A stretch of DNA of 64,000 bases from Acinetobacter defluvii (GTDB lineage: Bacteria; Pseudomonadota; Gammaproteobacteria; Pseudomonadales; Moraxellaceae). This document shows positions 1 to 64,000 of this stretch, piece after piece (the first letter of the stretch is position 1; each line of letters begins with the position of its first letter). Below the pieces are notes generated by a model. It ran no database searches. It was given only the letters and a program-made list of their open reading frames with translations, and had not been told where the DNA came from. Made by a program: the position numbers and the translations under genes. Where the stretch lies: NCBI RefSeq assembly GCF_001704615.3, contig NZ_CP029396.2, positions 291,359 to 355,358 of the forward strand, read 5' to 3'.

Positions 1-1678
1 GATCTCGATACTTAAAACCAAGATCACACATTTTATTAATTGATTCAGCTAAAGCGGAACTTACCAGGTCACCACTTTCTACTGTTCGTATTTCCGGAAG
101 AAAACCTGATGCAGGGCGATTTGCAGTAAGAGCACTGTGTGTACCGCCTGTTTTCATATCTGATGCAAAGCTTGAAAATGATGTCACGATCTCTGAAGCA
201 GAGCGGTAATTAATTTTCAGTGATTGACCTACACTCCCGGGAAAATCATCCACGCAAAAACGCGATATATTAAATGACGAGGCTCCACGAAACCGATAAA
301 TTGACTGCTTTGCATCACCAACGACCCAAAGATTATCACCATATGGTTTGAGAGCCTTTAATAACCTGATACTGCTCCTATTAACATCCTGATATTCATC
401 CACCAATACATGCAGATAATCATGCTGCAACTGTTGACGTAACTCTGCATTAGCCTCCAGCAGTTGTACTGGTAGCATCACTAAATCACCAAAATCTAAA
501 CAATTTTCTTGTTTCTTTATCTTTTCATAAGCTTCGTATACTACAGCAACTTCTAATGCTCGTTCAGCAGTTTCACGTTCTTCTGCACTACTGGCCTTTG
601 CTAGCATATTCTCTGCAAGAATTCGGTACTGTAATGCATCTATCACCTCATCCTTTGCCCGGGAAATAGCATTCAAAATATCGACAATATTTTGAGAAGG
701 ATCGTACAAATCACGATAATGATTTAAATTAAGACGTAAGAACTCCTCTTCCAGAAGTTCTACAGCCTCTGAACGATCCATTAAGCGGGGTTCCGCTGGT
801 AAATCACATAAATCATGAAATCGACGAAGCAGATCAAGGCCAAACCCATGAAAAGTCCCTATCCAAAGAGCCGCTGCCTCATGGGGCTGCTTTCGTGCGA
901 TACGTTCTGATATTTCCGCAGCTGCTTTATTCGAGAAGGTTAATAACAATATCCGTCGAGGATCAACCTCTTCATTCAGCAAACTTTCAACTCTTGCTAT
1001 GAGAGTTCGAGTCTTACCTGTACCTGGACCAGCCTGAAGTAAAAAAGCAGAACCTCTATGATTTACTGCATCATTCTGCTTTTCATTGAGAGGCATCTCT
1101 GGATCAATTTCTTGTGGTTTATTTTCAACCATAGGCAACAGCATTGCATCAAGCATTTGCTGTGCAACAACCTCAAAAGGTGCTCCGAGCTTACTAGCGA
1201 TATCACTACAAGTCATATGGCATTCAAGATGCATTTTTTTAACAACTGAACGCGGAAGCAAGAATTCTCGGGCGAAAAGATCCATCTGAACTTCACGTCG
1301 TTGTCGATGGTTATAATCCACAACGCGACTTATTCCTGATAGTTCAGATTCTGCTGTACGGCTAGGGTCAATACTAATAACATATTCATCTTGTGTATCA
1401 TCTCCTAGCTCAACATGACCAATTTCATGCGCTACAAGAAATGCCTGTTCAAAAGATGAACCAAAATCCTCATGTGTAATTAATCTATATGTGCTATCAA
1501 AGAACGCCCGTGCGCCATTTAATTCATCGGAACATTGTAAACACTTCTCTACGTCAATATCTCGAAACGCAGCTTCAGCAACAGCAAAAGCATAAGAGTT
1601 CCAAGGATCTAGCCCTCTGCCTACAGCCTCATGATGTAGTTTGTCAGCGCGCTGGCGAGCGATCTCGATAGCATCCAT
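1..1678 (-). CDS. ImmA/IrrE metallopeptidase fused to UvrD/Rep-type helicase (partial)
   Basis: The reading frame is open from an ATG at 1678 to the window edge (559 codons), so the C-terminus is missing. The N-terminal part (about residues 1-160) carries the zinc-peptidase motif HEIGH (around 1415-1430) followed by FAREFLLP, which supplies the likely third ligand Glu, as in ImmA/IrrE proteins. The second part is a superfamily 1A helicase: Walker A AGPGTGKT, motif Ic TFHGFG, Walker B VDEYQD, then GDAKQSIYRFRG and the start of motif IV. Known ImmA/IrrE peptidases cleave HTH repressors; UvrD proteins unwind DNA. The gene lies 1 base past the stop of the preceding gene, so translation is probably coupled. 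A role in a DNA-damage or foreign-DNA response is inference. Confidence 0.85.
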   Translation of the reverse strand, partial: MDAIEIARQRADKLHHEAVGRGLDPWNSYAFAVAEAAFRDIDVEKCLQCSDELNGARAFFDSTYRLITHEDFGSSFEQAFLVAHEIGHVELGDDTQDEYVISIDPSRTAESELSGISRVVDYNHRQRREVQMDLFAREFLLPRSVVKKMHLECHMTCSDIASKLGAPFEVVAQQMLDAMLLPMVENKPQEIDPEMPLNEKQNDAVNHRGSAFLLQAGPGTGKTRTLIARVESLLNEEVDPRRILLLTFSNKAAAEISERIARKQPHEAAALWIGTFHGFGLDLLRRFHDLCDLPAEPRLMDRSEAVELLEEEFLRLNLNHYRDLYDPSQNIVDILNAISRAKDEVIDALQYRILAENMLAKASSAEERETAERALEVAVVYEAYEKIKKQENCLDFGDLVMLPVQLLEANAELRQQLQHDYLHVLVDEYQDVNRSSIRLLKALKPYGDNLWVVGDAKQSIYRFRGASSFNISRFCVDDFPGSVGQSLKINYRSASEIVTSFSSFASDMKTGGTHSALTANRPASGFLPEIRTVESGDLVSSALAESINKMCDLGFKYRD

Positions 1679-1679
1679 A

Positions 1680-2246
1680 TCATTCGTCTCTATTTATTAT
1701 CTCTTGAATTCGTTCTTCTGGAATAAGTGCATCATGAAGAATCTTTTCGAAAGATACCTTGCTTGGCGCAGTTGGTTTTACATTAGATTTATAACTTCGG
1801 CTATGTTGTGCTTGTGGTGGTAGTGCAAGAAAGGCCTTCAACTGAGCAGTCGTTACCTGTAGAACTATCGCAAGCCTATTAATAAAATGTAATGGAACAG
1901 ATGACAGTTCAACTCTTCTTACTCCAAAAGCCATTAAAACTTGTTTGGGAAGATTTAATAACTTTGCTGCATTTGAGAAACGCTGTGGAGGTATATCTAT
2001 TTGTTCCGATTGCTGGGTAAGCCCCCTACGAAATCGATCCAAAGCAGACTCAATACTTATTTCATCATCTGGGGTAAGTGGTACACAGTCATCAATTTCA
2101 CGAGACAGCTCGAGTGACAGATCGACTAATTCATTAGAATATTCAGGAAACTCTATGAGATACTTTAGTAAGATATCTTTACTAGAATCAAATTCTACTG
2201 AGAAGTCTCTCAGTACATCCTCACGAGAAATATTTTGATCTCTCAT
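1680..2246 (-). CDS. HTH-like putative regulator of the peptidase-helicase operon
   Basis: This 188-residue protein is not firmly recognised. Residues about 1-50 are acidic and helical. Residues about 90-142 (from FSNAAKLLNL to LKAFLALPP) resemble a divergent XRE-type helix-turn-helix, with the usual pattern of small and hydrophobic positions. The C-terminal tail is basic and then acidic. Its ATG overlaps the stop of the upstream sigma-factor gene (TAATG), and its stop lies next to the start of the metallopeptidase-helicase gene. Partner peptidases of the ImmA/IrrE type usually act on an adjacent XRE repressor, so this protein is the natural candidate substrate. An anti-sigma role towards the upstream gene is an alternative. 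Both are inferences from gene order. Confidence 0.6.
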   Translation of the reverse strand: MRDQNISREDVLRDFSVEFDSSKDILLKYLIEFPEYSNELVDLSLELSREIDDCVPLTPDDEISIESALDRFRRGLTQQSEQIDIPPQRFSNAAKLLNLPKQVLMAFGVRRVELSSVPLHFINRLAIVLQVTTAQLKAFLALPPQAQHSRSYKSNVKPTAPSKVSFEKILHDALIPEERIQEIINRDE

Positions 2247-3022
2247 TAAAATTTCTCCTTATTTTCTAGTTGTTTACGCAATATTGCAAGCGCAAAATCA
2301 CGGTGCGTGCGAATAGTTTTATCTGACTTCTTCAACGTTTTAGTGATTGTCATTTCATTGGGATCTTTCGAAATAATGGGTATATCGTGACACCACATTA
2401 CGACAATACGTTGCTGAAGTGGTGATAAAACATTAATCGCCTCATGTAGACTTCGTCGGTAATATTCTTTGTCAAGTTCATTTGCATCAAAAGGATCATA
2501 GGGTTCTAACGCATTTTCAACCTCTGGTAAGATATTTTCATCTTCACCATATAATCCTTGAGTGAGATTATCTTTATTTTGAATTTTATTTTGTGCATCA
2601 ACTCGGTCTTTAGCTAATGCGCTGTTAAAGTTGACTTCAAAATAATCAAGACGCTCCTCATAACTATCCTGATCCACTAATAGTAAATCGATAAAATCAT
2701 CACGAACTTTATCGCGGATTTCCATATTACTTAAGGAAGAAGTTCTTCCATCTAGGCTATGAGGTTTAGGAAGATTACGATGTATTCTTTCTAAGAGAGC
2801 TAGGAGTAACTTTTCACGAAGCCAAGAATTATCAGTATTTCGAATAAAATAGAGCAATGTTTCACTTGATATAAAACCCTCAATTGATTTTGGCCAAATA
2901 ATACTTCTGGCAACAATCTCCTCATGACTGATTTTTTCTAGTTCATCAATCTCACATTCAACAATACTACGCCGAGTGTATAAAACACCTTCCCTATTAA
3001 CCTTTCTTAGAGGTCTAGCCAT
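2246..3022 (-). CDS. sigma-70-family RNA polymerase sigma factor-like protein
   Basis: About 258 residues. The C-terminal 70 residues look like sigma region 4: LSPLQQRIVVMW, then a helix-turn-helix ending KTIRTHRDFALAILRKQL, the pattern that reads a -35 element. The N-terminal half is acidic and has no clear region 2 that I can identify, so this may be a divergent ECF-like factor or a region-4-only regulator. I chose the ATG at 3022 because AGGG lies about 8 bases upstream; another ATG at 3037 would add MLGCF. It is the first gene of a three-gene minus-strand operon with 1-base junctions and probably sets when the downstream peptidase-helicase is made. Confidence 0.65.
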   Translation of the reverse strand: MARPLRKVNREGVLYTRRSIVECEIDELEKISHEEIVARSIIWPKSIEGFISSETLLYFIRNTDNSWLREKLLLALLERIHRNLPKPHSLDGRTSSLSNMEIRDKVRDDFIDLLLVDQDSYEERLDYFEVNFNSALAKDRVDAQNKIQNKDNLTQGLYGEDENILPEVENALEPYDPFDANELDKEYYRRSLHEAINVLSPLQQRIVVMWCHDIPIISKDPNEMTITKTLKKSDKTIRTHRDFALAILRKQLENKEKF

Positions 3023-3270
3023 AAAGCACCCTAACAACCTTAAATCGATAATTTTTTAACAATTATTAGTAATTAATCTTAAAGAACCAAAATATCTTAT
3101 ATAACAATAATATCAGTTAAAAAATTTAAGAGTTGGTAAATCCATAATCAATTCATGTTATTAAATTTCTATTGTTTAAAAACTTTAAAATTCCACTACT
3201 TTTCTACATCTATTATCAAAAAAATACCTGTTGTACTCAAGCTTGAAACTACAATATTACTAATTAGAGA

Positions 3271-4090
3271 GGCACTGTTGCAAATAGGCTGACATGATAA
3301 GCTAAATATCTTATTTATTTCGAGATACAGCAGATGAATCCCTTCCACGGTCGGCACTTTCAAGGTGAAATCATTCTTTGGGCTGTTCGTTGGTATTGTA
3401 AATATGGCATCAGCTATCGTGAACTTCAAGAAATGCTCGCTGAACGAGGCATAAATGTGGATCACAGTACAATTTATCGTTGGGTTCAGCGTTATGCTCC
3501 AGAAATGGAAAAACGGTTACGCTGGTATTGGCGTAATCCTACAGATTTACATTCATGGCATATGGATGAGACTTATATCAAAGTGAAGGGGCGATGGACT
3601 TACCTGTATCGTGCAGTTGATCAACGGGGTCATACGATTGACTTTTACCTTTCCGCTAGACGGAACAGTAAATCAGCCTATAGTTTTCTAGGAAAGATCT
3701 TCAATACGGTGAAAAAATGGCAAATTCCACGGGTCATCAATACAGATAAAGCAGCGACCTATGGCCATGCTTTATCACGATTAAAGCGAGAAGGAAAATG
3801 TCCAGTAGATATTGAGCACAGGCAGATTAAGTATAAAAATAATGTCATTGAATGTGATCATGGTAAGTTAAAGCGAATCATCAGGGCCACATTAGGATTC
3901 AAATCTATGAAGACTGCTTATGCCACAATTAAAGGTATTGAAGTCATGCGTGCACTACGTAAAGGACAAGCATCGTCATTTTATTATGGTCAGCCTCAGG
4001 GTGAAGTGTGTCTAATCAACAGGGTTTTCGGTCTCTAAGCACTTTTTAAAGGGAACATCATCGACTCAAATCTCTATTTGCAACAGTGCC
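3271..4090 (+). mobile_element. IS6-family insertion sequence (IS1006/IS1008-like), left copy
   Basis: An 820-bp element bounded by GGCACTGTTGCAAATAG at the left and a matching inverted end (ATTTGCAACAGTGCC) at the right. It carries one transposase gene. The two 8-bp flanks differ, so this is not a simple insertion. A near-identical copy in the same orientation lies at 19964-20783, and the two bracket the mercury-resistance block. The right end cuts a serine recombinase gene. Confidence 0.93.
3334..4038 (+). CDS. IS6-family DDE transposase
   Basis: This 234-residue transposase has an N-terminal helix-turn-helix (around YRELQEMLAERG to TIYRWVQRY) and a DDE core: DETY near residue 78, NTDKA near residue 137, and a glutamate in the VIECDHGKLKR segment near residue 173. 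Length and sequence match Acinetobacter IS1006/IS1008-type transposases. These elements move by cointegration and form IS-bounded arrays by homologous recombination. It differs from the 20027-20731 copy at only a few residues. Confidence 0.95.
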   Translation: MNPFHGRHFQGEIILWAVRWYCKYGISYRELQEMLAERGINVDHSTIYRWVQRYAPEMEKRLRWYWRNPTDLHSWHMDETYIKVKGRWTYLYRAVDQRGHTIDFYLSARRNSKSAYSFLGKIFNTVKKWQIPRVINTDKAATYGHALSRLKREGKCPVDIEHRQIKYKNNVIECDHGKLKRIIRATLGFKSMKTAYATIKGIEVMRALRKGQASSFYYGQPQGEVCLINRVFGL

Positions 4091-4547
4091 TAAAAATACC
4101 GACCGACCGAAATTTCAAGAAATGTTGAACTATGTCCGGGAAGGGGATAGGGTGATTGTACATTCCATGGATCGTTTTGCACGAAGTCTAAAAGATTTGG
4201 TCACTGAAGTAGATAAACTGGTCAAAAGAGGGATCGCCATCCAGTTTGTAAAAGAGAATATTACTTTTACTGCCCAATCCACGCCGATGGATAATTTGAT
4301 GCTGCAACTGATGGGTGCTTTTGCTCAATTCGAGCGGGAAATTATCTTAGAACGTCAGAAAGAAGGGATTAAGATCGCAGCAGCTCAGGGCAAATATAAA
4401 GGTCGTGTCCATAAATTGAATCCAGATCAAGCTAAAGCATTACTGCAAGCCTGGAAAGAAGGGAAGTATTCATCAAAAGTTGATCTGGCAAAAGCGTTTG
4501 GTATCAGTAGACAGGCTGTCTATCGGTATTTAAAACAAATTAATTAG
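4091..4547 (+). pseudogene. serine recombinase (resolvase/invertase), 5' end removed by IS
   Basis: About 152 residues of a small serine recombinase remain. They include the catalytic-domain segment VHSMDRFARSLKDL, the long E helix region (MGAFAQFEREIILERQKEGI) and a C-terminal helix-turn-helix ending SRQAVYRYLKQ. The N-terminal 40 or so residues, with the active-site serine (YxRVS motif), are missing because the IS6 element ends exactly at 4090. The frame appears to start only because a GTG lies inside the IS terminus. The protein cannot be catalytic as it stands. Confidence 0.88.
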
Positions 4548-4593
4548 TCACTAGATGGACTGAAAGGTGCCTACAAAATCAGTGGCTATTCAG

Positions 4594-5268
4594 ATATTAC
4601 AATTAGCTACCAAAAAAGTAGAGATGGTCTGCATCTACTCGTGGACTCTACTGGCTTGAAGTTTCTAGGTGAAGGTGAATGGAAATGCAAGAAACATGGA
4701 TCTGAATATCGTCGCCAATGGCGTAAGCTCCATATTGCTATAGAAGCTGAAACCCTTCAAATACGTGCAGTACAACTCACGACAAATAATGTCAGCGATT
4801 CACAAGTGCTCGAAGATTTACTTTCTCAAGTTCCCTTGGATGAACGAATTGATTCAGTCTATACAGATGGTGCTTATGACACAAAGCACTGCCGACAAGT
4901 CATTTTAAATCGTGATGCACATGCGGTCATTCCACCCAGGAAGAATGCAAAGCCTTGGAAAGATCAGCAAGTCAGGTCTATAGAACGAAATGAGTTATTG
5001 AAAACAGTCAAACTGCTAGGAAGGTCACTTTGGAAAAAGTGGTCTGGTTATCATCGTCGAAGTTTGGTGGAAACCAAGATGCATTGCATCAAATTATTAG
5101 GCGATAAATTAACAGCAAGGAGTTTTCCTAGTCAGGTGAATGAGATTCATGCACGCGTAGCCGTCTTGAACAAATTCACAGAATTGGGGCGCCCTCACAC
5201 CCAAGTTGTCACTTGAATTTGGCTCAATTAGGATCGCTCTATCTTTCAAACCTTTATGCAACAAAGCC
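4594..5268 (+). mobile_element. IS5-family (IS903-type) element, 3' remnant
   Basis: The right part of an IS5-family element. It aligns with the intact copy at 36893-37931 from about position 4594 and ends in TTTATGCAACAAAGCC. The left IR and roughly the first 110 transposase codons are absent. The 40 bases between the recombinase stop and 4594 do not match the intact copy. The right end lies 16-20 bp from the truncated res-proximal end of mer transposon 1. Confidence 0.85.
4597..5216 (+). pseudogene. IS5-family transposase, C-terminal fragment
   Basis: The frame encodes about 200 residues homologous to the C-terminal two thirds of the 310-residue transposase at 36947-37879. It retains two acidic catalytic regions (VDSTGLK and YTDGAYDTKHCR) and the distal SLVETKMHC segment. 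The N-terminal DNA-binding part is lost, so no active enzyme is expected. An internal ATG at 4641 could start a 191-residue product. Confidence 0.85.
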
Positions 5269-5295
5269 AGTCCCTATGTTAATTTGAAGAATGCC

Positions 5296-5508
5296 TCAAT
5301 CTGACGGCTGCGAACCGCCAGGGACAGGCGCAATGTCAGATTCTGTCGCGGCCTTGGCGCGTGCCTGGAAGCGTTCATAGCAATCCAGCCCGCAGAAATG
5401 TTCGACGTATTCCGCGCCTTCCGGGGTGAAGGCGGCATCGAGCGGAATTTCTTTGCAGCATACGCAGCAGGTGGTGCAACTGGCAGTGTTCGGGGCGTTT
5501 GCGTTCAT
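5296..5508 (-). CDS. DUF3330-type cysteine-rich small protein of mer transposons
   Basis: A 70-residue protein with a [15 protein letters not shown] cluster and a second [12 protein letters not shown] motif, which together look like a small zinc- or metal-binding ribbon. Proteins of this type commonly follow merE in Tn21-family mercury transposons; their function is unknown. It is the last gene of the leftward mer operon 1. The sequence downstream of its stop matches the outer part of the res region near 13630 for about 16 bases, then is cut off by unrelated DNA. Confidence 0.8.
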
Positions 5509-5573
5509 GGTGGTACTCCTCCAGATTGGTAGCGAAGCTCAAAGCTGCCCACTCTCGGCTGGCTGGGAAGCGG

Positions 5574-5810
5574 TCATGATCTTCCCTTGAAGGCCCGCAG
5601 CAGCCGCGTCACAGACAGGACAAACAAGCCGGTCAGCGTGAGGGCTGCAATACCCCAGTGCTCCCCGATGAACGCGCCGGCCGTCGTGCCGGCTAGCACA
5701 ATGGCGAGAATCGGCAAATGGCAGGGACAGGTGAGCACGGCCAGCGCGCCCCACAAGTAGCCGGTGATCGGTTTGTGCGTCTCAGACGGCAAGTGCTCTG
5801 GGCTGTTCAT
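5574..5810 (-). CDS. merE: MerE mercury transport protein
   Basis: A 78-residue inner-membrane protein with two hydrophobic segments (about residues 18-40 and 46-66) and the vicinal-type CPCH motif in LTCPCHLP. MerE proteins of Tn21-family operons take part in uptake of Hg(II) and methylmercury. The ATG at 5810 overlaps the merD stop by 2 bases. Length and position as the last conserved mer gene are typical. Confidence 0.93.
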
Positions 5811-6172
5811 GGCAGACTCTCCGCGTGCTGTGCCGGTTCGGTTGGCATGGCGGCCAGTTGCATTTCGAGGCTGGCCAGGGCCTCGCGCCGACGCTCGACG
5901 AGTTGCCGCAACACGGCAAGCTGCGCAGACGCACCGTCACCGTCCGCAGCATCCAGCGCCCGGCACAGCCGCGCCAGCACATCCAGGCCGATGCCCGCTT
6001 CGAAGGCGGCCCGCACGAAGCGTAGCCGTTGCAAGGCGGCATCGTTGAACAGGCCGTAGCCGCCTGGGGTGCACGCCACCGGCCGCAGCAATCCACGCAG
6101 CAGGTAGTCGCGCACGATATGCACACTCACGCCCGCGTCATGTGCTAAGCGGGAAACTGTATAAGCGCTCAC
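5807..6172 (-). CDS. merD: MerD, MerR-family secondary regulator
   Basis: I place the start at the GTG at 6172, preceded by AGGAGG with 6 bases of spacing, giving 121 residues starting [15 protein letters not shown]. The N-terminal winged-helix resembles MerR ([17 protein letters not shown]). The C-terminal half is a long coiled region ([13 protein letters not shown]... [12 protein letters not shown]). MerD is known to bind the mer operator weakly and help displace MerR so expression shuts down. The longer upstream frame is antisense noise over merB. Confidence 0.93.
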
Positions 6173-6212
6173 TGAACACCTCCTTTTCCTCACCCTGCGC
6201 AGCACAGGACAG

Positions 6213-6839
6213 TTACGTCCCGCTAGGCGATGACAGCTGTCGAGCAAGCTCTTGCCCAAGGCGAAAGGCCTCTTCGACGCCCACAACTTCGGCACCCTCA
6301 TGCTGCGCGACCCAATCGTCAGCGGCAGCGGCGCTGGCAAAAAAGTGGACGTGGCAGCAGAAGGAGCAGCGAATGTCGGATGACGCATTTGGTCGCACCA
6401 GTGACACAACTGCGCTCGCCGGTTCGAGCCGGTGCAGCCCATCTGGCGCCACCGTAAGCGATACCTCTTCACCCGTTGTAGGGCAGCGCGAGGAGACGTA
6501 CGCGCTCCTGCCGAGCAAAGCCGGGAATATTAATACGTCTAGGGCGCACCACGTGTAGAGACGTTGGCCGTCAATCTCAAAGGTATGCGGGGTTTCGCGC
6601 AGCGTAAGGCCATAGCCGACAATATTGCCGTCGTCGTCATACTCGGTGCTGGGGACCTGATCGAGTGCTGCCGCGACTCTGTCGGCCGGCCAGTCGAGCA
6701 CGGTCGCGAGCGTTTTCCGCGAGACGGGACTTCCCTTGGCAATCTCGCGAAGAAGCGGAAGCAAGAGTTCAGTGGGATGTAGTCGGTTGATAACCGAGAA
6801 ACGCTCCGCGATTTCTTTGACGAAGGTTGATGTTTCCAT
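6213..6839 (-). CDS. merB: MerB organomercurial lyase
   Basis: A 208-residue enzyme that cleaves the carbon-mercury bond of organomercurials, releasing Hg(II) for MerA. Active-site residues are visible: Cys98 and Asp101 in LYTWCALD and Cys161 of [11 protein letters not shown], corresponding to Cys96, Asp99 and Cys159 of the well-studied R831b enzyme. It lies between merA and merD, so this operon is broad-spectrum. A second, distinct merB is at 19166-19804. Confidence 0.95.
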
Positions 6840-6878
6840 AGTTGTTTGGCTCCTTGGGGTTTGGTGATTTGATTCCGA

Positions 6879-8977
<2,099 letters not shown>

Positions 8978-9004
8978 GTGTCGCTCCCGAGTTCGGTTAA
9001 CGGA

Positions 9005-9280
9005 TCAGCGTTTGAGGCTGGACGGATAGCCCGCGTCCTCGGTCGCCTTGGTCAACTTCTGGACGTTGGTCTTGGCATCGTCGAAGGTGACGACGGCCTG
9101 GCGCTTGTCGAAACTTACGTCGGTCTTGCTCACGCCCTCAACCTTGGAAAGCGCGTGCTTGACAGTGATCGGGCAAGAGGCGCAGGTCATGCCAGGCACG
9201 GACAGCGTGACGGTCTGAGTGGCGGCGAACACGGGGGCAACGAAAGCGGCGAGAGCGAGGAAGGCAAACAGCTTTTTCAT
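9005..9280 (-). CDS. merP: MerP periplasmic mercury-binding protein
   Basis: A 91-residue protein: a signal peptide of about 19 residues (MKKLFAFLALAAFVAPVFA), then a ferredoxin-like heavy-metal domain with GMTCASC as the Hg-binding pair. MerP passes Hg(II) to MerT in the inner membrane. The ATG at 9280 is the right start, because the upstream in-frame extension overlaps merT antisensibly and has no membrane-protein logic. Confidence 0.95.
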   Translation of the reverse strand: MKKLFAFLALAAFVAPVFAATQTVTLSVPGMTCASCPITVKHALSKVEGVSKTDVSFDKRQAVVTFDDAKTNVQKLTKATEDAGYPSSLKR

Positions 9281-9293
9281 GATGAACTCCTGA

Positions 9294-9644
9294 TTAGTAG
9301 AAAAATGGCATGACGTAGGGAAAACCAAGCGCGACCAAGACCAACACGGCGACGAACCAGAAAATGAGCTTGTAGGTGGTGCGCACTTGCGGAATCGCGC
9401 ACACCTCGCCCGGCTTGCAGGCTGCGGTCGGTCGGACGATGCGCCGCCAGGCAAAGAACAGTGCAACCAGCGCCGCGCCGATGAAGATCGGCCGATACGG
9501 CTCCAATACCGTCAGGTTGCCGATCCATGCCCCGCTGAACCCCAAGGCGATCAAAACCAGCGGCCCCAGGCAGCAGGCCGACGCAAGAATGGCGGCCAGC
9601 CCACCGGCGAAGAGCGCGCCGCGCCCGTTTAGTGGTTCAGACAT
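9294..9644 (-). CDS. merT: MerT mercuric transport protein
   Basis: A 116-residue inner-membrane protein with three hydrophobic segments. The pair in ASACCLGP (Cys24-Cys25) lies in the first helix, and a cytoplasmic pair is in AACKPGEVC. It is the first structural gene of mer operon 1, 14 bases upstream of merP, and its promoter lies directly before it. Confidence 0.96.
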   Translation of the reverse strand: MSEPLNGRGALFAGGLAAILASACCLGPLVLIALGFSGAWIGNLTVLEPYRPIFIGAALVALFFAWRRIVRPTAACKPGEVCAIPQVRTTYKLIFWFVAVLVLVALGFPYVMPFFY

Positions 9645-9679
9645 ACGCTTGTCCTTTCAAATTTGGTTTGGATAGCTTA

Positions 9680-9710
9680 AGCTTACTTCCGTAGTTATGT
9701 ACGGAGTCAA
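9680..9710 (-). promoter_or_regulatory. merT promoter and MerR operator, operon 1
   Basis: Read on the minus strand: -35 TTGACT (9705-9710), 19-base spacer, -10 TAAGCT (9680-9685). The over-long spacer holds the dyad ACTCCGTA...TACGGAAGT at about 9685-9707. This is the classic MerR-type arrangement, in which Hg-bound MerR untwists the spacer. merR is divergent on the other side. Confidence 0.92.
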
Positions 9711-9715
9711 GCGAT

Positions 9716-10171
9716 ATGCAAATTAATTTTGAGAATCTGACCATTGGCGTTTTTGCCAAGGCGGCCGGGGTCAATGTGGAGACCATCCGGTTCTACCAGC
9801 GCAAGGGCCTGCTGCCGGAGCCAGACAAGCCCTATGGCAGCATTCGCCGCTATGGCGAGGCGGATGTAACACGAGTGCGGTTCGTGAAATCGGCCCAGCG
9901 GCTGGGCTTTAGCCTGGACGAAATCGCCGAGCTACTGCGGCTGGAGGATGGCACCCATTGCGAGGAAGCCAGCGGTCTGGCCGAGCACAAGCTCAAGGAT
10001 GTGCGCGAGAAGATGGCCGACTTGGCACGCATGGAGGCCGTGCTGTCTGAACTGATGTGCGCCTGCCATGCGCGGAAAGGGAACGTTTCCTGCCCGCTGA
10101 TTGCGTCACTGCAAGACGGAACGAAGCTCGCTGCATCGGCGCGGGGGAGTCACGGGGTGACTACGCCTTAG
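9716..10171 (+). CDS. merR: MerR mercury-responsive transcription activator/repressor
   Basis: A 151-residue regulator: an N-terminal winged helix ([20 protein letters not shown]), a long dimerisation helix, and the three Hg-binding cysteines in the DGTHCEEAS and [15 protein letters not shown] segments. It is divergent from merT across the operator. The C-terminal 15 residues differ from Tn501/Tn21 MerR, and the TAG stop lies inside the transposon inverted repeat, so the tail is encoded by transposon-end sequence. It is the only intact merR in the window and may serve both mer operons. Confidence 0.95.
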
Positions 10172-10204
10172 CGTGCTTTATTTTCCGAATTCTGAGACGA
10201 CCCC
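10167..10204 (-). repeat. Tn21-family 38-bp terminal inverted repeat (end of mer transposon 1)
   Basis: Read on the minus strand it runs GGGGTCGTCTCAGAATTCGG and on to a CACGCTAAG inner end. It is 38 bases long and matches the Tn21/Tn501 IR pattern. The GGGG outer end points right, so the transposon extends leftward over mer operon 1. The other end of this transposon, with its transposase, is missing. Confidence 0.85.
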
Positions 10205-10206
10205 TA

Positions 10207-10250
10207 GATGCCTGGTCAAGACTGCATACTTGCAGTTTTGACCAAGCATC
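10207..10250. other. long imperfect inverted repeat beside the transposon end
   Basis: Arms of about 20 bases (GATGCCTGGTCAAGACTGCA and its imperfect complement, three mismatches) separated by about 4 bases. No T-run follows on either strand, so it is not a standard terminator. It starts 3 bases outside the transposon IR and lies downstream of the type III restriction remnant. It may be a protein-binding or recombination site; its function is unknown. Confidence 0.6.
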
Positions 10251-10337
10251 GGAATATAATTTTAAGCAATAAAAACAATATTATGTAGCAACTTCACAAA
10301 AAGATAATAATCAGCAGGTTACAGTGAGAAACCTAGA

Positions 10338-11013
10338 TTAACTCGGCATCCTATTGTGAAAATCAATAGCAAAATCTGATTCAGATCGTGGTTCGGTATT
10401 GTAGAATTTGAAGCCTAAACATTTAACTTCCTTATAACCATGCTCTTTAACTTCATTTAAGAACTCAACATAGTTTTGTGAATCATCTTGATCTGCATCA
10501 AAAACAATTTGGCTTTCATCATCCAAACTAATCAATACTTCCTCTTTCCAAGTATCCTTTTCAAGCAAATGACCACCTTTAGGCTCAATTAAGCATTGAT
10601 AGTACATTTCACTATTTTCAGCATCATTAATGATCAGCATGTAGTCAGGGCTGAATCTACGACCATCTTTAGGGCTAAACAACCAATAATCGAGTTCATT
10701 CCGTATCAGGTAAATCTCTGCACCCTTGTAGCGTGATTTAAGCTCGTCAATTTGAGTTGCAACAAACTTAACAAAGCGTTTTTCTTCACTTGTGCCATAG
10801 TTTTCACTGTAGGCGTACCAATCGGCAGTTTCAACATCAAACTGTAGATCGGGGTTGTCATGGCTTGACTGTGGTTTTGCACGTTCATCAGGTGCATGAT
10901 CACTCGTTTCACCATCTGAATCTTGGATAGGGAACGAAACCAAGTAGATGTTCTTTTCTTGCTGAAAGATAGAGGATAGTGATTTAGGTCTAAAAATATG
11001 ACTTCCTGTAATC
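10338..11013 (-). pseudogene. type III restriction endonuclease Res subunit, C-terminal fragment
   Basis: About 224 residues at the C-terminus of a type III restriction subunit. The nuclease signature is visible: FSPDYMLII followed about 20 residues later by CLIEPKG, the PD-x-ExK arrangement. An IS3-family insertion at 11014 separates it from the next upstream piece (12296-12640); joining the two across the IS gives a continuous frame (MPQI then TGSHIFRPK). The helicase part and the partner methyltransferase are absent, so the system is dead here. Confidence 0.82.
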
Positions 11014-11101
11014 AGAGGTGGATCAGGAAATTTGAACAACACCTATAAGTGATATTTTGCTCCCCAAATGATGTTATAAACATCAATATATGGAGTATTT
11101 T

Positions 11102-11407
11102 ATGGCACGTAGACCAAGAAGAAATCATTCAAATGATTTTAAAGCTAAGGTAGCACTTGCTGCGATTAAAGCAGAAAAAACACTTGCTGAATTGAGTGCT
11201 GAATTTGATGTTCATCAAAACCAAATTATCGACTGGAAAAATCAACTGATTTCAGCTTCCTCGCAAGCTTTCGATCAATCAAAAGCTCCAACAGAACCAC
11301 CCATCGATCTAAAAAAACTACATGCAAAAATCGGTGAGCAGGCATTAGAAATTGATTTTTTAGAAGGTGTGTTGAAGAAACTGGGCCGCTTCAACCACAA
11401 AAGTTAA
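11102..11407 (+). CDS. IS3-family transposase OrfA
   Basis: A 101-residue DNA-binding subunit with the usual OrfA helix-turn-helix (HSNDFKAKVALAAIKAEKTL then LSAEFDVHQNQIIDWKNQL) and a leucine-zipper-like C-terminus. The ATG at 11102 is preceded by GGAG. The gene ends within the start region of orfB, typical of IS3 elements that join the two products by -1 frameshifting. Confidence 0.9.
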   Translation: MARRPRRNHSNDFKAKVALAAIKAEKTLAELSAEFDVHQNQIIDWKNQLISASSQAFDQSKAPTEPPIDLKKLHAKIGEQALEIDFLEGVLKKLGRFNHKS

Positions 11408-12234
11408 TCGATGACTCACTTCAGATTTCAGTATCTAAGCAAGCTCAGCTGCTGAAAGTCTCCCGTGGTTGTTATTACTATCGCCCAAAACCTGTGAGTG
11501 CATCAGATCTGAAGCTGATGCGGTGTATGGATGAGTTACATATGCAATACCCTTTTGCAGGTAGCCGTATGATGCGTGATTTGTTGAATCGTCAAGGACA
11601 TCATATAGGACGACGTCATACACGTACTTTAATGAAGAAAATGGGCATTAATGCGTTATATTGCAAACCAAATTTAAGCCAGGCTAATCAAGCTCACCGC
11701 AAATATCCATATCTGCTCAAAGGATTGGCTATTCAGCGCAGTAATCAAGTGTGGTCTACGGATATAACGTATATCCCTATGGCAAAAGGCTTTGTTTATT
11801 TATGTGCTGTGATTGATTGGCATAGCCGCAAGGTACTTGCGCATAGAGTATCGATTAGTATGGAGGTTACATTTTGCATAGAAACATTAAATGAAGCTAT
11901 TGAAAAATATGGTCGACCTGAAATATTTAATACAGACCAAGGCAGTCAGTTTACCAGTGATGCATTTATTGATGTATTGAAATCAAATGGCATTCAAATC
12001 AGTATGGATGGTAAAGGTCGATGGGTTGATAATGTGATGGTTGAACGATTATGGCGGAGCGTTAAATATGAAGAGGTGTATCTCAAAGCCTACAGCAATG
12101 TTTTGGATGCGAAGAAGCAATTAAACGCATATTTTGAATTTTATAATTTGAAACGACCTCATTCGAGTCTGGACAAAATGACTCCAGATGAGTTTTACTA
12201 TGACCAGCTACCACAACAAAATAAGGTAGCTTAA
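11404..12234 (+). CDS. IS3-family transposase OrfB (DDE integrase domain)
   Basis: The frame runs from TTA at 11404, overlapping the orfA stop. There is no ATG where the related elements have one, so it is probably made as an OrfAB frameshift fusion. Motifs: an HTH_21-like segment (YPFAGSRMMRDLLNRQG), then the catalytic triad in STDITYIPM, NTDQGSQFTS and the glutamate of NVMVERLWRS. About 276 residues. If translated alone, the first usable ATG is at 11494, giving 246 residues. Confidence 0.88.
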   Translation, partial: LIDDSLQISVSKQAQLLKVSRGCYYYRPKPVSASDLKLMRCMDELHMQYPFAGSRMMRDLLNRQGHHIGRRHTRTLMKKMGINALYCKPNLSQANQAHRKYPYLLKGLAIQRSNQVWSTDITYIPMAKGFVYLCAVIDWHSRKVLAHRVSISMEVTFCIETLNEAIEKYGRPEIFNTDQGSQFTSDAFIDVLKSNGIQISMDGKGRWVDNVMVERLWRSVKYEEVYLKAYSNVLDAKKQLNAYFEFYNLKRPHSSLDKMTPDEFYYDQLPQQNKVA

Positions 12235-12295
12235 CTAGAGCAGAGTATCACTTATAAATAAGCTTTTAGTTGTTCAAACATGTGGGACCACCTCT

Positions 12296-12640
12296 ATCTG
12301 TGGCATGTGCCGATCTATGGCTTTACGCACTTCGGGTAAAATCACACCGACCAATAATTGCAGTTTTTCATGCGCTTCAAGTTGGTTAATGTCCTTACCT
12401 TCTGAATACGAATATTTAATTTCATATAAAGGTAGATACTTTTCGATCAATTCATCAATACTTTTTATCCCAACAATGTGATTTTTCAGATGATTAAATC
12501 GAAAGAAATTGTTTTCTGCTGACATTAATGCCTTGCGGATAATTAACGGGGAAAAGTATTCATCGGTTAAATGAATGGTTTTATACTGAATCCCTGCCTG
12601 AATATTATTTTGCTCTTTATCCGTTAAATTTCTTGTATAA
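12296..12640 (-). pseudogene. type III restriction endonuclease Res subunit, internal fragment
   Basis: About 115 residues (RNLTDKEQNNIQ to DRHMPQI) that continue directly into the C-terminal fragment at 10338-11013 once the IS3 insertion and its 3-bp duplication are removed. On its upstream side the gene is cut by the Tn21-family end at 12641. The apparent start codons upstream lie in the transposon IR and are not native. Confidence 0.75.
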
Positions 12641-12678
12641 GGGGGCGTCGCAGAATTCGGAAAAAAACGTACGCTAAG
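12641..12678 (+). repeat. Tn21/Tn1721-family 38-bp terminal inverted repeat (end of mer transposon 2)
   Basis: It begins GGGGGCGTCGCAGAATTCGG and ends CGTACGCTAAG, closely like the Tn1721/Tn501 terminal repeat. The GGGG outer end is at the left, so the transposon extends right over tnpR and the second mer region. No tnpA lies between this end and tnpR, so the element is not autonomous. Confidence 0.85.
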
Positions 12679-12940
12679 CAGAACGATCATCGGCCGAGAT
12701 TCCGGCCATTTTCGTTCGTTGAAGTGAAAGTGTCCGATTTAAAGAAGCAAAAGTGTCCAGAGCTTGCAGTCGTGAAGTAAAAGTGTCCAAGGCGGTCGGG
12801 TTTGAATCAAGGAGATTGGTTTGAGGGTGAAGCGCTTTTAGTCGGTTGACGTTCGACATGGTGGCTTGCCTTGTCCACCGCGGCGATGAAGGCCGCGCGG
12901 TCTTCCTGGGGTCTGAGGTGCAGTGGAACGGAAAACCGGG
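12679..12940. other. region replacing tnpA, with three AAAGTGTCC-type repeats
   Basis: These 262 bases lie where tnpA should be. Three copies of an AAAGTGTCC-like repeat (about 12727, 12750, 12782) resemble the multiple terminal repeats of IS21-family elements. A small minus-strand frame (12674-12859) spans them but looks unconvincing. Most likely a deletion scar left by an IS21-type element; I recognise no gene. Confidence 0.4.
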
Positions 12941-13507
12941 TTAAGCCGTTGGCGCCACTTTCAGGTATTGATACAGCGTCTCGCGACTGATGCCGAACTC
13001 GCGCGCAAGCGTGGCTTTCTGCTCGCCGGCACCGGCGCGGCGGCGTAGCTCGACAACCTGGTCGTCCACAAGCGCCATCTTACGGCCACGGTAAGTGCCG
13101 CGCTGCTTGGCCAGCGCGATCCCCTCTCTCTGCCGCTCGCGGATCAGCGCCCGCTCGAATTCAGCGAACGCTCCCATTACCGACAGCAGTAAGTTCGCCA
13201 TCGGCGAATCCTCGCCAGTGAAGCTGAGGCACTCCTTGACGAACTCAATGCGGATGCCGCGCTTGGTGAGCTGCTGCACCAGGCGGCGCAGGTCGTCTAG
13301 GTTGCGGGCAAGGCGATCCATGCTGTGCACCACCACAGTGTCACCCTCGCGCGCGAATGACAGCATGGCATCGAGCTGCGGCCGCAGGGTGTCCTTCCCC
13401 GAAGCCTTGTAGATGAACTGCTTATCCACCTGGACGTTGTCGAGTTGGCGTTCTGGGTTCTGGTCGAAACTGCTGACCCTGATATAGCCCATGCGTTGAC
13501 CGTGCAA
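12941..13507 (-). CDS. tnpR: TnpR resolvase of a Tn21/Tn501-type transposon
   Basis: A 188-residue serine recombinase that resolves transposition cointegrates at res. The active-site serine is in YIRVSSFDQN (residues 12-13); the catalytic segment VHSMDRLARNLDDLRR and the long E helix (MGAFAEFERALIRERQREG) are intact, and the C-terminal HTH ends SRETLYQYLK. Length matches Tn501/Tn21 TnpR. It is divergent from nothing and reads toward the transposon end; its partner tnpA has been lost. Confidence 0.93.
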   Translation of the reverse strand: MHGQRMGYIRVSSFDQNPERQLDNVQVDKQFIYKASGKDTLRPQLDAMLSFAREGDTVVVHSMDRLARNLDDLRRLVQQLTKRGIRIEFVKECLSFTGEDSPMANLLLSVMGAFAEFERALIRERQREGIALAKQRGTYRGRKMALVDDQVVELRRRAGAGEQKATLAREFGISRETLYQYLKVAPTA

Positions 13508-13515
13508 GATGAGTC

Positions 13516-13650
13516 TCCAAGAGGCGAAAGTGTCAGGGAAACTCTATGACCCTTCGCGGCATCTTTCAAGAAATCACGAAACGGACTCTATCCTGACTGA
13601 TCAATTCGGGGCATCCTGACATCAGGTTAGGGTATGCCTCAATCTGACGC
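13516..13650. promoter_or_regulatory. probable res site of the Tn21-type transposon
   Basis: The non-coding segment just upstream of tnpR, with dyad pieces such as TCTATGACCC and GCATCCTGACATCAGGTTAGG, in the position of res in Tn21-family elements. The segment TGCCTCAATCTGACG also occurs at about 5290, where mer transposon 1 is truncated. Exact subsites cannot be assigned by eye. Confidence 0.5.
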
Positions 13651-13704
13651 CTATCGGCCGATATATCACGGCCGCTCCTGGCCCGTGTCGGATTTACGGC
13701 CGGA

Positions 13705-15051
13705 CTACAACATATATCCAATGTCCGACGCACCGGTGGGATAGGCGAACATCGTCGTCTTGAGCTGTTCCGCCGTGAGGCCATGGCGTATTGCGAGAGC
13801 AAAGATGTTGATCACCTCATCCACATGCGGGCCCAGTAGATGTGCGCCGAGCACCCGGTCAGTTTCCTCGTCGATGAGCACCTTGAATCCATAAGCAGGC
13901 TCTGCGGCCTGACGCGCCGTGAACCAGTCGGATGCCTTTTCGCTCTGCATGCGGAACTTGTAGCCTTGCCGGCGCGCCTCAGCTTCGCCTAGTCCCACGG
14001 CGGCAAGGGGCGGGATCGTGAAGACCACGCTCGGCACCCCAGTGTAGTTCGGCTCTTGGTGGTTCCCGTTCAGCAGATTCGACGCAACCACCTTGCCATC
14101 GTGGCTCGACACCGGCGTCAGGGGTGGGCCCACTTGCGCGGCGTCGCCGGCCGCATACACCGCCGGATTAGAGACACTCTGCAGGAACTCGTTGAGCTTG
14201 ATCCGGCCCCGCTCGTGCGCCACCCCGGCGGCGTCCAGGTCGAGCGCGTCGAGCGCGGGCACGCGGCCGGCGCCATGCACAACGAGGTCTGCCTGGAACG
14301 TCTCCAAGTTCCCATGTGCAGCGGCACGGACGGTGAAGCTGCCACCGTCCCGGTCTATGGTCTCGACGGCGGTCCCGGTGCGCACGTCAATGCCGAGATC
14401 GCGAGACTTCTCCACCAGCCACCCGACAAGGTCTGGGTCAAATGGCCCGAGCACGCGCGAAGCCTGCTCGAGTACGGTGACTTCGGCGCCTGCGCGCCGT
14501 GCGGTATGCGCAAACTCGAAGGCGATAAAGCCACCGCCGACGAGAATGATCCGGCGCGGCAGGGTCTCCAATTCAAGAAATTCCTCGTGGGTGATCAGGT
14601 GCTCCTCGCCCGCGATGCCGAGCTTCATCGGCTCCGCTCCCGAGGCGATCAGGATGTACTCGGCCTCCAGCGGCTCGCCTTCGACATCAAGCGTTTGGCG
14701 GCCGGTGAAGCGGGCAAGCCCATGATAGGTATCTATATCCTTGTCGGCGTAACGCTGCCGGTGCTTTTCTGGAATGGGATCGGTAAAAGTCCGCTTGAAG
14801 GCGATCAGGGCCGGCCAGTCGATACGGGTCTCGCCGGCAATGCCTTTGCCATGCATGCGACGGGCGTGGTCCGCCGCGGTGGCGCCGCCTACGAGCATTT
14901 TTTTGGGATCGCACCCGCGCAGTGCGCACGTGCCACCAAAGGGGCGGAAATCAATCACCGCAACACTCCATCCGGCAGCCCGCACACGCATCGCGGCGAC
15001 CATCGCTGCCGTCCCGGTGCCAATAATCACAAGGTTGTATCGTTTCATCAT
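13705..15051 (-). CDS. FAD-dependent pyridine nucleotide-disulfide oxidoreductase
   Basis: A 448-residue flavoprotein of the glutathione reductase / MerA class: FAD site VIIGTGTAAMVAA, redox pair Cys42/Cys47 in GGTCALRGCDPKK, NAD(P) site IILVGGGFIAFEFA, second FAD motif VYAAGDAAQ. It lacks the N-terminal HMA domain and the C-terminal CC pair of MerA, so it is not a normal mercuric reductase. The residue that is His in HPT of glutathione reductase is Tyr here (AYPTGASD). The start follows AGGAGAG. It lies between merE and res in transposon 2. A thiol-redox or auxiliary mercury role is inference. Confidence 0.85.
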   Translation of the reverse strand: MMKRYNLVIIGTGTAAMVAAMRVRAAGWSVAVIDFRPFGGTCALRGCDPKKMLVGGATAADHARRMHGKGIAGETRIDWPALIAFKRTFTDPIPEKHRQRYADKDIDTYHGLARFTGRQTLDVEGEPLEAEYILIASGAEPMKLGIAGEEHLITHEEFLELETLPRRIILVGGGFIAFEFAHTARRAGAEVTVLEQASRVLGPFDPDLVGWLVEKSRDLGIDVRTGTAVETIDRDGGSFTVRAAAHGNLETFQADLVVHGAGRVPALDALDLDAAGVAHERGRIKLNEFLQSVSNPAVYAAGDAAQVGPPLTPVSSHDGKVVASNLLNGNHQEPNYTGVPSVVFTIPPLAAVGLGEAEARRQGYKFRMQSEKASDWFTARQAAEPAYGFKVLIDEETDRVLGAHLLGPHVDEVINIFALAIRHGLTAEQLKTTMFAYPTGASDIGYML

Positions 15052-15256
15052 TCACTCTCCTAATTCGATAAAATAGGTGCGTTCCGCGGAACGCCAGGAT
15101 GCGAAGCACACGACCACTCGGACTTTCTAAAGCGTGCAAAGTTGCCGCCACCGACTGGTCCATCGAAGGCAGCACTGCTGCAATACCTGGCTTGGAGCGC
15201 TCAACCTGGCTCTGTAACCGTTGCAAGGCAGTCACTTCGGTCCTGCCCGGCGATGA

Positions 15257-15493
15257 TCAGGCACTTCGCCTGAAAGCGCGGATCCCTCGTGCCAAGGACA
15301 GGATGAACAGCCCCGTCAGGGCGACTGCCGCGATGACCCGATGCTTTCCGAGGAGCCAGCTGCCCCCTGTGCCGGGGAGTACAACGGCGAGCACCGGCAG
15401 GTGGCAGGGACATGTGAGCACCGCAAGCGCGCCCCAAAGGTAGCCGCTGAGCGGCTTGGGTGTGTCGGGGGGAATGCGCTCCTGACTATTCAT
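15257..15493 (-). CDS. merE: MerE mercury transport protein, second copy
   Basis: 78 residues with the same architecture as the first Mer[20 protein letters not shown] and two transmembrane segments. The C-terminal half is divergent ([19 protein letters not shown]). It overlaps the stop of the merD fragment by 4 bases. Its own operon promoter and upstream mer genes have been lost, so expression on this strand is doubtful. Confidence 0.88.
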
Positions 15494-15758
15494 ACAGGAA
15501 GCGCCGACGCGCCATGCGCCAATTCAGTCAACTGGGCTTCCAGGTTCGCCAGCGCTTGGCGGCGGCGCTCGACGAGCTGGCGCAGCACGGCAAGCTGCGC
15601 GGCCGCTTCCTCGGAGTCCGCAGCATCCAGCGCCCGGCACAGCTGCGCCAACGCATCCAGGCCGATACCCGCCTCGAAGGCCGCCCGTACGAAGCACAGC
15701 CGTTGCAAGGCAGCATCGTCGAACAGGCCGTAGCCGCCAGGGGTGCACGCCACGGGCC
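15490..15758 (-). pseudogene. merD: merD, 5'-truncated
   Basis: About 87 residues corresponding to MerD from [11 protein letters not shown] onward, including the coiled C-terminal region. The DNA-binding N-terminus (about 33 residues) is missing. The homology breaks near 15758, and the next recognisable element on the other strand is the promoter of mer operon 2. This is the recombination joint between two mer lineages. Confidence 0.85.
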
Positions 15759-15790
15759 AGGCGGAACCCGCCGCTGTTTTTCCAAAGTCC

Positions 15791-15821
15791 TTGACTCCGT
15801 ACTTAGCTCCGGACGTACGAT
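15791..15821 (+). promoter_or_regulatory. merT promoter with MerR-type operator, operon 2
   Basis: -35 TTGACT (15791-15796), 19-base spacer, -10 TACGAT (15816-15821). The spacer keeps a degenerate dyad, ACTCCGTAC...GGACGTA. The spacing is diagnostic of MerR control, but no merR lies beside it: the divergent position is occupied by the merD fragment. Confidence 0.8.
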
Positions 15822-15854
15822 CATGTTTTCGATGGATCTTGCAAAGGAGAATTT

Positions 15855-16205
15855 ATGTCTGAGCCGCAAAAAGGCCGCGGCGCCCTGTTTGCTGGTGGGC
15901 TGGCCGCCATTCTTGCGTCGGCCTGCTGCCTGGGGCCGTTGGTGTTGGTCATGTTGGGATTCAGCGGCGCTTGGATGAGTAACTTGGCGGCATTGGATCC
16001 TTACCGCCCCATCTTTCTCGGTGCGGCATTGATAGCAATGTTCTTTGCCTACCGCCGCATCTTCCGGACTACGCAAGCATGCGAGCCTGGCGATGTATGC
16101 GCTGCCCCACAAGCCAAGACGTCGTACAAAGTCATCTTTTGGATTGTGGCTGCGCTAGTTGTCGTTGCACTAACGTTCCCGTATGTAATGCCCCTGTTCT
16201 ACTAA
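15855..16205 (+). CDS. merT: MerT mercuric transport protein, second copy
   Basis: 116 residues with three transmembrane segments, the pair in ASACCLGP in helix 1 and a second cysteine pair in QACEPGDVC. The start ATG follows AAAGGAG. About four fifths identical by eye to the 9294-9644 MerT, with differences spread along the protein, so it is a diverged paralogue rather than a recent duplicate. Confidence 0.95.
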   Translation: MSEPQKGRGALFAGGLAAILASACCLGPLVLVMLGFSGAWMSNLAALDPYRPIFLGAALIAMFFAYRRIFRTTQACEPGDVCAAPQAKTSYKVIFWIVAALVVVALTFPYVMPLFY

Positions 16206-16218
16206 TTGAGGAAAAATC

Positions 16219-16497
16219 ATGAAAAAACTGCTTACCGCTCTTGCCCTTGCCGCTACCTTCGCTGTCCCTGCCTGGGCCGCCACGCAGACGGTCACGTTGT
16301 CCGTTCCCGGAATGTCCTGCGCGACTTGCCCTATCACCGTGAAGAAGGCGCTGAGCAAGGTAGAGGGCGTTAGCAAGATCGAGGTCGACTACGCAACCAA
16401 GCTGGCTGTTGTGACGTTCGACGATGCGAAAACCAGCGTCCAGGCATTGAACAAGGCGACGACGGACGTGGGCTACCCTTCTGAACTGAAGAAATAA
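16219..16497 (+). CDS. merP: MerP periplasmic mercury-binding protein, second copy
   Basis: 92 residues: signal peptide (MKKLLTALALAATFAVPAWA) and an HMA domain with GMSCATC. It lies 13 bases after merT. The 186 bases between it and merA hold no recognisable merC, merF or other gene. Confidence 0.94.
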   Translation: MKKLLTALALAATFAVPAWAATQTVTLSVPGMSCATCPITVKKALSKVEGVSKIEVDYATKLAVVTFDDAKTSVQALNKATTDVGYPSELKK

Positions 16498-16623
16498 GGC
16501 ATCAAATGACGGCGGCGTCGCCAGAGCCAGATAGAGATGTTGTTCTGGCGATTCTACTGTCAGTCATTCCGTGCACAACCTGTAAATGACGTACGGAGCC
16601 TGTTCGCTGATGCGAAAAACTGA

Positions 16624-18393
<1,770 letters not shown>

Positions 18394-18428
18394 ACCAAGG
18401 ACACGAAAAGAGCGACAGAGGAGTTTTT

Positions 18429-19082
18429 ATGTTTTGCGATATTAGACTAACAGCACGTTGCACCCGTGCATGCTTAACCATTCTGTTGGCGGGTACTGCA
18501 GCGTTTGGCTTGTCAAACAATGCGCTGGCGGCCTACGACTTTTCTAAGCTGGGAGCAGCGATCGAAACATTGGCGCCGGAGACCGTCGACGGCTGGGAAA
18601 AGAAAGCGAGGGCGGGCGATGCCATGGCGCAGAACATCATGGGTCTTGCCTACAAATGCGGTATGGGCGTAAAACAAGACCATGCTGCATCGATCCAGTG
18701 GTTTCGCAGGGCGGCCGAGCAGGGTGAAGCTGATGCGCAGTTCAACCTGGGGCGCCTCTACGCAAGCGAAGTCGACGGTATGTATAAGAAAGGGCGTGCG
18801 GCTCCTGCCGACGATGCACAGGCGTTCAAGTGGTACCGCCTCTCTGCCGAGCAGGGACACACGCAGGCTCAAGTCAGGCTGGCTCAACTGTTTGCGAAGG
18901 GGCTCGGTGAGGTCGCGCGCGACCAGGTTCAGGCCTACAAGTGGATGAGTCTGGCAGCAGCGTCAGGAGAACCAACGGCAGCAAAAGTCATTGCCGACTA
19001 TGCGGCTCAAATGAAGCCCGAACAGGTGCAGCAAGCGCAATTGCTGGTCCAGGAATGGAAACGCCGGCAAAGCGCACGCTGA
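18429..19082 (+). CDS. merG: MerG-like periplasmic Sel1-repeat protein
   Basis: 217 residues (654 bp) starting at ATG 18429 after GAGG. A signal peptide of about 35 residues ends near NNALA; three to four Sel1/TPR-like repeats follow (AMAQNIMGLAYKCGMGV, ADAQFNLGRLYASEV, TQAQVRLAQLFAKGL). Its position between merA and merB, the exported nature and the 654-bp length match merG of the broad-spectrum mer operon of Pseudomonas K-62, where the product lowers phenylmercury uptake. I have not compared sequences directly; the identification rests on context, length and signal peptide. Confidence 0.75.
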   Translation: MFCDIRLTARCTRACLTILLAGTAAFGLSNNALAAYDFSKLGAAIETLAPETVDGWEKKARAGDAMAQNIMGLAYKCGMGVKQDHAASIQWFRRAAEQGEADAQFNLGRLYASEVDGMYKKGRAAPADDAQAFKWYRLSAEQGHTQAQVRLAQLFAKGLGEVARDQVQAYKWMSLAAASGEPTAAKVIADYAAQMKPEQVQQAQLLVQEWKRRQSAR

Positions 19083-19165
19083 CGTGATCTTTGAAAAGCG
19101 CGGCATGTAATCGCCAAGGGTGGGTTTATGCCGCGTAACCGCTGCTTGGATGTTGGAGGTGGAAA

Positions 19166-19804
19166 TTGGACAAGACTATATATTCCAAAAAGATTGCCGA
19201 GAGCCTCTCATCTGGCAATCATCCAGAAGAGTTCGCAACCCTCTTCGTCACCCTGCTTCGTCAGCTTGTGATGGGAAGGCCTGTGTCACGCGAAGCGCTC
19301 GGCACCGCACTCGGATGGTCTGGGCAGAGGGTTGCAACTGTACTTGAGCCGGCGCCCGGTACCGAATATGACGAGCAGGGCAATATCATTGGACTGGGCC
19401 TGACGCTACGCGAAACCCCTCACGTTTTTGAAGTGGATGGCCGCCGTTTATACACCTGGTGTGCGCTCGACACCTTGATGTTTCCCGCTTTGATTGGCAA
19501 AACAGCCCGTGTCACGTCGCGCTGTGCTGCCACCGGCAGGCCGATTACGCTCACAGTTGCGCCAGAAGCAGTGCTTCAGGTTGAACCGGCGGAAACAATG
19601 GTGTCTCTGCTAACGCCGGATGCTTCACCCGACATTCGCTGTTCCTTTTGCTGTCATGTGCATTTTTTTGCATCGCCTTCTGTTGCAAATGCATGGGCTT
19701 CGACGCACCCGGGGATAGAGCTCGTGCCTGTCGAGAATGCATTCGGTCTCGGACATCTGATCGCGCATAAGCTGTTAGAAGACAGCGAGCGAAACACGGC
19801 ATGA
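19166..19804 (+). CDS. merB: MerB organomercurial lyase, second copy
   Basis: 212 residues from a TTG start at 19166, preceded by GGAGGT at 19154. The catalytic set is present: LYTWCALD and [11 protein letters not shown]. It differs clearly from the first MerB, especially in the N-terminal 40 residues and C-terminus, so the two may differ in substrate range. The stop overlaps the ATG of the merD remnant. Confidence 0.95.
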
Positions 19805-19963
19805 ATGCCTACTCGATTTCGAAGCTTGCTGAAGATGCAGGCGTAAGCGTGCATGTTGTGCGCGACTACTTGATGCGCGGGTTGTTGCATCCCGCCTGGC
19901 GAACCGAAGGTGGCTACAACGTTTTCGATGCCAAAACACTGGAACGGTTGCGTTTCCTGCGCG
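19801..19963 (+). pseudogene. merD: merD, 3'-truncated by IS6 element
   Basis: The first 54 codons of MerD ([20 protein letters not shown] and on to LERLRFLRG), overlapping the merB stop by 4 bases. The right IS6 copy begins at 19964 and removes the rest. The DNA-binding domain is present without the C-terminal regulatory helices. Confidence 0.9.
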
Positions 19964-20783
19964 GGCACTGTTGCAAATAGGCTGACATGATAAGCTAAAT
20001 ATCTTATTTATTTCGAGATACAGCAGATGAATCCCTTCCATGGTCGGCACTTTCAAGGTGAAATCATTCTTTGGGCTGTTCGTTGGTATTGTAAATATGG
20101 CATCAGCTATCGTGAACTTCAAGAAATGCTCGCTGAACGGGGTGTGAATGTTGACCACACCACAATTTATCGTTGGGTTCAGCGTTATGCTCCAGAAATG
20201 GAAAAACGCTTACGCTGGTATTGGCGTAATCCTACAGATTTACATTCATGGCATATGGATGAGACTTATATCAAAGTGAAGGGGCGATGGACTTACCTGT
20301 ATCGTGCAGTTGATCAACGTGGTCATACGATTGACTTTTACCTTTCCGCTAGACGGAACAGTAAATCAGCCTATTGTTTTTTAGGAAAGATCTTCAATAC
20401 GGTGAAAAAATGGCAAATTCCACGGGTCATCAATACAGATAAAGCAGCGACCTATGGCCATGCTTTATCACGGTTAAAGCGAGAAGGAAAATGTCCAGTA
20501 GATATTGAGCACAGGCAGATTAAGTATAAAAATAATGTCATTGAATGTGATCATGGTAAGTTAAAGCGGATCATCAGGGCCACATTAGGATTCAAATCTA
20601 TGAAGACGGCTTATGCCACAATTAAAGGTATTGAAGTCATGCGTGCACTACGTAAAGGACAAGCATCGTCATTTTATTATGGTCAGCCTCAAGGTGAAGT
20701 GTGTCTAATCAACAGGGTTTTCGGTCTCTAAGCACTTTTAAAAAGGAACTTCATCGACTCAAATCTCTATTTGCAACAGTGCC
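19964..20783 (+). mobile_element. IS6-family insertion sequence (IS1006/IS1008-like), right copy
   Basis: 820 bp with the same ends as the 3271-4090 copy and the same orientation. The left end cuts merD, the right end cuts another serine recombinase gene. The 8-bp flanks differ, so it was assembled by IS6-type cointegration or recombination. Confidence 0.93.
20027..20731 (+). CDS. IS6-family DDE transposase
   Basis: 234 residues, a few amino-acid differences from the copy at 3334-4038 (for example VNVDHTT versus INVDHST and YCFLG versus YSFLG). The HTH and DDE residues are intact, so it should be active. The nucleotide differences between the copies show they are not a single very recent duplication. 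Confidence 0.95.
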   Translation: MNPFHGRHFQGEIILWAVRWYCKYGISYRELQEMLAERGVNVDHTTIYRWVQRYAPEMEKRLRWYWRNPTDLHSWHMDETYIKVKGRWTYLYRAVDQRGHTIDFYLSARRNSKSAYCFLGKIFNTVKKWQIPRVINTDKAATYGHALSRLKREGKCPVDIEHRQIKYKNNVIECDHGKLKRIIRATLGFKSMKTAYATIKGIEVMRALRKGQASSFYYGQPQGEVCLINRVFGL

Positions 20784-21027
20784 GTTTCAGATGCTTGCTG
20801 CATTTGCAGAGTTTGAACGCTCCATGATCCGTGAGCGTCAAAAGGAAGGAATTGCAAAAGCCAAAGCGAAGGGCTTATATAAGGGAAGAAAGCGGAAGGT
20901 TGACTATGTTGAAATACGAAAAGCAATGGCTGAAGAAAATTCAACATTTAGAGGTGTTGCAGAAAAGTTTAAAGTAGGGATAGCAACAGTACAAAGAGCT
21001 TTAAAAGAAGAAACTAATAATCAATAA
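20784..21027 (+). pseudogene. serine recombinase, C-terminal fragment
   Basis: About 80 residues: the end of the E helix (MLAAFAEFERSMIRERQKEGI), a linker (KGLYKGRKRK) and a C-terminal helix-turn-helix (FRGVAEKFKVGIATVQRALKEE). The catalytic domain is missing on the IS6 side. The sequence differs from the fragment at 4091-4547, so two different recombinase genes were cut. Confidence 0.85.
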
Positions 21028-21209
21028 GGTTGATTAATGAAGACGCTTAGATATTCAAATTTAGAAAAGATCATGACCATTTATACTGAAATTTCTACTT
21101 ATATTACATTTCATAATGCGACTGGTTTAACAGATATAAATAAATCAATGGAAGATTTTTGAACCGTACCGGGTTTGTCGGAGACCAAGCTTTCTGAGAG
21201 AATGTCCCG

Positions 21210-21541
21210 ATGAAAAAAGTAAAATATACCCCTGAAATCAGAGAAAGAGCGGTTCAATTATTGATTGAATCCGAGAAAGATTATCCATCGAATTGGGCTG
21301 CGATCACCGCTATTGCTCCCTGAGCAGTATACTGCGCAAGGGTTGTACTCCTGAAACACTACGTGTTTGGTATCAAAAATATTTAGATAAACAAAATCCA
21401 GTTAAAGTACAGCAGCTTTCAGACCAAGAACGTATCAAACAACTCGAACGCGAAAATAAAGAACTGCAACGCGCCAATGAAATTCTACGTAAAGCAGCCG
21501 CTTTTTTCGCCCAGGCGGAGCTCGACCGCCCACACAAATAA
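21210..21541 (+). pseudogene. IS3-family transposase OrfA, frameshifted
   Basis: The N-terminal part starts at ATG 21210 (MKKVKYTPEIRERAVQLLIE) and reaches a TGA after AITAIAP near 21320. The rest continues in another frame (CTPETLRVWYQKYLDKQN to AQAELDRPHK). The joint sequence CTGAGCAGTATACTGCG looks like a local substitution or indel. Without intact OrfA this copy probably cannot transpose itself. Confidence 0.82.
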
Positions 21542-22443
21542 TGGTGGATTTTATCCATAATAATAAAGAGCTGTACGGAGTCGAGGCGATTTGTAGAATT
21601 TTACCGATCGCACCTTCAACCTATTACCGGACTCTAGATCTCTGTGAAAATCCAGAACATCGAGCAAAGCGAGATTTACATGACTTGCATCATGCTGAGG
21701 AGATTAAACGAATTTGGAAGGAAAGTTCAGGTCGGTATGGTGTACGTAAAGTCTGGCAAAAACTGAAACGTGAAGGCTATATTATTGCGCGCTGTACTGT
21801 TGCTCGATTAATGCAAAAGCTAGGTATAAAAGGTGTTTGGCGTGGTAAGAACAAACAAACCACCCGTAGCCGAGATGATCAAAAACGAGCGGATGACTTG
21901 GTAAAACGTAATTTTACTGCTGATCATCCTGACCAACTGTGGGTGAGTGACTTTACGTATATTCAAACAAATTCAGGCTGGGTTTATACTGCATTTATTA
22001 TTGATGTGTTCTCACGAGCAATTGTTGGATGGAAAGTATCGACACGGATGAATACAGATATGGTGCTCGATGCATTGGAGCAAGCATTGCATGATCGAGG
22101 CATGCCAAAGAATGTGATTCATCATTCCGACAGAGGTGTGCAATATCTTTCCATTCGCTATACCAATCGTTTAGAAGCAGCAAATTTACGAGCATCAGTC
22201 GGTACGACTGGTGATTCATACGATAATGCTTTGGCTGAAACGGTGAATGGCTTATACAAAACAGAGGTGATTGAATATCTAAAAGCAGATTGGCAAGGTT
22301 TAGCGGATGTACAACTTGCGACACTAAATTGGGTAGATTGGTTCAATAAAGAGCGTGTACATAGTGCACTAGGTTATGTATCACCTTTTGATTTTGAAGC
22401 AATGTACTATGATAAGATTAACCCGTTAGGTCAGGTGGCCTAA
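21541..22443 (+). CDS. IS3-family transposase OrfB
   Basis: 300 residues overlapping the orfA stop by one base (TAATG). An HTH_21 segment (SSGRYGVRKVWQKLKREG) is followed by the integrase core with triad residues in VSDFTYIQT, IHHSDRGVQY and NALAETVNGLYK. Intact. Its activity in trans on the 36336 remnant is impossible because that remnant has one end only. Confidence 0.92.
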   Translation: MVDFIHNNKELYGVEAICRILPIAPSTYYRTLDLCENPEHRAKRDLHDLHHAEEIKRIWKESSGRYGVRKVWQKLKREGYIIARCTVARLMQKLGIKGVWRGKNKQTTRSRDDQKRADDLVKRNFTADHPDQLWVSDFTYIQTNSGWVYTAFIIDVFSRAIVGWKVSTRMNTDMVLDALEQALHDRGMPKNVIHHSDRGVQYLSIRYTNRLEAANLRASVGTTGDSYDNALAETVNGLYKTEVIEYLKADWQGLADVQLATLNWVDWFNKERVHSALGYVSPFDFEAMYYDKINPLGQVA

Positions 22444-22530
22444 CTTAAATAAAAAACTCTCCGACAAACCCGGTACGGTTCAGTTGATTGAATTATAGGG
22501 GCTATCAATGCGAGTTGGAAAATCAAAAAA

Positions 22531-22555
22531 AGAAGCTTTGGCTTCTTTTTTTTTT
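22531..22555. terminator. Rho-independent terminator, probably bidirectional
   Basis: Hairpin AGAAGC-TTTG-GCTTCT followed by nine more T on the plus strand and preceded by a run of A, so it can act on both strands. It separates the IS3 element from the phenol operon promoter region. Confidence 0.75.
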
Positions 22556-22596
22556 GATCATCTATAAGTGCTTATACAACTGAGAAAATATAAAAC

Positions 22597-22636
22597 ACTT
22601 GAGAATTTTCTTAAGTCATACATTGTGACTTAAGAA
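22597..22636 (+). promoter_or_regulatory. candidate upstream activator sites for the phenol operon
   Basis: Three 9-base half sites: ACTTGAGAA (22597-22605), TTCTTAAGT (22608-22616) and ACTTAAGAA (22628-22636). The last two form a perfect 11-base inverted repeat TTCTTAAGTCA/TGACTTAAGAA with a 7-base gap. The array centre lies about 90 bases upstream of the -24 element, where NtrC-family activators such as DmpR bind. Binding is inferred. Confidence 0.65.
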
Positions 22637-22707
22637 TTTGATAAAGAACATTGTATGAAATAAAAAAGAGAAAATCATAAATATTTGAAAAATAATAATA
22701 AATAAAA

Positions 22708-22724
22708 TTGGCATGCAAGTTGCA
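22708..22724 (+). promoter_or_regulatory. sigma-54 (-24/-12) promoter of the phenol operon
   Basis: TTGGCATGCAAGTTGCA: GG at -24 and GC at -12 with the required 10-base spacing, close to the TGGCAC-N5-TTGCA consensus. It lies about 32 bases before dmpK and fits the sigma-54-dependent regulator encoded at 34455-36161. Confidence 0.88.
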
Positions 22725-22755
22725 ATAATCTTATGGAGAATATGAGGATTTTGGT

Positions 22756-23004
22756 ATGCAGCAACTCAATGTAGAACAGCCTCCTTGCTTTATTCATGTT
22801 ACAGGGACTCAGCGTGACAAATATATCGAATTTGAATTTTCGATAGGTGATCCAGAGTTAGCTGTAGAAATGATTATGCCAGTCAAGGCTTTTGAAGAAT
22901 TCTGCGCACACCATCAAGTACAGCACCTAAGTACGGATGATTTTGCAAAGATTGAATATGACCGCATGAAGTGGCGATTTGGACAGGCCGGTATTAGAGA
23001 ATAA
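22756..23004 (+). CDS. dmpK: phenol hydroxylase assembly component P0 (DmpK-like)
   Basis: 82 residues, first gene of the operon. P0 proteins help load iron into the oxygenase and are not needed for turnover afterwards. The sequence keeps the family pattern (FIHVTGTQRDKYIEFEFSIG and MKWRFGQAGI). An acidic protein with no cofactor motif. GAGG precedes the ATG. Confidence 0.88.
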   Translation: MQQLNVEQPPCFIHVTGTQRDKYIEFEFSIGDPELAVEMIMPVKAFEEFCAHHQVQHLSTDDFAKIEYDRMKWRFGQAGIRE

Positions 23005-23041
23005 AAACTCTAGTCTTTATTAAAAAATCAGGAAGATTTAT

Positions 23042-24040
23042 ATGCAAATTGATATTAAAACATCTTCAGTTAAGCCTTTAAGAAATACTTATGCTTATAT
23101 TGAAAAAAGATTTGGTGATAAACCAGCTTCACGTTATCAAGAAGCGACCTACGATATTCAGGAAGAAATTAATTTTCATTACAAACCTTTATGGCAGCCT
23201 GAATTTGATCTTTACGATAAGGGCCGTACTGTAATCCAAATGAAAGATTGGTACGTGCTTAAAGATCCTCGTCAATTTTATTATGGGGCTTATACCCAAA
23301 CTCGAGCTAAACAACAAGAGATTTTAGAAAGTAATTTTACGCTTGTTGAAAAACACGATTTATTAAGAAATATTTCTGAAGAAATTCTAAACAAAGTAAC
23401 GAAATTACTACTCCCACTTCGTCATTACGAATGGGGAGCAAATATGAACAACAGTTATATAACTGGTTATGCTTATGGAGCAACGCTTACCAATGCCACC
23501 ATGTTCGCAACAATGGATCGACTTGGGACGGCTCAGTACTTAACGCGTGTAGGCTTACTTCTCGATAATAATCAAACAACTTTAATCGAGTTGGCTAAGC
23601 AAGAATGGTTGGTATCTGATTGCTGGCAACCTCTACGTAAGAATTTAGAAGAGATGTTCATCCTTGAAGACTGGGCCGAATTATTTGTTGCGCAAAATTT
23701 GGTTTTTGATGGATATATCTATCCATTTGTTCGCTATTTTATTGAAAATGAACTGCTTGAGAATGGTGCAACAGCATTCGATATGATTACGGTATTTATG
23801 TCTGACTGGTTTGATGAAACAACTCCGTGGATAAATTCAGTCTTAAAAAATATTGCTAATGAATCAGAAGAAAATCAGCAACAGCTTAAGACTTGGATTC
23901 AGAAATGGCAGGGATTAGCTCATGATTCCGTGAAATCTTTGATTGAAGGATTGAATTTAGAAAGTTTAGAAATCGAAACTTTTGATGAGCTTTTTGAGCA
24001 GCGCTTGGTCAAAATTGGTTTAAATCAGGGAGCAATTTAA
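23042..24040 (+). CDS. dmpL: phenol hydroxylase P1, oxygenase beta subunit (DmpL-like)
   Basis: 332 residues, the usual length of the beta subunit of multicomponent phenol hydroxylases. It resembles the alpha-subunit fold but has no diiron ligands, consistent with a structural role in the (alpha-beta-gamma)2 oxygenase. It starts 37 bases after dmpK and ends 1 base before dmpM. Confidence 0.92.
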   Translation: MQIDIKTSSVKPLRNTYAYIEKRFGDKPASRYQEATYDIQEEINFHYKPLWQPEFDLYDKGRTVIQMKDWYVLKDPRQFYYGAYTQTRAKQQEILESNFTLVEKHDLLRNISEEILNKVTKLLLPLRHYEWGANMNNSYITGYAYGATLTNATMFATMDRLGTAQYLTRVGLLLDNNQTTLIELAKQEWLVSDCWQPLRKNLEEMFILEDWAELFVAQNLVFDGYIYPFVRYFIENELLENGATAFDMITVFMSDWFDETTPWINSVLKNIANESEENQQQLKTWIQKWQGLAHDSVKSLIEGLNLESLEIETFDELFEQRLVKIGLNQGAI

Positions 24041-24041
24041 T

Positions 24042-24314
24042 ATGTCAAAACATGTTTTTATTGCATTGCAAGCCAATGACGATACTCGCCCGATTGTTGA
24101 GGCAATTGAAAAAGATAATCCCCACGCATCGATTGAATATATGCCTGCACTGGTAAAAATCAATGCTTTGGGTTGCCTAGAAATAAGAAAGGAAACTGTA
24201 GAAGAAATCATTGGTAGGGAATGGGATCTTCAGGAAATTCACATTAATTTAATTAGTTTAGGTGGAAGCATAGATGAGACAGAAGATTATTTTAAAGTCG
24301 GATGGTTTCAATAA
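24042..24314 (+). CDS. dmpM: phenol hydroxylase P2, effector protein (DmpM-like)
   Basis: 90 residues. A cofactor-less coupling protein that binds the oxygenase and permits oxygen activation at the diiron centre. The sequence shows the family start (HVFIALQANDDTRPIVEAIE) and core (RDLQEIHINLISLGGSIDE-like). Tightly spaced within the operon. Confidence 0.9.
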   Translation: MSKHVFIALQANDDTRPIVEAIEKDNPHASIEYMPALVKINALGCLEIRKETVEEIIGREWDLQEIHINLISLGGSIDETEDYFKVGWFQ

Positions 24315-24364
24315 TTAATTCAATCAATGGATTATTGATAGATAAGGTCGCATGGAGAGTAAAA

Positions 24365-25879
24365 ATGAATATAAAGTTTAATGCAGATGCAAAGAAAAAA
24401 TTAAGTTTGAAAGATAAATATGCGGTAATGACTCGAGATCTAGGATGGGATACGAGCTATGTACCTATGGATAAAGTTTATCCTTATGATCAGTTTGAAG
24501 GTATTAAAATTCATGACTGGGATAAATGGGAAGATCCATTCCGCTTAACTATGGACTCTTACTGGAAATACCAAGCTGAAAAAGAAAAGAAACTATATGC
24601 AATTATTGATGCGTTTTCACAAAATAATGGGCATTTAAATGTATCTGATGGGCGCTACATTAATGCAATTAAATTATTTTTAACTGCAGTTACTCCAATT
24701 GAATATGGTGCTCACCGTGGTTTTGCCATGCTTGGACGTCAGTTTAGAGGCGCCGGTACTCGAGTTGCATGTCAAATGCAAGCAATCGATGAATTACGTC
24801 ATTGTCAAACTCAAGTTCATACTTTAAGCCATTACAATAAATATTTTAATGGTTTTCATTCATGGCCACAAAATTACGATAGAGTTTGGTATCTAGCTGT
24901 TCCTAAATCATTTACTAATGATGCAATGTCTGCTGGACCATTTGAGTTCTTGGTGTCGATTTCCTTCTCATTTGAATATGTGCTGACTAACTTGCTATTT
25001 ATGCCATTTATGTCTGGCGCAGCCTATAACGGTGATATGGCTACAGTAACCTTTGGTTTTTCTGCCCAGTCGGATGAAGCACGTCATATGACACTGGGTC
25101 TTGAGGCGATTAAGTTTATTCTTGAACAAGATCCAGATAATGTCCCAATTGTTCAAAAATGGATTGATAAATGGTTCTGGCGCGGTTACCGCTTACTGAC
25201 CTTGGTTGGTACGATGATGGATTACATGCTGCCGAAGAAAATTATGTCTTGGCGTGAAGGCTGGGAGATTTACTTCGAACAAAATGGTGGAACATTGTTT
25301 AGCGATTTAGAGCGATATGGTATTCGTATGCCTAAATACTGGGAAGATACTGTAAAAGAAAAAGAGCATATTACCCATCAGACTTGGGCAGCACTTTATC
25401 AATATTGCTGGGCAGCTGGTTTTCATACGTGGTTACCTAAACTAGAAGAGATGGAGTGGTTAGAAAAAGAATATCCTGAAAGCTTTAATGAAATTTATAA
25501 ACCACGATTTGAAGAATGGAGAGCATTAGAGAAAGAAGGTAAGCGTTGGTATAACACTAGTTTGCCTTGTCTATGCCAGACTTGTCAGTTACCGATGATG
25601 TTTACTGAGATTGATAATCCAACAAAACTTCGACTACGTGAATCTGAATTTGAAGGTGAAAATTATCAATTTTGTTCAGATGGCTGTAAAGATATTTTTG
25701 ATGATGAGCCCCAGAAATATGTGCAAGCTAATATACCTGTTCAGAAAATATTGAAAGGTGAAGGGGGCGGACCTGCACCTGAAGATGTTGTTAAGTGGGC
25801 ACATTTTAATCCTGACTCAGATACTGGTGGTTATGAGGATTCCATGGATGCGAAAAATTGGACGGCATGGAAGGCTTAA
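24365..25879 (+). CDS. dmpN: phenol hydroxylase P3, oxygenase alpha subunit (DmpN-like)
   Basis: 504 residues from ATG 24365, preceded by GGAGAG; the longer frame from 24302 overlaps dmpM and lacks a site. It converts phenol to catechol with O2. The diiron ligands are visible as two ExxH motifs, DELRHCQ and DEARHM, plus upstream glutamates in TPIEYGAH and SFSFEYV. The C-terminal segment with CLCQTCQLP and FCSDGCKDIF is the YHS-like metal site usual in this subunit. Confidence 0.96.
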   Translation: MNIKFNADAKKKLSLKDKYAVMTRDLGWDTSYVPMDKVYPYDQFEGIKIHDWDKWEDPFRLTMDSYWKYQAEKEKKLYAIIDAFSQNNGHLNVSDGRYINAIKLFLTAVTPIEYGAHRGFAMLGRQFRGAGTRVACQMQAIDELRHCQTQVHTLSHYNKYFNGFHSWPQNYDRVWYLAVPKSFTNDAMSAGPFEFLVSISFSFEYVLTNLLFMPFMSGAAYNGDMATVTFGFSAQSDEARHMTLGLEAIKFILEQDPDNVPIVQKWIDKWFWRGYRLLTLVGTMMDYMLPKKIMSWREGWEIYFEQNGGTLFSDLERYGIRMPKYWEDTVKEKEHITHQTWAALYQYCWAAGFHTWLPKLEEMEWLEKEYPESFNEIYKPRFEEWRALEKEGKRWYNTSLPCLCQTCQLPMMFTEIDNPTKLRLRESEFEGENYQFCSDGCKDIFDDEPQKYVQANIPVQKILKGEGGGPAPEDVVKWAHFNPDSDTGGYEDSMDAKNWTAWKA

Positions 25880-25929
25880 AATAACCTTTTATATCTAAAT
25901 AGTTAGTAAATTCAAATTTTTATAATAAT

Positions 25930-25956
25930 AACGGTACTAAAGGAAATAGTACCGTT
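25930..25956 (+). other. intercistronic hairpin between dmpN and dmpO
   Basis: A perfect 9-base stem AACGGTACT/AGTACCGTT with a 9-base loop, directly before the dmpO ribosome-binding site. No T-run follows, so it looks like an mRNA-stabilising or processing element rather than a terminator. Confidence 0.6.
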
Positions 25957-25968
25957 TAGGAGCTTATT

Positions 25969-26319
25969 ATGCCTATCGTAGCCTTGAATGAGAATTACCG
26001 CGGTGAAGTTCGTGACAGCGCAGACAAATTTAATGGAAAAAAAGTCATATTTGTAGAGTGGCAGGAGCATCTGAGATTTTGTTCACCTATCGCACTTTTG
26101 GTTGATCAAAATATTACGATTAAATCTTTTATTCAGGATGTTTTGGGTTCTAGTTCTTTCGCTAGCCATGCAGATTGGAATGAGATTGACTGGAGTAAAG
26201 CTGAGTGGATTTTTAAGCAAAATCGTATTGATTTAAATGAGGAATCGACTTTCGAAAGTGCTGGAATAGGCCATAAAGCATTAATTTCTTTGCGCACACC
26301 AGTTTTATTAAATTCGTAA
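25969..26319 (+). CDS. dmpO: phenol hydroxylase P4, oxygenase gamma subunit (DmpO-like)
   Basis: 116 residues, the small gamma subunit of the hydroxylase. Family features are the N-terminal PIVALNENYRGEVRD and the WSKAEWIF segment. It has no cofactor. It stabilises the oxygenase hexamer. Confidence 0.9.
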   Translation: MPIVALNENYRGEVRDSADKFNGKKVIFVEWQEHLRFCSPIALLVDQNITIKSFIQDVLGSSSFASHADWNEIDWSKAEWIFKQNRIDLNEESTFESAGIGHKALISLRTPVLLNS

Positions 26320-26330
26320 GGAGATCGCTG

Positions 26331-27392
26331 ATGACGTATGAAGTAACAATTGAACCTTTAGGTCAAGTGATCGATGTTGAGGAAGGGCAAAATATTCTAG
26401 ATGCTGCGCTTCGTGCGGGTATCTGGTTACCTCATGCCTGTTGTCATGGTTTATGTGCTACTTGCAAAGTTCAGGTGCTCGAAGGTGAAGTGGACTTGGG
26501 TGAAGCTTCTCCTTTTGCACTCATGGATATGGAGCGTGCAGAAGGTAAGGCATTAGCTTGCTGTGCCATTCCTCAATCTGATCTGACCATTGAAGTAGAA
26601 ATTGATGAGGATCCAGACGCAAAAATTATTCCTCTACGTGACTTCGAAGCGACTGTCGATTCAATTGTTGAGTTAACACCAACAATTAAAGGCATTTTCT
26701 TGAAAGTCGATGAGGGCTTAGAGTTTCAAGCTGGGCAATATATCAATCTGTATATTCCAGGCTTGCCTGAACCACGTGCTTTTTCGATTGCAAGTGCACC
26801 TTCGGAAACCCACTTAATTGAACTGAATATTCGTAAAGTGCCGGGTGGAATAGGGACTTCTTGGTTACATGATGACCTGGAAGTGGGCCAGAAACTTAAA
26901 TTCAGCGGTCCTCTAGGACGCTTCTATACCCGTCATTCTGATCCGAATCCAGTGATTTTTATTGCCGGAGGATCAGGTTTATCTAGCCCTAAATCTATGA
27001 TTTTAGAGCTGCTTGAAAATGGCGATTCTCGTCAAATTACCTTGTTCCAAGGTGCAAGAAATCGTAGTGAATTGTACTATCAAAACTTATTTGAAGAATT
27101 AGCGCAAAAACATCCCCAATTTCGTTATTTCCCAGTCTTGTCTGATGAAGGTGAATCCAGTGATTGGCAAGGCGAACGTGGGTTTGTACATGAAGCCGCT
27201 ATTCGTATTTATGACAATAATTTTCGTAATCACAAGGCCTACTTATGTGGACCACCTCCGATGATTGAAGCCGCTATTCGAGGATTAATGCGTGGCCGCT
27301 TATATGAGCGTGATATTCATATGGAAAAATTCTTAAGCGCAGCAGATGCAGCCAATCAGGCAACACGGAGCCCATTATTTAGAAATATTTGA
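26331..27392 (+). CDS. dmpP: phenol hydroxylase P5, NADH:ferredoxin-type reductase (DmpP-like)
   Basis: 353 residues. An N-terminal plant-type 2Fe-2S domain (Cys37/38-x4-Cys42-x2-Cys45, then Cys77) is followed by an FAD domain (RAFSIAS) and an NAD domain (IAGGSGLSSPKSM, CGPPPM). It moves electrons from NADH to the P3 diiron centre. It starts 12 bases after dmpO. Confidence 0.95.
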   Translation: MTYEVTIEPLGQVIDVEEGQNILDAALRAGIWLPHACCHGLCATCKVQVLEGEVDLGEASPFALMDMERAEGKALACCAIPQSDLTIEVEIDEDPDAKIIPLRDFEATVDSIVELTPTIKGIFLKVDEGLEFQAGQYINLYIPGLPEPRAFSIASAPSETHLIELNIRKVPGGIGTSWLHDDLEVGQKLKFSGPLGRFYTRHSDPNPVIFIAGGSGLSSPKSMILELLENGDSRQITLFQGARNRSELYYQNLFEELAQKHPQFRYFPVLSDEGESSDWQGERGFVHEAAIRIYDNNFRNHKAYLCGPPPMIEAAIRGLMRGRLYERDIHMEKFLSAADAANQATRSPLFRNI

Positions 27393-27403
27393 GAGGTGAG
27401 GTT

Positions 27404-27712
27404 ATGCACCAGATTCGATTAACAAATAGTGATGAACAGTTTTACACCAATAGTGGGAATAGCTTACTTGAAGGCATGCAGCGCTTGGCACGAAAAGGAA
27501 TTCCAATTGGATGTCGGGGCGGTGGCTGTGGCGTATGTCGAGTTCAAGTTTTAAGTGGTAATTATCATAGCAAGAAGATGAGCCGAGAACATGTGAGTGA
27601 ATGCGAGCAGTCACAAGGCATTGGTTTAGCTTGCCGCTTGTACCCTGAAAGTGATTTAGAAGTAAAAGTATTGGGATTAAAAAACTGCAAAAAAAAATTG
27701 CATGTAACTTAA
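27404..27712 (+). CDS. dmpQ: 2Fe-2S chloroplast-type ferredoxin (DmpQ/XylT-like)
   Basis: 102 residues from ATG 27404 after GAGGTGAGG. It has a 2Fe-2S site with Cys37, Cys42, Cys45 and Cys77. Proteins of this type reactivate catechol 2,3-dioxygenase by re-reducing its iron after oxidation by substituted catechols, and sit directly before its gene, as here. Confidence 0.92.
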   Translation: MHQIRLTNSDEQFYTNSGNSLLEGMQRLARKGIPIGCRGGGCGVCRVQVLSGNYHSKKMSREHVSECEQSQGIGLACRLYPESDLEVKVLGLKNCKKKLHVT

Positions 27713-27726
27713 AGGATGAAGTAGAG

Positions 27727-28647
27727 ATGAATAATAAACCAGTTTCACGTCCGGGCCATGTCGCGCTCAGAGTTTTAGATCTAGATGAATCAATTAATCA
27801 TTATGTCAATGTCATTGGTTTGATTAAAACTGGACAAGATGAACAGGGACGAGTCTATTTAAAAGCTTGGGATGAGCATGACCATCATTGCCTAATACTG
27901 CGTGAAGCGGACTCTCCTGGTATGGATTGTATGGCGTTTAAAGTCGTTAGCGAATCCGAGTTAAAACGTCTGGCTCAAGCCTTAGAAGACTATGGGGTTA
28001 GTATTGAATGGATTGCCGCCGGAACCAACTTAGCCACCGGTGAGCGTGTACGCTTTACTGCACCCACTGGTCATGTTTTTGAACTATATGCTCATAAAGA
28101 TTTATATGGGAATGGCATGCCTACTACCAATCCAGGCGTACAAGCGAAGAATTTGAAAGGCGTGCATCCGAGCCGTTTCGATCATTGCGCGTTAATGGGT
28201 GAAGGAGTCGAGGCAAGTTACCGTCTATTTAAAGATATTTTAGGTTTTGACTTAGCCGAGCAAGTGCTGGATGGCGAAACCATGATGGCTGCTTTTATGT
28301 CATGTAGTAACAAACCTCATGATGTAGCCTTCATCTTTGCGCCAGATAAGGGAAAATTACATCATATGTCATTTTTTGTGGAATCTTGGGCGCAAGTTTT
28401 ATCTGCTGCAGACACGATTGCCAATCATGATGTTTCTCATGAAATTGGGCCAACACGACATGGTATTACCCGTGGAGAAACATTGTACTTTTTTGACCCA
28501 TCTGGTAATCGCAATGAAGTGTTTAGTGGCGGCTATATCTGGTATTCGGATCGTCCGACTTTAACATGGACTGCAGATGAACTACCGCGCGCGATTTTCT
28601 TTACTGAACGCAAACTCAGTGAAACTTTCTTTAATGTCATGACCTGA
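27727..28647 (+). CDS. dmpB: catechol 2,3-dioxygenase
   Basis: 306 residues, an extradiol vicinal-oxygen-chelate enzyme that opens catechol to 2-hydroxymuconic semialdehyde. Iron ligands are His153 (FDHCALMG), His213 (LHHMSF) and Glu264 (NRNEVF), matching XylE positions within one residue. It is the first ring-cleavage step of the meta pathway. Confidence 0.95.
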   Translation: MNNKPVSRPGHVALRVLDLDESINHYVNVIGLIKTGQDEQGRVYLKAWDEHDHHCLILREADSPGMDCMAFKVVSESELKRLAQALEDYGVSIEWIAAGTNLATGERVRFTAPTGHVFELYAHKDLYGNGMPTTNPGVQAKNLKGVHPSRFDHCALMGEGVEASYRLFKDILGFDLAEQVLDGETMMAAFMSCSNKPHDVAFIFAPDKGKLHHMSFFVESWAQVLSAADTIANHDVSHEIGPTRHGITRGETLYFFDPSGNRNEVFSGGYIWYSDRPTLTWTADELPRAIFFTERKLSETFFNVMT

Positions 28648-28684
28648 TTGTCAAAAGAAATAATACAAAATGTGAGAATGAAAA

Positions 28685-29512
28685 ATGAATATTAGTGTAA
28701 ATCAAGAAATCGTCAATTCAATTAAAACCGGCAATTTCCTCACCAATTATCATGATGTAGGAGAAGGCTTTCCTGTGGTGATGGTGCATGGGTCAGGCCC
28801 AGGTGTTACCGCATGGGCAAATTGGCGTTTGGTGATGCCGGAATTAGCAAAAGACCGTCGTGTAATTGCACCAGATATGCTGGGTTTTGGGTATACCGAG
28901 CGTCCCGCAGGTGTGGTGTATAGCAAAGAACATTGGGTGCAACAGCTCAAGGATTTATTTGATGCACTGGATGTAAAACAGGCCGATCTGGTAGGGAACT
29001 CTTTTGGTGGCAGTATTTCATTAGCTTTTGCGATTGCTTATCCAGAACGAGTACGTCGTCTGGTTCTGATGGGGAGTGTGGGCGTTCCTTTTGAGATCAC
29101 ACCTGGATTGGATAGTGTTTGGGGTTATGAACCTTCATTTGAAAATATGCGAAAGTTGATGGATACCTTTGCCTATAGTAGAGAACTGGTCAATGATGAG
29201 CTGGCTGAACTGCGTTATCAAGCCAGTATTCGTCCTGGTTTTCAGGAATCTTTTGCTGCGATGTTCCCAGCACCCCGTCAGCGTTGGGTTGATGCTTTAG
29301 TGAGTCCAGAAGAAAAAATTCGTCAATTGCCACATGACACGTTGATTATTCATGGTCGTGAAGACAAGGTGATTCCTTTAGAAACATCGACTAAATTATT
29401 TGAACTCATCCAGCATGCTCAGTTACATGTGTTTGGAGAAAGTGGTCACTGGGCACAAATAGAACATAGTGCACGTTTTGCCAAATTACTTAGAGATTTC
29501 TTCAACGAATAA
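28685..29512 (+). CDS. dmpD: 2-hydroxymuconic semialdehyde hydrolase
   Basis: 275 residues, an alpha/beta hydrolase that cleaves the ring-fission product to 2-hydroxypenta-2,4-dienoate and formate (or a carboxylate). The catalytic triad is Ser106 (GNSFGG), Asp227 (HGREDKVIP) and His255 (ESGHWAQ), with the oxyanion motif HGSGPG. No dmpC-type dehydrogenase is present, so this is the only route out of the ring-fission product encoded here. Confidence 0.94.
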   Translation: MNISVNQEIVNSIKTGNFLTNYHDVGEGFPVVMVHGSGPGVTAWANWRLVMPELAKDRRVIAPDMLGFGYTERPAGVVYSKEHWVQQLKDLFDALDVKQADLVGNSFGGSISLAFAIAYPERVRRLVLMGSVGVPFEITPGLDSVWGYEPSFENMRKLMDTFAYSRELVNDELAELRYQASIRPGFQESFAAMFPAPRQRWVDALVSPEEKIRQLPHDTLIIHGREDKVIPLETSTKLFELIQHAQLHVFGESGHWAQIEHSARFAKLLRDFFNE

Positions 29513-29526
29513 GTCTGGATTCTAAA

Positions 29527-29553
29527 AGCCTGTAGCAAGGTTGCGTACAGGCT
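29527..29553 (+). other. intercistronic hairpin after dmpD
   Basis: An 8-base perfect stem AGCCTGTA/TACAGGCT with an 11-base loop, between dmpD and the outer-membrane protein gene. It is followed by AGCAAAAA, not T, so at most a weak attenuator or a processing site. Confidence 0.5.
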
Positions 29554-29579
29554 AGCAAAAATATTAAGAAGGATTTGAA

Positions 29580-30461
29580 ATGAAAATTAAGACCTTATGC
29601 TTAATTTCAGGGGCACTTGCGTGCGTATTTTCCGCAAGTATATATGCAACTGAAAACGGTTCAGACTCTTTTGCCTTAGGTGCAGAAGGACTTTTAGCAG
29701 GTGCACTTCCTCCACCTGGTTTATATTTACTGACCTATTACCAAAATTACACGGCATCCAACTTTGTTGGTTCTGATGGTAATACATTAATTCCAGACTT
29801 TGATATTGATGCCAAGGCTGTAGTGCCACGTTTAGTCTGGATGACGGAACAGCAGTTACTGGGTGGGCAATTGGGTTTTTATGCAGCCCAGCCTTTAGTT
29901 GATTTGCGTTTAAAAATGGCGGGGCAACGCGATCATAACAGTGGATTAGGTGATCTTATTTTTGCACCGATGCTCGGTTGGCATCAGGGCAATCATCATT
30001 GGGTTGCTGCGGTAGAAACCATTTTTCCTACCGGAGATTATGATCAAAATGATTTAGCCAATTTAGGCAAAAATTATTATACCTTCAGACCAATTCTTGC
30101 TTATACCTTTAGTCAGCCACAAGGTTGGGATATTTCAACCAAAATGTCATATAGCTTCAACACCGAAAATAAAGACACTAACTATCACTCGGGTGAATAT
30201 TTTGCTGCTGACTATAGCGTGGGCTATAAGCTCAACCCGAATTTAACCCTTGCTGTGCAGGGCTACGCTTTTAAACAAACCCAATCCGATCAAGTTGAAG
30301 ATATTGATATTGGTTTCCGTGGACAAGCCCTCGCTTATGGGCCAGGTATTCATTATCAAAAAGATGGCTGGGCTTTAGAAGCGAAGTACTTAAAAGAAAC
30401 TGAAGTAGAGAACCGCCCTAAAGGTGATGCCACCTGGCTTAAATTTGTCTGGTCATTTTAA
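29580..30461 (+). CDS. outer-membrane protein of the phenol meta-pathway family
   Basis: 293 residues with a 23-residue signal peptide (ends near SIYA) and alternating beta strands ending in aromatic WLKFVWSF, typical of an outer-membrane barrel. The segment LPPPGLYLLTYYQNYTA is characteristic of the Phenol_MetA_deg family, found in aromatic catabolic clusters and thought to help uptake. It sits between dmpD and dmpE, which the classical dmp operon does not have. Confidence 0.82.
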   Translation: MKIKTLCLISGALACVFSASIYATENGSDSFALGAEGLLAGALPPPGLYLLTYYQNYTASNFVGSDGNTLIPDFDIDAKAVVPRLVWMTEQQLLGGQLGFYAAQPLVDLRLKMAGQRDHNSGLGDLIFAPMLGWHQGNHHWVAAVETIFPTGDYDQNDLANLGKNYYTFRPILAYTFSQPQGWDISTKMSYSFNTENKDTNYHSGEYFAADYSVGYKLNPNLTLAVQGYAFKQTQSDQVEDIDIGFRGQALAYGPGIHYQKDGWALEAKYLKETEVENRPKGDATWLKFVWSF

Positions 30462-30481
30462 GGAAATAAGGATTGACAACG

Positions 30482-31276
30482 ATGGATCACAGTTTATCAA
30501 AATGGGCAGATCAGCTCTATCAAGCAGAACAGAACCAGCGAGCGATTGCGCCTATTCGCGACCAACTCCCGGGAGGGTCGACTGTAGATACAGCTTACGC
30601 CATTCAAAATCTCAATACCGAAAGAGCCGTGAGTCAGGGTCGTCGTTTAGTGGGCCGAAAAATTGGTCTTACCTCAGCCGCAGTTCAGAAACAACTAGGT
30701 GTCGACTCGCCTGATTTTGGCATGTTGTTTGAGGATATGTGCTATCAGGATGGAGAGAGTATTACATTTCAACGCTTCATTCAGCCCAAAGTCGAAGCAG
30801 AAATTGCCTTAGTACTTAAACATGACTTAGACCAAAAACAGCACTCGATAGAAAATATTATTGCTGCCACAGATTATGCCGTGGCTGCGATTGAGGTGGT
30901 GGATAGCCGAATTGAAAACTGGAAAATCTCCCTTTTGGATACGGTGGCAGATAATGCATCGAGTGCGGCTTTAGTTTTGGGTAACCAAAAAGTCTCGGTA
31001 GATCAAATTGATTGGGTCAATTGCCGGATGAAAATGACCCATAAAGGCAACATCGTGTCTGAAGGACAAGGCAAAGCCTGTTTGGAAAATCCCCTCAATG
31101 CAGCTGTTTGGCTGGCAGATGAAATGGTACGTCGTGGTCGTCCATTACTGGCGGGTGACATCATTTTAACTGGCGCACTTGGCCCCATGGTGGGGGTACA
31201 TGCAGGCGATGAGTTTGTGGTGGAAATTGACGGTTTTGATCCCGTCACCGCAGTTTTTTCCGCATCAACAGAATAA
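30482..31276 (+). CDS. dmpE: 2-oxopent-4-enoate (2-keto-4-pentenoate) hydratase
   Basis: About 264 residues from ATG 30482; a TTG at 30473 in frame is possible. It hydrates 2-hydroxypenta-2,4-dienoate to 4-hydroxy-2-oxovalerate. The metal-binding glutamates lie in VEAEIALVL, and the substrate region in KIGLTS and ILTGALGP is conserved. The same operon supplies the aldolase and dehydrogenase for the next steps. Confidence 0.93.
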   Translation: MDHSLSKWADQLYQAEQNQRAIAPIRDQLPGGSTVDTAYAIQNLNTERAVSQGRRLVGRKIGLTSAAVQKQLGVDSPDFGMLFEDMCYQDGESITFQRFIQPKVEAEIALVLKHDLDQKQHSIENIIAATDYAVAAIEVVDSRIENWKISLLDTVADNASSAALVLGNQKVSVDQIDWVNCRMKMTHKGNIVSEGQGKACLENPLNAAVWLADEMVRRGRPLLAGDIILTGALGPMVGVHAGDEFVVEIDGFDPVTAVFSASTE

Positions 31277-31288
31277 GGAACAAAAACA

Positions 31289-32242
31289 ATGTCAAAAATT
31301 AAATGTGCCATTATTGGCTCGGGCAATATCGGTACCGACCTGATGATTAAAATCATGCGTAATTCCAAATTTCTGGAAATGGGCGCGATGGTGGGTGTAG
31401 ATCCCAATTCAGATGGCTTGGCCCGTGCTGCACGTTTTGGTTTTGAGACCACTGCAGAAAGTATTGAAGGTTTGTTAAAACTGCCTTCATTTAAAGATAT
31501 TAAAATCGTGTTTGATGCCACTTCAGCAGGGGCACATGCTCATCACAATCAAGTGTTGCAGCAATATGGCATTCAAGTCATTGACCTGACACCTGCAGCC
31601 ATTGGTCCTTATGTGGTACCGGTGGTGAATCTGGATGAGCATCTGGATGCCCCGAATATCAATATGGTCACTTGTGGTGGTCAGGCGACCATTCCCATGG
31701 TACGTGCCGTGTCCAGAGTGGCAAAAGTGCATTACGCAGAAATTATTGCATCGATTGCGAGTAAGTCTGCCGGTCCGGGCACACGCGCCAATATTGATGA
31801 GTTCACCGAAACCACCTCGAAAGCCATTGAAGAAGTCGGCGGGGCGGAAAAAGGCAAAGCCATCATTATCATGAATCCGGCCGAGCCGCCATTGATTATG
31901 CGTGACACCGTGTATTGCCTGGCTGAAGCCGGTGCCGATCAGGACGCGATTCGCCAATCAGTCAAAGAAATGGCGGATGCAGTGCATGCTTATGTACCTG
32001 GCTATCGTCTGAAACAGGAAGTCCAGTTCGAAGAATTTAATGCAGACCGACCACTGAATATTCCGGGTCTAGGCAAACTGTCAGGCTTAAAAGTCTCTGT
32101 ATTTCTTGAGGTGGAAGGCGCTGCACATTATCTACCCGCCTATGCAGGTAATCTGGACATTATGACCAGTGCCGCTTTGGCTGCGGCAGAACGCTTTGCC
32201 GAAACCCATTTAAGCAATACACAACAAGAAGAAATTGCGTAA
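31289..32242 (+). CDS. dmpF: acetaldehyde dehydrogenase (acylating)
   Basis: 317 residues. Converts acetaldehyde to acetyl-CoA with NAD and CoA. NAD site [11 protein letters not shown]; catalytic Cys129 in VTCGGQA. It forms a channelling complex with the aldolase encoded next (11 bases apart). Confidence 0.96.
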
Positions 32243-32253
32243 GGAGAATTGAA

Positions 32254-33294
32254 ATGTTTGATCAAGAAAGAAAAATCTATGTGTCAGATGTGACCTTGCG
32301 TGATGGAATGCATGCCATTCGCCATCAATATTCACTCGATCAGGTGCGTCAGATTGCCCGTGCTCTGGATGAAGCTGGAGTCGACAGTATTGAAGTTGCC
32401 CATGGCGATGGTTTGCAAGGCTCAAGCTTTAACTATGGCTTTGGTGCGCATACCGATCTGGAGTGGATTGAAGCAGTTGCTAGCGAAGTCAAACATGCCA
32501 AAGTCGCAACTTTGCTGCTTCCCGGTATTGGTACGGTGCATGACCTGAAAGCCGCTTATGATGCTGGTGCACGTGTGGTACGCGTGGCCACCCACTGTAC
32601 TGAAGCTGATGTATCCAAACAGCATATTGAATATGCTCGATCACTCGGTATGGATACGGTGGGCTTCCTGATGATGAGTCACATGAATACACCGCAAGGT
32701 TTGGCCGAGCAGGGCAAGCTGATGGAAAGCTACGGTGCACAGTGCATCTATGTGGTGGATTCGGGTGGCGCGATGAATATGTATGACATCGCAGACCGTT
32801 TTAAAGCCATGAAAGATGTGCTCAACCCCGAGACTGAAACCGGTATGCATGCCCATCATAATTTAAGTTTAGGTGTAGCAAATAGCATCGTCGCTTTAGA
32901 GCATGGCTGTAACCGTGTTGATGCAAGTTTGACGGGGATGGGGGCAGGAGCAGGTAATGCACCGCTTGAAGTGTTCATTGCTGCAGTTGAACGTATGGGA
33001 CTTAATCATGGCTGTGATGTTAAACGTTTGATTGATGCCGCTGAAGATATTGTGCGCCCGTTACAGGAACGTCCGGTACGTGTGGATCGTGAAACCTTGG
33101 CACTCGGTTATGCAGGGGTGTATTCAAGTTTCCTGCGTCATACTGAAACCGCTGCAGAAAAATATGGGCTTTCCGCCTTCGATATTTTAGTGGAGCTGGG
33201 TAAACGCAGAATGGTCGGTGGACAAGAAGACATGATTGTTGATGTAGCACTGAACATGCTGAAATCTCAACAAGCCAATTTTCAAGCTCAATAA
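32254..33294 (+). CDS. dmpG: 4-hydroxy-2-oxovalerate aldolase
   Basis: 346 residues. Splits 4-hydroxy-2-oxovalerate into pyruvate and acetaldehyde. HMGL-like TIM barrel with VTLRDGMHA (Arg16, Asp17, His20) and the metal-binding HAHHN motif. Last gene of the contiguous catabolic run. Confidence 0.96.
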
Positions 33295-33457
33295 GCTCAT
33301 ATTTAAAGTGGGTACATTTTACATAGAGATTCAAGACTTTGGGTCTCTATCACTCGAGCTTTGAGGTGATCATTTGAATCATTAAAGTGCCATGAAGAAT
33401 AAAGTATCAATGGAATGATGCATTCTGAAAATATAATAAAATAAAAGGGTCAAAAAG

Positions 33458-34312
33458 ATGAAGTTAGTTAGATTTAAAATTGGTCATGAAATTTCATGTG
33501 GCTTGGTTCTCGATAACGGGATTGTTGATTTTAATCAAACGGACTTACCCTATAAAGATTTACAGAGCATCATTGAACATGGTGCAGATGCCTTGGAAAA
33601 GGTTAAAGCCTATTGTGAGGGAGCTTCTCCTCATTATGCTTTATCAGAAGTGATTTTATTGGCGCCCATCCCTCGACCTGGTAAATTTTTAGCCATTGGG
33701 ATGAACTATAAAAAGCATGCGGATGAAGCAGATCGCTTAGGCGTTGCCAAAAGTAGCCATCAAACGTGGTTTAATAAACAGATAAGCTGCATCAATGACC
33801 CCTTTGGTACGATTGATCCCGGGGTGACCCAACAGTTAGATTATGAGGTCGAACTAGGAGTCGTCATTGGGAAAAAATCAAAGTACCTCACCATAGAAAA
33901 TGTTGATGATGCTATTTTTGGCTACTTGGTTGTAAATGATGTTTCTGCACGAGACTGGCAATTCCATACACCTACTTTCACGATGGGGAAATCTTTTGAT
34001 ACCCATGGTCCCATTGGTCCATGGATTGTGACTCGAGATGAAATTAAAGATCCTCAAACATTAGCGTTACGCTGTTATGTCAATGGAGAGCTTCGGCAAT
34101 CGAATAATACATCTGAAATGATTCACAGTATTCATAATCAACTCATCTACTTATCGACAGCATTTACTTTGGAACCAAGCGATATAATTGCAACAGGAAC
34201 ACCTGAAGGCGTGGGTGTTGCGATGCAACCTCAGATATTTTTGCAAGAGGGGGATATTGTAAGGTGTGAAATTGAAAACATCGGTGCAATTGAAAACAAA
34301 GTGTCAGTTTAA
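33458..34312 (+). CDS. fumarylacetoacetate hydrolase-family protein
   Basis: 284 residues of the FAH superfamily. The metal-site pattern is present (LDYEVELGVVIGK, NDVSARDWQ, KSFDTHGPIGPW, TGTPEGVGV). Relatives hydrolyse or decarboxylate 2-oxo-diene acids, or open acylpyruvates. It follows dmpG after a 163-base gap, so it may be a separate transcript. It could replace a missing meta-pathway decarboxylase or serve another ring-fission product; the substrate cannot be read from sequence. Confidence 0.8.
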   Translation: MKLVRFKIGHEISCGLVLDNGIVDFNQTDLPYKDLQSIIEHGADALEKVKAYCEGASPHYALSEVILLAPIPRPGKFLAIGMNYKKHADEADRLGVAKSSHQTWFNKQISCINDPFGTIDPGVTQQLDYEVELGVVIGKKSKYLTIENVDDAIFGYLVVNDVSARDWQFHTPTFTMGKSFDTHGPIGPWIVTRDEIKDPQTLALRCYVNGELRQSNNTSEMIHSIHNQLIYLSTAFTLEPSDIIATGTPEGVGVAMQPQIFLQEGDIVRCEIENIGAIENKVSV

Positions 34313-34454
34313 ACCGTGTTTGAAAATGGTTTGGCTTAAACTTTCGCTTGCTGAAATGACAAATTTTTATTCAGCAAGCTATTGAATAGCTAACCATACC
34401 AAGAGTACATCGGGGGGAAACCCTTCTATCATGAGCGAGTGACTTGCAAGGTGG

Positions 34455-36161
34455 TTATTTCGGTATGGTTTCACTGAATATTTTTTTATATTTATAACCG
34501 ATTTGTGCTCGACTAATGCCGAGTAAACGCGCTGTCGCACATAAATTTCCTTCACAGCGCTCAATAGCGGCTTTCACAACTAGATTTTCTAACTCTTCTA
34601 AAGGGACTTTTTTATCTAGAAGCTCAGTAACAAAATCTTCCATTGGTTGTTTAACCGTTTCTGAGATTTTTCCCTCTAGATCCAATACTGCTATATTCTC
34701 ATCCAGTAAAGTTGTATATGAAGGAGGGAATAGCATGGAGGCATCAATGAAGCTATCCTGCGAAGCTAGAATTATTCCTCTTTCAATGACATTTTCTAAT
34801 TCTCGAATATTCCCTGGCCAATCATGAGATTGGAGTGCATGTATAGCTTTATCTGTTAAACCTTTAATACGTAAGCCTTCTCGAGCAGAGAATTTATCAA
34901 TAAAGCACTCAGCCAAAGCTAAAATATCCTCCTTTCTCTCTTTTAATGGCGGAATGGATACTGGGAAAACATTCAACCGGTAATATAAGTCTTTTCGGAA
35001 AGTACCTTGAGCGACAGCTTCAGCTAAATCTACATTGGTGGCTGCAATAACCCGGACATTGACTTTACGTGTTTCGGTACTGCCTAGACGATCAATGTCA
35101 CCTGACTGTAGTGCACGAAGCAATCGGGTTTGAGCTTTAAGGCTTAACTCACCTACTTCATCTAAAAACAAGGTGCCACCATCTGCGCGTTCAAATCGCC
35201 CTTCTCTTGACGTTTGTGCTCCCGTATAAGCACCTTTTTCAATGCCAAATAATTCAGATTCAATCAAGTCATTGGGTAGGGCACCACAATTTACCGCCAC
35301 GAAGGGTTGTTTAGCCCGGGGGCTGGAGTTATGAATGGCATTTGCAAACACATCTTTTCCTACACCTGTTTCTCCTAACAAAAGTACGGTCACAGTACTT
35401 GAAGATGCTTTTTTTGCTAGCGACCAAGCTTCTTTAAAACGTGGTGAATTTCCAATGACATCGACTGGTAAAATAGGATGAGGCAATGATTTTCTTAAAT
35501 CTTCGACCTGATCTTGTAAAATAAAAAGCTGTTCTACGATTGAGTCTGATTGATAATATTTCAGGTCTTCTGCTATATCATCCCATTCTTCAAGTGGCTT
35601 GCCTATGAAATGTGGGCCTAAAGGTGTAGTTTCTATCTGCTTATGTAGAATAAAGCGATTCATAATACCGCTTACATATCCAGTTGCATACCCTAGTTCA
35701 CACCAGGCTACAGGAGAATGGTTAGGACCAAATAATTTTTTATGAAGATAATGGTCAAGAGAGTTTTTCCAAATACCATCGATATAATATTTTCCATTTG
35801 GAATATCTATTTGTATATCTTTTAATTCAACTTTTACCATGCCTTCTAATGCATGTAATAAGGTTCCTTTATGGAAAAGCTCTAGATCTGATAAATCCCG
35901 ATAACTGGCCTTTACAATTTCTGCATCACGTAATCCAGCTGTATAACCAATTCGAGTTAAGACTCCTCGAGTACGTTCGATACCGAGTGTATTGATCAGT
36001 TCTTTTCTTAAAGCCATCAACGCTGAAGAATGCATTAAAACCATGCGTTCTTCATCTAACCAAATCTGTCCTGTTTCAAAAGAGAAACGTAGTCTCGATG
36101 AAATTTCGGAAATACCTGGTGAACTCTTGTCCCAATCCTTGAGACGAACCGTTTGAGCCAT
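34455..36161 (-). CDS. dmpR: sigma-54-dependent phenol-sensing regulator (DmpR/MopR-like)
   Basis: 568 residues: an N-terminal XylR_N sensor and V4R region (about 1-210), a linker, an AAA+ core with Walker A GETGVGKD (263-270), sigma-54 contact loop GAYTGA (310-315) and Walker B LFLDEVGE, and a C-terminal Fis-type helix-turn-helix (NLCATARLLGISRAQIGYKY). Phenol binding to the sensor should release the ATPase to open the -24/-12 promoter at 22708. Two oddities: it lies at the far end of the operon and converges on it, and the V4R zinc cysteines of MopR/DmpR appear replaced (ATGY, then IETTPLGPHFIGKP). Confidence 0.9.
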   Translation of the reverse strand: MAQTVRLKDWDKSSPGISEISSRLRFSFETGQIWLDEERMVLMHSSALMALRKELINTLGIERTRGVLTRIGYTAGLRDAEIVKASYRDLSDLELFHKGTLLHALEGMVKVELKDIQIDIPNGKYYIDGIWKNSLDHYLHKKLFGPNHSPVAWCELGYATGYVSGIMNRFILHKQIETTPLGPHFIGKPLEEWDDIAEDLKYYQSDSIVEQLFILQDQVEDLRKSLPHPILPVDVIGNSPRFKEAWSLAKKASSSTVTVLLLGETGVGKDVFANAIHNSSPRAKQPFVAVNCGALPNDLIESELFGIEKGAYTGAQTSREGRFERADGGTLFLDEVGELSLKAQTRLLRALQSGDIDRLGSTETRKVNVRVIAATNVDLAEAVAQGTFRKDLYYRLNVFPVSIPPLKERKEDILALAECFIDKFSAREGLRIKGLTDKAIHALQSHDWPGNIRELENVIERGIILASQDSFIDASMLFPPSYTTLLDENIAVLDLEGKISETVKQPMEDFVTELLDKKVPLEELENLVVKAAIERCEGNLCATARLLGISRAQIGYKYKKIFSETIPK

Positions 36162-36335
36162 TTGAGTGTTCCTACAACTGATATTTATTATCTGTTCCTT
36201 GCATGTATTAGCATACGGGCTAAGAGGTATAAGTCAATTGCATAAAGATTAATATAAAAGGTTGCTCAAATTCCTCAAACTAATTGATAGGGCTTAACAT
36301 CATCCGGAACAGTATTCACAAACAATTGAATAAAA

Positions 36336-36433
36336 TGAACCGTACCGGGTTTGTCGGAGAGTCAATATTCTGAGAGACTATCCCGATGACAAAATTAAAA
36401 TATACCCCTGAAATCAGAGAAAGAGCGGTTCAA
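36336..36433 (+). mobile_element. IS3-family left-end remnant
   Basis: 98 bases matching the left end of the 21160-22482 element (terminal repeat and the first codons of orfA), then breaking off at GCGGTTCAA. With the intact copy it frames the phenol region in direct orientation. Confidence 0.85.
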
Positions 36434-36456
36434 AAAATTTGAAACCACCATCTTAA

Positions 36457-36478
36457 TGATATACTCTAATTGATATAC
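36457..36478 (+). promoter_or_regulatory. paired TGATATAC repeat upstream of an RHH gene
   Basis: Two copies of TGATATAC (36457-36464 and 36471-36478) 14 bases apart, just upstream of a ribbon-helix-helix protein gene. Such proteins often bind tandem repeats in their own promoter. Autoregulation is an inference. Confidence 0.4.
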
Positions 36479-36499
36479 ATTTAGATTGTGTTGTTTATA

Positions 36500-36892
36500 A
36501 TGTTGATGCTTCGATTACCTGTAGAATTAGAAAAACAGTTAGATCAACTGGCTGAAAAGAGTCAAAGAACGAAATCATTTTTAGCCAGAGAAGCTATTTC
36601 TATGAGTATTGAGAGCTTATCGAAAAAATATATACATGAAAACAAAGGGTTAAGTTACATGAATATTAATCTATATGAAACTCTCGTTAAATTTTTTTCT
36701 ACACCAGTTAATTTAGAAACTGAATCTAGAAAATCTAAATTTATTATGTTTAGTGAGGACGGAAAATTATTTGTTCACAATAACAAAGATAATATTCGCC
36801 CTTTAAGCACTGATGAAGTTGATAATTTTTATAAGATTTTTAAGGAAACTGGAAGTCGATCTCCATCAACCTATACCGATGTAACCTTCAAC
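36500..36892 (+). pseudogene. ribbon-helix-helix (RelB/CopG-like) protein, 3' end cut by IS5
   Basis: The N-terminal 40 residues (LRLPVELEKQLDQLAEKSQR then TKSFLAREAI) are a clear RHH antitoxin-type DNA-binding domain. After about residue 50 the frame runs into an unrelated segment (MNINLYETLVKFFSTPVNL and on) that could be a separate small gene starting at 36659. The IS5-family copy begins at 36893 and supplies the last codons. No toxin gene is adjacent. The protein is either a fusion made by rearrangement or two genes read through. Confidence 0.6.
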
Positions 36893-37931
36893 GGCTTTGT
36901 TGCACAAACCTATCTGTAAAGGCTTTTTCAGCGATATAATTTTCAAATGAAGAAGCCTACACACAAAATCTACCGCACAACCAATTGGCCCGCATATAAC
37001 CGAGCACTCATGAGTCGCGGAAATATTGCCATTTGGTTTGATCCTGCTACGCAATGGTATGCTCCATCAAAAGGCAAACAAGGGCGAAATCAAACCTACT
37101 CCGACGCAGCTATCCAATGCTGCTTAATGATTAAATCCTTATTTCGTCTGTCTTTACGTATGGTTACTGGCTTTGTGCAAAGTCTGATTAAACTTTGCGG
37201 ATTAAATTGGATAGCTCCAGATTACACCACGCTTTGTAGAAGACAAAAGCATATTGATATTGTAATCAGCTACCAAAAAAGTAGAGATGGGCTGCATCTA
37301 CTCATGGACTCTACAGGCATGAAGTTTCTAGGTGAGGGCGAATGGAAACGCAAGAAACATGGACCTGAATATCGTCGCCAATGGCGTAAACTACATATTG
37401 GTATAGATGCCAAAACCCTGCAAATACGAGCAGTTCAGCTTACAACCAATAATGTCAGTGATTCACAGGTGCTTGGTGATTTACTTGATCAGATTCCACA
37501 AGATGAGCGGATTGACTCTGTTTATACCGATGGAGCTTATGACACCAAGCAATGCCGTCAGGTCATTGCAGATCGGCAAGCGCATGCGGTGATTCCACCT
37601 AGAAAAAATGCGAAACCATGGAAAGATACAAAGAGTAGCTCGCTAGAACGAAATGAATTACTTCGAACAGTTAAACGTTTAGGCAGGACACTATGGAAAA
37701 AATGGTCAGGCTATCATCGGCGAAGTTTGGTAGAAACCAAGATGCATTGCATTAAATTATTGGGCGATAAACTGAGTGCAAGGAGCTTTCAAAGCCAAGT
37801 CAATGAGATTCATACACGTGTGGCAGTCCTCAATAAATTCACTGAATTAGGTCGACCATTTACCCAAGTTACGCCTTAAATTTGGCTCAATTAGGGGCGC
37901 TTTGCATTTCAAATCTTTGTGCAACAAAGCC
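36893..37931 (+). mobile_element. IS5-family (IS903-type) insertion sequence, intact
   Basis: 1039 bp with perfect terminal repeats GGCTTTGTTGCACAAA. One transposase gene. The 9-bp flanks do not match, and different truncated genes lie on the two sides, pointing to an IS-mediated deletion rather than a clean insertion. Confidence 0.92.
36947..37879 (+). CDS. IS5-family transposase (IS903 group)
   Basis: 310 residues, complete: an N-terminal DNA-binding region (NWPAYNRALMSRGNIAIWFD), then DDE residues in LMDSTGMK, YTDGAYDTKQ and SLVETKMHC. The remnant at 4597-5216 is a related but diverged copy. Confidence 0.94.
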   Translation: MKKPTHKIYRTTNWPAYNRALMSRGNIAIWFDPATQWYAPSKGKQGRNQTYSDAAIQCCLMIKSLFRLSLRMVTGFVQSLIKLCGLNWIAPDYTTLCRRQKHIDIVISYQKSRDGLHLLMDSTGMKFLGEGEWKRKKHGPEYRRQWRKLHIGIDAKTLQIRAVQLTTNNVSDSQVLGDLLDQIPQDERIDSVYTDGAYDTKQCRQVIADRQAHAVIPPRKNAKPWKDTKSSSLERNELLRTVKRLGRTLWKKWSGYHRRSLVETKMHCIKLLGDKLSARSFQSQVNEIHTRVAVLNKFTELGRPFTQVTP

Positions 37932-38279
37932 CGACTTTATTACAAAAGTGTAAGCTTGTAATTTAGCTTCAAGTGCAGATGGTGTATTAATTTGAATGTA
38001 ATTAGCTAGAAAAAATTTAGCCAATTTTTTCTCTGACGTACTGAAGTTAGAGAAGTTTAAGTGAAGTTTTTTCCCTGAATATGAAAAATTCCAAACATCG
38101 TTAGATGTTTGAACGAACTTGCTATCAAATTTATCAGCTCTATAGAATCGGATGATTGCCGGTAAGTGTAAAGACTCTATGAGCCTAAGGTCAGCATCAT
38201 GGAAAATAATAAAGTCACTAGGACTATCATCATTTTTTTCAAAATCTAGACTAAGTTGAGGTATATTCTTATCATTCAT
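37932..38279 (-). pseudogene. hypothetical protein, 3' end cut by IS5
   Basis: About 116 native residues (MNDKNIPQLSLDFEKNDDSP to LQAYTFVIKSG) before the IS5 terminus. I do not recognise a domain. The stretch around LHLPAIIRFYRADKFDSKFV is hydrophobic-aromatic but not a membrane helix. Its ATG overlaps the stop of the upstream recombinase gene (ATGA), so the two are translationally coupled and probably act together. Confidence 0.6.
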
Positions 38280-39622
38280 AATTTAATACTAGAATCAATT
38301 ATCCGAGCCAAGTTCATAAAATTAGCACGTTCTACAATAAAGCGTTTACCATAATATATGGGCATTTTACTTGTAGGTGACCAACCACCTAAGGCTCTTA
38401 GATCATCCTGTGCATCTAGCAGAGCATCATTTACACTTTGCCTGAGATCAGAGTGACTATCATTTTCTTTCTTATACTTCTCAAAAGAAAAGCTTAACAT
38501 CATATAAGCCCAAGAATGTCTACAAACGTGCGGAGTGAGACGTTCTATTGAATCATATGCTGAAGTATCAAAACACTCAGGTAATAATGCTTTTAATGAC
38601 GAATCTACTTGATCAAATATCTTTTTAACACTGGCATAACTTAAAGCAGAATAGGGAGGCTTTAAGGATGTAAATAAGATATGTGAAGGAATTTCTTTTC
38701 GGATTTCATTTATATAGATTTGAAGAATTCTGTAGTCTCGTTCCTGCAGTTTAATTACTCGGTACGAATATTCATTTTTGATTTTTGGCTTTTTTGATCG
38801 ATCATCGAACTCATCATCTGTATTTGTAATAATTAAACTAAAACTATGATTCTGAATTGATTTTTTAATAGAGTTGGTTGTTAGTAGCATAAGCTCACCA
38901 ATTCTAAGACCATAGTTGAGCATGAGATGTATGATCAGAAAGTTTCTGAGTTGTACATTTTTAGATCTAAAAGGATTTAATTCATTGTATTTATTAGAGT
39001 TACTTGGTGAAATGACTGAATACAATCCTTTAATCATTTCCTGATTCATGCTCTTAAAATTATGATTTATCTCACTTTTAATTGTCTTATTGGCTTTTGA
39101 AAAATTATTTATAATTTTTTTCTTTATTGTCATATATTTATTCAAGTTTTCTTTAATTTTTTGAATTTCCTTCAACGTAAGTTGTGGCTGTGATTGCATG
39201 CTTAAGTATTCATTAATCAAGAAGTTGTAAAACTTTAAGAAGGATCTAACTCTATGACCAATTGTTGTGTAATTAATATGTTCTGAATTGCTTAGCCGTA
39301 TAAGATTACTTTCAAGTTTTTTATTATTTTCTAAGTAAACAATGAAATTATCAATTTCACATTGAATGATCTCAAAATTATAGGATGTCGAATAGAACGA
39401 CTCACAAAAGGACGTGGCAAACTTTTCAAACCAAAATTCATACCAAAATTTTATTGCGATTAAATCTGCATGCTGCGTAGAGATACTTTGAAATCTAAGA
39501 AATTTCATGGTGTACAGCATAGGGTACATACATGGACAGAATGAATCTAAATCAAATAAAAGAATAATTTGATTTTCGTTTGAGACTTTCTTTTCTAAAT
39601 GAATTGTTTTTAAAGCAAACAT
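38276..39622 (-). CDS. tyrosine recombinase / integrase
   Basis: 448 residues. The C-terminal catalytic domain has Arg240 (NYGLRIGEL), His365-x-x-Arg368 (TPHVCRHSW) and the nucleophile Tyr423/424 (MPIYYGKRF), with the LGGWSP segment between. The N-terminal 200 residues are long and lysine-rich, with a core-binding-like region. The length and divergent N-terminus fit integrases that travel with small partner proteins rather than XerC/D. Native attachment sites are not identifiable. Confidence 0.82.
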   Translation of the reverse strand: MFALKTIHLEKKVSNENQIILLFDLDSFCPCMYPMLYTMKFLRFQSISTQHADLIAIKFWYEFWFEKFATSFCESFYSTSYNFEIIQCEIDNFIVYLENNKKLESNLIRLSNSEHINYTTIGHRVRSFLKFYNFLINEYLSMQSQPQLTLKEIQKIKENLNKYMTIKKKIINNFSKANKTIKSEINHNFKSMNQEMIKGLYSVISPSNSNKYNELNPFRSKNVQLRNFLIIHLMLNYGLRIGELMLLTTNSIKKSIQNHSFSLIITNTDDEFDDRSKKPKIKNEYSYRVIKLQERDYRILQIYINEIRKEIPSHILFTSLKPPYSALSYASVKKIFDQVDSSLKALLPECFDTSAYDSIERLTPHVCRHSWAYMMLSFSFEKYKKENDSHSDLRQSVNDALLDAQDDLRALGGWSPTSKMPIYYGKRFIVERANFMNLARIIDSSIKL

Positions 39623-39897
39623 AGTAAAGTTTATGAATTATTCTTAAGGTCAACATATCATATTTTATGATTGAAATAGAAATTAGTTAAGTTATTGAAT
39701 CTTAGTTCAAGAAAGAAAAATATGAAGTTATTGTTAGGTGTATCGGAATTGTCATAATTAAAATTCTCAAAGGAGTAGAAAAGGCACTACCCCACAATTT
39801 TTTTCTCTCAAAATGTCATTCACTGTCATTTTTTAGTGGCAAGTACCAGGTGCAATTCTTTTTACGGTGTATTACACCGTAGATGTTTTGAGTGAGC
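39623..39897. other. 275-base intergenic region with palindrome
   Basis: No gene. It contains a perfect 19-base palindrome TACGGTGTATTACACCGTA (39863-39881), with a further half-site CACCGTA at about 39907, and a direct repeat of TGTCATT near 39814/39825. No T-run follows, so it looks like a protein-binding site between the integrase and the gene at 39898. Confidence 0.5.
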
Positions 39898-40650
39898 TTA
39901 GCTGGCACCGTAAAAGTTTTGATCGACAAAATATCCAAAGTCAACTGGACTGTTAATCCATTTGCTAAACAAAACGTGAAACAGCAAATTATTGTAGTCT
40001 ATATATTTTTCATAATTGTTCACGATACCTAAGTTCAGCAAGTTTTTTTCAAACTCAATGCGTTCAATGGGTTCTGATTTCACAAATGCATGGATGGATG
40101 CTTTGATTACATGATAATTATAACTTTCTGATGGACATTGACGTTCACATGAAATAATTCCAGCTTCAATGAACAAATTAATATTACGCTGCCAAGAACG
40201 TCCGTGAATGTGGTAATTCAGGCAGTCACCAAGTTTTTGCAGATCTGACAATTTAAAGGATTTGTTTTGGCAAACTGCAAAATATGTAAAGGTAAAATAA
40301 CGATATGAAATATCTTTTTTTAATGTCTTAAACTTAGGATTGTCATAAAAGTTAACATTAGCATTCGTTCTATATATTTTAAGGAACAGCTCACCATACT
40401 TACTTAATCTATAATATTTAGATGAGCGACAAGTAGAACGCCCTAGATCCTCTATCATCCCCAATTGGACCCAATTTTTAATAAGACGCTGAATAGAACG
40501 AACGAGCCATTTAGACTTATAACCCTCTAATTCATCTATATAGGTGCCTTTCAGGAAGTGAACACTCAATGGTCGTGGGTGATGTTCTACAAACTGAGTG
40601 AACAGTAGATGTATAAATTTTATATCCAAAATTGTATTTAGAGCTCTCAT
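39898..40650 (-). CDS. uncharacterised protein, possibly winged-helix DNA-binding
   Basis: 250 residues, function unknown. The first 75 residues (IQRLIKNWVQLGMIEDLGRS, then KYYRLSKYGELFLKIY) have the helix-helix-beta-wing look of a winged-helix domain, and a second similar unit may follow (ISYRYFTFTYFAVCQNKSFK to WQRNINLFIEAGII). It starts beside four tandem 11-base repeats and is divergent from a secreted amidase. A regulator or replication-type protein that binds those repeats is plausible but unproven. Confidence 0.6.
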   Translation of the reverse strand: MRALNTILDIKFIHLLFTQFVEHHPRPLSVHFLKGTYIDELEGYKSKWLVRSIQRLIKNWVQLGMIEDLGRSTCRSSKYYRLSKYGELFLKIYRTNANVNFYDNPKFKTLKKDISYRYFTFTYFAVCQNKSFKLSDLQKLGDCLNYHIHGRSWQRNINLFIEAGIISCERQCPSESYNYHVIKASIHAFVKSEPIERIEFEKNLLNLGIVNNYEKYIDYNNLLFHVLFSKWINSPVDFGYFVDQNFYGAS

Positions 40651-40660
40651 GATAAGTACT

Positions 40661-40704
40661 TTAAAACCATCTTAAAACCATCTTAAAACCATCTTAAAAT
40701 CATT
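40661..40704. repeat. four tandem 11-bp repeats (TTAAAACCATC)
   Basis: Three perfect copies (40661, 40672, 40683) and one degenerate copy (40694) of TTAAAACCATC, one helical turn each, so a bound protein would contact one DNA face. A related TTAAAACCCTA lies at 40752. They sit between the divergent genes at 39898-40650 and 40787-41461. Confidence 0.85.
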
Positions 40705-40751
40705 TTAACAAAACCTTTTAAACCTTTTAATTTTCTTTAAATTAAATATAC

Positions 40752-40784
40752 TTAAAACCCTAATAATAGCTTAAAGGGTTTTAA
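40752..40784 (+). promoter_or_regulatory. hairpin that may cover the amidase ribosome-binding site
   Basis: A perfect 10-base inverted repeat TTAAAACCCT/AGGGTTTTAA with a 13-base loop, ending 2 bases before the GTG start. The likely ribosome-binding sequence AAAGGG lies in the right arm, so the mRNA could fold to hide it. Alternatively it is a DNA operator related to the 11-base repeats upstream. Confidence 0.5.
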
Positions 40785-40786
40785 TT

Positions 40787-41461
40787 GTGCTAAAGCTAAA
40801 ATGTATATCGATATTAGCAATGTCAATCATTACACAATCTATCTTTGCTGAAAATTCAGTAGTACTTGATGTTGGCCATTCACCAAAACAAGCTGGATCT
40901 ACTGCAGCTAACGGCTATCCTGAATACACTTACAACCTTAGCATGGTCAATTCTATTGAATACTTTCTTAAATCGCGTCATGTCCAAGTGCTCAGATCTT
41001 CAGTGAATGAAGATAAAGTCTCAGTGGTTCAACGTGCGACCAGATACCCTAATGCTAATCTTTTTATTTCGGTGCACCACGACTCAATACCTACTGAGCT
41101 GACCAAGTACAAGAATCAACTCAAAGGTTTTTCAATTTTTGTATCAAAGAAAAATCCAGAATACGGAAAAAGTTTGAAATGCGCCAATCTCATTGGCCAG
41201 AACCTAAAATCAATTGGTGAAAGCCCTTCTACTTACCATGGCATGAATATACCAGGTGAAAACAAAAAGCTTTTGACCTCAAATGGCGTATATCAATATG
41301 ACAATCTAGTGGTCCTGAAGAAATCACAAAAGCCGGCGGTTTTAATTGAGATCGGCGTGATTGCCAATCCTGAAGAAGCAAATCGCTTATCTAATCAGAA
41401 AGTAATCTGGAAAATATCTGAAAATATTGCTCAGTCGATACAGCAATGTTTAAACCAATAA
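40787..41461 (+). CDS. secreted N-acetylmuramoyl-L-alanine amidase (Amidase_3)
   Basis: 224 residues from a GTG start. A signal peptide (MLKLKCISILAMSIITQSIF) is followed by an Amidase_3 domain: zinc ligands in LDVGHSP, the glutamate of GYPEYTYN, the histidine of FISVHHDS, and the catalytic glutamate of VLIEIGVIAN. It hydrolyses the amide between MurNAc and the stem peptide in the periplasm. On mobile DNA such enzymes can open the wall for conjugation or act in cell lysis; the context here does not decide. Confidence 0.85.
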   Translation: MLKLKCISILAMSIITQSIFAENSVVLDVGHSPKQAGSTAANGYPEYTYNLSMVNSIEYFLKSRHVQVLRSSVNEDKVSVVQRATRYPNANLFISVHHDSIPTELTKYKNQLKGFSIFVSKKNPEYGKSLKCANLIGQNLKSIGESPSTYHGMNIPGENKKLLTSNGVYQYDNLVVLKKSQKPAVLIEIGVIANPEEANRLSNQKVIWKISENIAQSIQQCLNQ

Positions 41462-41490
41462 GGTGCATGCTGCAGTAATCAATATGCACC
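41462..41490. terminator. weak hairpin between convergent genes
   Basis: GGTGCAT/ATGCACC with a 15-base loop, between the stops of two converging genes. No strong T-run on either strand, so termination is uncertain. Confidence 0.3.
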
Positions 41491-41499
41491 CCTCTAGAA

Positions 41500-42033
41500 T
41501 TAGAATCTTATGCCGACCGTTTCACCATCATCATTGACCGCACCAGCATCATAAGTGTTATGCCATACGCCATTAATCATGACCAAGTGTGGCGCCCAAA
41601 ATGACACTGTTTGAATATTATGCAAAACATCATCTGGCGTATCGAAACTAGAAGCACCTATATAGCGGAAGAACATCAAGTTTTCGCCTAGTTCTTCAAT
41701 ATACATTTCAGGATCAAAGTCATCCAAAAACTCTTTATCTTCACGTATCACTTCGTTTAACTCAGTTTCAACGAGTTTGAGTAAAGCGGTAGGCGTAGGT
41801 AAACCATCATAAGCCCATTCAGACTCTTTACCTTCAAGTTCCATCCCATCTTTAATATCAAATGCAGCGACATATCCAGTAAAGTAATTTTCAGCTTGCG
41901 AGAAGTTATTCGGCATGTCTTGATAGTATCCATCAAGTACGGTCTTAATCTTTGCCAAGGTTGCATCAATCGTACTTTGAATTGCACTTTCAGCACGTTC
42001 TTGAGCTGTACCTCTTTGCTTAGCTTGCCCCAT
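41500..42033 (-). CDS. uncharacterised MGQAKQRGT-type protein
   Basis: 177 residues from ATG 42033, chosen because AGGGGGT precedes it and MGQAKQRGT is a recurrent N-terminus in small uncharacterised proteins of this kind. Acidic, with a helical region (ERAESAIQSTIDATLAKIKT) and a C-terminal motif VWHNTYDAGAVNDDGETVG. No catalytic motif is recognised. Confidence 0.6.
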   Translation of the reverse strand: MGQAKQRGTAQERAESAIQSTIDATLAKIKTVLDGYYQDMPNNFSQAENYFTGYVAAFDIKDGMELEGKESEWAYDGLPTPTALLKLVETELNEVIREDKEFLDDFDPEMYIEELGENLMFFRYIGASSFDTPDDVLHNIQTVSFWAPHLVMINGVWHNTYDAGAVNDDGETVGIRF

Positions 42034-42222
42034 GTGTACCCCCTGATTATTCACATTTTGACTAGTATTTTATTTCTAAAGCCTATTGTTTCAGCACTTT
42101 AAACCGATTCAGTATATACCAAAGGTTTGCTATTTATATTTCATATATACGATAAGTCTCAAATACTACAAATGGCTTGGTAGCTAAGTGATATAACATG
42201 TTTTTGTGCTTCAGGCTTTACA

Positions 42223-42651
42223 ATGCTTTTCTCAGATTATCTAGACCAACATGCCGTTATTCTTGCGCTATGTTTGGCAATCTGCATATCTTCAGTTGTG
42301 GTTTATACAAAGTATAGAACTCTACGCGCCGTTTATCTTACTGGTGCATCCCTATTCACTTTAACCGCCACAATATTTCTATCGATCGGATTTTATTTAA
42401 CTACATTGGATGTATCTGCTTCAGATAGAAAGGAGATCCAAAGCATTATTTCTCAAGTGAGCCAAGACAAAAATATCGCTTCAGCAATTGAACTCAATCA
42501 AAGAAATAACTATGAATTATTGGTTGCAGTATCTCAAAAGAAAAACCTTACCTACTCAGATCTAGGCAGTATTCAATATGGCCAAGTACGTGACACAGTA
42601 AATTTGACGAAATATTCTCAATACAAAACTTTGGTGAATGCTGAGTACTAA
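42223..42651 (+). CDS. small membrane protein of unknown function
   Basis: 142 residues with two hydrophobic helices (about 11-29 and 37-61) and a soluble C-terminal part (SDRKEIQSIISQVSQDKNIA and on). No family recognised. It stands alone between two minus-strand genes. Confidence 0.5.
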   Translation: MLFSDYLDQHAVILALCLAICISSVVVYTKYRTLRAVYLTGASLFTLTATIFLSIGFYLTTLDVSASDRKEIQSIISQVSQDKNIASAIELNQRNNYELLVAVSQKKNLTYSDLGSIQYGQVRDTVNLTKYSQYKTLVNAEY

Positions 42652-42726
42652 TTTTTATTGTTGTTTGCGTTGTTCAAGAACACTGATTTATGCACTACTC
42701 GTTGTTCTTCCTCATATCGTATTACT

Positions 42727-43389
42727 TCATGAGCCACGCAATATAGAGATATATTTCTTAGACATTGTTTCCATAAAAGTTCTGGATAGAGTTTTGTATA
42801 GGTCAGGAATGTTCTTTTCCCAAAACAACAATATTTCACCCTTCGTTTTGCATAATTTAAAATCATCGGTATTGGTGAGATCCTCTACCTGTTGAATCAT
42901 CACTTCCCTTTCTTTTTCTTTGGCTTGTTTTTCTAAAACTTTTTGTTCCTTGATTTTGTCTTGTTCAGACAAAAAGTTCCTACTTTTCTCGCGTTTTTCA
43001 CTGTCAGTAATGAACTTAACCAAGTGGAATAAATGTTCCATCCATTCATCCGTATGGGTTAAGCCAAGGATGCAACCATTTAGATTAAAGCCAACATTAA
43101 CCAGGCCTATATCTGATGATGTTTTATTTCTGATATTCAAAATGACATCTTCATCCAGTTCATTTTCTGCAATGAATTCGTCTATATAGTGTTGGTACTC
43201 TGGAGATAGAAAACCGTCAAAGGTATATCGAACAACTTCTACCAGTAAAAAATTAACCCCGAAAAGTTCAATGTGTTTTTCAATCTCTTCAACAGGGATT
43301 TCCAACTGCATTGTAGATACGAGGCTTTCTACGTGGACCAGTGGCTTACCAATTTGCTGTAACTTTTCATAAAGCTCATTTGCATTCAT
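42727..43389 (-). CDS. uncharacterised protein with coiled-coil C-terminal half
   Basis: 220 residues from ATG 43389 (a TTG at 43401 is possible). The N-terminal half is alpha/beta without known motif; residues about 130-170 are charged and probably coiled-coil (EQDKIKEQKVLEKQAKEKER). It is downstream of the small gene at 43410-43616 with a short gap, so they form an operon. I cannot assign a function. Confidence 0.55.
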   Translation of the reverse strand: MNANELYEKLQQIGKPLVHVESLVSTMQLEIPVEEIEKHIELFGVNFLLVEVVRYTFDGFLSPEYQHYIDEFIAENELDEDVILNIRNKTSSDIGLVNVGFNLNGCILGLTHTDEWMEHLFHLVKFITDSEKREKSRNFLSEQDKIKEQKVLEKQAKEKEREVMIQQVEDLTNTDDFKLCKTKGEILLFWEKNIPDLYKTLSRTFMETMSKKYISILRGS

Positions 43390-43409
43390 GGGTTGGTTCA
43401 ATCCGTTTT

Positions 43410-43616
43410 TTATATTTTATTCAGCACAGCCAATGTCGCATTGAGCATATCGACTGAAACCTCTAATTTTTTTGCTAAACGGGCCATGTGGCCGTCATCA
43501 AGTATTCTTAATGCCTTATGTAATGAAGTATAGTTTTTTAGCTCTGAAAACTCTTCAATTTTTTCATTGATATCCAAACTTAAATAATTAAATCTAAACT
43601 TAATTATTTGATACAA
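43410..43616 (-). CDS. small uncharacterised protein (intact copy of the duplicated gene)
   Basis: Up to 68 residues. The core (KALRILDDGHMARLAKKLEV, then SVDMLNATLAVLN) looks like a small helical regulator. No ATG is in frame at the 5' end: TTG at 43616 or 43577 must be used, and the first 13 codons overlap three AAACTTAA repeats, so the shorter form may be real. A 157-base tandem duplication of its 5' part lies upstream, and its second copy holds a composite transposon. Confidence 0.5.
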   Translation of the reverse strand: MYQIIKFRFNYLSLDINEKIEEFSELKNYTSLHKALRILDDGHMARLAKKLEVSVDMLNATLAVLNKI

Positions 43617-43708
43617 ACTTAATTATACGAACACAACGGGCCATGTGGCCGTCATCAAGTATTCTTAATGCCTTATGTAATGAAGTATAGTTTTTTAGCT
43701 CTGAAAAC
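43478..43708. repeat. 157-bp tandem duplication, copy 1 and the left part of copy 2
   Basis: Copy 1 is 43478-43634. Copy 2 starts at 43635 and is identical by eye to 43708, where the composite transposon begins; it resumes at 50731 and ends at 50816. The unit covers the 5' part and operator of the small gene at 43410-43616. Confidence 0.88.
43576..43622. repeat. three AAACTTAA repeats, about 20-bp spaced
   Basis: AAACTTAA at 43576, 43596 and 43615, spaced 20 and 19 bases, thus on one face of the helix. They lie at the 5' end of the small gene and recur in the duplicated copy at about 50758-50804. Probably an operator. Confidence 0.6.
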
Positions 43709-43796
43709 TGATGTGGTTCTAGGATTTTAGACCACGCCTATAAGTGATAATCTACTCCCCAATAAGCATGGGAAATGCTTGTTTTTGGAGTCAACC

Positions 43797-44102
43797 ATGA
43801 CACGAAGAAAACGTCGTAATCATTCAGCAGAGTTTAAAGTTAAAGTTGCTCTCGCAGCAATTAAAGGCGACCACACACTCGCTGAACTTTCTACTCAATT
43901 CGATTTACATCAAAACCAAATCATCGATTGGAAAAATCAACTGCTTGAGCAATCAATCAATATTTTTTCACGACCAACAGCACAACAAGAACCTGAGATT
44001 GACCTCAAAGCTCTACATGCCAAGATAGGACATCAGGCATTGCAAATTGATTTTTTAGAAGGTGCGCTCAGAAAAATAGGGCAGCTGAGCGGCAAAAAAT
44101 GA
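43797..44102 (+). CDS. IS3-family transposase OrfA
   Basis: 101 residues from ATG 43797 after GGAG: helix-turn-helix (HSAEFKVKVALAAIKGDHTL, LSTQFDLHQNQIIDWKNQL) and a short C-terminal zipper. Overlaps orfB by 4 bases (ATGA). Confidence 0.92.
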   Translation: MTRRKRRNHSAEFKVKVALAAIKGDHTLAELSTQFDLHQNQIIDWKNQLLEQSINIFSRPTAQQEPEIDLKALHAKIGHQALQIDFLEGALRKIGQLSGKK

Positions 44103-44926
44103 TCGATAAGACCCATCAACTTTCGGTACGACAACAATCGCAATTGATTCAAATCAATCGCAGTACGTTGTATTACAAGCCCAAAGAGATTTCATCAACT
44201 GATTTGAGTTTGATGCGTCTAATCGATGAAATTCATCTCGACTACCCATTTATGGGCAGTCGAATGATACGAGATATGCTACAGCGTCAAGGACATAAAA
44301 TAGGTCGGCGTAAAGTCCGACGTTTAATGCGCTTGATGGGAATACATGCCTTGTATCCAAAACCCAATACCAGTAAGCCTAATCTTGCACACCGTATTTT
44401 CCCATATCTGTTGAAAAACATGGTCATCGATCACTCTAATCAAGTCTGGTGTACAGATATCACGTACATTCCTATGGCTAAAGGCTTTGTCTATCTGTGT
44501 GCAATTATAGATTGGCATAGTCGTAAAGTACTGGCTCATCGTGTATCGATCAGTATGGAAACAGACTTTTGCATAGATGCGTTGCAAGAAGCAATTGTGA
44601 AATATGGTTGTCCAGAGGTGTTTAATACAGACCAAGGCAGTCAATTCACAAGCGAGGCATTTTTGAATGAGTTAAAATTGCGAAATATCCGTATCAGTAT
44701 GGATGGGAAAGGACGATGGATGGATAATGTAATGATTGAGCGTTTATGGCGCAGTGTGAAGCATGAGGAAGTCTATTTGAAGGCTTACGATACGGTTAAA
44801 CAAGCAAAACAATCAATTGCTGAATATTTGGATTTTTATAACACGATACGTCCTCATTCAAGCTTGAATAAGGCAACACCAAATGAATTTTATGATCGAC
44901 ATTTACCAAAAGTAATGGCAGCATAA
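44099..44926 (+). CDS. IS3-family transposase OrfB
   Basis: 275 residues. HTH_21 segment (YPFMGSRMIRDMLQRQG) and DDE core in CTDITYIPM, NTDQGSQFTS and NVMIERLWRS. Intact. The same protein is encoded at 49833-50660. Confidence 0.94.
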   Translation: MIDKTHQLSVRQQSQLIQINRSTLYYKPKEISSTDLSLMRLIDEIHLDYPFMGSRMIRDMLQRQGHKIGRRKVRRLMRLMGIHALYPKPNTSKPNLAHRIFPYLLKNMVIDHSNQVWCTDITYIPMAKGFVYLCAIIDWHSRKVLAHRVSISMETDFCIDALQEAIVKYGCPEVFNTDQGSQFTSEAFLNELKLRNIRISMDGKGRWMDNVMIERLWRSVKHEEVYLKAYDTVKQAKQSIAEYLDFYNTIRPHSSLNKATPNEFYDRHLPKVMAA

Positions 44927-45011
44927 TTTAAATATTTAGAGCGGATTTATCACTTATAAAACTAGATTGAGTGGTCTAATTAACGGAACCACATCACATG
45001 GAGTGTTTTTG

Positions 45012-46016
45012 ATGTCGATTAAATACTATTTAGATCAAGGTGTAGAAAATAGTCTTTTCCAAAAACAAATGAGTTTTGAGCAAGATTGGGGGCTGATTCA
45101 AAATTGGTCTGATCAAGTTTATTTACCATTTCAAGTAAGGCCAACAGGTGAGATTTATGATCCTACAGCCTATATGTCACGTATTAATATTGGTCAATTT
45201 ATATTGTCTCGATTTACTTATGGCATACCTGTTGAAATATCAAAATTTTCTGAAAATTGTTCGAGAGTATTATTATTAACGACAATTCATGGTCATGCAC
45301 GACATAAGATTGATAAGACGAGAAGTATTATTACAGGTCTAAACCAATCTTATATTATGGATTCGAGTTATCCAGATGATTATGCTTTTTTATGTAGTGA
45401 AGATAATATCCAGCTTAATTTAAGTATTCCAAAACATGCTCTACAGGAACTTACTATTGCCAATTTTGGGCATGATGCACCTTTGAGTCTATGGCAGTCT
45501 CGTAGCCGCTTTGATGGAGATCAAGCAAGTTGGATGGCCTTACTACACTATGTTTATCATTGTTTAAAAGAAATTCCTGAACAGGCTTTGGCACTAAAAG
45601 CAGGTCAACATTTACAGCAAATGATGGGGCTACATATTATTAATGCATGGGCACGCCGAGAGAATATAGACCTTAATCAGCCGATTGATGTTGCACCTCA
45701 TCATATTAAGCGAGCAGTAGAATATATCTATGCAAATTACCAATATAGTCCAACCATTGTAGAAATTGCACAGGCTGTAGGTGTGAGTATTCGAACACTT
45801 TCATCAACATTTAAACGACATCAACAAATGACTGTTGGGCAAATGTTGAGAAAAGTTAGATTGGAGCAGGTGCGAGCAAGATTATTGGCTGCGGATGCTG
45901 CAAGTAATGTAATGGATATTGCTTATGCATGCGGATATATAAACTTAGGCGACTTTGCTAAACAATATAAACAAAAATATGGTGAGTTACCTTCAACGAC
46001 CATTAAAAGGAATTGA
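45012..46016 (+). CDS. AraC-family transcription regulator
   Basis: 334 residues from ATG 45012, preceded by GGAG that lies just outside the IS end. An N-terminal AraC-binding-like domain of about 220 residues is followed by two helix-turn-helix motifs at the C-terminus (TIVEIAQAVGVSIRTLSSTF and VMDIAYACGYINLGDFAKQY). The length fits AraC/XylS regulators of aromatic or alcohol catabolism. The adjacent dehydrogenases are the likely targets; two TTGCC motifs 20 bases apart lie at 46025 and 46045 in the intervening DNA. Confidence 0.88.
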   Translation: MSIKYYLDQGVENSLFQKQMSFEQDWGLIQNWSDQVYLPFQVRPTGEIYDPTAYMSRINIGQFILSRFTYGIPVEISKFSENCSRVLLLTTIHGHARHKIDKTRSIITGLNQSYIMDSSYPDDYAFLCSEDNIQLNLSIPKHALQELTIANFGHDAPLSLWQSRSRFDGDQASWMALLHYVYHCLKEIPEQALALKAGQHLQQMMGLHIINAWARRENIDLNQPIDVAPHHIKRAVEYIYANYQYSPTIVEIAQAVGVSIRTLSSTFKRHQQMTVGQMLRKVRLEQVRARLLAADAASNVMDIAYACGYINLGDFAKQYKQKYGELPSTTIKRN

Positions 46017-46024
46017 CAGCTTTA

Positions 46025-46049
46025 TTGCCGAATATTGACATTGTTTGCC
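46025..46049 (+). promoter_or_regulatory. possible AraC-type operator before the alcohol dehydrogenase
   Basis: Direct repeat TTGCC at 46025-46029 and 46045-46049, 20 bases apart (two helical turns), within the 180-base gap between the regulator and the dehydrogenase. AraC-type regulators usually bind such direct repeats. Weak evidence. Confidence 0.25.
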
Positions 46050-46196
46050 TATTTTCGGTAACCGATGTGAATTAGCTGTGTTTAAAATCGAAGTTGTAGT
46101 ACAGCACAATGTTTATGTAATCCATGGCTTAGCATTGGAGTTTACAGTGTGTTGTGTACTACGAATTTTTAAATATAAGCAAATGGAATATGCACA

Positions 46197-47312
46197 ATGA
46201 AAGTAAAAGCCGCTGTAGTAAATGGTGTAAATCAACCTTATACCTTTGAAACCCTTAATCTTGCCGAGTTAAAAGACGATGAAGTTCGTGTACGAATTGT
46301 GGCAACAGGAATTTGTCATTCAGATGATGCCTTGCGTCTAGGACATGCTGCTTATGAGTTTCCTGGAGTATTGGGGCATGAGGGTGCTGGTATTGTAGAA
46401 AAAGTTGGTGCTGGTGTAAGCAACGTTCAAGAAGGTGATCATGTGGTGTTGGCTTATGCATATTGTAGTCATTGTCATCATTGCCTAGAAGGAATTCCTG
46501 CTGCCTGTACAGATTGGCTTGCGCTAAATTGGGGAGAGCTTCATCCCGATGGCACTCCATTTTTCACCCGTGACAATGGTGAAGTTGTACGAAACTTTTT
46601 TCATCAATCTTCATTTGCAAGTCACATCAATGTAAAAGCAACGAATATCACTCAAGTTGATAAAGATGTTGACCTGCGTTTGGTTGCACCTTTAGCTTGT
46701 GGGTTAATGACAGGTGTTGGAACTGTAGTCAATGGATTAGCGGTGAAACCTGGTTCGAGCATTGTGATTTTTGGAACAGGTGCAGTAGGCTTAGCTGCAA
46801 TGATGGCTGCAAAAATTAGTGGCTGTACAACCATTATTGCAGTGGATATACATGATGCGCGTTTAACTTTGGCCAAAGAGCTTGGTGCGACACATATTAT
46901 TAATAGTAAATCGACAGATGTGCTAGAGAAAATTCGAGAGATTACCAATCAAGTTGGTGTGAACTATTCTGTTGATACCACTGGTGTAGAGTCGGTAATG
47001 AAGCTTTCACTGGATGTTTTGGCAATTCGTGGCGTAGCTGCGCCAATTGCAGTGACTAATCAAAATATTACTTTGAATACCCTGACAGACTTAGCACTCT
47101 CAAGCAAAAAAATGATTGGTGTATTAATGGGGGCAACGGTACCTCAGCTGAGTATTCCTAAAATGATTGAATATTACAAAAATGGACTGTTCCCTTTTGA
47201 TCGTTTAATTCAGTTATATGATTTTGAGGATATTAATCAGGCCTCAGCAGATTCACTATCTGGCAAAACCATTAAACCAGTTTTGGTGGTTGATAAAAAT
47301 TATCATATTTAA
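46197..47312 (+). CDS. zinc-dependent alcohol dehydrogenase (aryl-alcohol type)
   Basis: 371 residues, medium-chain dehydrogenase. The catalytic zinc site is in GICHSDD and GHEGAG with a later cysteine in PLACGLMTG; the structural zinc site is YCSHCHHCLEGIPAAC; the Rossmann motif is IFGTGAVGLAAM. The overall sequence is like benzyl-alcohol or related aryl-alcohol dehydrogenases, which oxidise primary alcohols with NAD. It is followed after 19 bases by an aldehyde dehydrogenase, giving alcohol to acid in two steps. Confidence 0.9.
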   Translation: MKVKAAVVNGVNQPYTFETLNLAELKDDEVRVRIVATGICHSDDALRLGHAAYEFPGVLGHEGAGIVEKVGAGVSNVQEGDHVVLAYAYCSHCHHCLEGIPAACTDWLALNWGELHPDGTPFFTRDNGEVVRNFFHQSSFASHINVKATNITQVDKDVDLRLVAPLACGLMTGVGTVVNGLAVKPGSSIVIFGTGAVGLAAMMAAKISGCTTIIAVDIHDARLTLAKELGATHIINSKSTDVLEKIREITNQVGVNYSVDTTGVESVMKLSLDVLAIRGVAAPIAVTNQNITLNTLTDLALSSKKMIGVLMGATVPQLSIPKMIEYYKNGLFPFDRLIQLYDFEDINQASADSLSGKTIKPVLVVDKNYHI

Positions 47313-47331
47313 TTTACAGGATGTAGATAGA

Positions 47332-48642
47332 ATGAAATTCACAGATCAAAAAACAATACAGTCTATTTTTAATCAGCAAAAAGCCTTTTTTGCGAGTGGT
47401 GCAACAAAAGATTTGGCATTTAAGAAAGCACAATTACACAAATTGAAAGATGCTGTTTTGTCTTTTAAGGAACAAATCTATGTTGCTTTAGCGCAGGATT
47501 TGGGTAAAAGCAAGGCGTTTGTAGATTTGGCTGAAATTGGTGAAGTGGTAACAGAGGTTGATTTTGCTTTAGATCATATCGACCACTGGGTACAAGCAGA
47601 GAAAGTACCGACTTATGCGTTGCTAGAGCCTGCTCAATGTTTTGTTGAACATGAGGCTTATGGTGTTACGTATATCGTTTGTCCATTTAACTATCCTGTT
47701 AATTTGGCTTTTGCACCTTTGGTTGCAGCTATTTGCGCAGGAAATACTGCGATTATTAAACCCTCAGAAAATACACCAGCAACTTCGATTTTAATTGCAG
47801 AGATTGTTGCGGCCACATTTGCTCCCGAACACGTTGCCGTTGTGCAGGGGGCACGTGAAGAAAATGAATTTTTATTATCACTCAATTTTGATTTAATTTT
47901 CTTTACAGGTAGTACAACTGTTGGAAAACTCGTCATGCAAGCGGCGGCTAAAAACCTAACACCCTGTATTTTAGAGTTAGGTGGTAAAAGTCCGTTCATT
48001 GTTATGCCTGATGCAGATTTAGATCAGACTGTTGCTCAATTGGTTTTTGGTAAATGTGCGAATAGTGGTCAAACTTGTGTAGCGCCAGATTATTTGATGG
48101 TACATGAGAGCATAAAGAAAGATTTACTAGATAAATTAATAGCAAAACTGAAAACTGATTTTCCCGATGTAGATTCTAATGGCAAGGTCATTAGTAGTCA
48201 GCAAATTCAACGTCTTGCAGATATGCTAGAACATACAGGTGGTGAGGTTGCTTTTGGTGGGGCGTATGATGTTGAACAACGTTATTTTCAAGCGACGGTA
48301 GTGGATCAGGTGGATTGGAATGATGCTTTAATGCAGCAAGAACTCTTTGGGCCAATTTTACCTGTATTGAGTTTTAGTGATATCAATTTAGCAATAGAAG
48401 CGATTAATTTTAATCATCCAAAACCTTTAGCTGCTTATGTCTTTAGTAAAAATACAGATCAAGCACGTCAGGTTTTATCTAAAATTCCTGCAGGTGATGT
48501 CATTGTAAATGGTGTAATGCTACAGGCATTTTCGCCTTATTTACCTTTTGGTGGTAGCGGTCTTTCAGGTATTGGTGATTATCATGGGTATTATGGTTAT
48601 CTTGCTTTTACTTATAAAAAATCAGTCGTTGTCTATGAATAA
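47332..48642 (+). CDS. aldehyde dehydrogenase (class 3-like)
   Basis: 436 residues from ATG 47332; the longer frame from 47218 overlaps the previous gene. NAD site FTGSTTVGKLV, general base in LELGGKSPF, catalytic cysteine in NSGQTCVAPDY, and the short C-terminus with PFGGSGLSGIGDYHG, typical of class 3 / coniferyl-aldehyde-type enzymes. It should oxidise the aldehyde made by the preceding alcohol dehydrogenase. Confidence 0.92.
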   Translation: MKFTDQKTIQSIFNQQKAFFASGATKDLAFKKAQLHKLKDAVLSFKEQIYVALAQDLGKSKAFVDLAEIGEVVTEVDFALDHIDHWVQAEKVPTYALLEPAQCFVEHEAYGVTYIVCPFNYPVNLAFAPLVAAICAGNTAIIKPSENTPATSILIAEIVAATFAPEHVAVVQGAREENEFLLSLNFDLIFFTGSTTVGKLVMQAAAKNLTPCILELGGKSPFIVMPDADLDQTVAQLVFGKCANSGQTCVAPDYLMVHESIKKDLLDKLIAKLKTDFPDVDSNGKVISSQQIQRLADMLEHTGGEVAFGGAYDVEQRYFQATVVDQVDWNDALMQQELFGPILPVLSFSDINLAIEAINFNHPKPLAAYVFSKNTDQARQVLSKIPAGDVIVNGVMLQAFSPYLPFGGSGLSGIGDYHGYYGYLAFTYKKSVVVYE

Positions 48643-48711
48643 AGCTTTATCCTAAAAGTGATTATTGAATTTGATGAGTTAGAGATGAAAGAAAGGGGTG
48701 TGTGATATAGA

Positions 48712-49362
48712 TCATGCACCTCTTTTGATTTTGGACTGTACTGTAGGGAGCTGTGTATCAGTGCCAACCATATAGGGGAAATCAGCGAGCTCTAACATGG
48801 CGCGGTCTTCCTCGCTATTACCATAAGCATAGATATATTGGTACTTTTCAAGAGAATAACGTTCTTGAATACGTAAAGATTTCTGTGCTTCACTACAATC
48901 AGGAGTGTTATATTTTCCAGTGAGTGTGTGTCCAATACGCTCAGTTTCACTACAAATCAGGTCTATGTTGAGTAATTGACAGACAGTTTCTAAGTAAAGA
49001 TCTATAGATGCTGATACCAACACAACATCGTCACCGTGCTGTTGGTGTTTTAAGAGTTGTTGGTACATTTTTTCATCTAGTCTTGAAATGAGGTACTGGG
49101 CATAATCTGGAATAATCGGTGTTAACTCACTCAGTGTGGTTTGACTAAATATGGCTGAAAATAGTTTTGGTCGCATTGATCGAGCAGGATATAGTTTTAA
49201 ATAATAGGCTTGAATCCAAGGTAATATTTTCAAGCCATTTTTAATAATATGTCGTTTACTGCGCGTATAAAAAATAAAACCAGTGAAGCTATCACCTGGG
49301 TATAAGGTACCATCAAAGTCAAATAGGGCTAAATTTTTATATGTTTTGCGCGTTGCATACAT
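48712..49362 (-). CDS. HAD-IB family phosphatase (SerB-like)
   Basis: 216 residues. HAD motif I FDFDGTLYPGD, motif II VLVSASID, motif III/IV GNSEEDRAML. The helical cap and length fit the HAD-IB group that includes phosphoserine phosphatase-like enzymes and lysophospholipid-type hydrolases. It converges on the dehydrogenase pair and may be unrelated cargo. Confidence 0.85.
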   Translation of the reverse strand: MYATRKTYKNLALFDFDGTLYPGDSFTGFIFYTRSKRHIIKNGLKILPWIQAYYLKLYPARSMRPKLFSAIFSQTTLSELTPIIPDYAQYLISRLDEKMYQQLLKHQQHGDDVVLVSASIDLYLETVCQLLNIDLICSETERIGHTLTGKYNTPDCSEAQKSLRIQERYSLEKYQYIYAYGNSEEDRAMLELADFPYMVGTDTQLPTVQSKIKRGA

Positions 49363-49530
49363 GTTTCAAATCGTCCATTTACCCGGCTTGCATACCAATT
49401 GGTGTTATAATCGCGGCTCAGTTTTGGTCCTGAAATTACAACTGATGTGGTTCTAGGATTTTAGACCACGCCTATAAGTGATAATCTACTCCCCAATAAG
49501 CATGGGAAATGCTTGTTTTTGGAGTCAACC

Positions 49531-49836
49531 ATGACACGAAGAAAACGTCGTAATCATTCAGCAGAGTTTAAAGTTAAAGTTGCTCTCGCAGCAATTAAAG
49601 GCGACCACACACTCGCTGAACTTTCTACTCAATTCGATTTACATCAAAACCAAATCATCGATTGGAAAAATCAACTGCTTGAGCAATCAATCAATATTTT
49701 TTCACGACCAACAGCACAACAAGAACCTGAGATTGACCTCAAAGCTCTACATGCCAAGATAGGACATCAGGCATTGCAAATTGATTTTTTAGAAGGTGCG
49801 CTCAGAAAAATAGGGCAGCTGAGCGGCAAAAAATGA
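49531..49836 (+). CDS. IS3-family transposase OrfA
   Basis: 101 residues, identical to the product of 43797-44102. ATG preceded by GGAG; overlaps orfB by 4 bases. Confidence 0.92.
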   Translation: MTRRKRRNHSAEFKVKVALAAIKGDHTLAELSTQFDLHQNQIIDWKNQLLEQSINIFSRPTAQQEPEIDLKALHAKIGHQALQIDFLEGALRKIGQLSGKK

Positions 49837-50660
49837 TCGATAAGACCCATCAACTTTCGGTACGACAACAATCGCAATTGATTCAAATCAATCGCAGTAC
49901 GTTGTATTACAAGCCCAAAGAGATTTCATCAACTGATTTGAGTTTGATGCGTCTAATCGATGAAATTCATCTCGACTACCCATTTATGGGCAGTCGAATG
50001 ATACGAGATATGCTACAGCGTCAAGGACATAAAATAGGTCGGCGTAAAGTCCGACGTTTAATGCGCTTGATGGGAATACATGCCTTGTATCCAAAACCCA
50101 ATACCAGTAAGCCTAATCTTGCACACCGTATTTTCCCATATCTGTTGAAAAACATGGTCATCGATCACTCTAATCAAGTCTGGTGTACAGATATCACGTA
50201 CATTCCTATGGCTAAAGGCTTTGTCTATCTGTGTGCAATTATAGATTGGCATAGTCGTAAAGTACTGGCTCATCGTGTATCGATCAGTATGGAAACAGAC
50301 TTTTGCATAGATGCGTTGCAAGAAGCAATTGTGAAATATGGTTGTCCAGAGGTGTTTAATACAGACCAAGGCAGTCAATTCACAAGCGAGGCATTTTTGA
50401 ATGAGTTAAAATTGCGAAATATCCGTATCAGTATGGATGGGAAAGGACGATGGATGGATAATGTAATGATTGAGCGTTTATGGCGCAGTGTGAAGCATGA
50501 GGAAGTCTATTTGAAGGCTTACGATACGGTTAAACAAGCAAAACAATCAATTGCTGAATATTTGGATTTTTATAACACGATACGTCCTCATTCAAGCTTG
50601 AATAAGGCAACACCAAATGAATTTTATGATCGACATTTACCAAAAGTAATGGCAGCATAA
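49833..50660 (+). CDS. IS3-family transposase OrfB
   Basis: 275 residues, identical to the product of 44099-44926, with the complete DDE triad. Confidence 0.94.
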   Translation: MIDKTHQLSVRQQSQLIQINRSTLYYKPKEISSTDLSLMRLIDEIHLDYPFMGSRMIRDMLQRQGHKIGRRKVRRLMRLMGIHALYPKPNTSKPNLAHRIFPYLLKNMVIDHSNQVWCTDITYIPMAKGFVYLCAIIDWHSRKVLAHRVSISMETDFCIDALQEAIVKYGCPEVFNTDQGSQFTSEAFLNELKLRNIRISMDGKGRWMDNVMIERLWRSVKHEEVYLKAYDTVKQAKQSIAEYLDFYNTIRPHSSLNKATPNEFYDRHLPKVMAA

Positions 50661-50730
50661 TTTAAATATTTAGAGCGGATTTATCACTTATAAAACTAGA
50701 TTGAGTGGTCTAATTAACGGAACCACATCA

Positions 50731-50816
50731 AACTCTTCAATTTTTTCATTGATATCCAAACTTAAATAATTAAATCTAAACTTAATTATTTGATACAAAC
50801 TTAATTATACGAACAC
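50731..50816. repeat. right part of 157-bp duplication copy 2
   Basis: Matches 43549-43634 of copy 1 and contains the three AAACTTAA repeats. It begins with the AAC target duplication. Confidence 0.88.
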
Positions 50817-50956
50817 ACATATGTTGATTGTTTTTGGTCTATTAAACCAAGTTTCACAGCAATTTTGTGGCTTTCATCACGCTTAGGTAGTCGATTGTTT
50901 GTGATGACCCTTGTATTGAAAAATTCTTTTTTTACTTGTTCAAAAGTCTTAGCCAT
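50801..50956 (-). CDS. small uncharacterised protein (51 aa)
   Basis: A basic 51-residue frame (MAKTFEQVKKEFFNTRVITN then NRLPKRDESHKIAVKLGLID) from ATG 50956 to TAA at 50801. Weak ribosome-binding sequence. It lies upstream of the duplicated small gene and reads the same way, so before the transposon insertion it probably headed the operon now split across 43-51 kb. The content looks coding, but there is no known domain. Confidence 0.45.
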   Translation of the reverse strand: MAKTFEQVKKEFFNTRVITNNRLPKRDESHKIAVKLGLIDQKQSTYVCSYN

Positions 50957-51031
50957 TACGGGCACCATCAAAAGTTAATTATTTCGATCGTTTACGATAT
51001 ATCTTTAGAAGTACAAGAAGCGAATAAATTA

Positions 51032-51982
51032 TTAATCTTGGTTCGCTCTAGCGCGTGGATGTGCATCTTTATAAGAACTAATCAACGTTTCGTGATCTAC
51101 AAGAATATATACTTGTGTCGAAGATAGTGATTTATGACCTAGCATTTCCTGAACGGCGCGAATATTTTTTGTTTTGTTATACAAGTGCGATGCAAAACTA
51201 TGTCTCAAAGCATGAGTACTACCAATATTTCCAGAACCATGCGCCTTTAACAGAGCTGTAATGCATGCACCTAAATGGTTTTTCGCAATATGTTTGCCAG
51301 ATGGTGCAATGAATAAATATCCGCAGTCTTCTACTCCAGCTTTTGAAATCCAACGATTACGAACTAAAAGCCAAGTAGAAATAGCCTCTAGTGATTTTTT
51401 TCCTAAAAAAACAATCCGTTCATTATTTCCTTTACCCAATACCTTTAGTTGCATAGCACTGAGGTTGATATCACTTAGTTTGATGGCATGTAATTCAGAG
51501 ATACGTAAACCGCCAGAATAAGCAATTTCTGCAGCTGCTAGATCTCTTAACTTTTGATTATTGTATTTCGGATTTAATGGCGTCTTGTTATCAAGTATCT
51601 CATTCAACGTATTCACGGCGATCGGGCGCGGTAAGCTTTGGTTTTTGAACTTAACCCGAATGTCAGAAAAGAAGTTTTCAGGTATATATTCCTTACGCAG
51701 ACAATAGTTCAGGAAGTTTTTTAAAGCTGATAAATTTTTGTTGAGTGTTCTTGCAGAAACAATATCAACATCGATTCGATGCAACCGAAATGATGTGATG
51801 TAATCGCGGTCTAGTTCCAATAGATGTTTACCTTTAAAAAAAGGCATTTCTAACATCAAAAGTAAGCTCTTTTTGTATTCATTAATCGTCATGTCGGACT
51901 TATTTTCAAGCTTCAGGCTATCAAGCCATTCTTGAATCAATTCCTCATTCGACATGCTATGCATGGATAGATTTTCCGACAT
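51032..51982 (-). CDS. XerC/XerD-like tyrosine recombinase
   Basis: 316 residues with a SAM-like core-binding N-terminus and a catalytic domain: Arg160 (SGGLRISEL), Lys184, His257-x-x-Arg260 (THALRHSFASHL), His283 (LGHKS) and the nucleophile Tyr292 (STQVYILVD). Close to Xer length. Plasmid-borne Xer-type proteins resolve multimers or mobilise modules at dif-like sites; no such site could be identified by eye. The gene starts 8 bases after the lipoprotein gene. Confidence 0.9.
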   Translation of the reverse strand: MSENLSMHSMSNEELIQEWLDSLKLENKSDMTINEYKKSLLLMLEMPFFKGKHLLELDRDYITSFRLHRIDVDIVSARTLNKNLSALKNFLNYCLRKEYIPENFFSDIRVKFKNQSLPRPIAVNTLNEILDNKTPLNPKYNNQKLRDLAAAEIAYSGGLRISELHAIKLSDINLSAMQLKVLGKGNNERIVFLGKKSLEAISTWLLVRNRWISKAGVEDCGYLFIAPSGKHIAKNHLGACITALLKAHGSGNIGSTHALRHSFASHLYNKTKNIRAVQEMLGHKSLSSTQVYILVDHETLISSYKDAHPRARANQD

Positions 51983-51990
51983 ATGAATAC

Positions 51991-52563
51991 CTAAAGCTCT
52001 TGAATAGTTTTCTCTAGCTGAACCTGTTTGTCAGCTCCACTTAATTTTATGACAATCTGCACAATATCCATATATTCTTTTACTGAGATTTTGCCATCTG
52101 CTTTCGCAGCATCCACGGTCTTACGTAAAAATGGATTGTCTGCATATTTTTGGAATAAAGGGAACGCTTTAAGGTCATTCAGCGCATCAGCATTAATTGA
52201 GTCATTTGAATGTTTAATGATGCAATTTTTCACCTGGTTTTCAGGTGTTTTGATGTAGGTCACTTCGGGCATGAATGGCTTGATTTTTGTCACCAATTCC
52301 ACCTCATTAGAAGTTAAGCAACTATATACAATTTGCGATACTGGCTCTTTTGGACCACTAACACTCCACCCTTTCGTCACTAGAAAAAACGGTATTTTTG
52401 AATAATGATACTTAAACGTATCATCAACAAGCTTATTAAATTGATGTGCAGTTGATAGGTAGCGATCGGAAGAAAAAACATCGATATGCGACATATCATT
52501 CGGCACTTCTGAGCATCCCCCGACCATGATTACAGTGGCAATTGATAGGAGAGCTTTTTTCAT
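51991..52563 (-). CDS. predicted lipoprotein of unknown function
   Basis: 190 residues. A signal peptide with lipobox VGGC (Cys17) predicts a lipid-anchored periplasmic protein. The C-terminal segment (AADGKISVKEYMDIVQIVIK-like) is EF-hand- or TerB-like in pattern, but I do not recognise the family. Co-transcribed with the Xer-like recombinase. Confidence 0.7.
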   Translation of the reverse strand: MKKALLSIATVIMVGGCSEVPNDMSHIDVFSSDRYLSTAHQFNKLVDDTFKYHYSKIPFFLVTKGWSVSGPKEPVSQIVYSCLTSNEVELVTKIKPFMPEVTYIKTPENQVKNCIIKHSNDSINADALNDLKAFPLFQKYADNPFLRKTVDAAKADGKISVKEYMDIVQIVIKLSGADKQVQLEKTIQEL

Positions 52564-52676
52564 AGTTTTAACCTTAATTTGATTCGTGGGAAAAGCAACT
52601 TATAACTTTTGCTTAGGCTACGGTTAATATTTATCCAGGAACAAAATAAAGCGGTCGATAGTGACCGCTATATACA

Positions 52677-53522
52677 TTAGAAATTGAATTTTTCAGTGTT
52701 GTACGCATAGATTTTATTAATATCAATGCGTTTACCTTGCATGGTTGTTATTGCAGTTGGTTGGAATTTAATTGCAAGATCTTTAATTTCAACGTTTTTC
52801 CATTCTGGCATGGAAGACGGTATATCAATAGTACGGCGCTCTTTGGTACGGGTAGCTGGTATCCAGTGGTTTAACTTAACCATTGAGTCACCTAACAATG
52901 TACCTGTTTTGCGATCAACAATGCGTAAGTTTCCTTCCACCGAACGTATTTTTAAACCAGAATAGTTATCAATTCCATAAGTAAATGTGTTTTGGTTTTT
53001 CCCGTAAAAACGTACTGTAAATTGATCGCGCATATAATAATCGTAATGTGCTTTTAATACCTGAAGCATAGTTTCACGATCTACAACATTTTCGACAATA
53101 TCTTTGTCAGTACGTAAGGACTGCAGTTTATTAAGTGCTGGTTCAACATTCAATTGTTCGTCTGATACGTTTGGATTAACTAAAGGGTTACGTTGAGGGT
53201 AGAAAATATCGTTTAAGTAAGCTGTGTGCTGAACTAATAAATACATCGCTCGTTGTCGAGTATTCATCTGTTGATAAAGGTGAGCTGTCGCTTTGTATCG
53301 TTGATTTGAATTGTTCTCAAAATAGCTATCAGACAGTTTATATTCGCTGATTTCAGGTGTAAGGCCACCAGCAACAACATTAAAGTTTTTAGATGGCGTT
53401 AAAAGCCCCACGTAAGCTTCTTTAAAGTTTGGATTTGGGGTTGGTACATCATCATAAGCAAAAGCAGTATGTGCTATTACAGTACCAAGGATACCCACCA
53501 TCGCAGTTTTTAATAGTTTCAT
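52677..53522 (-). CDS. secreted protein of unknown function
   Basis: 281 residues with a signal peptide cleaved near AHTAFA. The mature protein is rich in Tyr/Asn and charged residues and has no recognisable catalytic motif. It stands between the lipoprotein and the large gene at 53641 on the same strand and may belong to one envelope-related module. Confidence 0.65.
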   Translation of the reverse strand: MKLLKTAMVGILGTVIAHTAFAYDDVPTPNPNFKEAYVGLLTPSKNFNVVAGGLTPEISEYKLSDSYFENNSNQRYKATAHLYQQMNTRQRAMYLLVQHTAYLNDIFYPQRNPLVNPNVSDEQLNVEPALNKLQSLRTDKDIVENVVDRETMLQVLKAHYDYYMRDQFTVRFYGKNQNTFTYGIDNYSGLKIRSVEGNLRIVDRKTGTLLGDSMVKLNHWIPATRTKERRTIDIPSSMPEWKNVEIKDLAIKFQPTAITTMQGKRIDINKIYAYNTEKFNF

Positions 53523-53640
53523 TCAGTATTCTCTGTATAACTTTAAAAGGGTTTTATGTTTGAAAGTATAATACTTTATTTTTGTGCATTTAAAAAACCA
53601 CTATTTAAACTTAAAGTAAAAATAATAATATTCCTTAAAC

Positions 53641-55557
53641 CTATTTAACGCCATTCGTTAAACTATCGCTTAATCTCATTAGTCTTTTAAAGGTCAGGTA
53701 GTTTTTTGGTAGTAGTTTAGAATTAAGCGTTAAATTTGAGCATTGATCTAAGTCAATTTGGGCATTTTGATCGATAGGAAAGAGTTGTCCTTGATATGCA
53801 AAACCAGTCGAATTTTTAGCGATCGACTCAATCAAAAATACACCGTATTTATCTTGTTCCGTGGCCACTGTACTTAAACCACCTAAGGATGTAATCAGGT
53901 TTTTAAAATATCCTGGTATTGCGTTCTTAGTGCGTAAGAATTCTATTTGATTTTCAAATGCTTCAGGTGTGAGACATAACATAAAAGCATTTTTCTTTTC
54001 TTCTGGCGTTTCAAATACCTTGCCATTGGTCCACGACAGGATATTCGGCTTGAATACATGCAGTACTTCAACCGATTTAAGAAGATCCGCTACATTTGTT
54101 TTATGTTGTTCATCGGCTTCAGGCACAAACTGATTTTTGGTATATACCGCAGTACAAAACCACTCATAATCAATTAACTGATTATCGGCATCTAATGGTT
54201 CATACAGCAAATACACGGCGCTATCACGCTTAATGGCCAACAGTGGTGATACTGCATATTGTTCTGCAAACTGAGTGATTGCATCCAAGAGCTCACTTGA
54301 TATGTTGAGTTTTTTGGCATTGAATTCATCGCAAATTAACAGTAATTCTTGAGTGAGTGTTGGTACCACGTTTAACGGCGAACCAGTCTTGTTCAGCATC
54401 TCGTTAATAGCATTCTCAATTGCCCCTTTTGTTAGGCTATTGATGAACTGCAGCTGCTCTAATGAGATCCCTTCATGATCCAAAGCCTGTATGACCAGAT
54501 CAAAAGCATGACGAATTTTCTTCTCAAAATGGTTTGCGTACGATAATCCCCAAGCGTCAGAAAAAAATGAGACTGTTTGTTCTGTATAGCTGGTATTCAT
54601 TAGGGTTTTGGCAAGTTGCGCGTTACCGATTAAGTCACTTTCATCTTCTAATTTTTTACGCAAGTACTTCTCAATACCTTGTTTGCGAACGGACTGGATC
54701 TTCTTCAGGTTTTGACTTGATAGCCAAGTCTTATATTGCGATACAGCATATTGAATGTTCATATCGGCATATGCAGTAATACGGCAAGGCATACCATCAA
54801 AGAACGTTGGTAGAAGCACTTGTAAGAGCTCTAAATCACAAAGAGAAGAATAGATAATGCCGTCAGCCACTTCAAGGTCTGTAATCTTCACTGAGAATGA
54901 GTGAATACCGACTCGAATCAGTATTAATTTATCGGCATTTAATAGCACCGCATCATAAGAACTTTCACTGGTGATATTGTTTGCTTTAACCCATTTTTCC
55001 CAATGGTTAACGATATGGCCAGAAAGCGCTTCACGAGTATCGAAAGGTTGATCTAGATCTGCAGTTGCACTTATGAACGTATCTAAGCTAAACGCATATC
55101 GTAAAGGCTTTAGCTCGATATATGTCTCAATCGCTGTTGTATGCTGCTGAATACCATTAGTAATGCTTTGGAGCTTCAGTGCATAGTTCAAAGCCTCAAG
55201 CTGGAGCACTTCATCATCACCGATCTGCTGAAACACCGATGTAGCATATGAAAAATTAGTTTGTTCGCCGTGAATATAACGTCTTTTTTGCCCAATCTGC
55301 AGATACAGATTTTTGGCATCAGATTGGACTAAATCTAGGTAATTTTGTGGCTGAAGATCCTGAGCAAGTTGCGTAAAAGGTATTTTAATTTTTGATACTT
55401 TAGGTGCTTTTTTGAAACCTTCAATTGATGTCGGGAATTCAATAACATCTAAAATAAAATCTAGGTTTAAAGTTTTAACATCAATGATCAAATGATTTTT
55501 ATAAAAACGTCCAATCAGGTTATTAAAAAAACAAACTTGGGTTTTATGGTTTAGCAT
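53641..55557 (-). CDS. large uncharacterised protein (638 aa)
   Basis: The start at ATG 55557 is preceded by AAAGG; a longer form from 55587 is less likely. Soluble, no signal peptide, acidic, with N-terminal segments rich in aromatic and beta-type pattern (VCFFNNLIGRFYKNHLIIDV) and a helical middle. I cannot assign a family. It is divergent from the 345-residue gene at 55669 across about 110 bases containing a near-perfect palindrome, so the two are probably co-regulated. Confidence 0.65.
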   Translation of the reverse strand: MLNHKTQVCFFNNLIGRFYKNHLIIDVKTLNLDFILDVIEFPTSIEGFKKAPKVSKIKIPFTQLAQDLQPQNYLDLVQSDAKNLYLQIGQKRRYIHGEQTNFSYATSVFQQIGDDEVLQLEALNYALKLQSITNGIQQHTTAIETYIELKPLRYAFSLDTFISATADLDQPFDTREALSGHIVNHWEKWVKANNITSESSYDAVLLNADKLILIRVGIHSFSVKITDLEVADGIIYSSLCDLELLQVLLPTFFDGMPCRITAYADMNIQYAVSQYKTWLSSQNLKKIQSVRKQGIEKYLRKKLEDESDLIGNAQLAKTLMNTSYTEQTVSFFSDAWGLSYANHFEKKIRHAFDLVIQALDHEGISLEQLQFINSLTKGAIENAINEMLNKTGSPLNVVPTLTQELLLICDEFNAKKLNISSELLDAITQFAEQYAVSPLLAIKRDSAVYLLYEPLDADNQLIDYEWFCTAVYTKNQFVPEADEQHKTNVADLLKSVEVLHVFKPNILSWTNGKVFETPEEKKNAFMLCLTPEAFENQIEFLRTKNAIPGYFKNLITSLGGLSTVATEQDKYGVFLIESIAKNSTGFAYQGQLFPIDQNAQIDLDQCSNLTLNSKLLPKNYLTFKRLMRLSDSLTNGVK

Positions 55558-55587
55558 AAATATACCTTTATGAATCTTAAAGATCAT

Positions 55588-55604
55588 CTTATAATACTAG
55601 TATA
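55588..55604. promoter_or_regulatory. palindromic divergent promoter/operator
   Basis: TATAAT on the plus strand (55590-55595) and TATACT on the minus strand (55599-55604) overlap a palindrome centred on ATACTAGTAT (55594-55603). The two -10-like boxes face opposite ways, so one bound protein could control both genes. Confidence 0.4.
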
Positions 55605-55668
55605 AGTTTTAATACTATTTATCATGTGGTATTTTTAAACAAAGATAAAACTTTTAGTGAGTTGTTTC

Positions 55669-56706
55669 ATGACAGAATCAGTTGTACCAAATAATAGCGC
55701 TTCAGAGAACGCACAAATACCAGGTACGATCGGAACATCAGCCGTTGCAGAACACAAGGGCGATAGTTTTAACGGCACAAGCATCATCACGATTGGTCGA
55801 GTTGACTTAAGTAGTGCTATTGAGCCTCTATTTGTACCAGTATCAACATTGTGGTCCATCACACCGGGTAATTATCCTTTAAGCGCAGAAAATATTAAAA
55901 ACTGCACGGCAGTACGATTTGAGGGTGAAGAACTACTTACCCAAAACTTCGCATTAGGCTCAATTGTGGTTTATAAAATCAATGGTGTTTTAGGGAACCA
56001 TGTAATTGTAGTCAGTGAGGATCGTGACGGCGGTAACGATAACCGTGCGATTTACTGCAATAGCTTCAATACAACATGTAATATCTTGTCTCAGTACGGT
56101 ATTGCCTTCGCTGAGCTATATCGCCGTAAAGTATTAGAGCTTGATCAAGTCCTCTATACCAACCTCAATAGATCTCTTTTACAATCTCACTATGCAGAAA
56201 ATGAAACTGACGTTATTGATTTAGAGTGGAATACAAAGCACCACCCTACTCTATACGTTCATGCGTCAAACTTAGTTGCATCTGAAGAGCACGGTTTTGT
56301 GAAATATGATGGTCGTATGGCTGGTATTGGTACCTTTTCTACAAAATGTCTAACTGCAGACCGTAACGGCAACTTAATTAAACCAGAGCTGGCCTTCCTT
56401 AATAACATTATTGAAATTAATGTTACTGAAAAAGATGCGTTAGAGTTCTTGAATTGCTCTATTACGAATAACCACTACTTTTCGCGTATGGTTGATCAAC
56501 TCAAAAGTACTGGTCGTAAAGAATATGACTTCATCACGAACAACATTGATTTCTTCGCCGTACATGTGAAGCTTAACCTTGAAGAAGATCGTCCTAAAAT
56601 TACGCGAATGGTTTTAGCACCAGATTTACCAATTCTGGAAAACTATTTGTATAAGCAATACGATCCAACCTACCTTGGTGAAGCCGTTGACGACTTAATT
56701 CAGTAA
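55669..56706 (+). CDS. uncharacterised protein (345 aa)
   Basis: From ATG 55669 (a GTG at 55657 is in frame). Soluble, mixed alpha/beta, no signal peptide, no recognised motif. Central segment VYKINGVLGNHVIVVSEDRD and the C-terminal DDLIQ tail are distinctive. A good terminator follows at 56725. Divergent from the 638-residue gene. Confidence 0.65.
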   Translation: MTESVVPNNSASENAQIPGTIGTSAVAEHKGDSFNGTSIITIGRVDLSSAIEPLFVPVSTLWSITPGNYPLSAENIKNCTAVRFEGEELLTQNFALGSIVVYKINGVLGNHVIVVSEDRDGGNDNRAIYCNSFNTTCNILSQYGIAFAELYRRKVLELDQVLYTNLNRSLLQSHYAENETDVIDLEWNTKHHPTLYVHASNLVASEEHGFVKYDGRMAGIGTFSTKCLTADRNGNLIKPELAFLNNIIEINVTEKDALEFLNCSITNNHYFSRMVDQLKSTGRKEYDFITNNIDFFAVHVKLNLEEDRPKITRMVLAPDLPILENYLYKQYDPTYLGEAVDDLIQ

Positions 56707-56724
56707 TACAGATCTAAGAAAGCT

Positions 56725-56748
56725 AAAAGCCTACAATGTAGGCTTTTT
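56725..56748 (+). terminator. Rho-independent terminator
   Basis: AAAAGCCTAC-AAT-GTAGGCTTTTTT: strong stem followed by T-run, 18 bases after the stop of the 55669 gene. Confidence 0.85.
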
Positions 56749-56818
56749 TAATGCAAAAAGAAAAAGGTTTAATAATTACGGAATCCCAACCTGAATAACA
56801 TCTATCTAGATGATATTT

Positions 56819-57442
56819 TTAGCGACCAAAGAACAAACCAAATAAGTAAAAAATCCCTCCAACTTTCATACCATTTGCAATATGAAAAGCAAAAGCTAAA
56901 CAGATGATGACCGTTCCATAGAAAAATAGGTACGGTGCTAAAACACCTTTGAATTTCTTTTCCATTTGATCATGTAATGTGTATTTGATCGGAGCGGAAC
57001 TTTGATCACGACTATTATCACTTGGAGTATCACGATCATCTGACTGAATAAGATTACGCACTCTAGGAGCAACACCCTGATCCCAAGAATATTCTTTAAG
57101 TTTTAACTTGTTTACTAGGTATAAAATATCATCACTAGCAAGACTAATCCCCTTGGTATGGAGCCTAGACAAAGTATCCACTGAATTAGCAATATCGGTA
57201 ACATAAAACCACTTTCTTACCGAATGAGACAAATCCATTTGCGTACTAGATAACTCATTCAGGATGATGCAACCACTAATAAAACCTAAGTTTTGGTCGG
57301 TAAACAATTCAGCACTTTTGAACCACTCTAAAACAGCAAATCTGTTCTTCCGAATCTGAACAAATGGATTAATCTGAGAACCACCCTGAACCTCAAGCTC
57401 ACCATTAATCAGCCATTCCCCATTTTCCGACCCAACTAGATT
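56819..57442 (-). pseudogene. NERD-domain protein, 5' end removed by IS3
   Basis: The open frame continues upstream past the TTG at 57307 to the IS end at 57442 (about 207 residues). The first part (ENGEWLINGELEVQGGSQIN then PFVQIRKNRFAVLEWF) matches the C-terminal half of the nuclease-related NERD domain, which typically reads W...NPxxQxxxN. The catalytic EIDxI...ExK segment that precedes it is missing. The C-terminus has one or two membrane helices (YLFFYGTVIICLAFAFHIAN). The gene is dead. Confidence 0.65.
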
Positions 57443-57582
57443 TGATGTGTGCTGAGAAAACAGGAGGTTTTAACTTGGTAAACTATAGACACTCATCAGG
57501 AGTTTACCATGAGCAAGAAACAGAAGACTTACACCGCAGAATTTAAAGTTGAAGCAATAAAATTGATTGAAGCCAATCAAGG
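57443..57582 (+). mobile_element. IS3-family left-end remnant
   Basis: 140 bases identical by eye to the left end of the intact element at 62287-63560 (terminal TGATGTGTGCTGA and the first codons of orfA), then breaking off inside orfA at AATCAAGGC. Confidence 0.88.
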
Positions 57583-57676
57583 CTGATATGTGCTGAATTA
57601 GCAGGAGACTTTCACTTGGGATATGCTAGGCAGCTAACCGATAAAAGTTCTCTGCTATTTGATTTGGCGTTTTAAA
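57583..57676 (-). mobile_element. inverted IS3-family right-end remnant nested in the left-end remnant
   Basis: Begins exactly at a terminal TGATATGTGCTGA and matches, reverse-complemented, the last 94 bases of the 62287-63560 element including the orfB stop region. It marks the left boundary of the ptx module. Confidence 0.88.
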
Positions 57677-57817
57677 GGTAGAAAACTTAGTATTTAGACG
57701 CCTACCTTCTAGAGAAATAACGCAAATGAATAAAATGCTACCATCAACTTAAAATCATGATATGTCACGGCAAACTTCACACTTTCTAACTGTTGGCATA
57801 AACAACATACCATCCAT

Positions 57818-58675
57818 CTACTGAAGTAGAAATTTTTTGAAATGTGCCGATGGTGTATTTTCAAGCATATTGCCACGACAAATAACGTAAAGATTTTTGT
57901 AGGGGGTGATCCCTTCAATTTTAACGCTTCTTAGTCGACCACTCTCGCACTCATCGACCACAGACGAAGAGATCACCAATGAAATACCCAAGCCTGCCTG
58001 TACTGCCCGTTTAACCGCCTCTGTGCTTCCAAGCTGCATAGATACACCAATAGAATCTGCCACGCTTCCGAAAAAATGCTGTAACAGACGCCCTGTGCCG
58101 CTACTTGTTTCTCCCCCCAGCAATTTCTCTCCCTTCAGCCAATCTAATGGAATACTCGCCAATTTGGCCCACGGATGCTCCACCGGCACAATCACAGCTA
58201 GTTCTTCACTTCGCCAAACGCATGCATCAAATCCCTCTCGTTGATCCCACCATTCCATAATGGCCACATCGACTTCAAAGTTTTCCAGTTTTTTCACAAT
58301 GGTAAGATTATCGCCAATGACTACATCAAAATTGCAAGTTGCTGTTTTCTTGAACCGCCTCAAGTGCGGTGGCAATACATAGATGCCGATATTCGAGCTC
58401 GCGCCTATTACAAGACGATTTGTGTCGAATAATGCGCACGCTCTGGATCCGGTGCGCACTAGGTTTTCCGCATAAGGCAAAAACACTTTGCCTTCCTCTG
58501 TGAGCGTACTACCTGCGTTGTTTCGCACAATCAGATTGACACTCAGCGACTCTTCTAGGCGCCTAACATGCTGAGTCACAGCTGACTGTGAGAGCCCTGT
58601 GTGCTTGGCTGCTTCACGAAAGCCACCCCGATTCACGACAGCCAGAAAAGTAACTACGCGTTCAAGATTGATCAA
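57818..58675 (-). CDS. ptxE: PtxE LysR-family regulator
   Basis: 285 residues with the LysR N-terminal winged helix ([15 protein letters not shown] start, [20 protein letters not shown]) and a substrate-binding-like effector domain. It overlaps the ptxD stop by 4 bases, the order seen in ptxABCDE operons. LysR proteins there are thought to regulate phosphite oxidation genes. A candidate operator lies upstream of ptxA. Confidence 0.85.
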
Positions 58676-59679
58676 TTAACGCCTTCCAAAATTGGATTAT
58701 TGATAGCATCGGATGGCCTTTGGCCGGTCAGTGCCTGTAAGATATTATTGGCTGCTAGTTGCTCGATTTCGAAACGCACGTCGTCGACCGCAGACCCCAA
58801 ATGTGGGGTGAAAAATGTTTGCGCTGTATTGGTCAGTAACTCCTGCGGAATAGCTGTTGGCCTATCAACACGGATCCACTCTTCCAATTCGAAAACATCT
58901 GCCGCATAACCCGCCAATTTTCCAGATTCAAGTGCTTCGGCAACAGCTAATTCATCGACAACTGAACCACGACACGCATTGATCAAGTAGCTTCCTGTGC
59001 GCATTGTGCCAATTGTTTCTGCATTCAATAAGTGCAAAGTTTGCGGCGTCATTGGCAGCATAGGTACAACAAAGTCACTGCTACTTAATAATTCATCGAG
59101 ACTCACCTGTCGTGCATTCCAGGCCTTTTCCTGCTCTTGATTCAAGGCGATGTCATCGCAATAAAGCACCCGCATATCAAAACTCGATAAGCGCTTCGCA
59201 ATCGCTCGCCCGACCGCACCCATACCGATGATTCCGAGTGTGCGTCCTGTTAAACCCGTTCCGTATAGTTCCGGTCTCCACCCGTTAAATCCGTGAGTTC
59301 GGATACGGCGATCCCCCTCGGCCAGATGGCGAGTCAGGCCAAGAAGCAATCCAATTGTCAGCTCCGCCGTTGGGATGGTCAGAAGGTCCGGCACGATGCT
59401 GAACCAAATACCACGGCGGGTACAAGCATCGACATCAAAGTTGTCATAGCCTTTGAGTGCTGCACCTACAATCTTCAATTTAGGGCAGGACGCAAGAAAA
59501 TCATCATCGATACTGTCAGGCATGAATACCATCAGTGCGTCAGCATCCTTTGCTCTCTCCAGCAATTCTGCGCGCGACATAGTATCGCGGGTCATGTTGG
59601 GAACGACATCCGCAACAGATTGTAAATAATCGATAATTTCAGGATGAACCCAGTGGGTAAGAACTATTTTTTGTTTCAT
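58672..59679 (-). CDS. ptxD: phosphite dehydrogenase
   Basis: 335 residues from ATG 59679 after GAGGG. Oxidises phosphite to phosphate with NAD. D-2-hydroxyacid dehydrogenase fold: NAD motif [11 protein letters not shown], an acidic residue Asp175 where the Pseudomonas stutzeri enzyme has Glu175 (consistent with NAD preference), catalytic Arg237 (ACRGSVVDE), Glu266 (FELEEW) and His293 (TPHLGSA). Strong match in length and active-site signature. Confidence 0.95.
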
Positions 59680-59720
59680 GTGGACCCTCATGTGTATACC
59701 GGATTTTTTATATGGGTTAG

Positions 59721-60518
59721 CTACTTGAACTTGCGACGCAAGAATGAACTGAATGTATCAACTAGCGTCACCATCCCAAGAATGACCAGCAATATCGCGG
59801 ATACTTCTTGGTATTGCATAAGACGCAGCGATCCTATCAACTCGAAACCTATACCGCCGGCACCGACCATTCCCATCACCGTTGAGGCGCGAAAATTGTA
59901 TTCCCACCGATAAATCGCGGTGTCGGCCATTTGCGGTAATACTTGCGGAAAAATGCCATGAAATATCACTTGTAGCGGGCTGCAACCTGCGGCCTGCGCA
60001 GCTTCAACTGGTGCTTGATCTGTATGCTCAATCGCTTCCGCAAAAAACTTAGCGATCATGCCGATTGAGTGCAGGCCTAATGCCAACACACCCGGCAGTG
60101 CACCAAAGCCGACAGCTGCCACGAAAACTATACCCATAATAAGCTCAGGAACAGATCTCAACACATTTAACAGAGCACGCGCAGCCTGATAGACCGCTGG
60201 ATGTGGACTGGTATTGCGTGCAGCCAAAATACCCAAGGGCACGGACAAAAGCACAGCGATGGCGGTTCCAGCAATACTCATGGCTAAGGTATCGAGCACT
60301 GGCTTGACCCATGCTCTCCACTCACTAAAGTTGGGAGGGAACATCTCACCAATGAGACTAACAAGACTTGGCACGCCTTCGCCTAAACGCTCACCATCAA
60401 ATAGACCAACGTAATACCAACATCCGACGACAATAGCTAAAATCAATATCACATACCTAACTACTCGATTCCAGCTTTGGCGCTGCTCTGACAATATGGC
60501 TTCGAAGTTCGTATTCAT
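59721..60518 (-). CDS. ptxC: phosphite ABC transporter permease
   Basis: 265 residues with about six transmembrane segments and the permease EAA-type loop ([20 protein letters not shown]). Similar to PhnE permeases. It forms the membrane channel with PtxA and PtxB. Confidence 0.93.
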
Positions 60519-60536
60519 TGTAGAGACCTCAAAAAA

Positions 60537-61409
<873 letters not shown>

Positions 61410-61464
61410 TCAGTTCTTAAGTTAAACAATGGTTATGAGTAATATTTGGAATGTTTGAATTCAA

Positions 61465-62196
61465 TTACGCTTTTTGTTCATAGAGTTCAGTTACATGCGT
61501 TTGTGTCAGAGCCGCTGGTATTGCATCGAACACAACCTTGCCATGAGCCAGACCGACGATTCGGTCAGCATAGCGTTTAGCGAGATCGACTTGATGTAGG
61601 CTGACTACAGCGGTTATGCCGTCTTCTTTGCATATCTGGTGTAAGAGCGCCAAGACTTTGTTGGCGGCTGCTGGATCAAGGCTTGCCACAGGCTCGTCTG
61701 CCAAAACAAGTGCCGGTCGCTGCGCTAATGCCCGAGCTATACCCACGCGTTGTTGCTGACCGCCACTTAACTCATCCACTCGTGAGAGTGCTTTGTGAAG
61801 TAGCCCAACGCGGTCAAGGCTGTGTAATCCAATAGATTGATCCTCCTTCGATAGAGGAAAAAGAGTACGAAGCGTCGAGTGATAACCTAGTCTACCCATT
61901 AGCACATTTTGCAAAACAGAAAGTCGACCAATTAATTGATGCTGCTGGAATATCATGCCAGTACGCCGACGATGCTCTTGCAATATTTTTTTGTCCAACA
62001 ATGAACCTAACTTTGTAATGTTTATATTGCCGCTAGTGGGTTTTTGCATCAGGTTAAGACAACGGAGCATTGTTGATTTGCCTGCACCAGAGGCACCGAG
62101 CAACACTGAAAACTGTCCCTGTTGAAACGTGAGTGAAGTTGGATGCAACGCAATCATTTGTCCGTACTGGACGGTAATATTTTGAAGTTGAATCAT
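61465..62196 (-). CDS. ptxA: phosphite ABC transporter ATPase
   Basis: 243 residues: Walker A GASGAGKST, Q-loop region, signature LSGGQQQRVGIA, Walker B LVLADEPVASLD, H-loop SLHQVD. PhnC-like. First gene of ptxABCDE. Confidence 0.94.
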   Translation of the reverse strand: MIQLQNITVQYGQMIALHPTSLTFQQGQFSVLLGASGAGKSTMLRCLNLMQKPTSGNINITKLGSLLDKKILQEHRRRTGMIFQQHQLIGRLSVLQNVLMGRLGYHSTLRTLFPLSKEDQSIGLHSLDRVGLLHKALSRVDELSGGQQQRVGIARALAQRPALVLADEPVASLDPAAANKVLALLHQICKEDGITAVVSLHQVDLAKRYADRIVGLAHGKVVFDAIPAALTQTHVTELYEQKA

Positions 62197-62217
62197 TGCT
62201 GCCAGACCCTCGTTGTT

Positions 62218-62242
62218 GTAATCAATCTTTATTTTTGATTAC
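62218..62242 (-). promoter_or_regulatory. candidate LysR-type operator upstream of ptxA
   Basis: Inverted repeat GTAATCA/TGATTAC with an 11-base centre (ATCA-N11-TGAT), about 22 bases upstream of the ptxA start. LysR regulators bind such interrupted dyads. The IS3 copy begins 45 bases further right, so the native promoter may be partly replaced. Confidence 0.45.
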
Positions 62243-62352
62243 GAAATCAGATAATGAGGTGAGCATAACGACTCAATGTTACAGTTTGATGTGTGCTGAG
62301 AAAACAGGAGGTTTTAACTTGGTAAACTATAGACACTCATCAGGAGTTTACC

Positions 62353-62652
62353 ATGAGCAAGAAACAGAAGACTTACACCGCAGAATTTAAAGTTGAAGCA
62401 ATAAAATTGATTGAAGCCAATCAAGGCAATGTATCGGAAACAGCCAGACAACTTGGCATTTCAATGCAAACTCTTTCAAATTGGAATAATAAAGCAAAGA
62501 CTGGCACCTTAGCAGGCACTAAACAATATTCACCTGATCTAAATGCCTTACTCGAAGAAAATAAAAAGCTCAAACAACAGCTCAAAACAGCTGAAATGGA
62601 ACGTGAATTTCTAAAAAAGGCAGCAGCGTACTTTGCGAAAGAAAGTCAGTAA
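62353..62652 (+). CDS. IS3-family transposase OrfA
   Basis: 99 residues: helix-turn-helix (FKVEAIKLIEANQGNVSETA, LGISMQTLSNWNNKAK) and a C-terminal leucine zipper (ENKKLKQQLKTAEMEREFLK). Confidence 0.94.
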   Translation: MSKKQKTYTAEFKVEAIKLIEANQGNVSETARQLGISMQTLSNWNNKAKTGTLAGTKQYSPDLNALLEENKKLKQQLKTAEMEREFLKKAAAYFAKESQ

Positions 62653-62663
62653 GGTACGCCTAT

Positions 62664-63518
62664 ATGAAACAGCAAAGATATTTATTCCCGATTAGCTTTA
62701 TGGCTAGATTACTTCACGTTTCAGTGTCACGATTTTATGATTGGCTAAAACGAGGCATGAATAAAAGATTGGTTCAGCGAAATCAACAGACAATTTTGGT
62801 CAAAATAGCTCATGAGGAAACTAAACAAAGCTATGGCTATATTCGATTAACTAAGCATTTACAAGCGCAAGGTATCAAAATCAGTACGTATGCTGTACGT
62901 CAAATAAAAAAGCTCAACCAGCTGTATTGTAAGCGTCATAAGCGTTTCAAAAGAACTACGAAGAGTGATCATAATCGAGCGATCTACGCAAATTTACTAG
63001 AGCAACAGTTTTCAATGACTAAGCCCAATCTTGCATGGTCAAGCGATATTACATACATTTGGACTGCTGAAGGTTGGTTATACTTGGCAGCAGTAAAAGA
63101 CCTGTACACGAAACAAGTGGTTGGCTATAGCTTAAATGAGCGTATGACCGCACAACTTGTTTGCAATGCACTGACTATGGCGATTCGTAATCAAAAACCA
63201 ACGAAAGGCTTAATTGTTCATTCGGACAGAGGCAGCCAATATTGCAGCCATGAATATCGAAAGATACTGGAAAAATGTGATTTTCAAGGTTCAATGAGCA
63301 AACGTGGGGACTGTTACGATAATGCACCGATTGAAAGTTTCTGGGGCATACTCAAGAATGAATTAGTGCATCATTGCAACTATAAAACCAGAGATGAAGC
63401 TAAAGCAGATATTACAAAATACATTGTGTTATTTTATAATCAGCGAAGAATTCAAAAGAGTTTGGATTTTAAAACGCCAAATCAAATAGCAGAGAACTTT
63501 TATCGGTTAGCTGCCTAG
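62664..63518 (+). CDS. IS3-family transposase OrfB
   Basis: 284 residues. HTH_21 (KQSYGYIRLTKHLQAQG) and DDE core in SSDITYIWT, VHSDRGSQY and APIESFWG. Starts 11 bases after orfA, so frameshifting may join them. Confidence 0.94.
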   Translation: MKQQRYLFPISFMARLLHVSVSRFYDWLKRGMNKRLVQRNQQTILVKIAHEETKQSYGYIRLTKHLQAQGIKISTYAVRQIKKLNQLYCKRHKRFKRTTKSDHNRAIYANLLEQQFSMTKPNLAWSSDITYIWTAEGWLYLAAVKDLYTKQVVGYSLNERMTAQLVCNALTMAIRNQKPTKGLIVHSDRGSQYCSHEYRKILEKCDFQGSMSKRGDCYDNAPIESFWGILKNELVHHCNYKTRDEAKADITKYIVLFYNQRRIQKSLDFKTPNQIAENFYRLAA

Positions 63519-63560
63519 CATATCCCAAGTGAAAGTCTCCTGCTAATTCAGCACATATCA

Positions 63561-63740
63561 CTGCCACCCAATTTGCCCAATTGTTCCGTGGTAATGGAAA
63601 TACAATCCTGCTAGAGAGAAAGCACCACCCCAAACCAAAAAGAACAAACCAGAATTACCACCCATCAACACGTAGTTATAAATTAACGCTGTGAAACCCA
63701 CCGTCATAAAAAGACCAGTGAATATACTTGAAAAAATCAC
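63561..63740 (-). pseudogene. small membrane-protein gene, 3' end cut by IS3
   Basis: About 60 residues from a GTG start at 63740 with two hydrophobic segments (FTGLFMTVGFTALIYNYVLM and GLFFLVWGGAFSLAGLYF). The reading frame ends only because the IS terminus supplies a stop. No family assigned. Confidence 0.45.
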
Positions 63741-63875
63741 CTTTTCATTCCACCTAAAGTTAAAAAAATACTGCTTTCAATTAATTTCTAATAACAAATC
63801 CGAAATAATCACATCAACCCAATGCTTCTAATTTTCGAGCAATATATTGGTTGATTAAAAGTCAAGTTCCGAAAT

Positions 63876-64000
63876 TTATGGTTTGAGCAATTTCATGATC
63901 CAACTATTGCTGATGCTGTAATGGACCCCCAAAATAATGAATAAAGCACCCATAGAAGCTGTATTGACGCCAAATAGCGCTGCAACATACATCACCAGCT
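63876..64000 (-). CDS. membrane-protein gene, C-terminal end (partial at window edge)
   Basis: About 40 residues ending at TAA (63876-63878): LVMYVAALFGVNTASMGALF and on to SWIMKLLKP, a membrane helix with a short tail. The 5' part lies beyond the window. The 135 bases up to 63740 show no gene. Confidence 0.45.
   Translation of the reverse strand, partial: LVMYVAALFGVNTASMGALFIILGVHYSISNSWIMKLLKP

Follow-up and report, generated by a model that had tools for sequence, protein, structure and literature searches.

Genes and protein families at the locus

The window, a stretch of 64,000 nucleotides of Acinetobacter defluvii DNA (G000:C8:291359-355358), begins with three genes carried on the minus strand. 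The first in reading direction is a sigma factor gene (258 aa; 2246..3022, minus), whose ORF was taken from the ATG at 3022, a mechanical call placing the start at a TTG at 3037. It is followed by the gene of a 188-aa protein (1680..2246, minus; delimited by ORF, family profile and model) and by the N-terminal part of a gene for an M78-UvrD-PDDEXK fusion (1..1678, minus). The latter runs on to G000:C8:289653 and is truncated by the window edge; the full-length protein has 1127 aa (L002:14254-17637). The sigma and 188-aa genes overlap by 1 nt, and a 1-nt gap separates the 188-aa gene from the fusion gene. Beyond the window, 98 nt past the fusion gene, lie genes for a multiubiquitin protein, a ThiF/DUF6791 protein and a DUF6527 protein. 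These payload genes, their Pfam assignments and their matches to BubCD and multi-ubiquitin proteins identify the three genes as the front half of a Ubl conjugation operon. The first 3300 bases of the window recur, at an identity of 99.8-100%, on 13 listed plasmids, each from Acinetobacter and about 0.3-0.4 Mb long; the plasmid records that match this segment are all from Acinetobacter (60 of 60).

The AF2 model of the sigma protein (pLDDT 85) finds sigma factors as its fold matches over residues 41-258, among the 50 matches listed and as judged by their titles. A sigma2-like part covers model residues 41-157 (2552..2902, minus; range taken from the fold alignment, boundaries approximate) and a sigma4 part residues 184-258 (2249..2473, minus). 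Alignments of the sigma4 part alone give rmsd values of 1.4-3.6, and those spanning sigma2 and sigma4 give values of 12-20, which are large because the placement of the two domains differs. Judging from the model, the product of this gene thus resembles a two-domain (sigma2+sigma4) sigma factor. The window protein matches no Pfam sigma family at E<=1; in two relatives Sigma70_r4_2 scores 25.0 bits (L007) and 26.2 bits (L008), the cut-off being 25.7.

The 188-aa protein consists of a helical N-terminal domain followed by an XRE-like HTH (residues 82-144; 1815..2003, minus). The XRE-like fold match is weak, with DdrO, ImmR and SinR among the low-scoring structural neighbours; the fold search returned no match at E<=0.001, nor did the window protein match any Pfam HTH family. 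Only low and mixed fold matches were obtained for the N-terminal part, and no anti-sigma fold was found among them. With neither a match at E<=0.001 nor a consistent N-terminal match, an anti-sigma fold cannot be demonstrated for this protein, which we consider a candidate sigma inhibitor or repressor and a candidate M78 substrate.

The fusion protein carries a Peptidase_M78 (ImmA/IrrE) domain at residues 57-174 (1157..1510, minus; Pfam E 1.3e-12), a UvrD-helicase domain (E 1.6e-66) and a C-terminal PDDEXK_1 domain (E 1e-7). Each of the 70 fusions aligned has an intact M78 HExxH motif, and their helicase motifs show no variation. Arginine mostly stands where PDDEXK has its acidic residue, and from these sequences the cysteine-rich C-terminal domain is probably nuclease-dead. 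Membership in the Gabija system was considered and rejected, as the GajB matches reflect generic UvrD similarity and no GajA OLD-nuclease occurs among the six operon proteins. The first-pass annotation of this DNA had described three coupled genes for a sigma-like factor, a possible divergent XRE-like HTH protein and an ImmA/IrrE peptidase-UvrD fusion. The coupling is real and the model fold bears out the sigma-like identity; the HTH assignment holds weakly, and the fusion has both of the domains named together with a third domain, of nuclease type and probably inactive, which had been missed.

On related plasmids the payload genes are annotated as multiubiquitin, ThiF adenylyltransferase and DUF6527, in agreement with Pfam. 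The Ubl of the window operon matches Multi_ubiq in three stretches (E 1.4e-50), as well as solved bacterial multi-ubiquitin proteins (PDB) and BilA. Its E1 matches DUF6791 (E 1.7e-54), with ThiF below its Pfam cut-off; the best solved relative of the ThiF part is Citrobacter BubCD (E 1e-8 with a profile, 0.006 with the single sequence). By sequence, the payload thus appears to be a set of Bub-like conjugation genes, sharing with Bub operons the multiubiquitin Ubl, the BubCD-related E1 and DUF6527. It differs in the E1, since BubCD carries a JAB deubiquitinase domain whereas Pfam finds DUF6791 in place of JAB in the window E1. JAB-ThiF and E2 versions of the payload lie behind other cassettes (L012, L087, L138). 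According to PMC13373217, phage protection by Bub operons has not been demonstrated so far.

Conservation and distribution of the cassette

The M78 N-terminus of the fusion has 250 confirmed relatives in the genome collection, and we described the neighbourhood from the loci of the best 80, a set skewed to near relatives by this choice. Genes for the sigma factor, the 188-aa protein and the fusion were matched in the same order in all 80, the first two immediately ahead of the fusion; these two were matched as fragments only in L040, and contig ends cut a gene in some loci. In most of the 80 the sigma and 188-aa genes overlap by 4 nt. A recognisable payload follows the fusion in 72 loci: multiubiquitin, E1 and DUF6527 in 67, multiubiquitin and E1 up to the contig end in 2, E1 and DUF6527 without a detected multiubiquitin in 2, and a multiubiquitin-E2 type with JAB-ThiF and DUF6527 in 1. 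In the 8 loci where no payload was seen, a contig edge intervenes (5) or the fusion ORF is shortened (L018, L054 and L070). Judged by record titles, the carriers include alpha-, beta- and gammaproteobacteria, Myxococcus, Verrucomicrobia, Acidobacteria and Stieleria, to which plasmid records add the cyanobacterium Leptolyngbya. One of the 80 loci lies in a MAG labelled as an archaeon.

Starting from an independent seed, a profile of the 188-aa protein, we searched 398 Pseudomonadota genomes and obtained matches in 6 (multiubiquitin matched in 15, 13 of them above cut-off, and DUF6791 in 8). In all 6, the genes of the sigma factor, the 188-aa protein and the fusion stand together, with multiubiquitin matched at a distance of about 4 kb; in G256 this last match falls below the Pfam cut-off. 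The co-occurrence of the three genes that the first-pass annotation had proposed to count is thus found from both starting points (80/80 among the best 80 of 250, and 6/6). Among 71 plasmid records matching the 188-aa protein, 11 from outside Acinetobacter were inspected. The fusion lies 3' of the 188-aa gene in 10 of these, L009 being cut at the record end, and multiubiquitin is present by annotation or Pfam in 8 (absent in L008, L009 and L011); in L153 the gene at the sigma position is annotated at only 50 aa. Altogether, the three genes form a conserved cassette.

A phage origin found no support: the phage collection holds no relative of the 188-aa protein and none of the fusion at E 1e-40, and not one of 259 pattern stretches in viral_contigs was confirmed. 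A near-identity search gave no match to the Kluyvera genes in E. coli.

A bipartite promoter-like element at two sites

Reading the gap between the fusion and multiubiquitin genes in 67 loci revealed a bipartite element of fixed form, here called P2 (G000:C8:289608-289635 in the window operon, 53 nt ahead of the ATG). Of 72 gaps that could be used, 68 contain it, and 66 of these have exactly 17 nt from CCG to CGAT. Three of the four gaps without it belong to loci whose fusion ORF is split or shortened (L040, L048, L054); the fourth is that of L069. A second copy, P1, identified by codon test and conservation, reads TTACCG-N17-CGATT and lies in the 3' part of the sigma gene (2435..2462, minus), before the genes of the 188-aa protein and the fusion. 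Across the 80 loci (2.74 million strand-bases), the strict pattern T[TA][ACT]CCG-N17-CGATT is matched 137 times: the sigma gene holds 70 of the matches and the gap 65, a further 2 are displaced P2 sites behind the split fusion genes of L040 and L048, and none fall outside the P1 and P2 places. Strict P1 is lacking in 10 of the 80 loci and strict P2 in 15; in several of these a broken ORF or the end of a contig is the cause. L011 and L139, the two cassettes that have diverged furthest, have no strict site.

P1 lies mostly 184-190 nt ahead of the 188-aa start, and its copies share one reading frame in 69 of 69 cases tested. Within it, ATT encodes the Ile in 57 of 58 distinct loci, as compared to 890 of 3709 Ile codons of the same genes, and the Tyr codon is TAC in 49 of 49 (958 of 1864 in these genes); the codon before ends in T in 58 of 59. 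With synonymous positions nearly fixed in this way, conservation of the protein does not explain P1.

Two loci depart from the usual arrangement. In L152 (R. beringeri) a second, divergent multiubiquitin operon lies on the opposite strand, pointing away from the cassette, and has its own copy of the element 48 nt ahead of the ATG. The variant CCGAT is common to four copies with spacer 17 that lie between these operons or around them, the copy at 6058 having no Ubl gene directly after it. L072 has no internal P1 but a site 80 nt ahead of its sigma gene; this site and P2 both have a spacer of 18. Since L072 alone has such a TTACCG site in the range scanned, general autoregulation from a site upstream of the sigma gene was discarded.

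At the genome scale, TTACCG-N17-CGATT gave 23 matches in 13 genomes, 7 of them at cassettes. G319 has exactly two matches, P1 and P2; both are also among the three matches of G246 and the four of G000, and G190 has one (P2). None falls at the cassettes of G340 and G256, the sites of the former being TTTCCG versions. Matches away from cassettes were dismissed as additional sites, as they number 16 in the 13 genomes, the same as for the reversed control. G130 shows 4 matches to the element and 0 to the reversed control. In seven genomes with multiubiquitin and no cassette, the pattern was not matched at the multiubiquitin gene. Upstream of six of these payload loci without a cassette the best partial scores are 7-9 of 11, inside the spread of 400 random windows, which lie mostly at 7-8; the 9 of 11 scored by control locus L143 is reached by 26 of these windows.

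Within a locus, the four bases that follow TTACCG are alike at P1 and P2 in 148 of 212 comparisons (shuffles 121.9, sd 5.1), a covariation confounded by the kinship of the loci. The P1 and P2 spacers of a locus match at 190 of 689 positions (shuffled mean 179.6, sd 7.4). The leader after P2 appears structured by single-sequence folding (53 distinct leaders, mean z -2.44 relative to shuffles); a consensus fold on the MAFFT alignment gave no pairs, one arm possibly being shifted. Judged by its footprint in the sequences, the element is a putative -35/-10-type promoter cognate to the sigma factor and present at P1 and P2.

A predicted controller, its alternatives and its relatives

Three controllers of adjacent immune pathways, CapW, CapH+CapP and CapK+CapS, are described in PMC13373217 (EMBO J 2026) as acting upon DNA damage, with CapW or CapH+CapP at 219 of 544 Bub operons and CapK+CapS at 59 of 544. 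Among our multiubiquitin loci lacking a cassette, an M78 protein adjoins an HTH_3/HTH_31 protein in L143 and L148, and a HATPase_c protein adjoins a winged-HTH protein in L144; from their sequences, the former pairs fit CapH+CapP and the latter CapK+CapS. No known controller was seen among the one or two neighbours checked for each of L145-L147. The cassette is a different solution ahead of the same kinds of payload. It shares with the three Cap systems the place before Bub operons and a plausible DNA-damage trigger, and with CapH+CapP a peptidase of the M78 type. However, CapH+CapP are two small stand-alone proteins, whereas the cassette has three genes and its peptidase is fused to UvrD-PDDEXK; moreover, it includes a sigma factor, which the Cap systems lack, with predicted positive control from its own promoters.

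We consider it fairly probable that the cassette is a portable controller of Bub-type Ubl conjugation operons, acting through the sigma factor, P1, P2 and cleavage of the 188-aa protein. The sigma factor would recognise P1 and P2, and the 188-aa protein, translationally coupled to it, would silence the sigma factor or its promoters. Upon engaging damaged or single-stranded DNA, the UvrD part and the C-terminal domain would switch on the fused M78 peptidase, which would cleave the 188-aa protein and free the sigma factor. Free sigma would then fire P1, resupplying inhibitor and protease, and P2, producing the Ubl conjugation machinery. Damage-triggered cleavage of this sort is plausible given that ssDNA activates CapP, which cleaves CapH (PMC13373217), and IrrE cleaves DdrO in Deinococcus (PMC7593790). 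The conserved gene order (80/80 and 6/6), the payload behind 72 of the 80, the presence of P2 in 68 of 72 gaps, the confinement of strict matches to the P1 and P2 places, the background scores at payload loci without a cassette, the modelled sigma fold, the P1 codons, the copy ahead of the second operon in L152 and the CapH+CapP-like and CapK+CapS-like pairs at the corresponding place all point to such a controller. Counting against it are the missing Pfam sigma match, the weak HTH, the missing anti-sigma fold, the lack of a site in L011 and L139 and of a strict P1 in 10 of 80 loci, the score of 9 of 11 at L143, and the kinship behind the covariation. The self-contained switch suggested by the first-pass annotation, releasing only its own operon, does not describe the locus, as the cassette fronts a Ubl operon and the element is repeated before the payload.

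Conceivably, the 188-aa protein represses P1 and P2 by binding DNA, in the manner of CapH or DdrO, the sigma factor being made and active and M78-UvrD serving to remove the repressor. The XRE-like HTH region with DdrO, ImmR and SinR among its matches and the CapH+CapP-like pairs ahead of the same payloads speak for this reading. However, no conserved operator-like sequence common to P1 and P2 was seen beyond the promoter elements, their spacers matching at a near-shuffled level, and a second gene overlapping the sigma gene is the usual arrangement of sigma/anti-sigma pairs; we regard direct repression as rather unlikely. Nor do we favour, as an improbable alternative, a role of M78-UvrD as an effector on invading or damaged DNA, expressed along with the Ubl pathway, with other substrates for M78 and an ordinary pair in sigma and the 188-aa protein. 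Such an effector would suit the invariant helicase motifs and the generic similarity of the fusion to GajB and other defence helicases, but it fits poorly with a fusion always found 3' of the sigma and 188-aa genes in the loci seen and with the arginine that mostly replaces the acidic PDDEXK residue. That TTACCG-N17-CGATT serves as an operator for a protein, or works at the RNA level, and is no sigma promoter seems very improbable in spite of the structured leader, given two fixed blocks at fixed spacing, a roughly constant distance to the ATG, linkage to a sigma gene and a copy ahead of the divergent payload of L152.

Returning to the preferred controller reading, its components are of known kinds; in the literature covered, neither their combination was seen nor a Ubl operon under positive control of a dedicated sigma factor, as predicted here. 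ImmA/ImmR is likewise a pair of an M78 peptidase and an HTH protein with a DNA-damage logic. The cassette has this pairing in common with both ImmA/ImmR and IrrE/DdrO and, unlike them, adds a sigma factor, has another architecture and carries extra N- and C-terminal parts on the HTH protein. With ECF/sigma-70 and anti-sigma systems it shares the sigma2+sigma4 fold, -35/-10-type elements and an overlapping second gene. Unlike in those systems, the second gene falls outside the recognised anti-sigma families, P1 lies within the sigma gene and the membrane protease route is absent. Nor does this literature tie a sigma or a UvrD gene to Ubl operons; the main Bub papers lie outside this coverage and may hold an earlier mention. 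Neighbourhoods of this kind may already figure in older comparative-genomics papers; the passages covered of one of these, PMC1779556, mention neither UvrD nor a sigma factor.

These results bear on the question of what turns on bacterial Ubl pathways and whether they serve in defence or in general stress. As the cassette supplies a promoter sequence, a sigma factor and a candidate sensor, the regulon should be readable from sequence and the trigger testable with a simple reporter. Whether it stands for a sigma-based class of controllers, in which a protease-bearing helicase would read DNA damage, destroy an HTH-like inhibitor and release a dedicated sigma factor with promoters in its own gene and ahead of the Ubl genes, is in our judgement evenly balanced. 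The cassette is present in several phyla as well as on conjugative plasmids. If true, a helicase-fused protease that releases a sigma factor would link DNA damage to transcription in an unfamiliar way.

The payload leader

In the window operon, the payload leader lies between P2, the promoter-like element behind the fusion gene, and the multiubiquitin ATG (L002:14156-14208, minus strand). Folds of 53 distinct leaders with these boundaries are more stable than those of shuffled sequence (mean z of -2.44), with z below 0 for 52 of them. A stem-loop is present in the payload leaders, its sequence differing from group to group. In rhizobial leaders, the sequence CTAAGG, which contains the ribosome site, could pair with CCTTAG.

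Payloads and neighbouring genes

A single cassette in Rhizobium beringeri (L152:4627-13534) has a different Ubl operon on either side. The promoter element is found at both operons, and an additional copy at 6058 (minus strand) has no Ubl gene directly after it. On R. leguminosarum pRLN3, the genes that come after the cassette (L011:12083-14939) encode a protein of 165 aa, DUF7665 and a ThiF protein that has diverged, after which a CHAT-domain protein gene (L011:14965-16600) adjoins the operon; this gene set is possibly another payload type. A caspase-family protein gene adjoins the operon of a further plasmid record (L007:15555-16528).

A toxin pair, a second UvrD gene and an insertion element

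Several alphaproteobacterial plasmids carry a DUF6088/AbiEii-type toxin pair directly upstream of the cassette (L006:5304-7111; L009:4986-7110; L010:5250-7126; L151:3986-6110). A. seifertii pAS63-1 (L005:15454-18642) encodes a second UvrD protein, helicase-IV-like with a topoisomerase-type zinc ribbon, whose gene is oriented divergently from the cassette, as well as a 154-aa unknown protein. In the window, upstream of the sigma gene by about 0.3 kb, positions 3334-4038 hold an IS6-like element, which is annotated as IS1008 in a sister plasmid; its insertion might have altered sigma expression in the window plasmid. A mercury-resistance region comes after the element.
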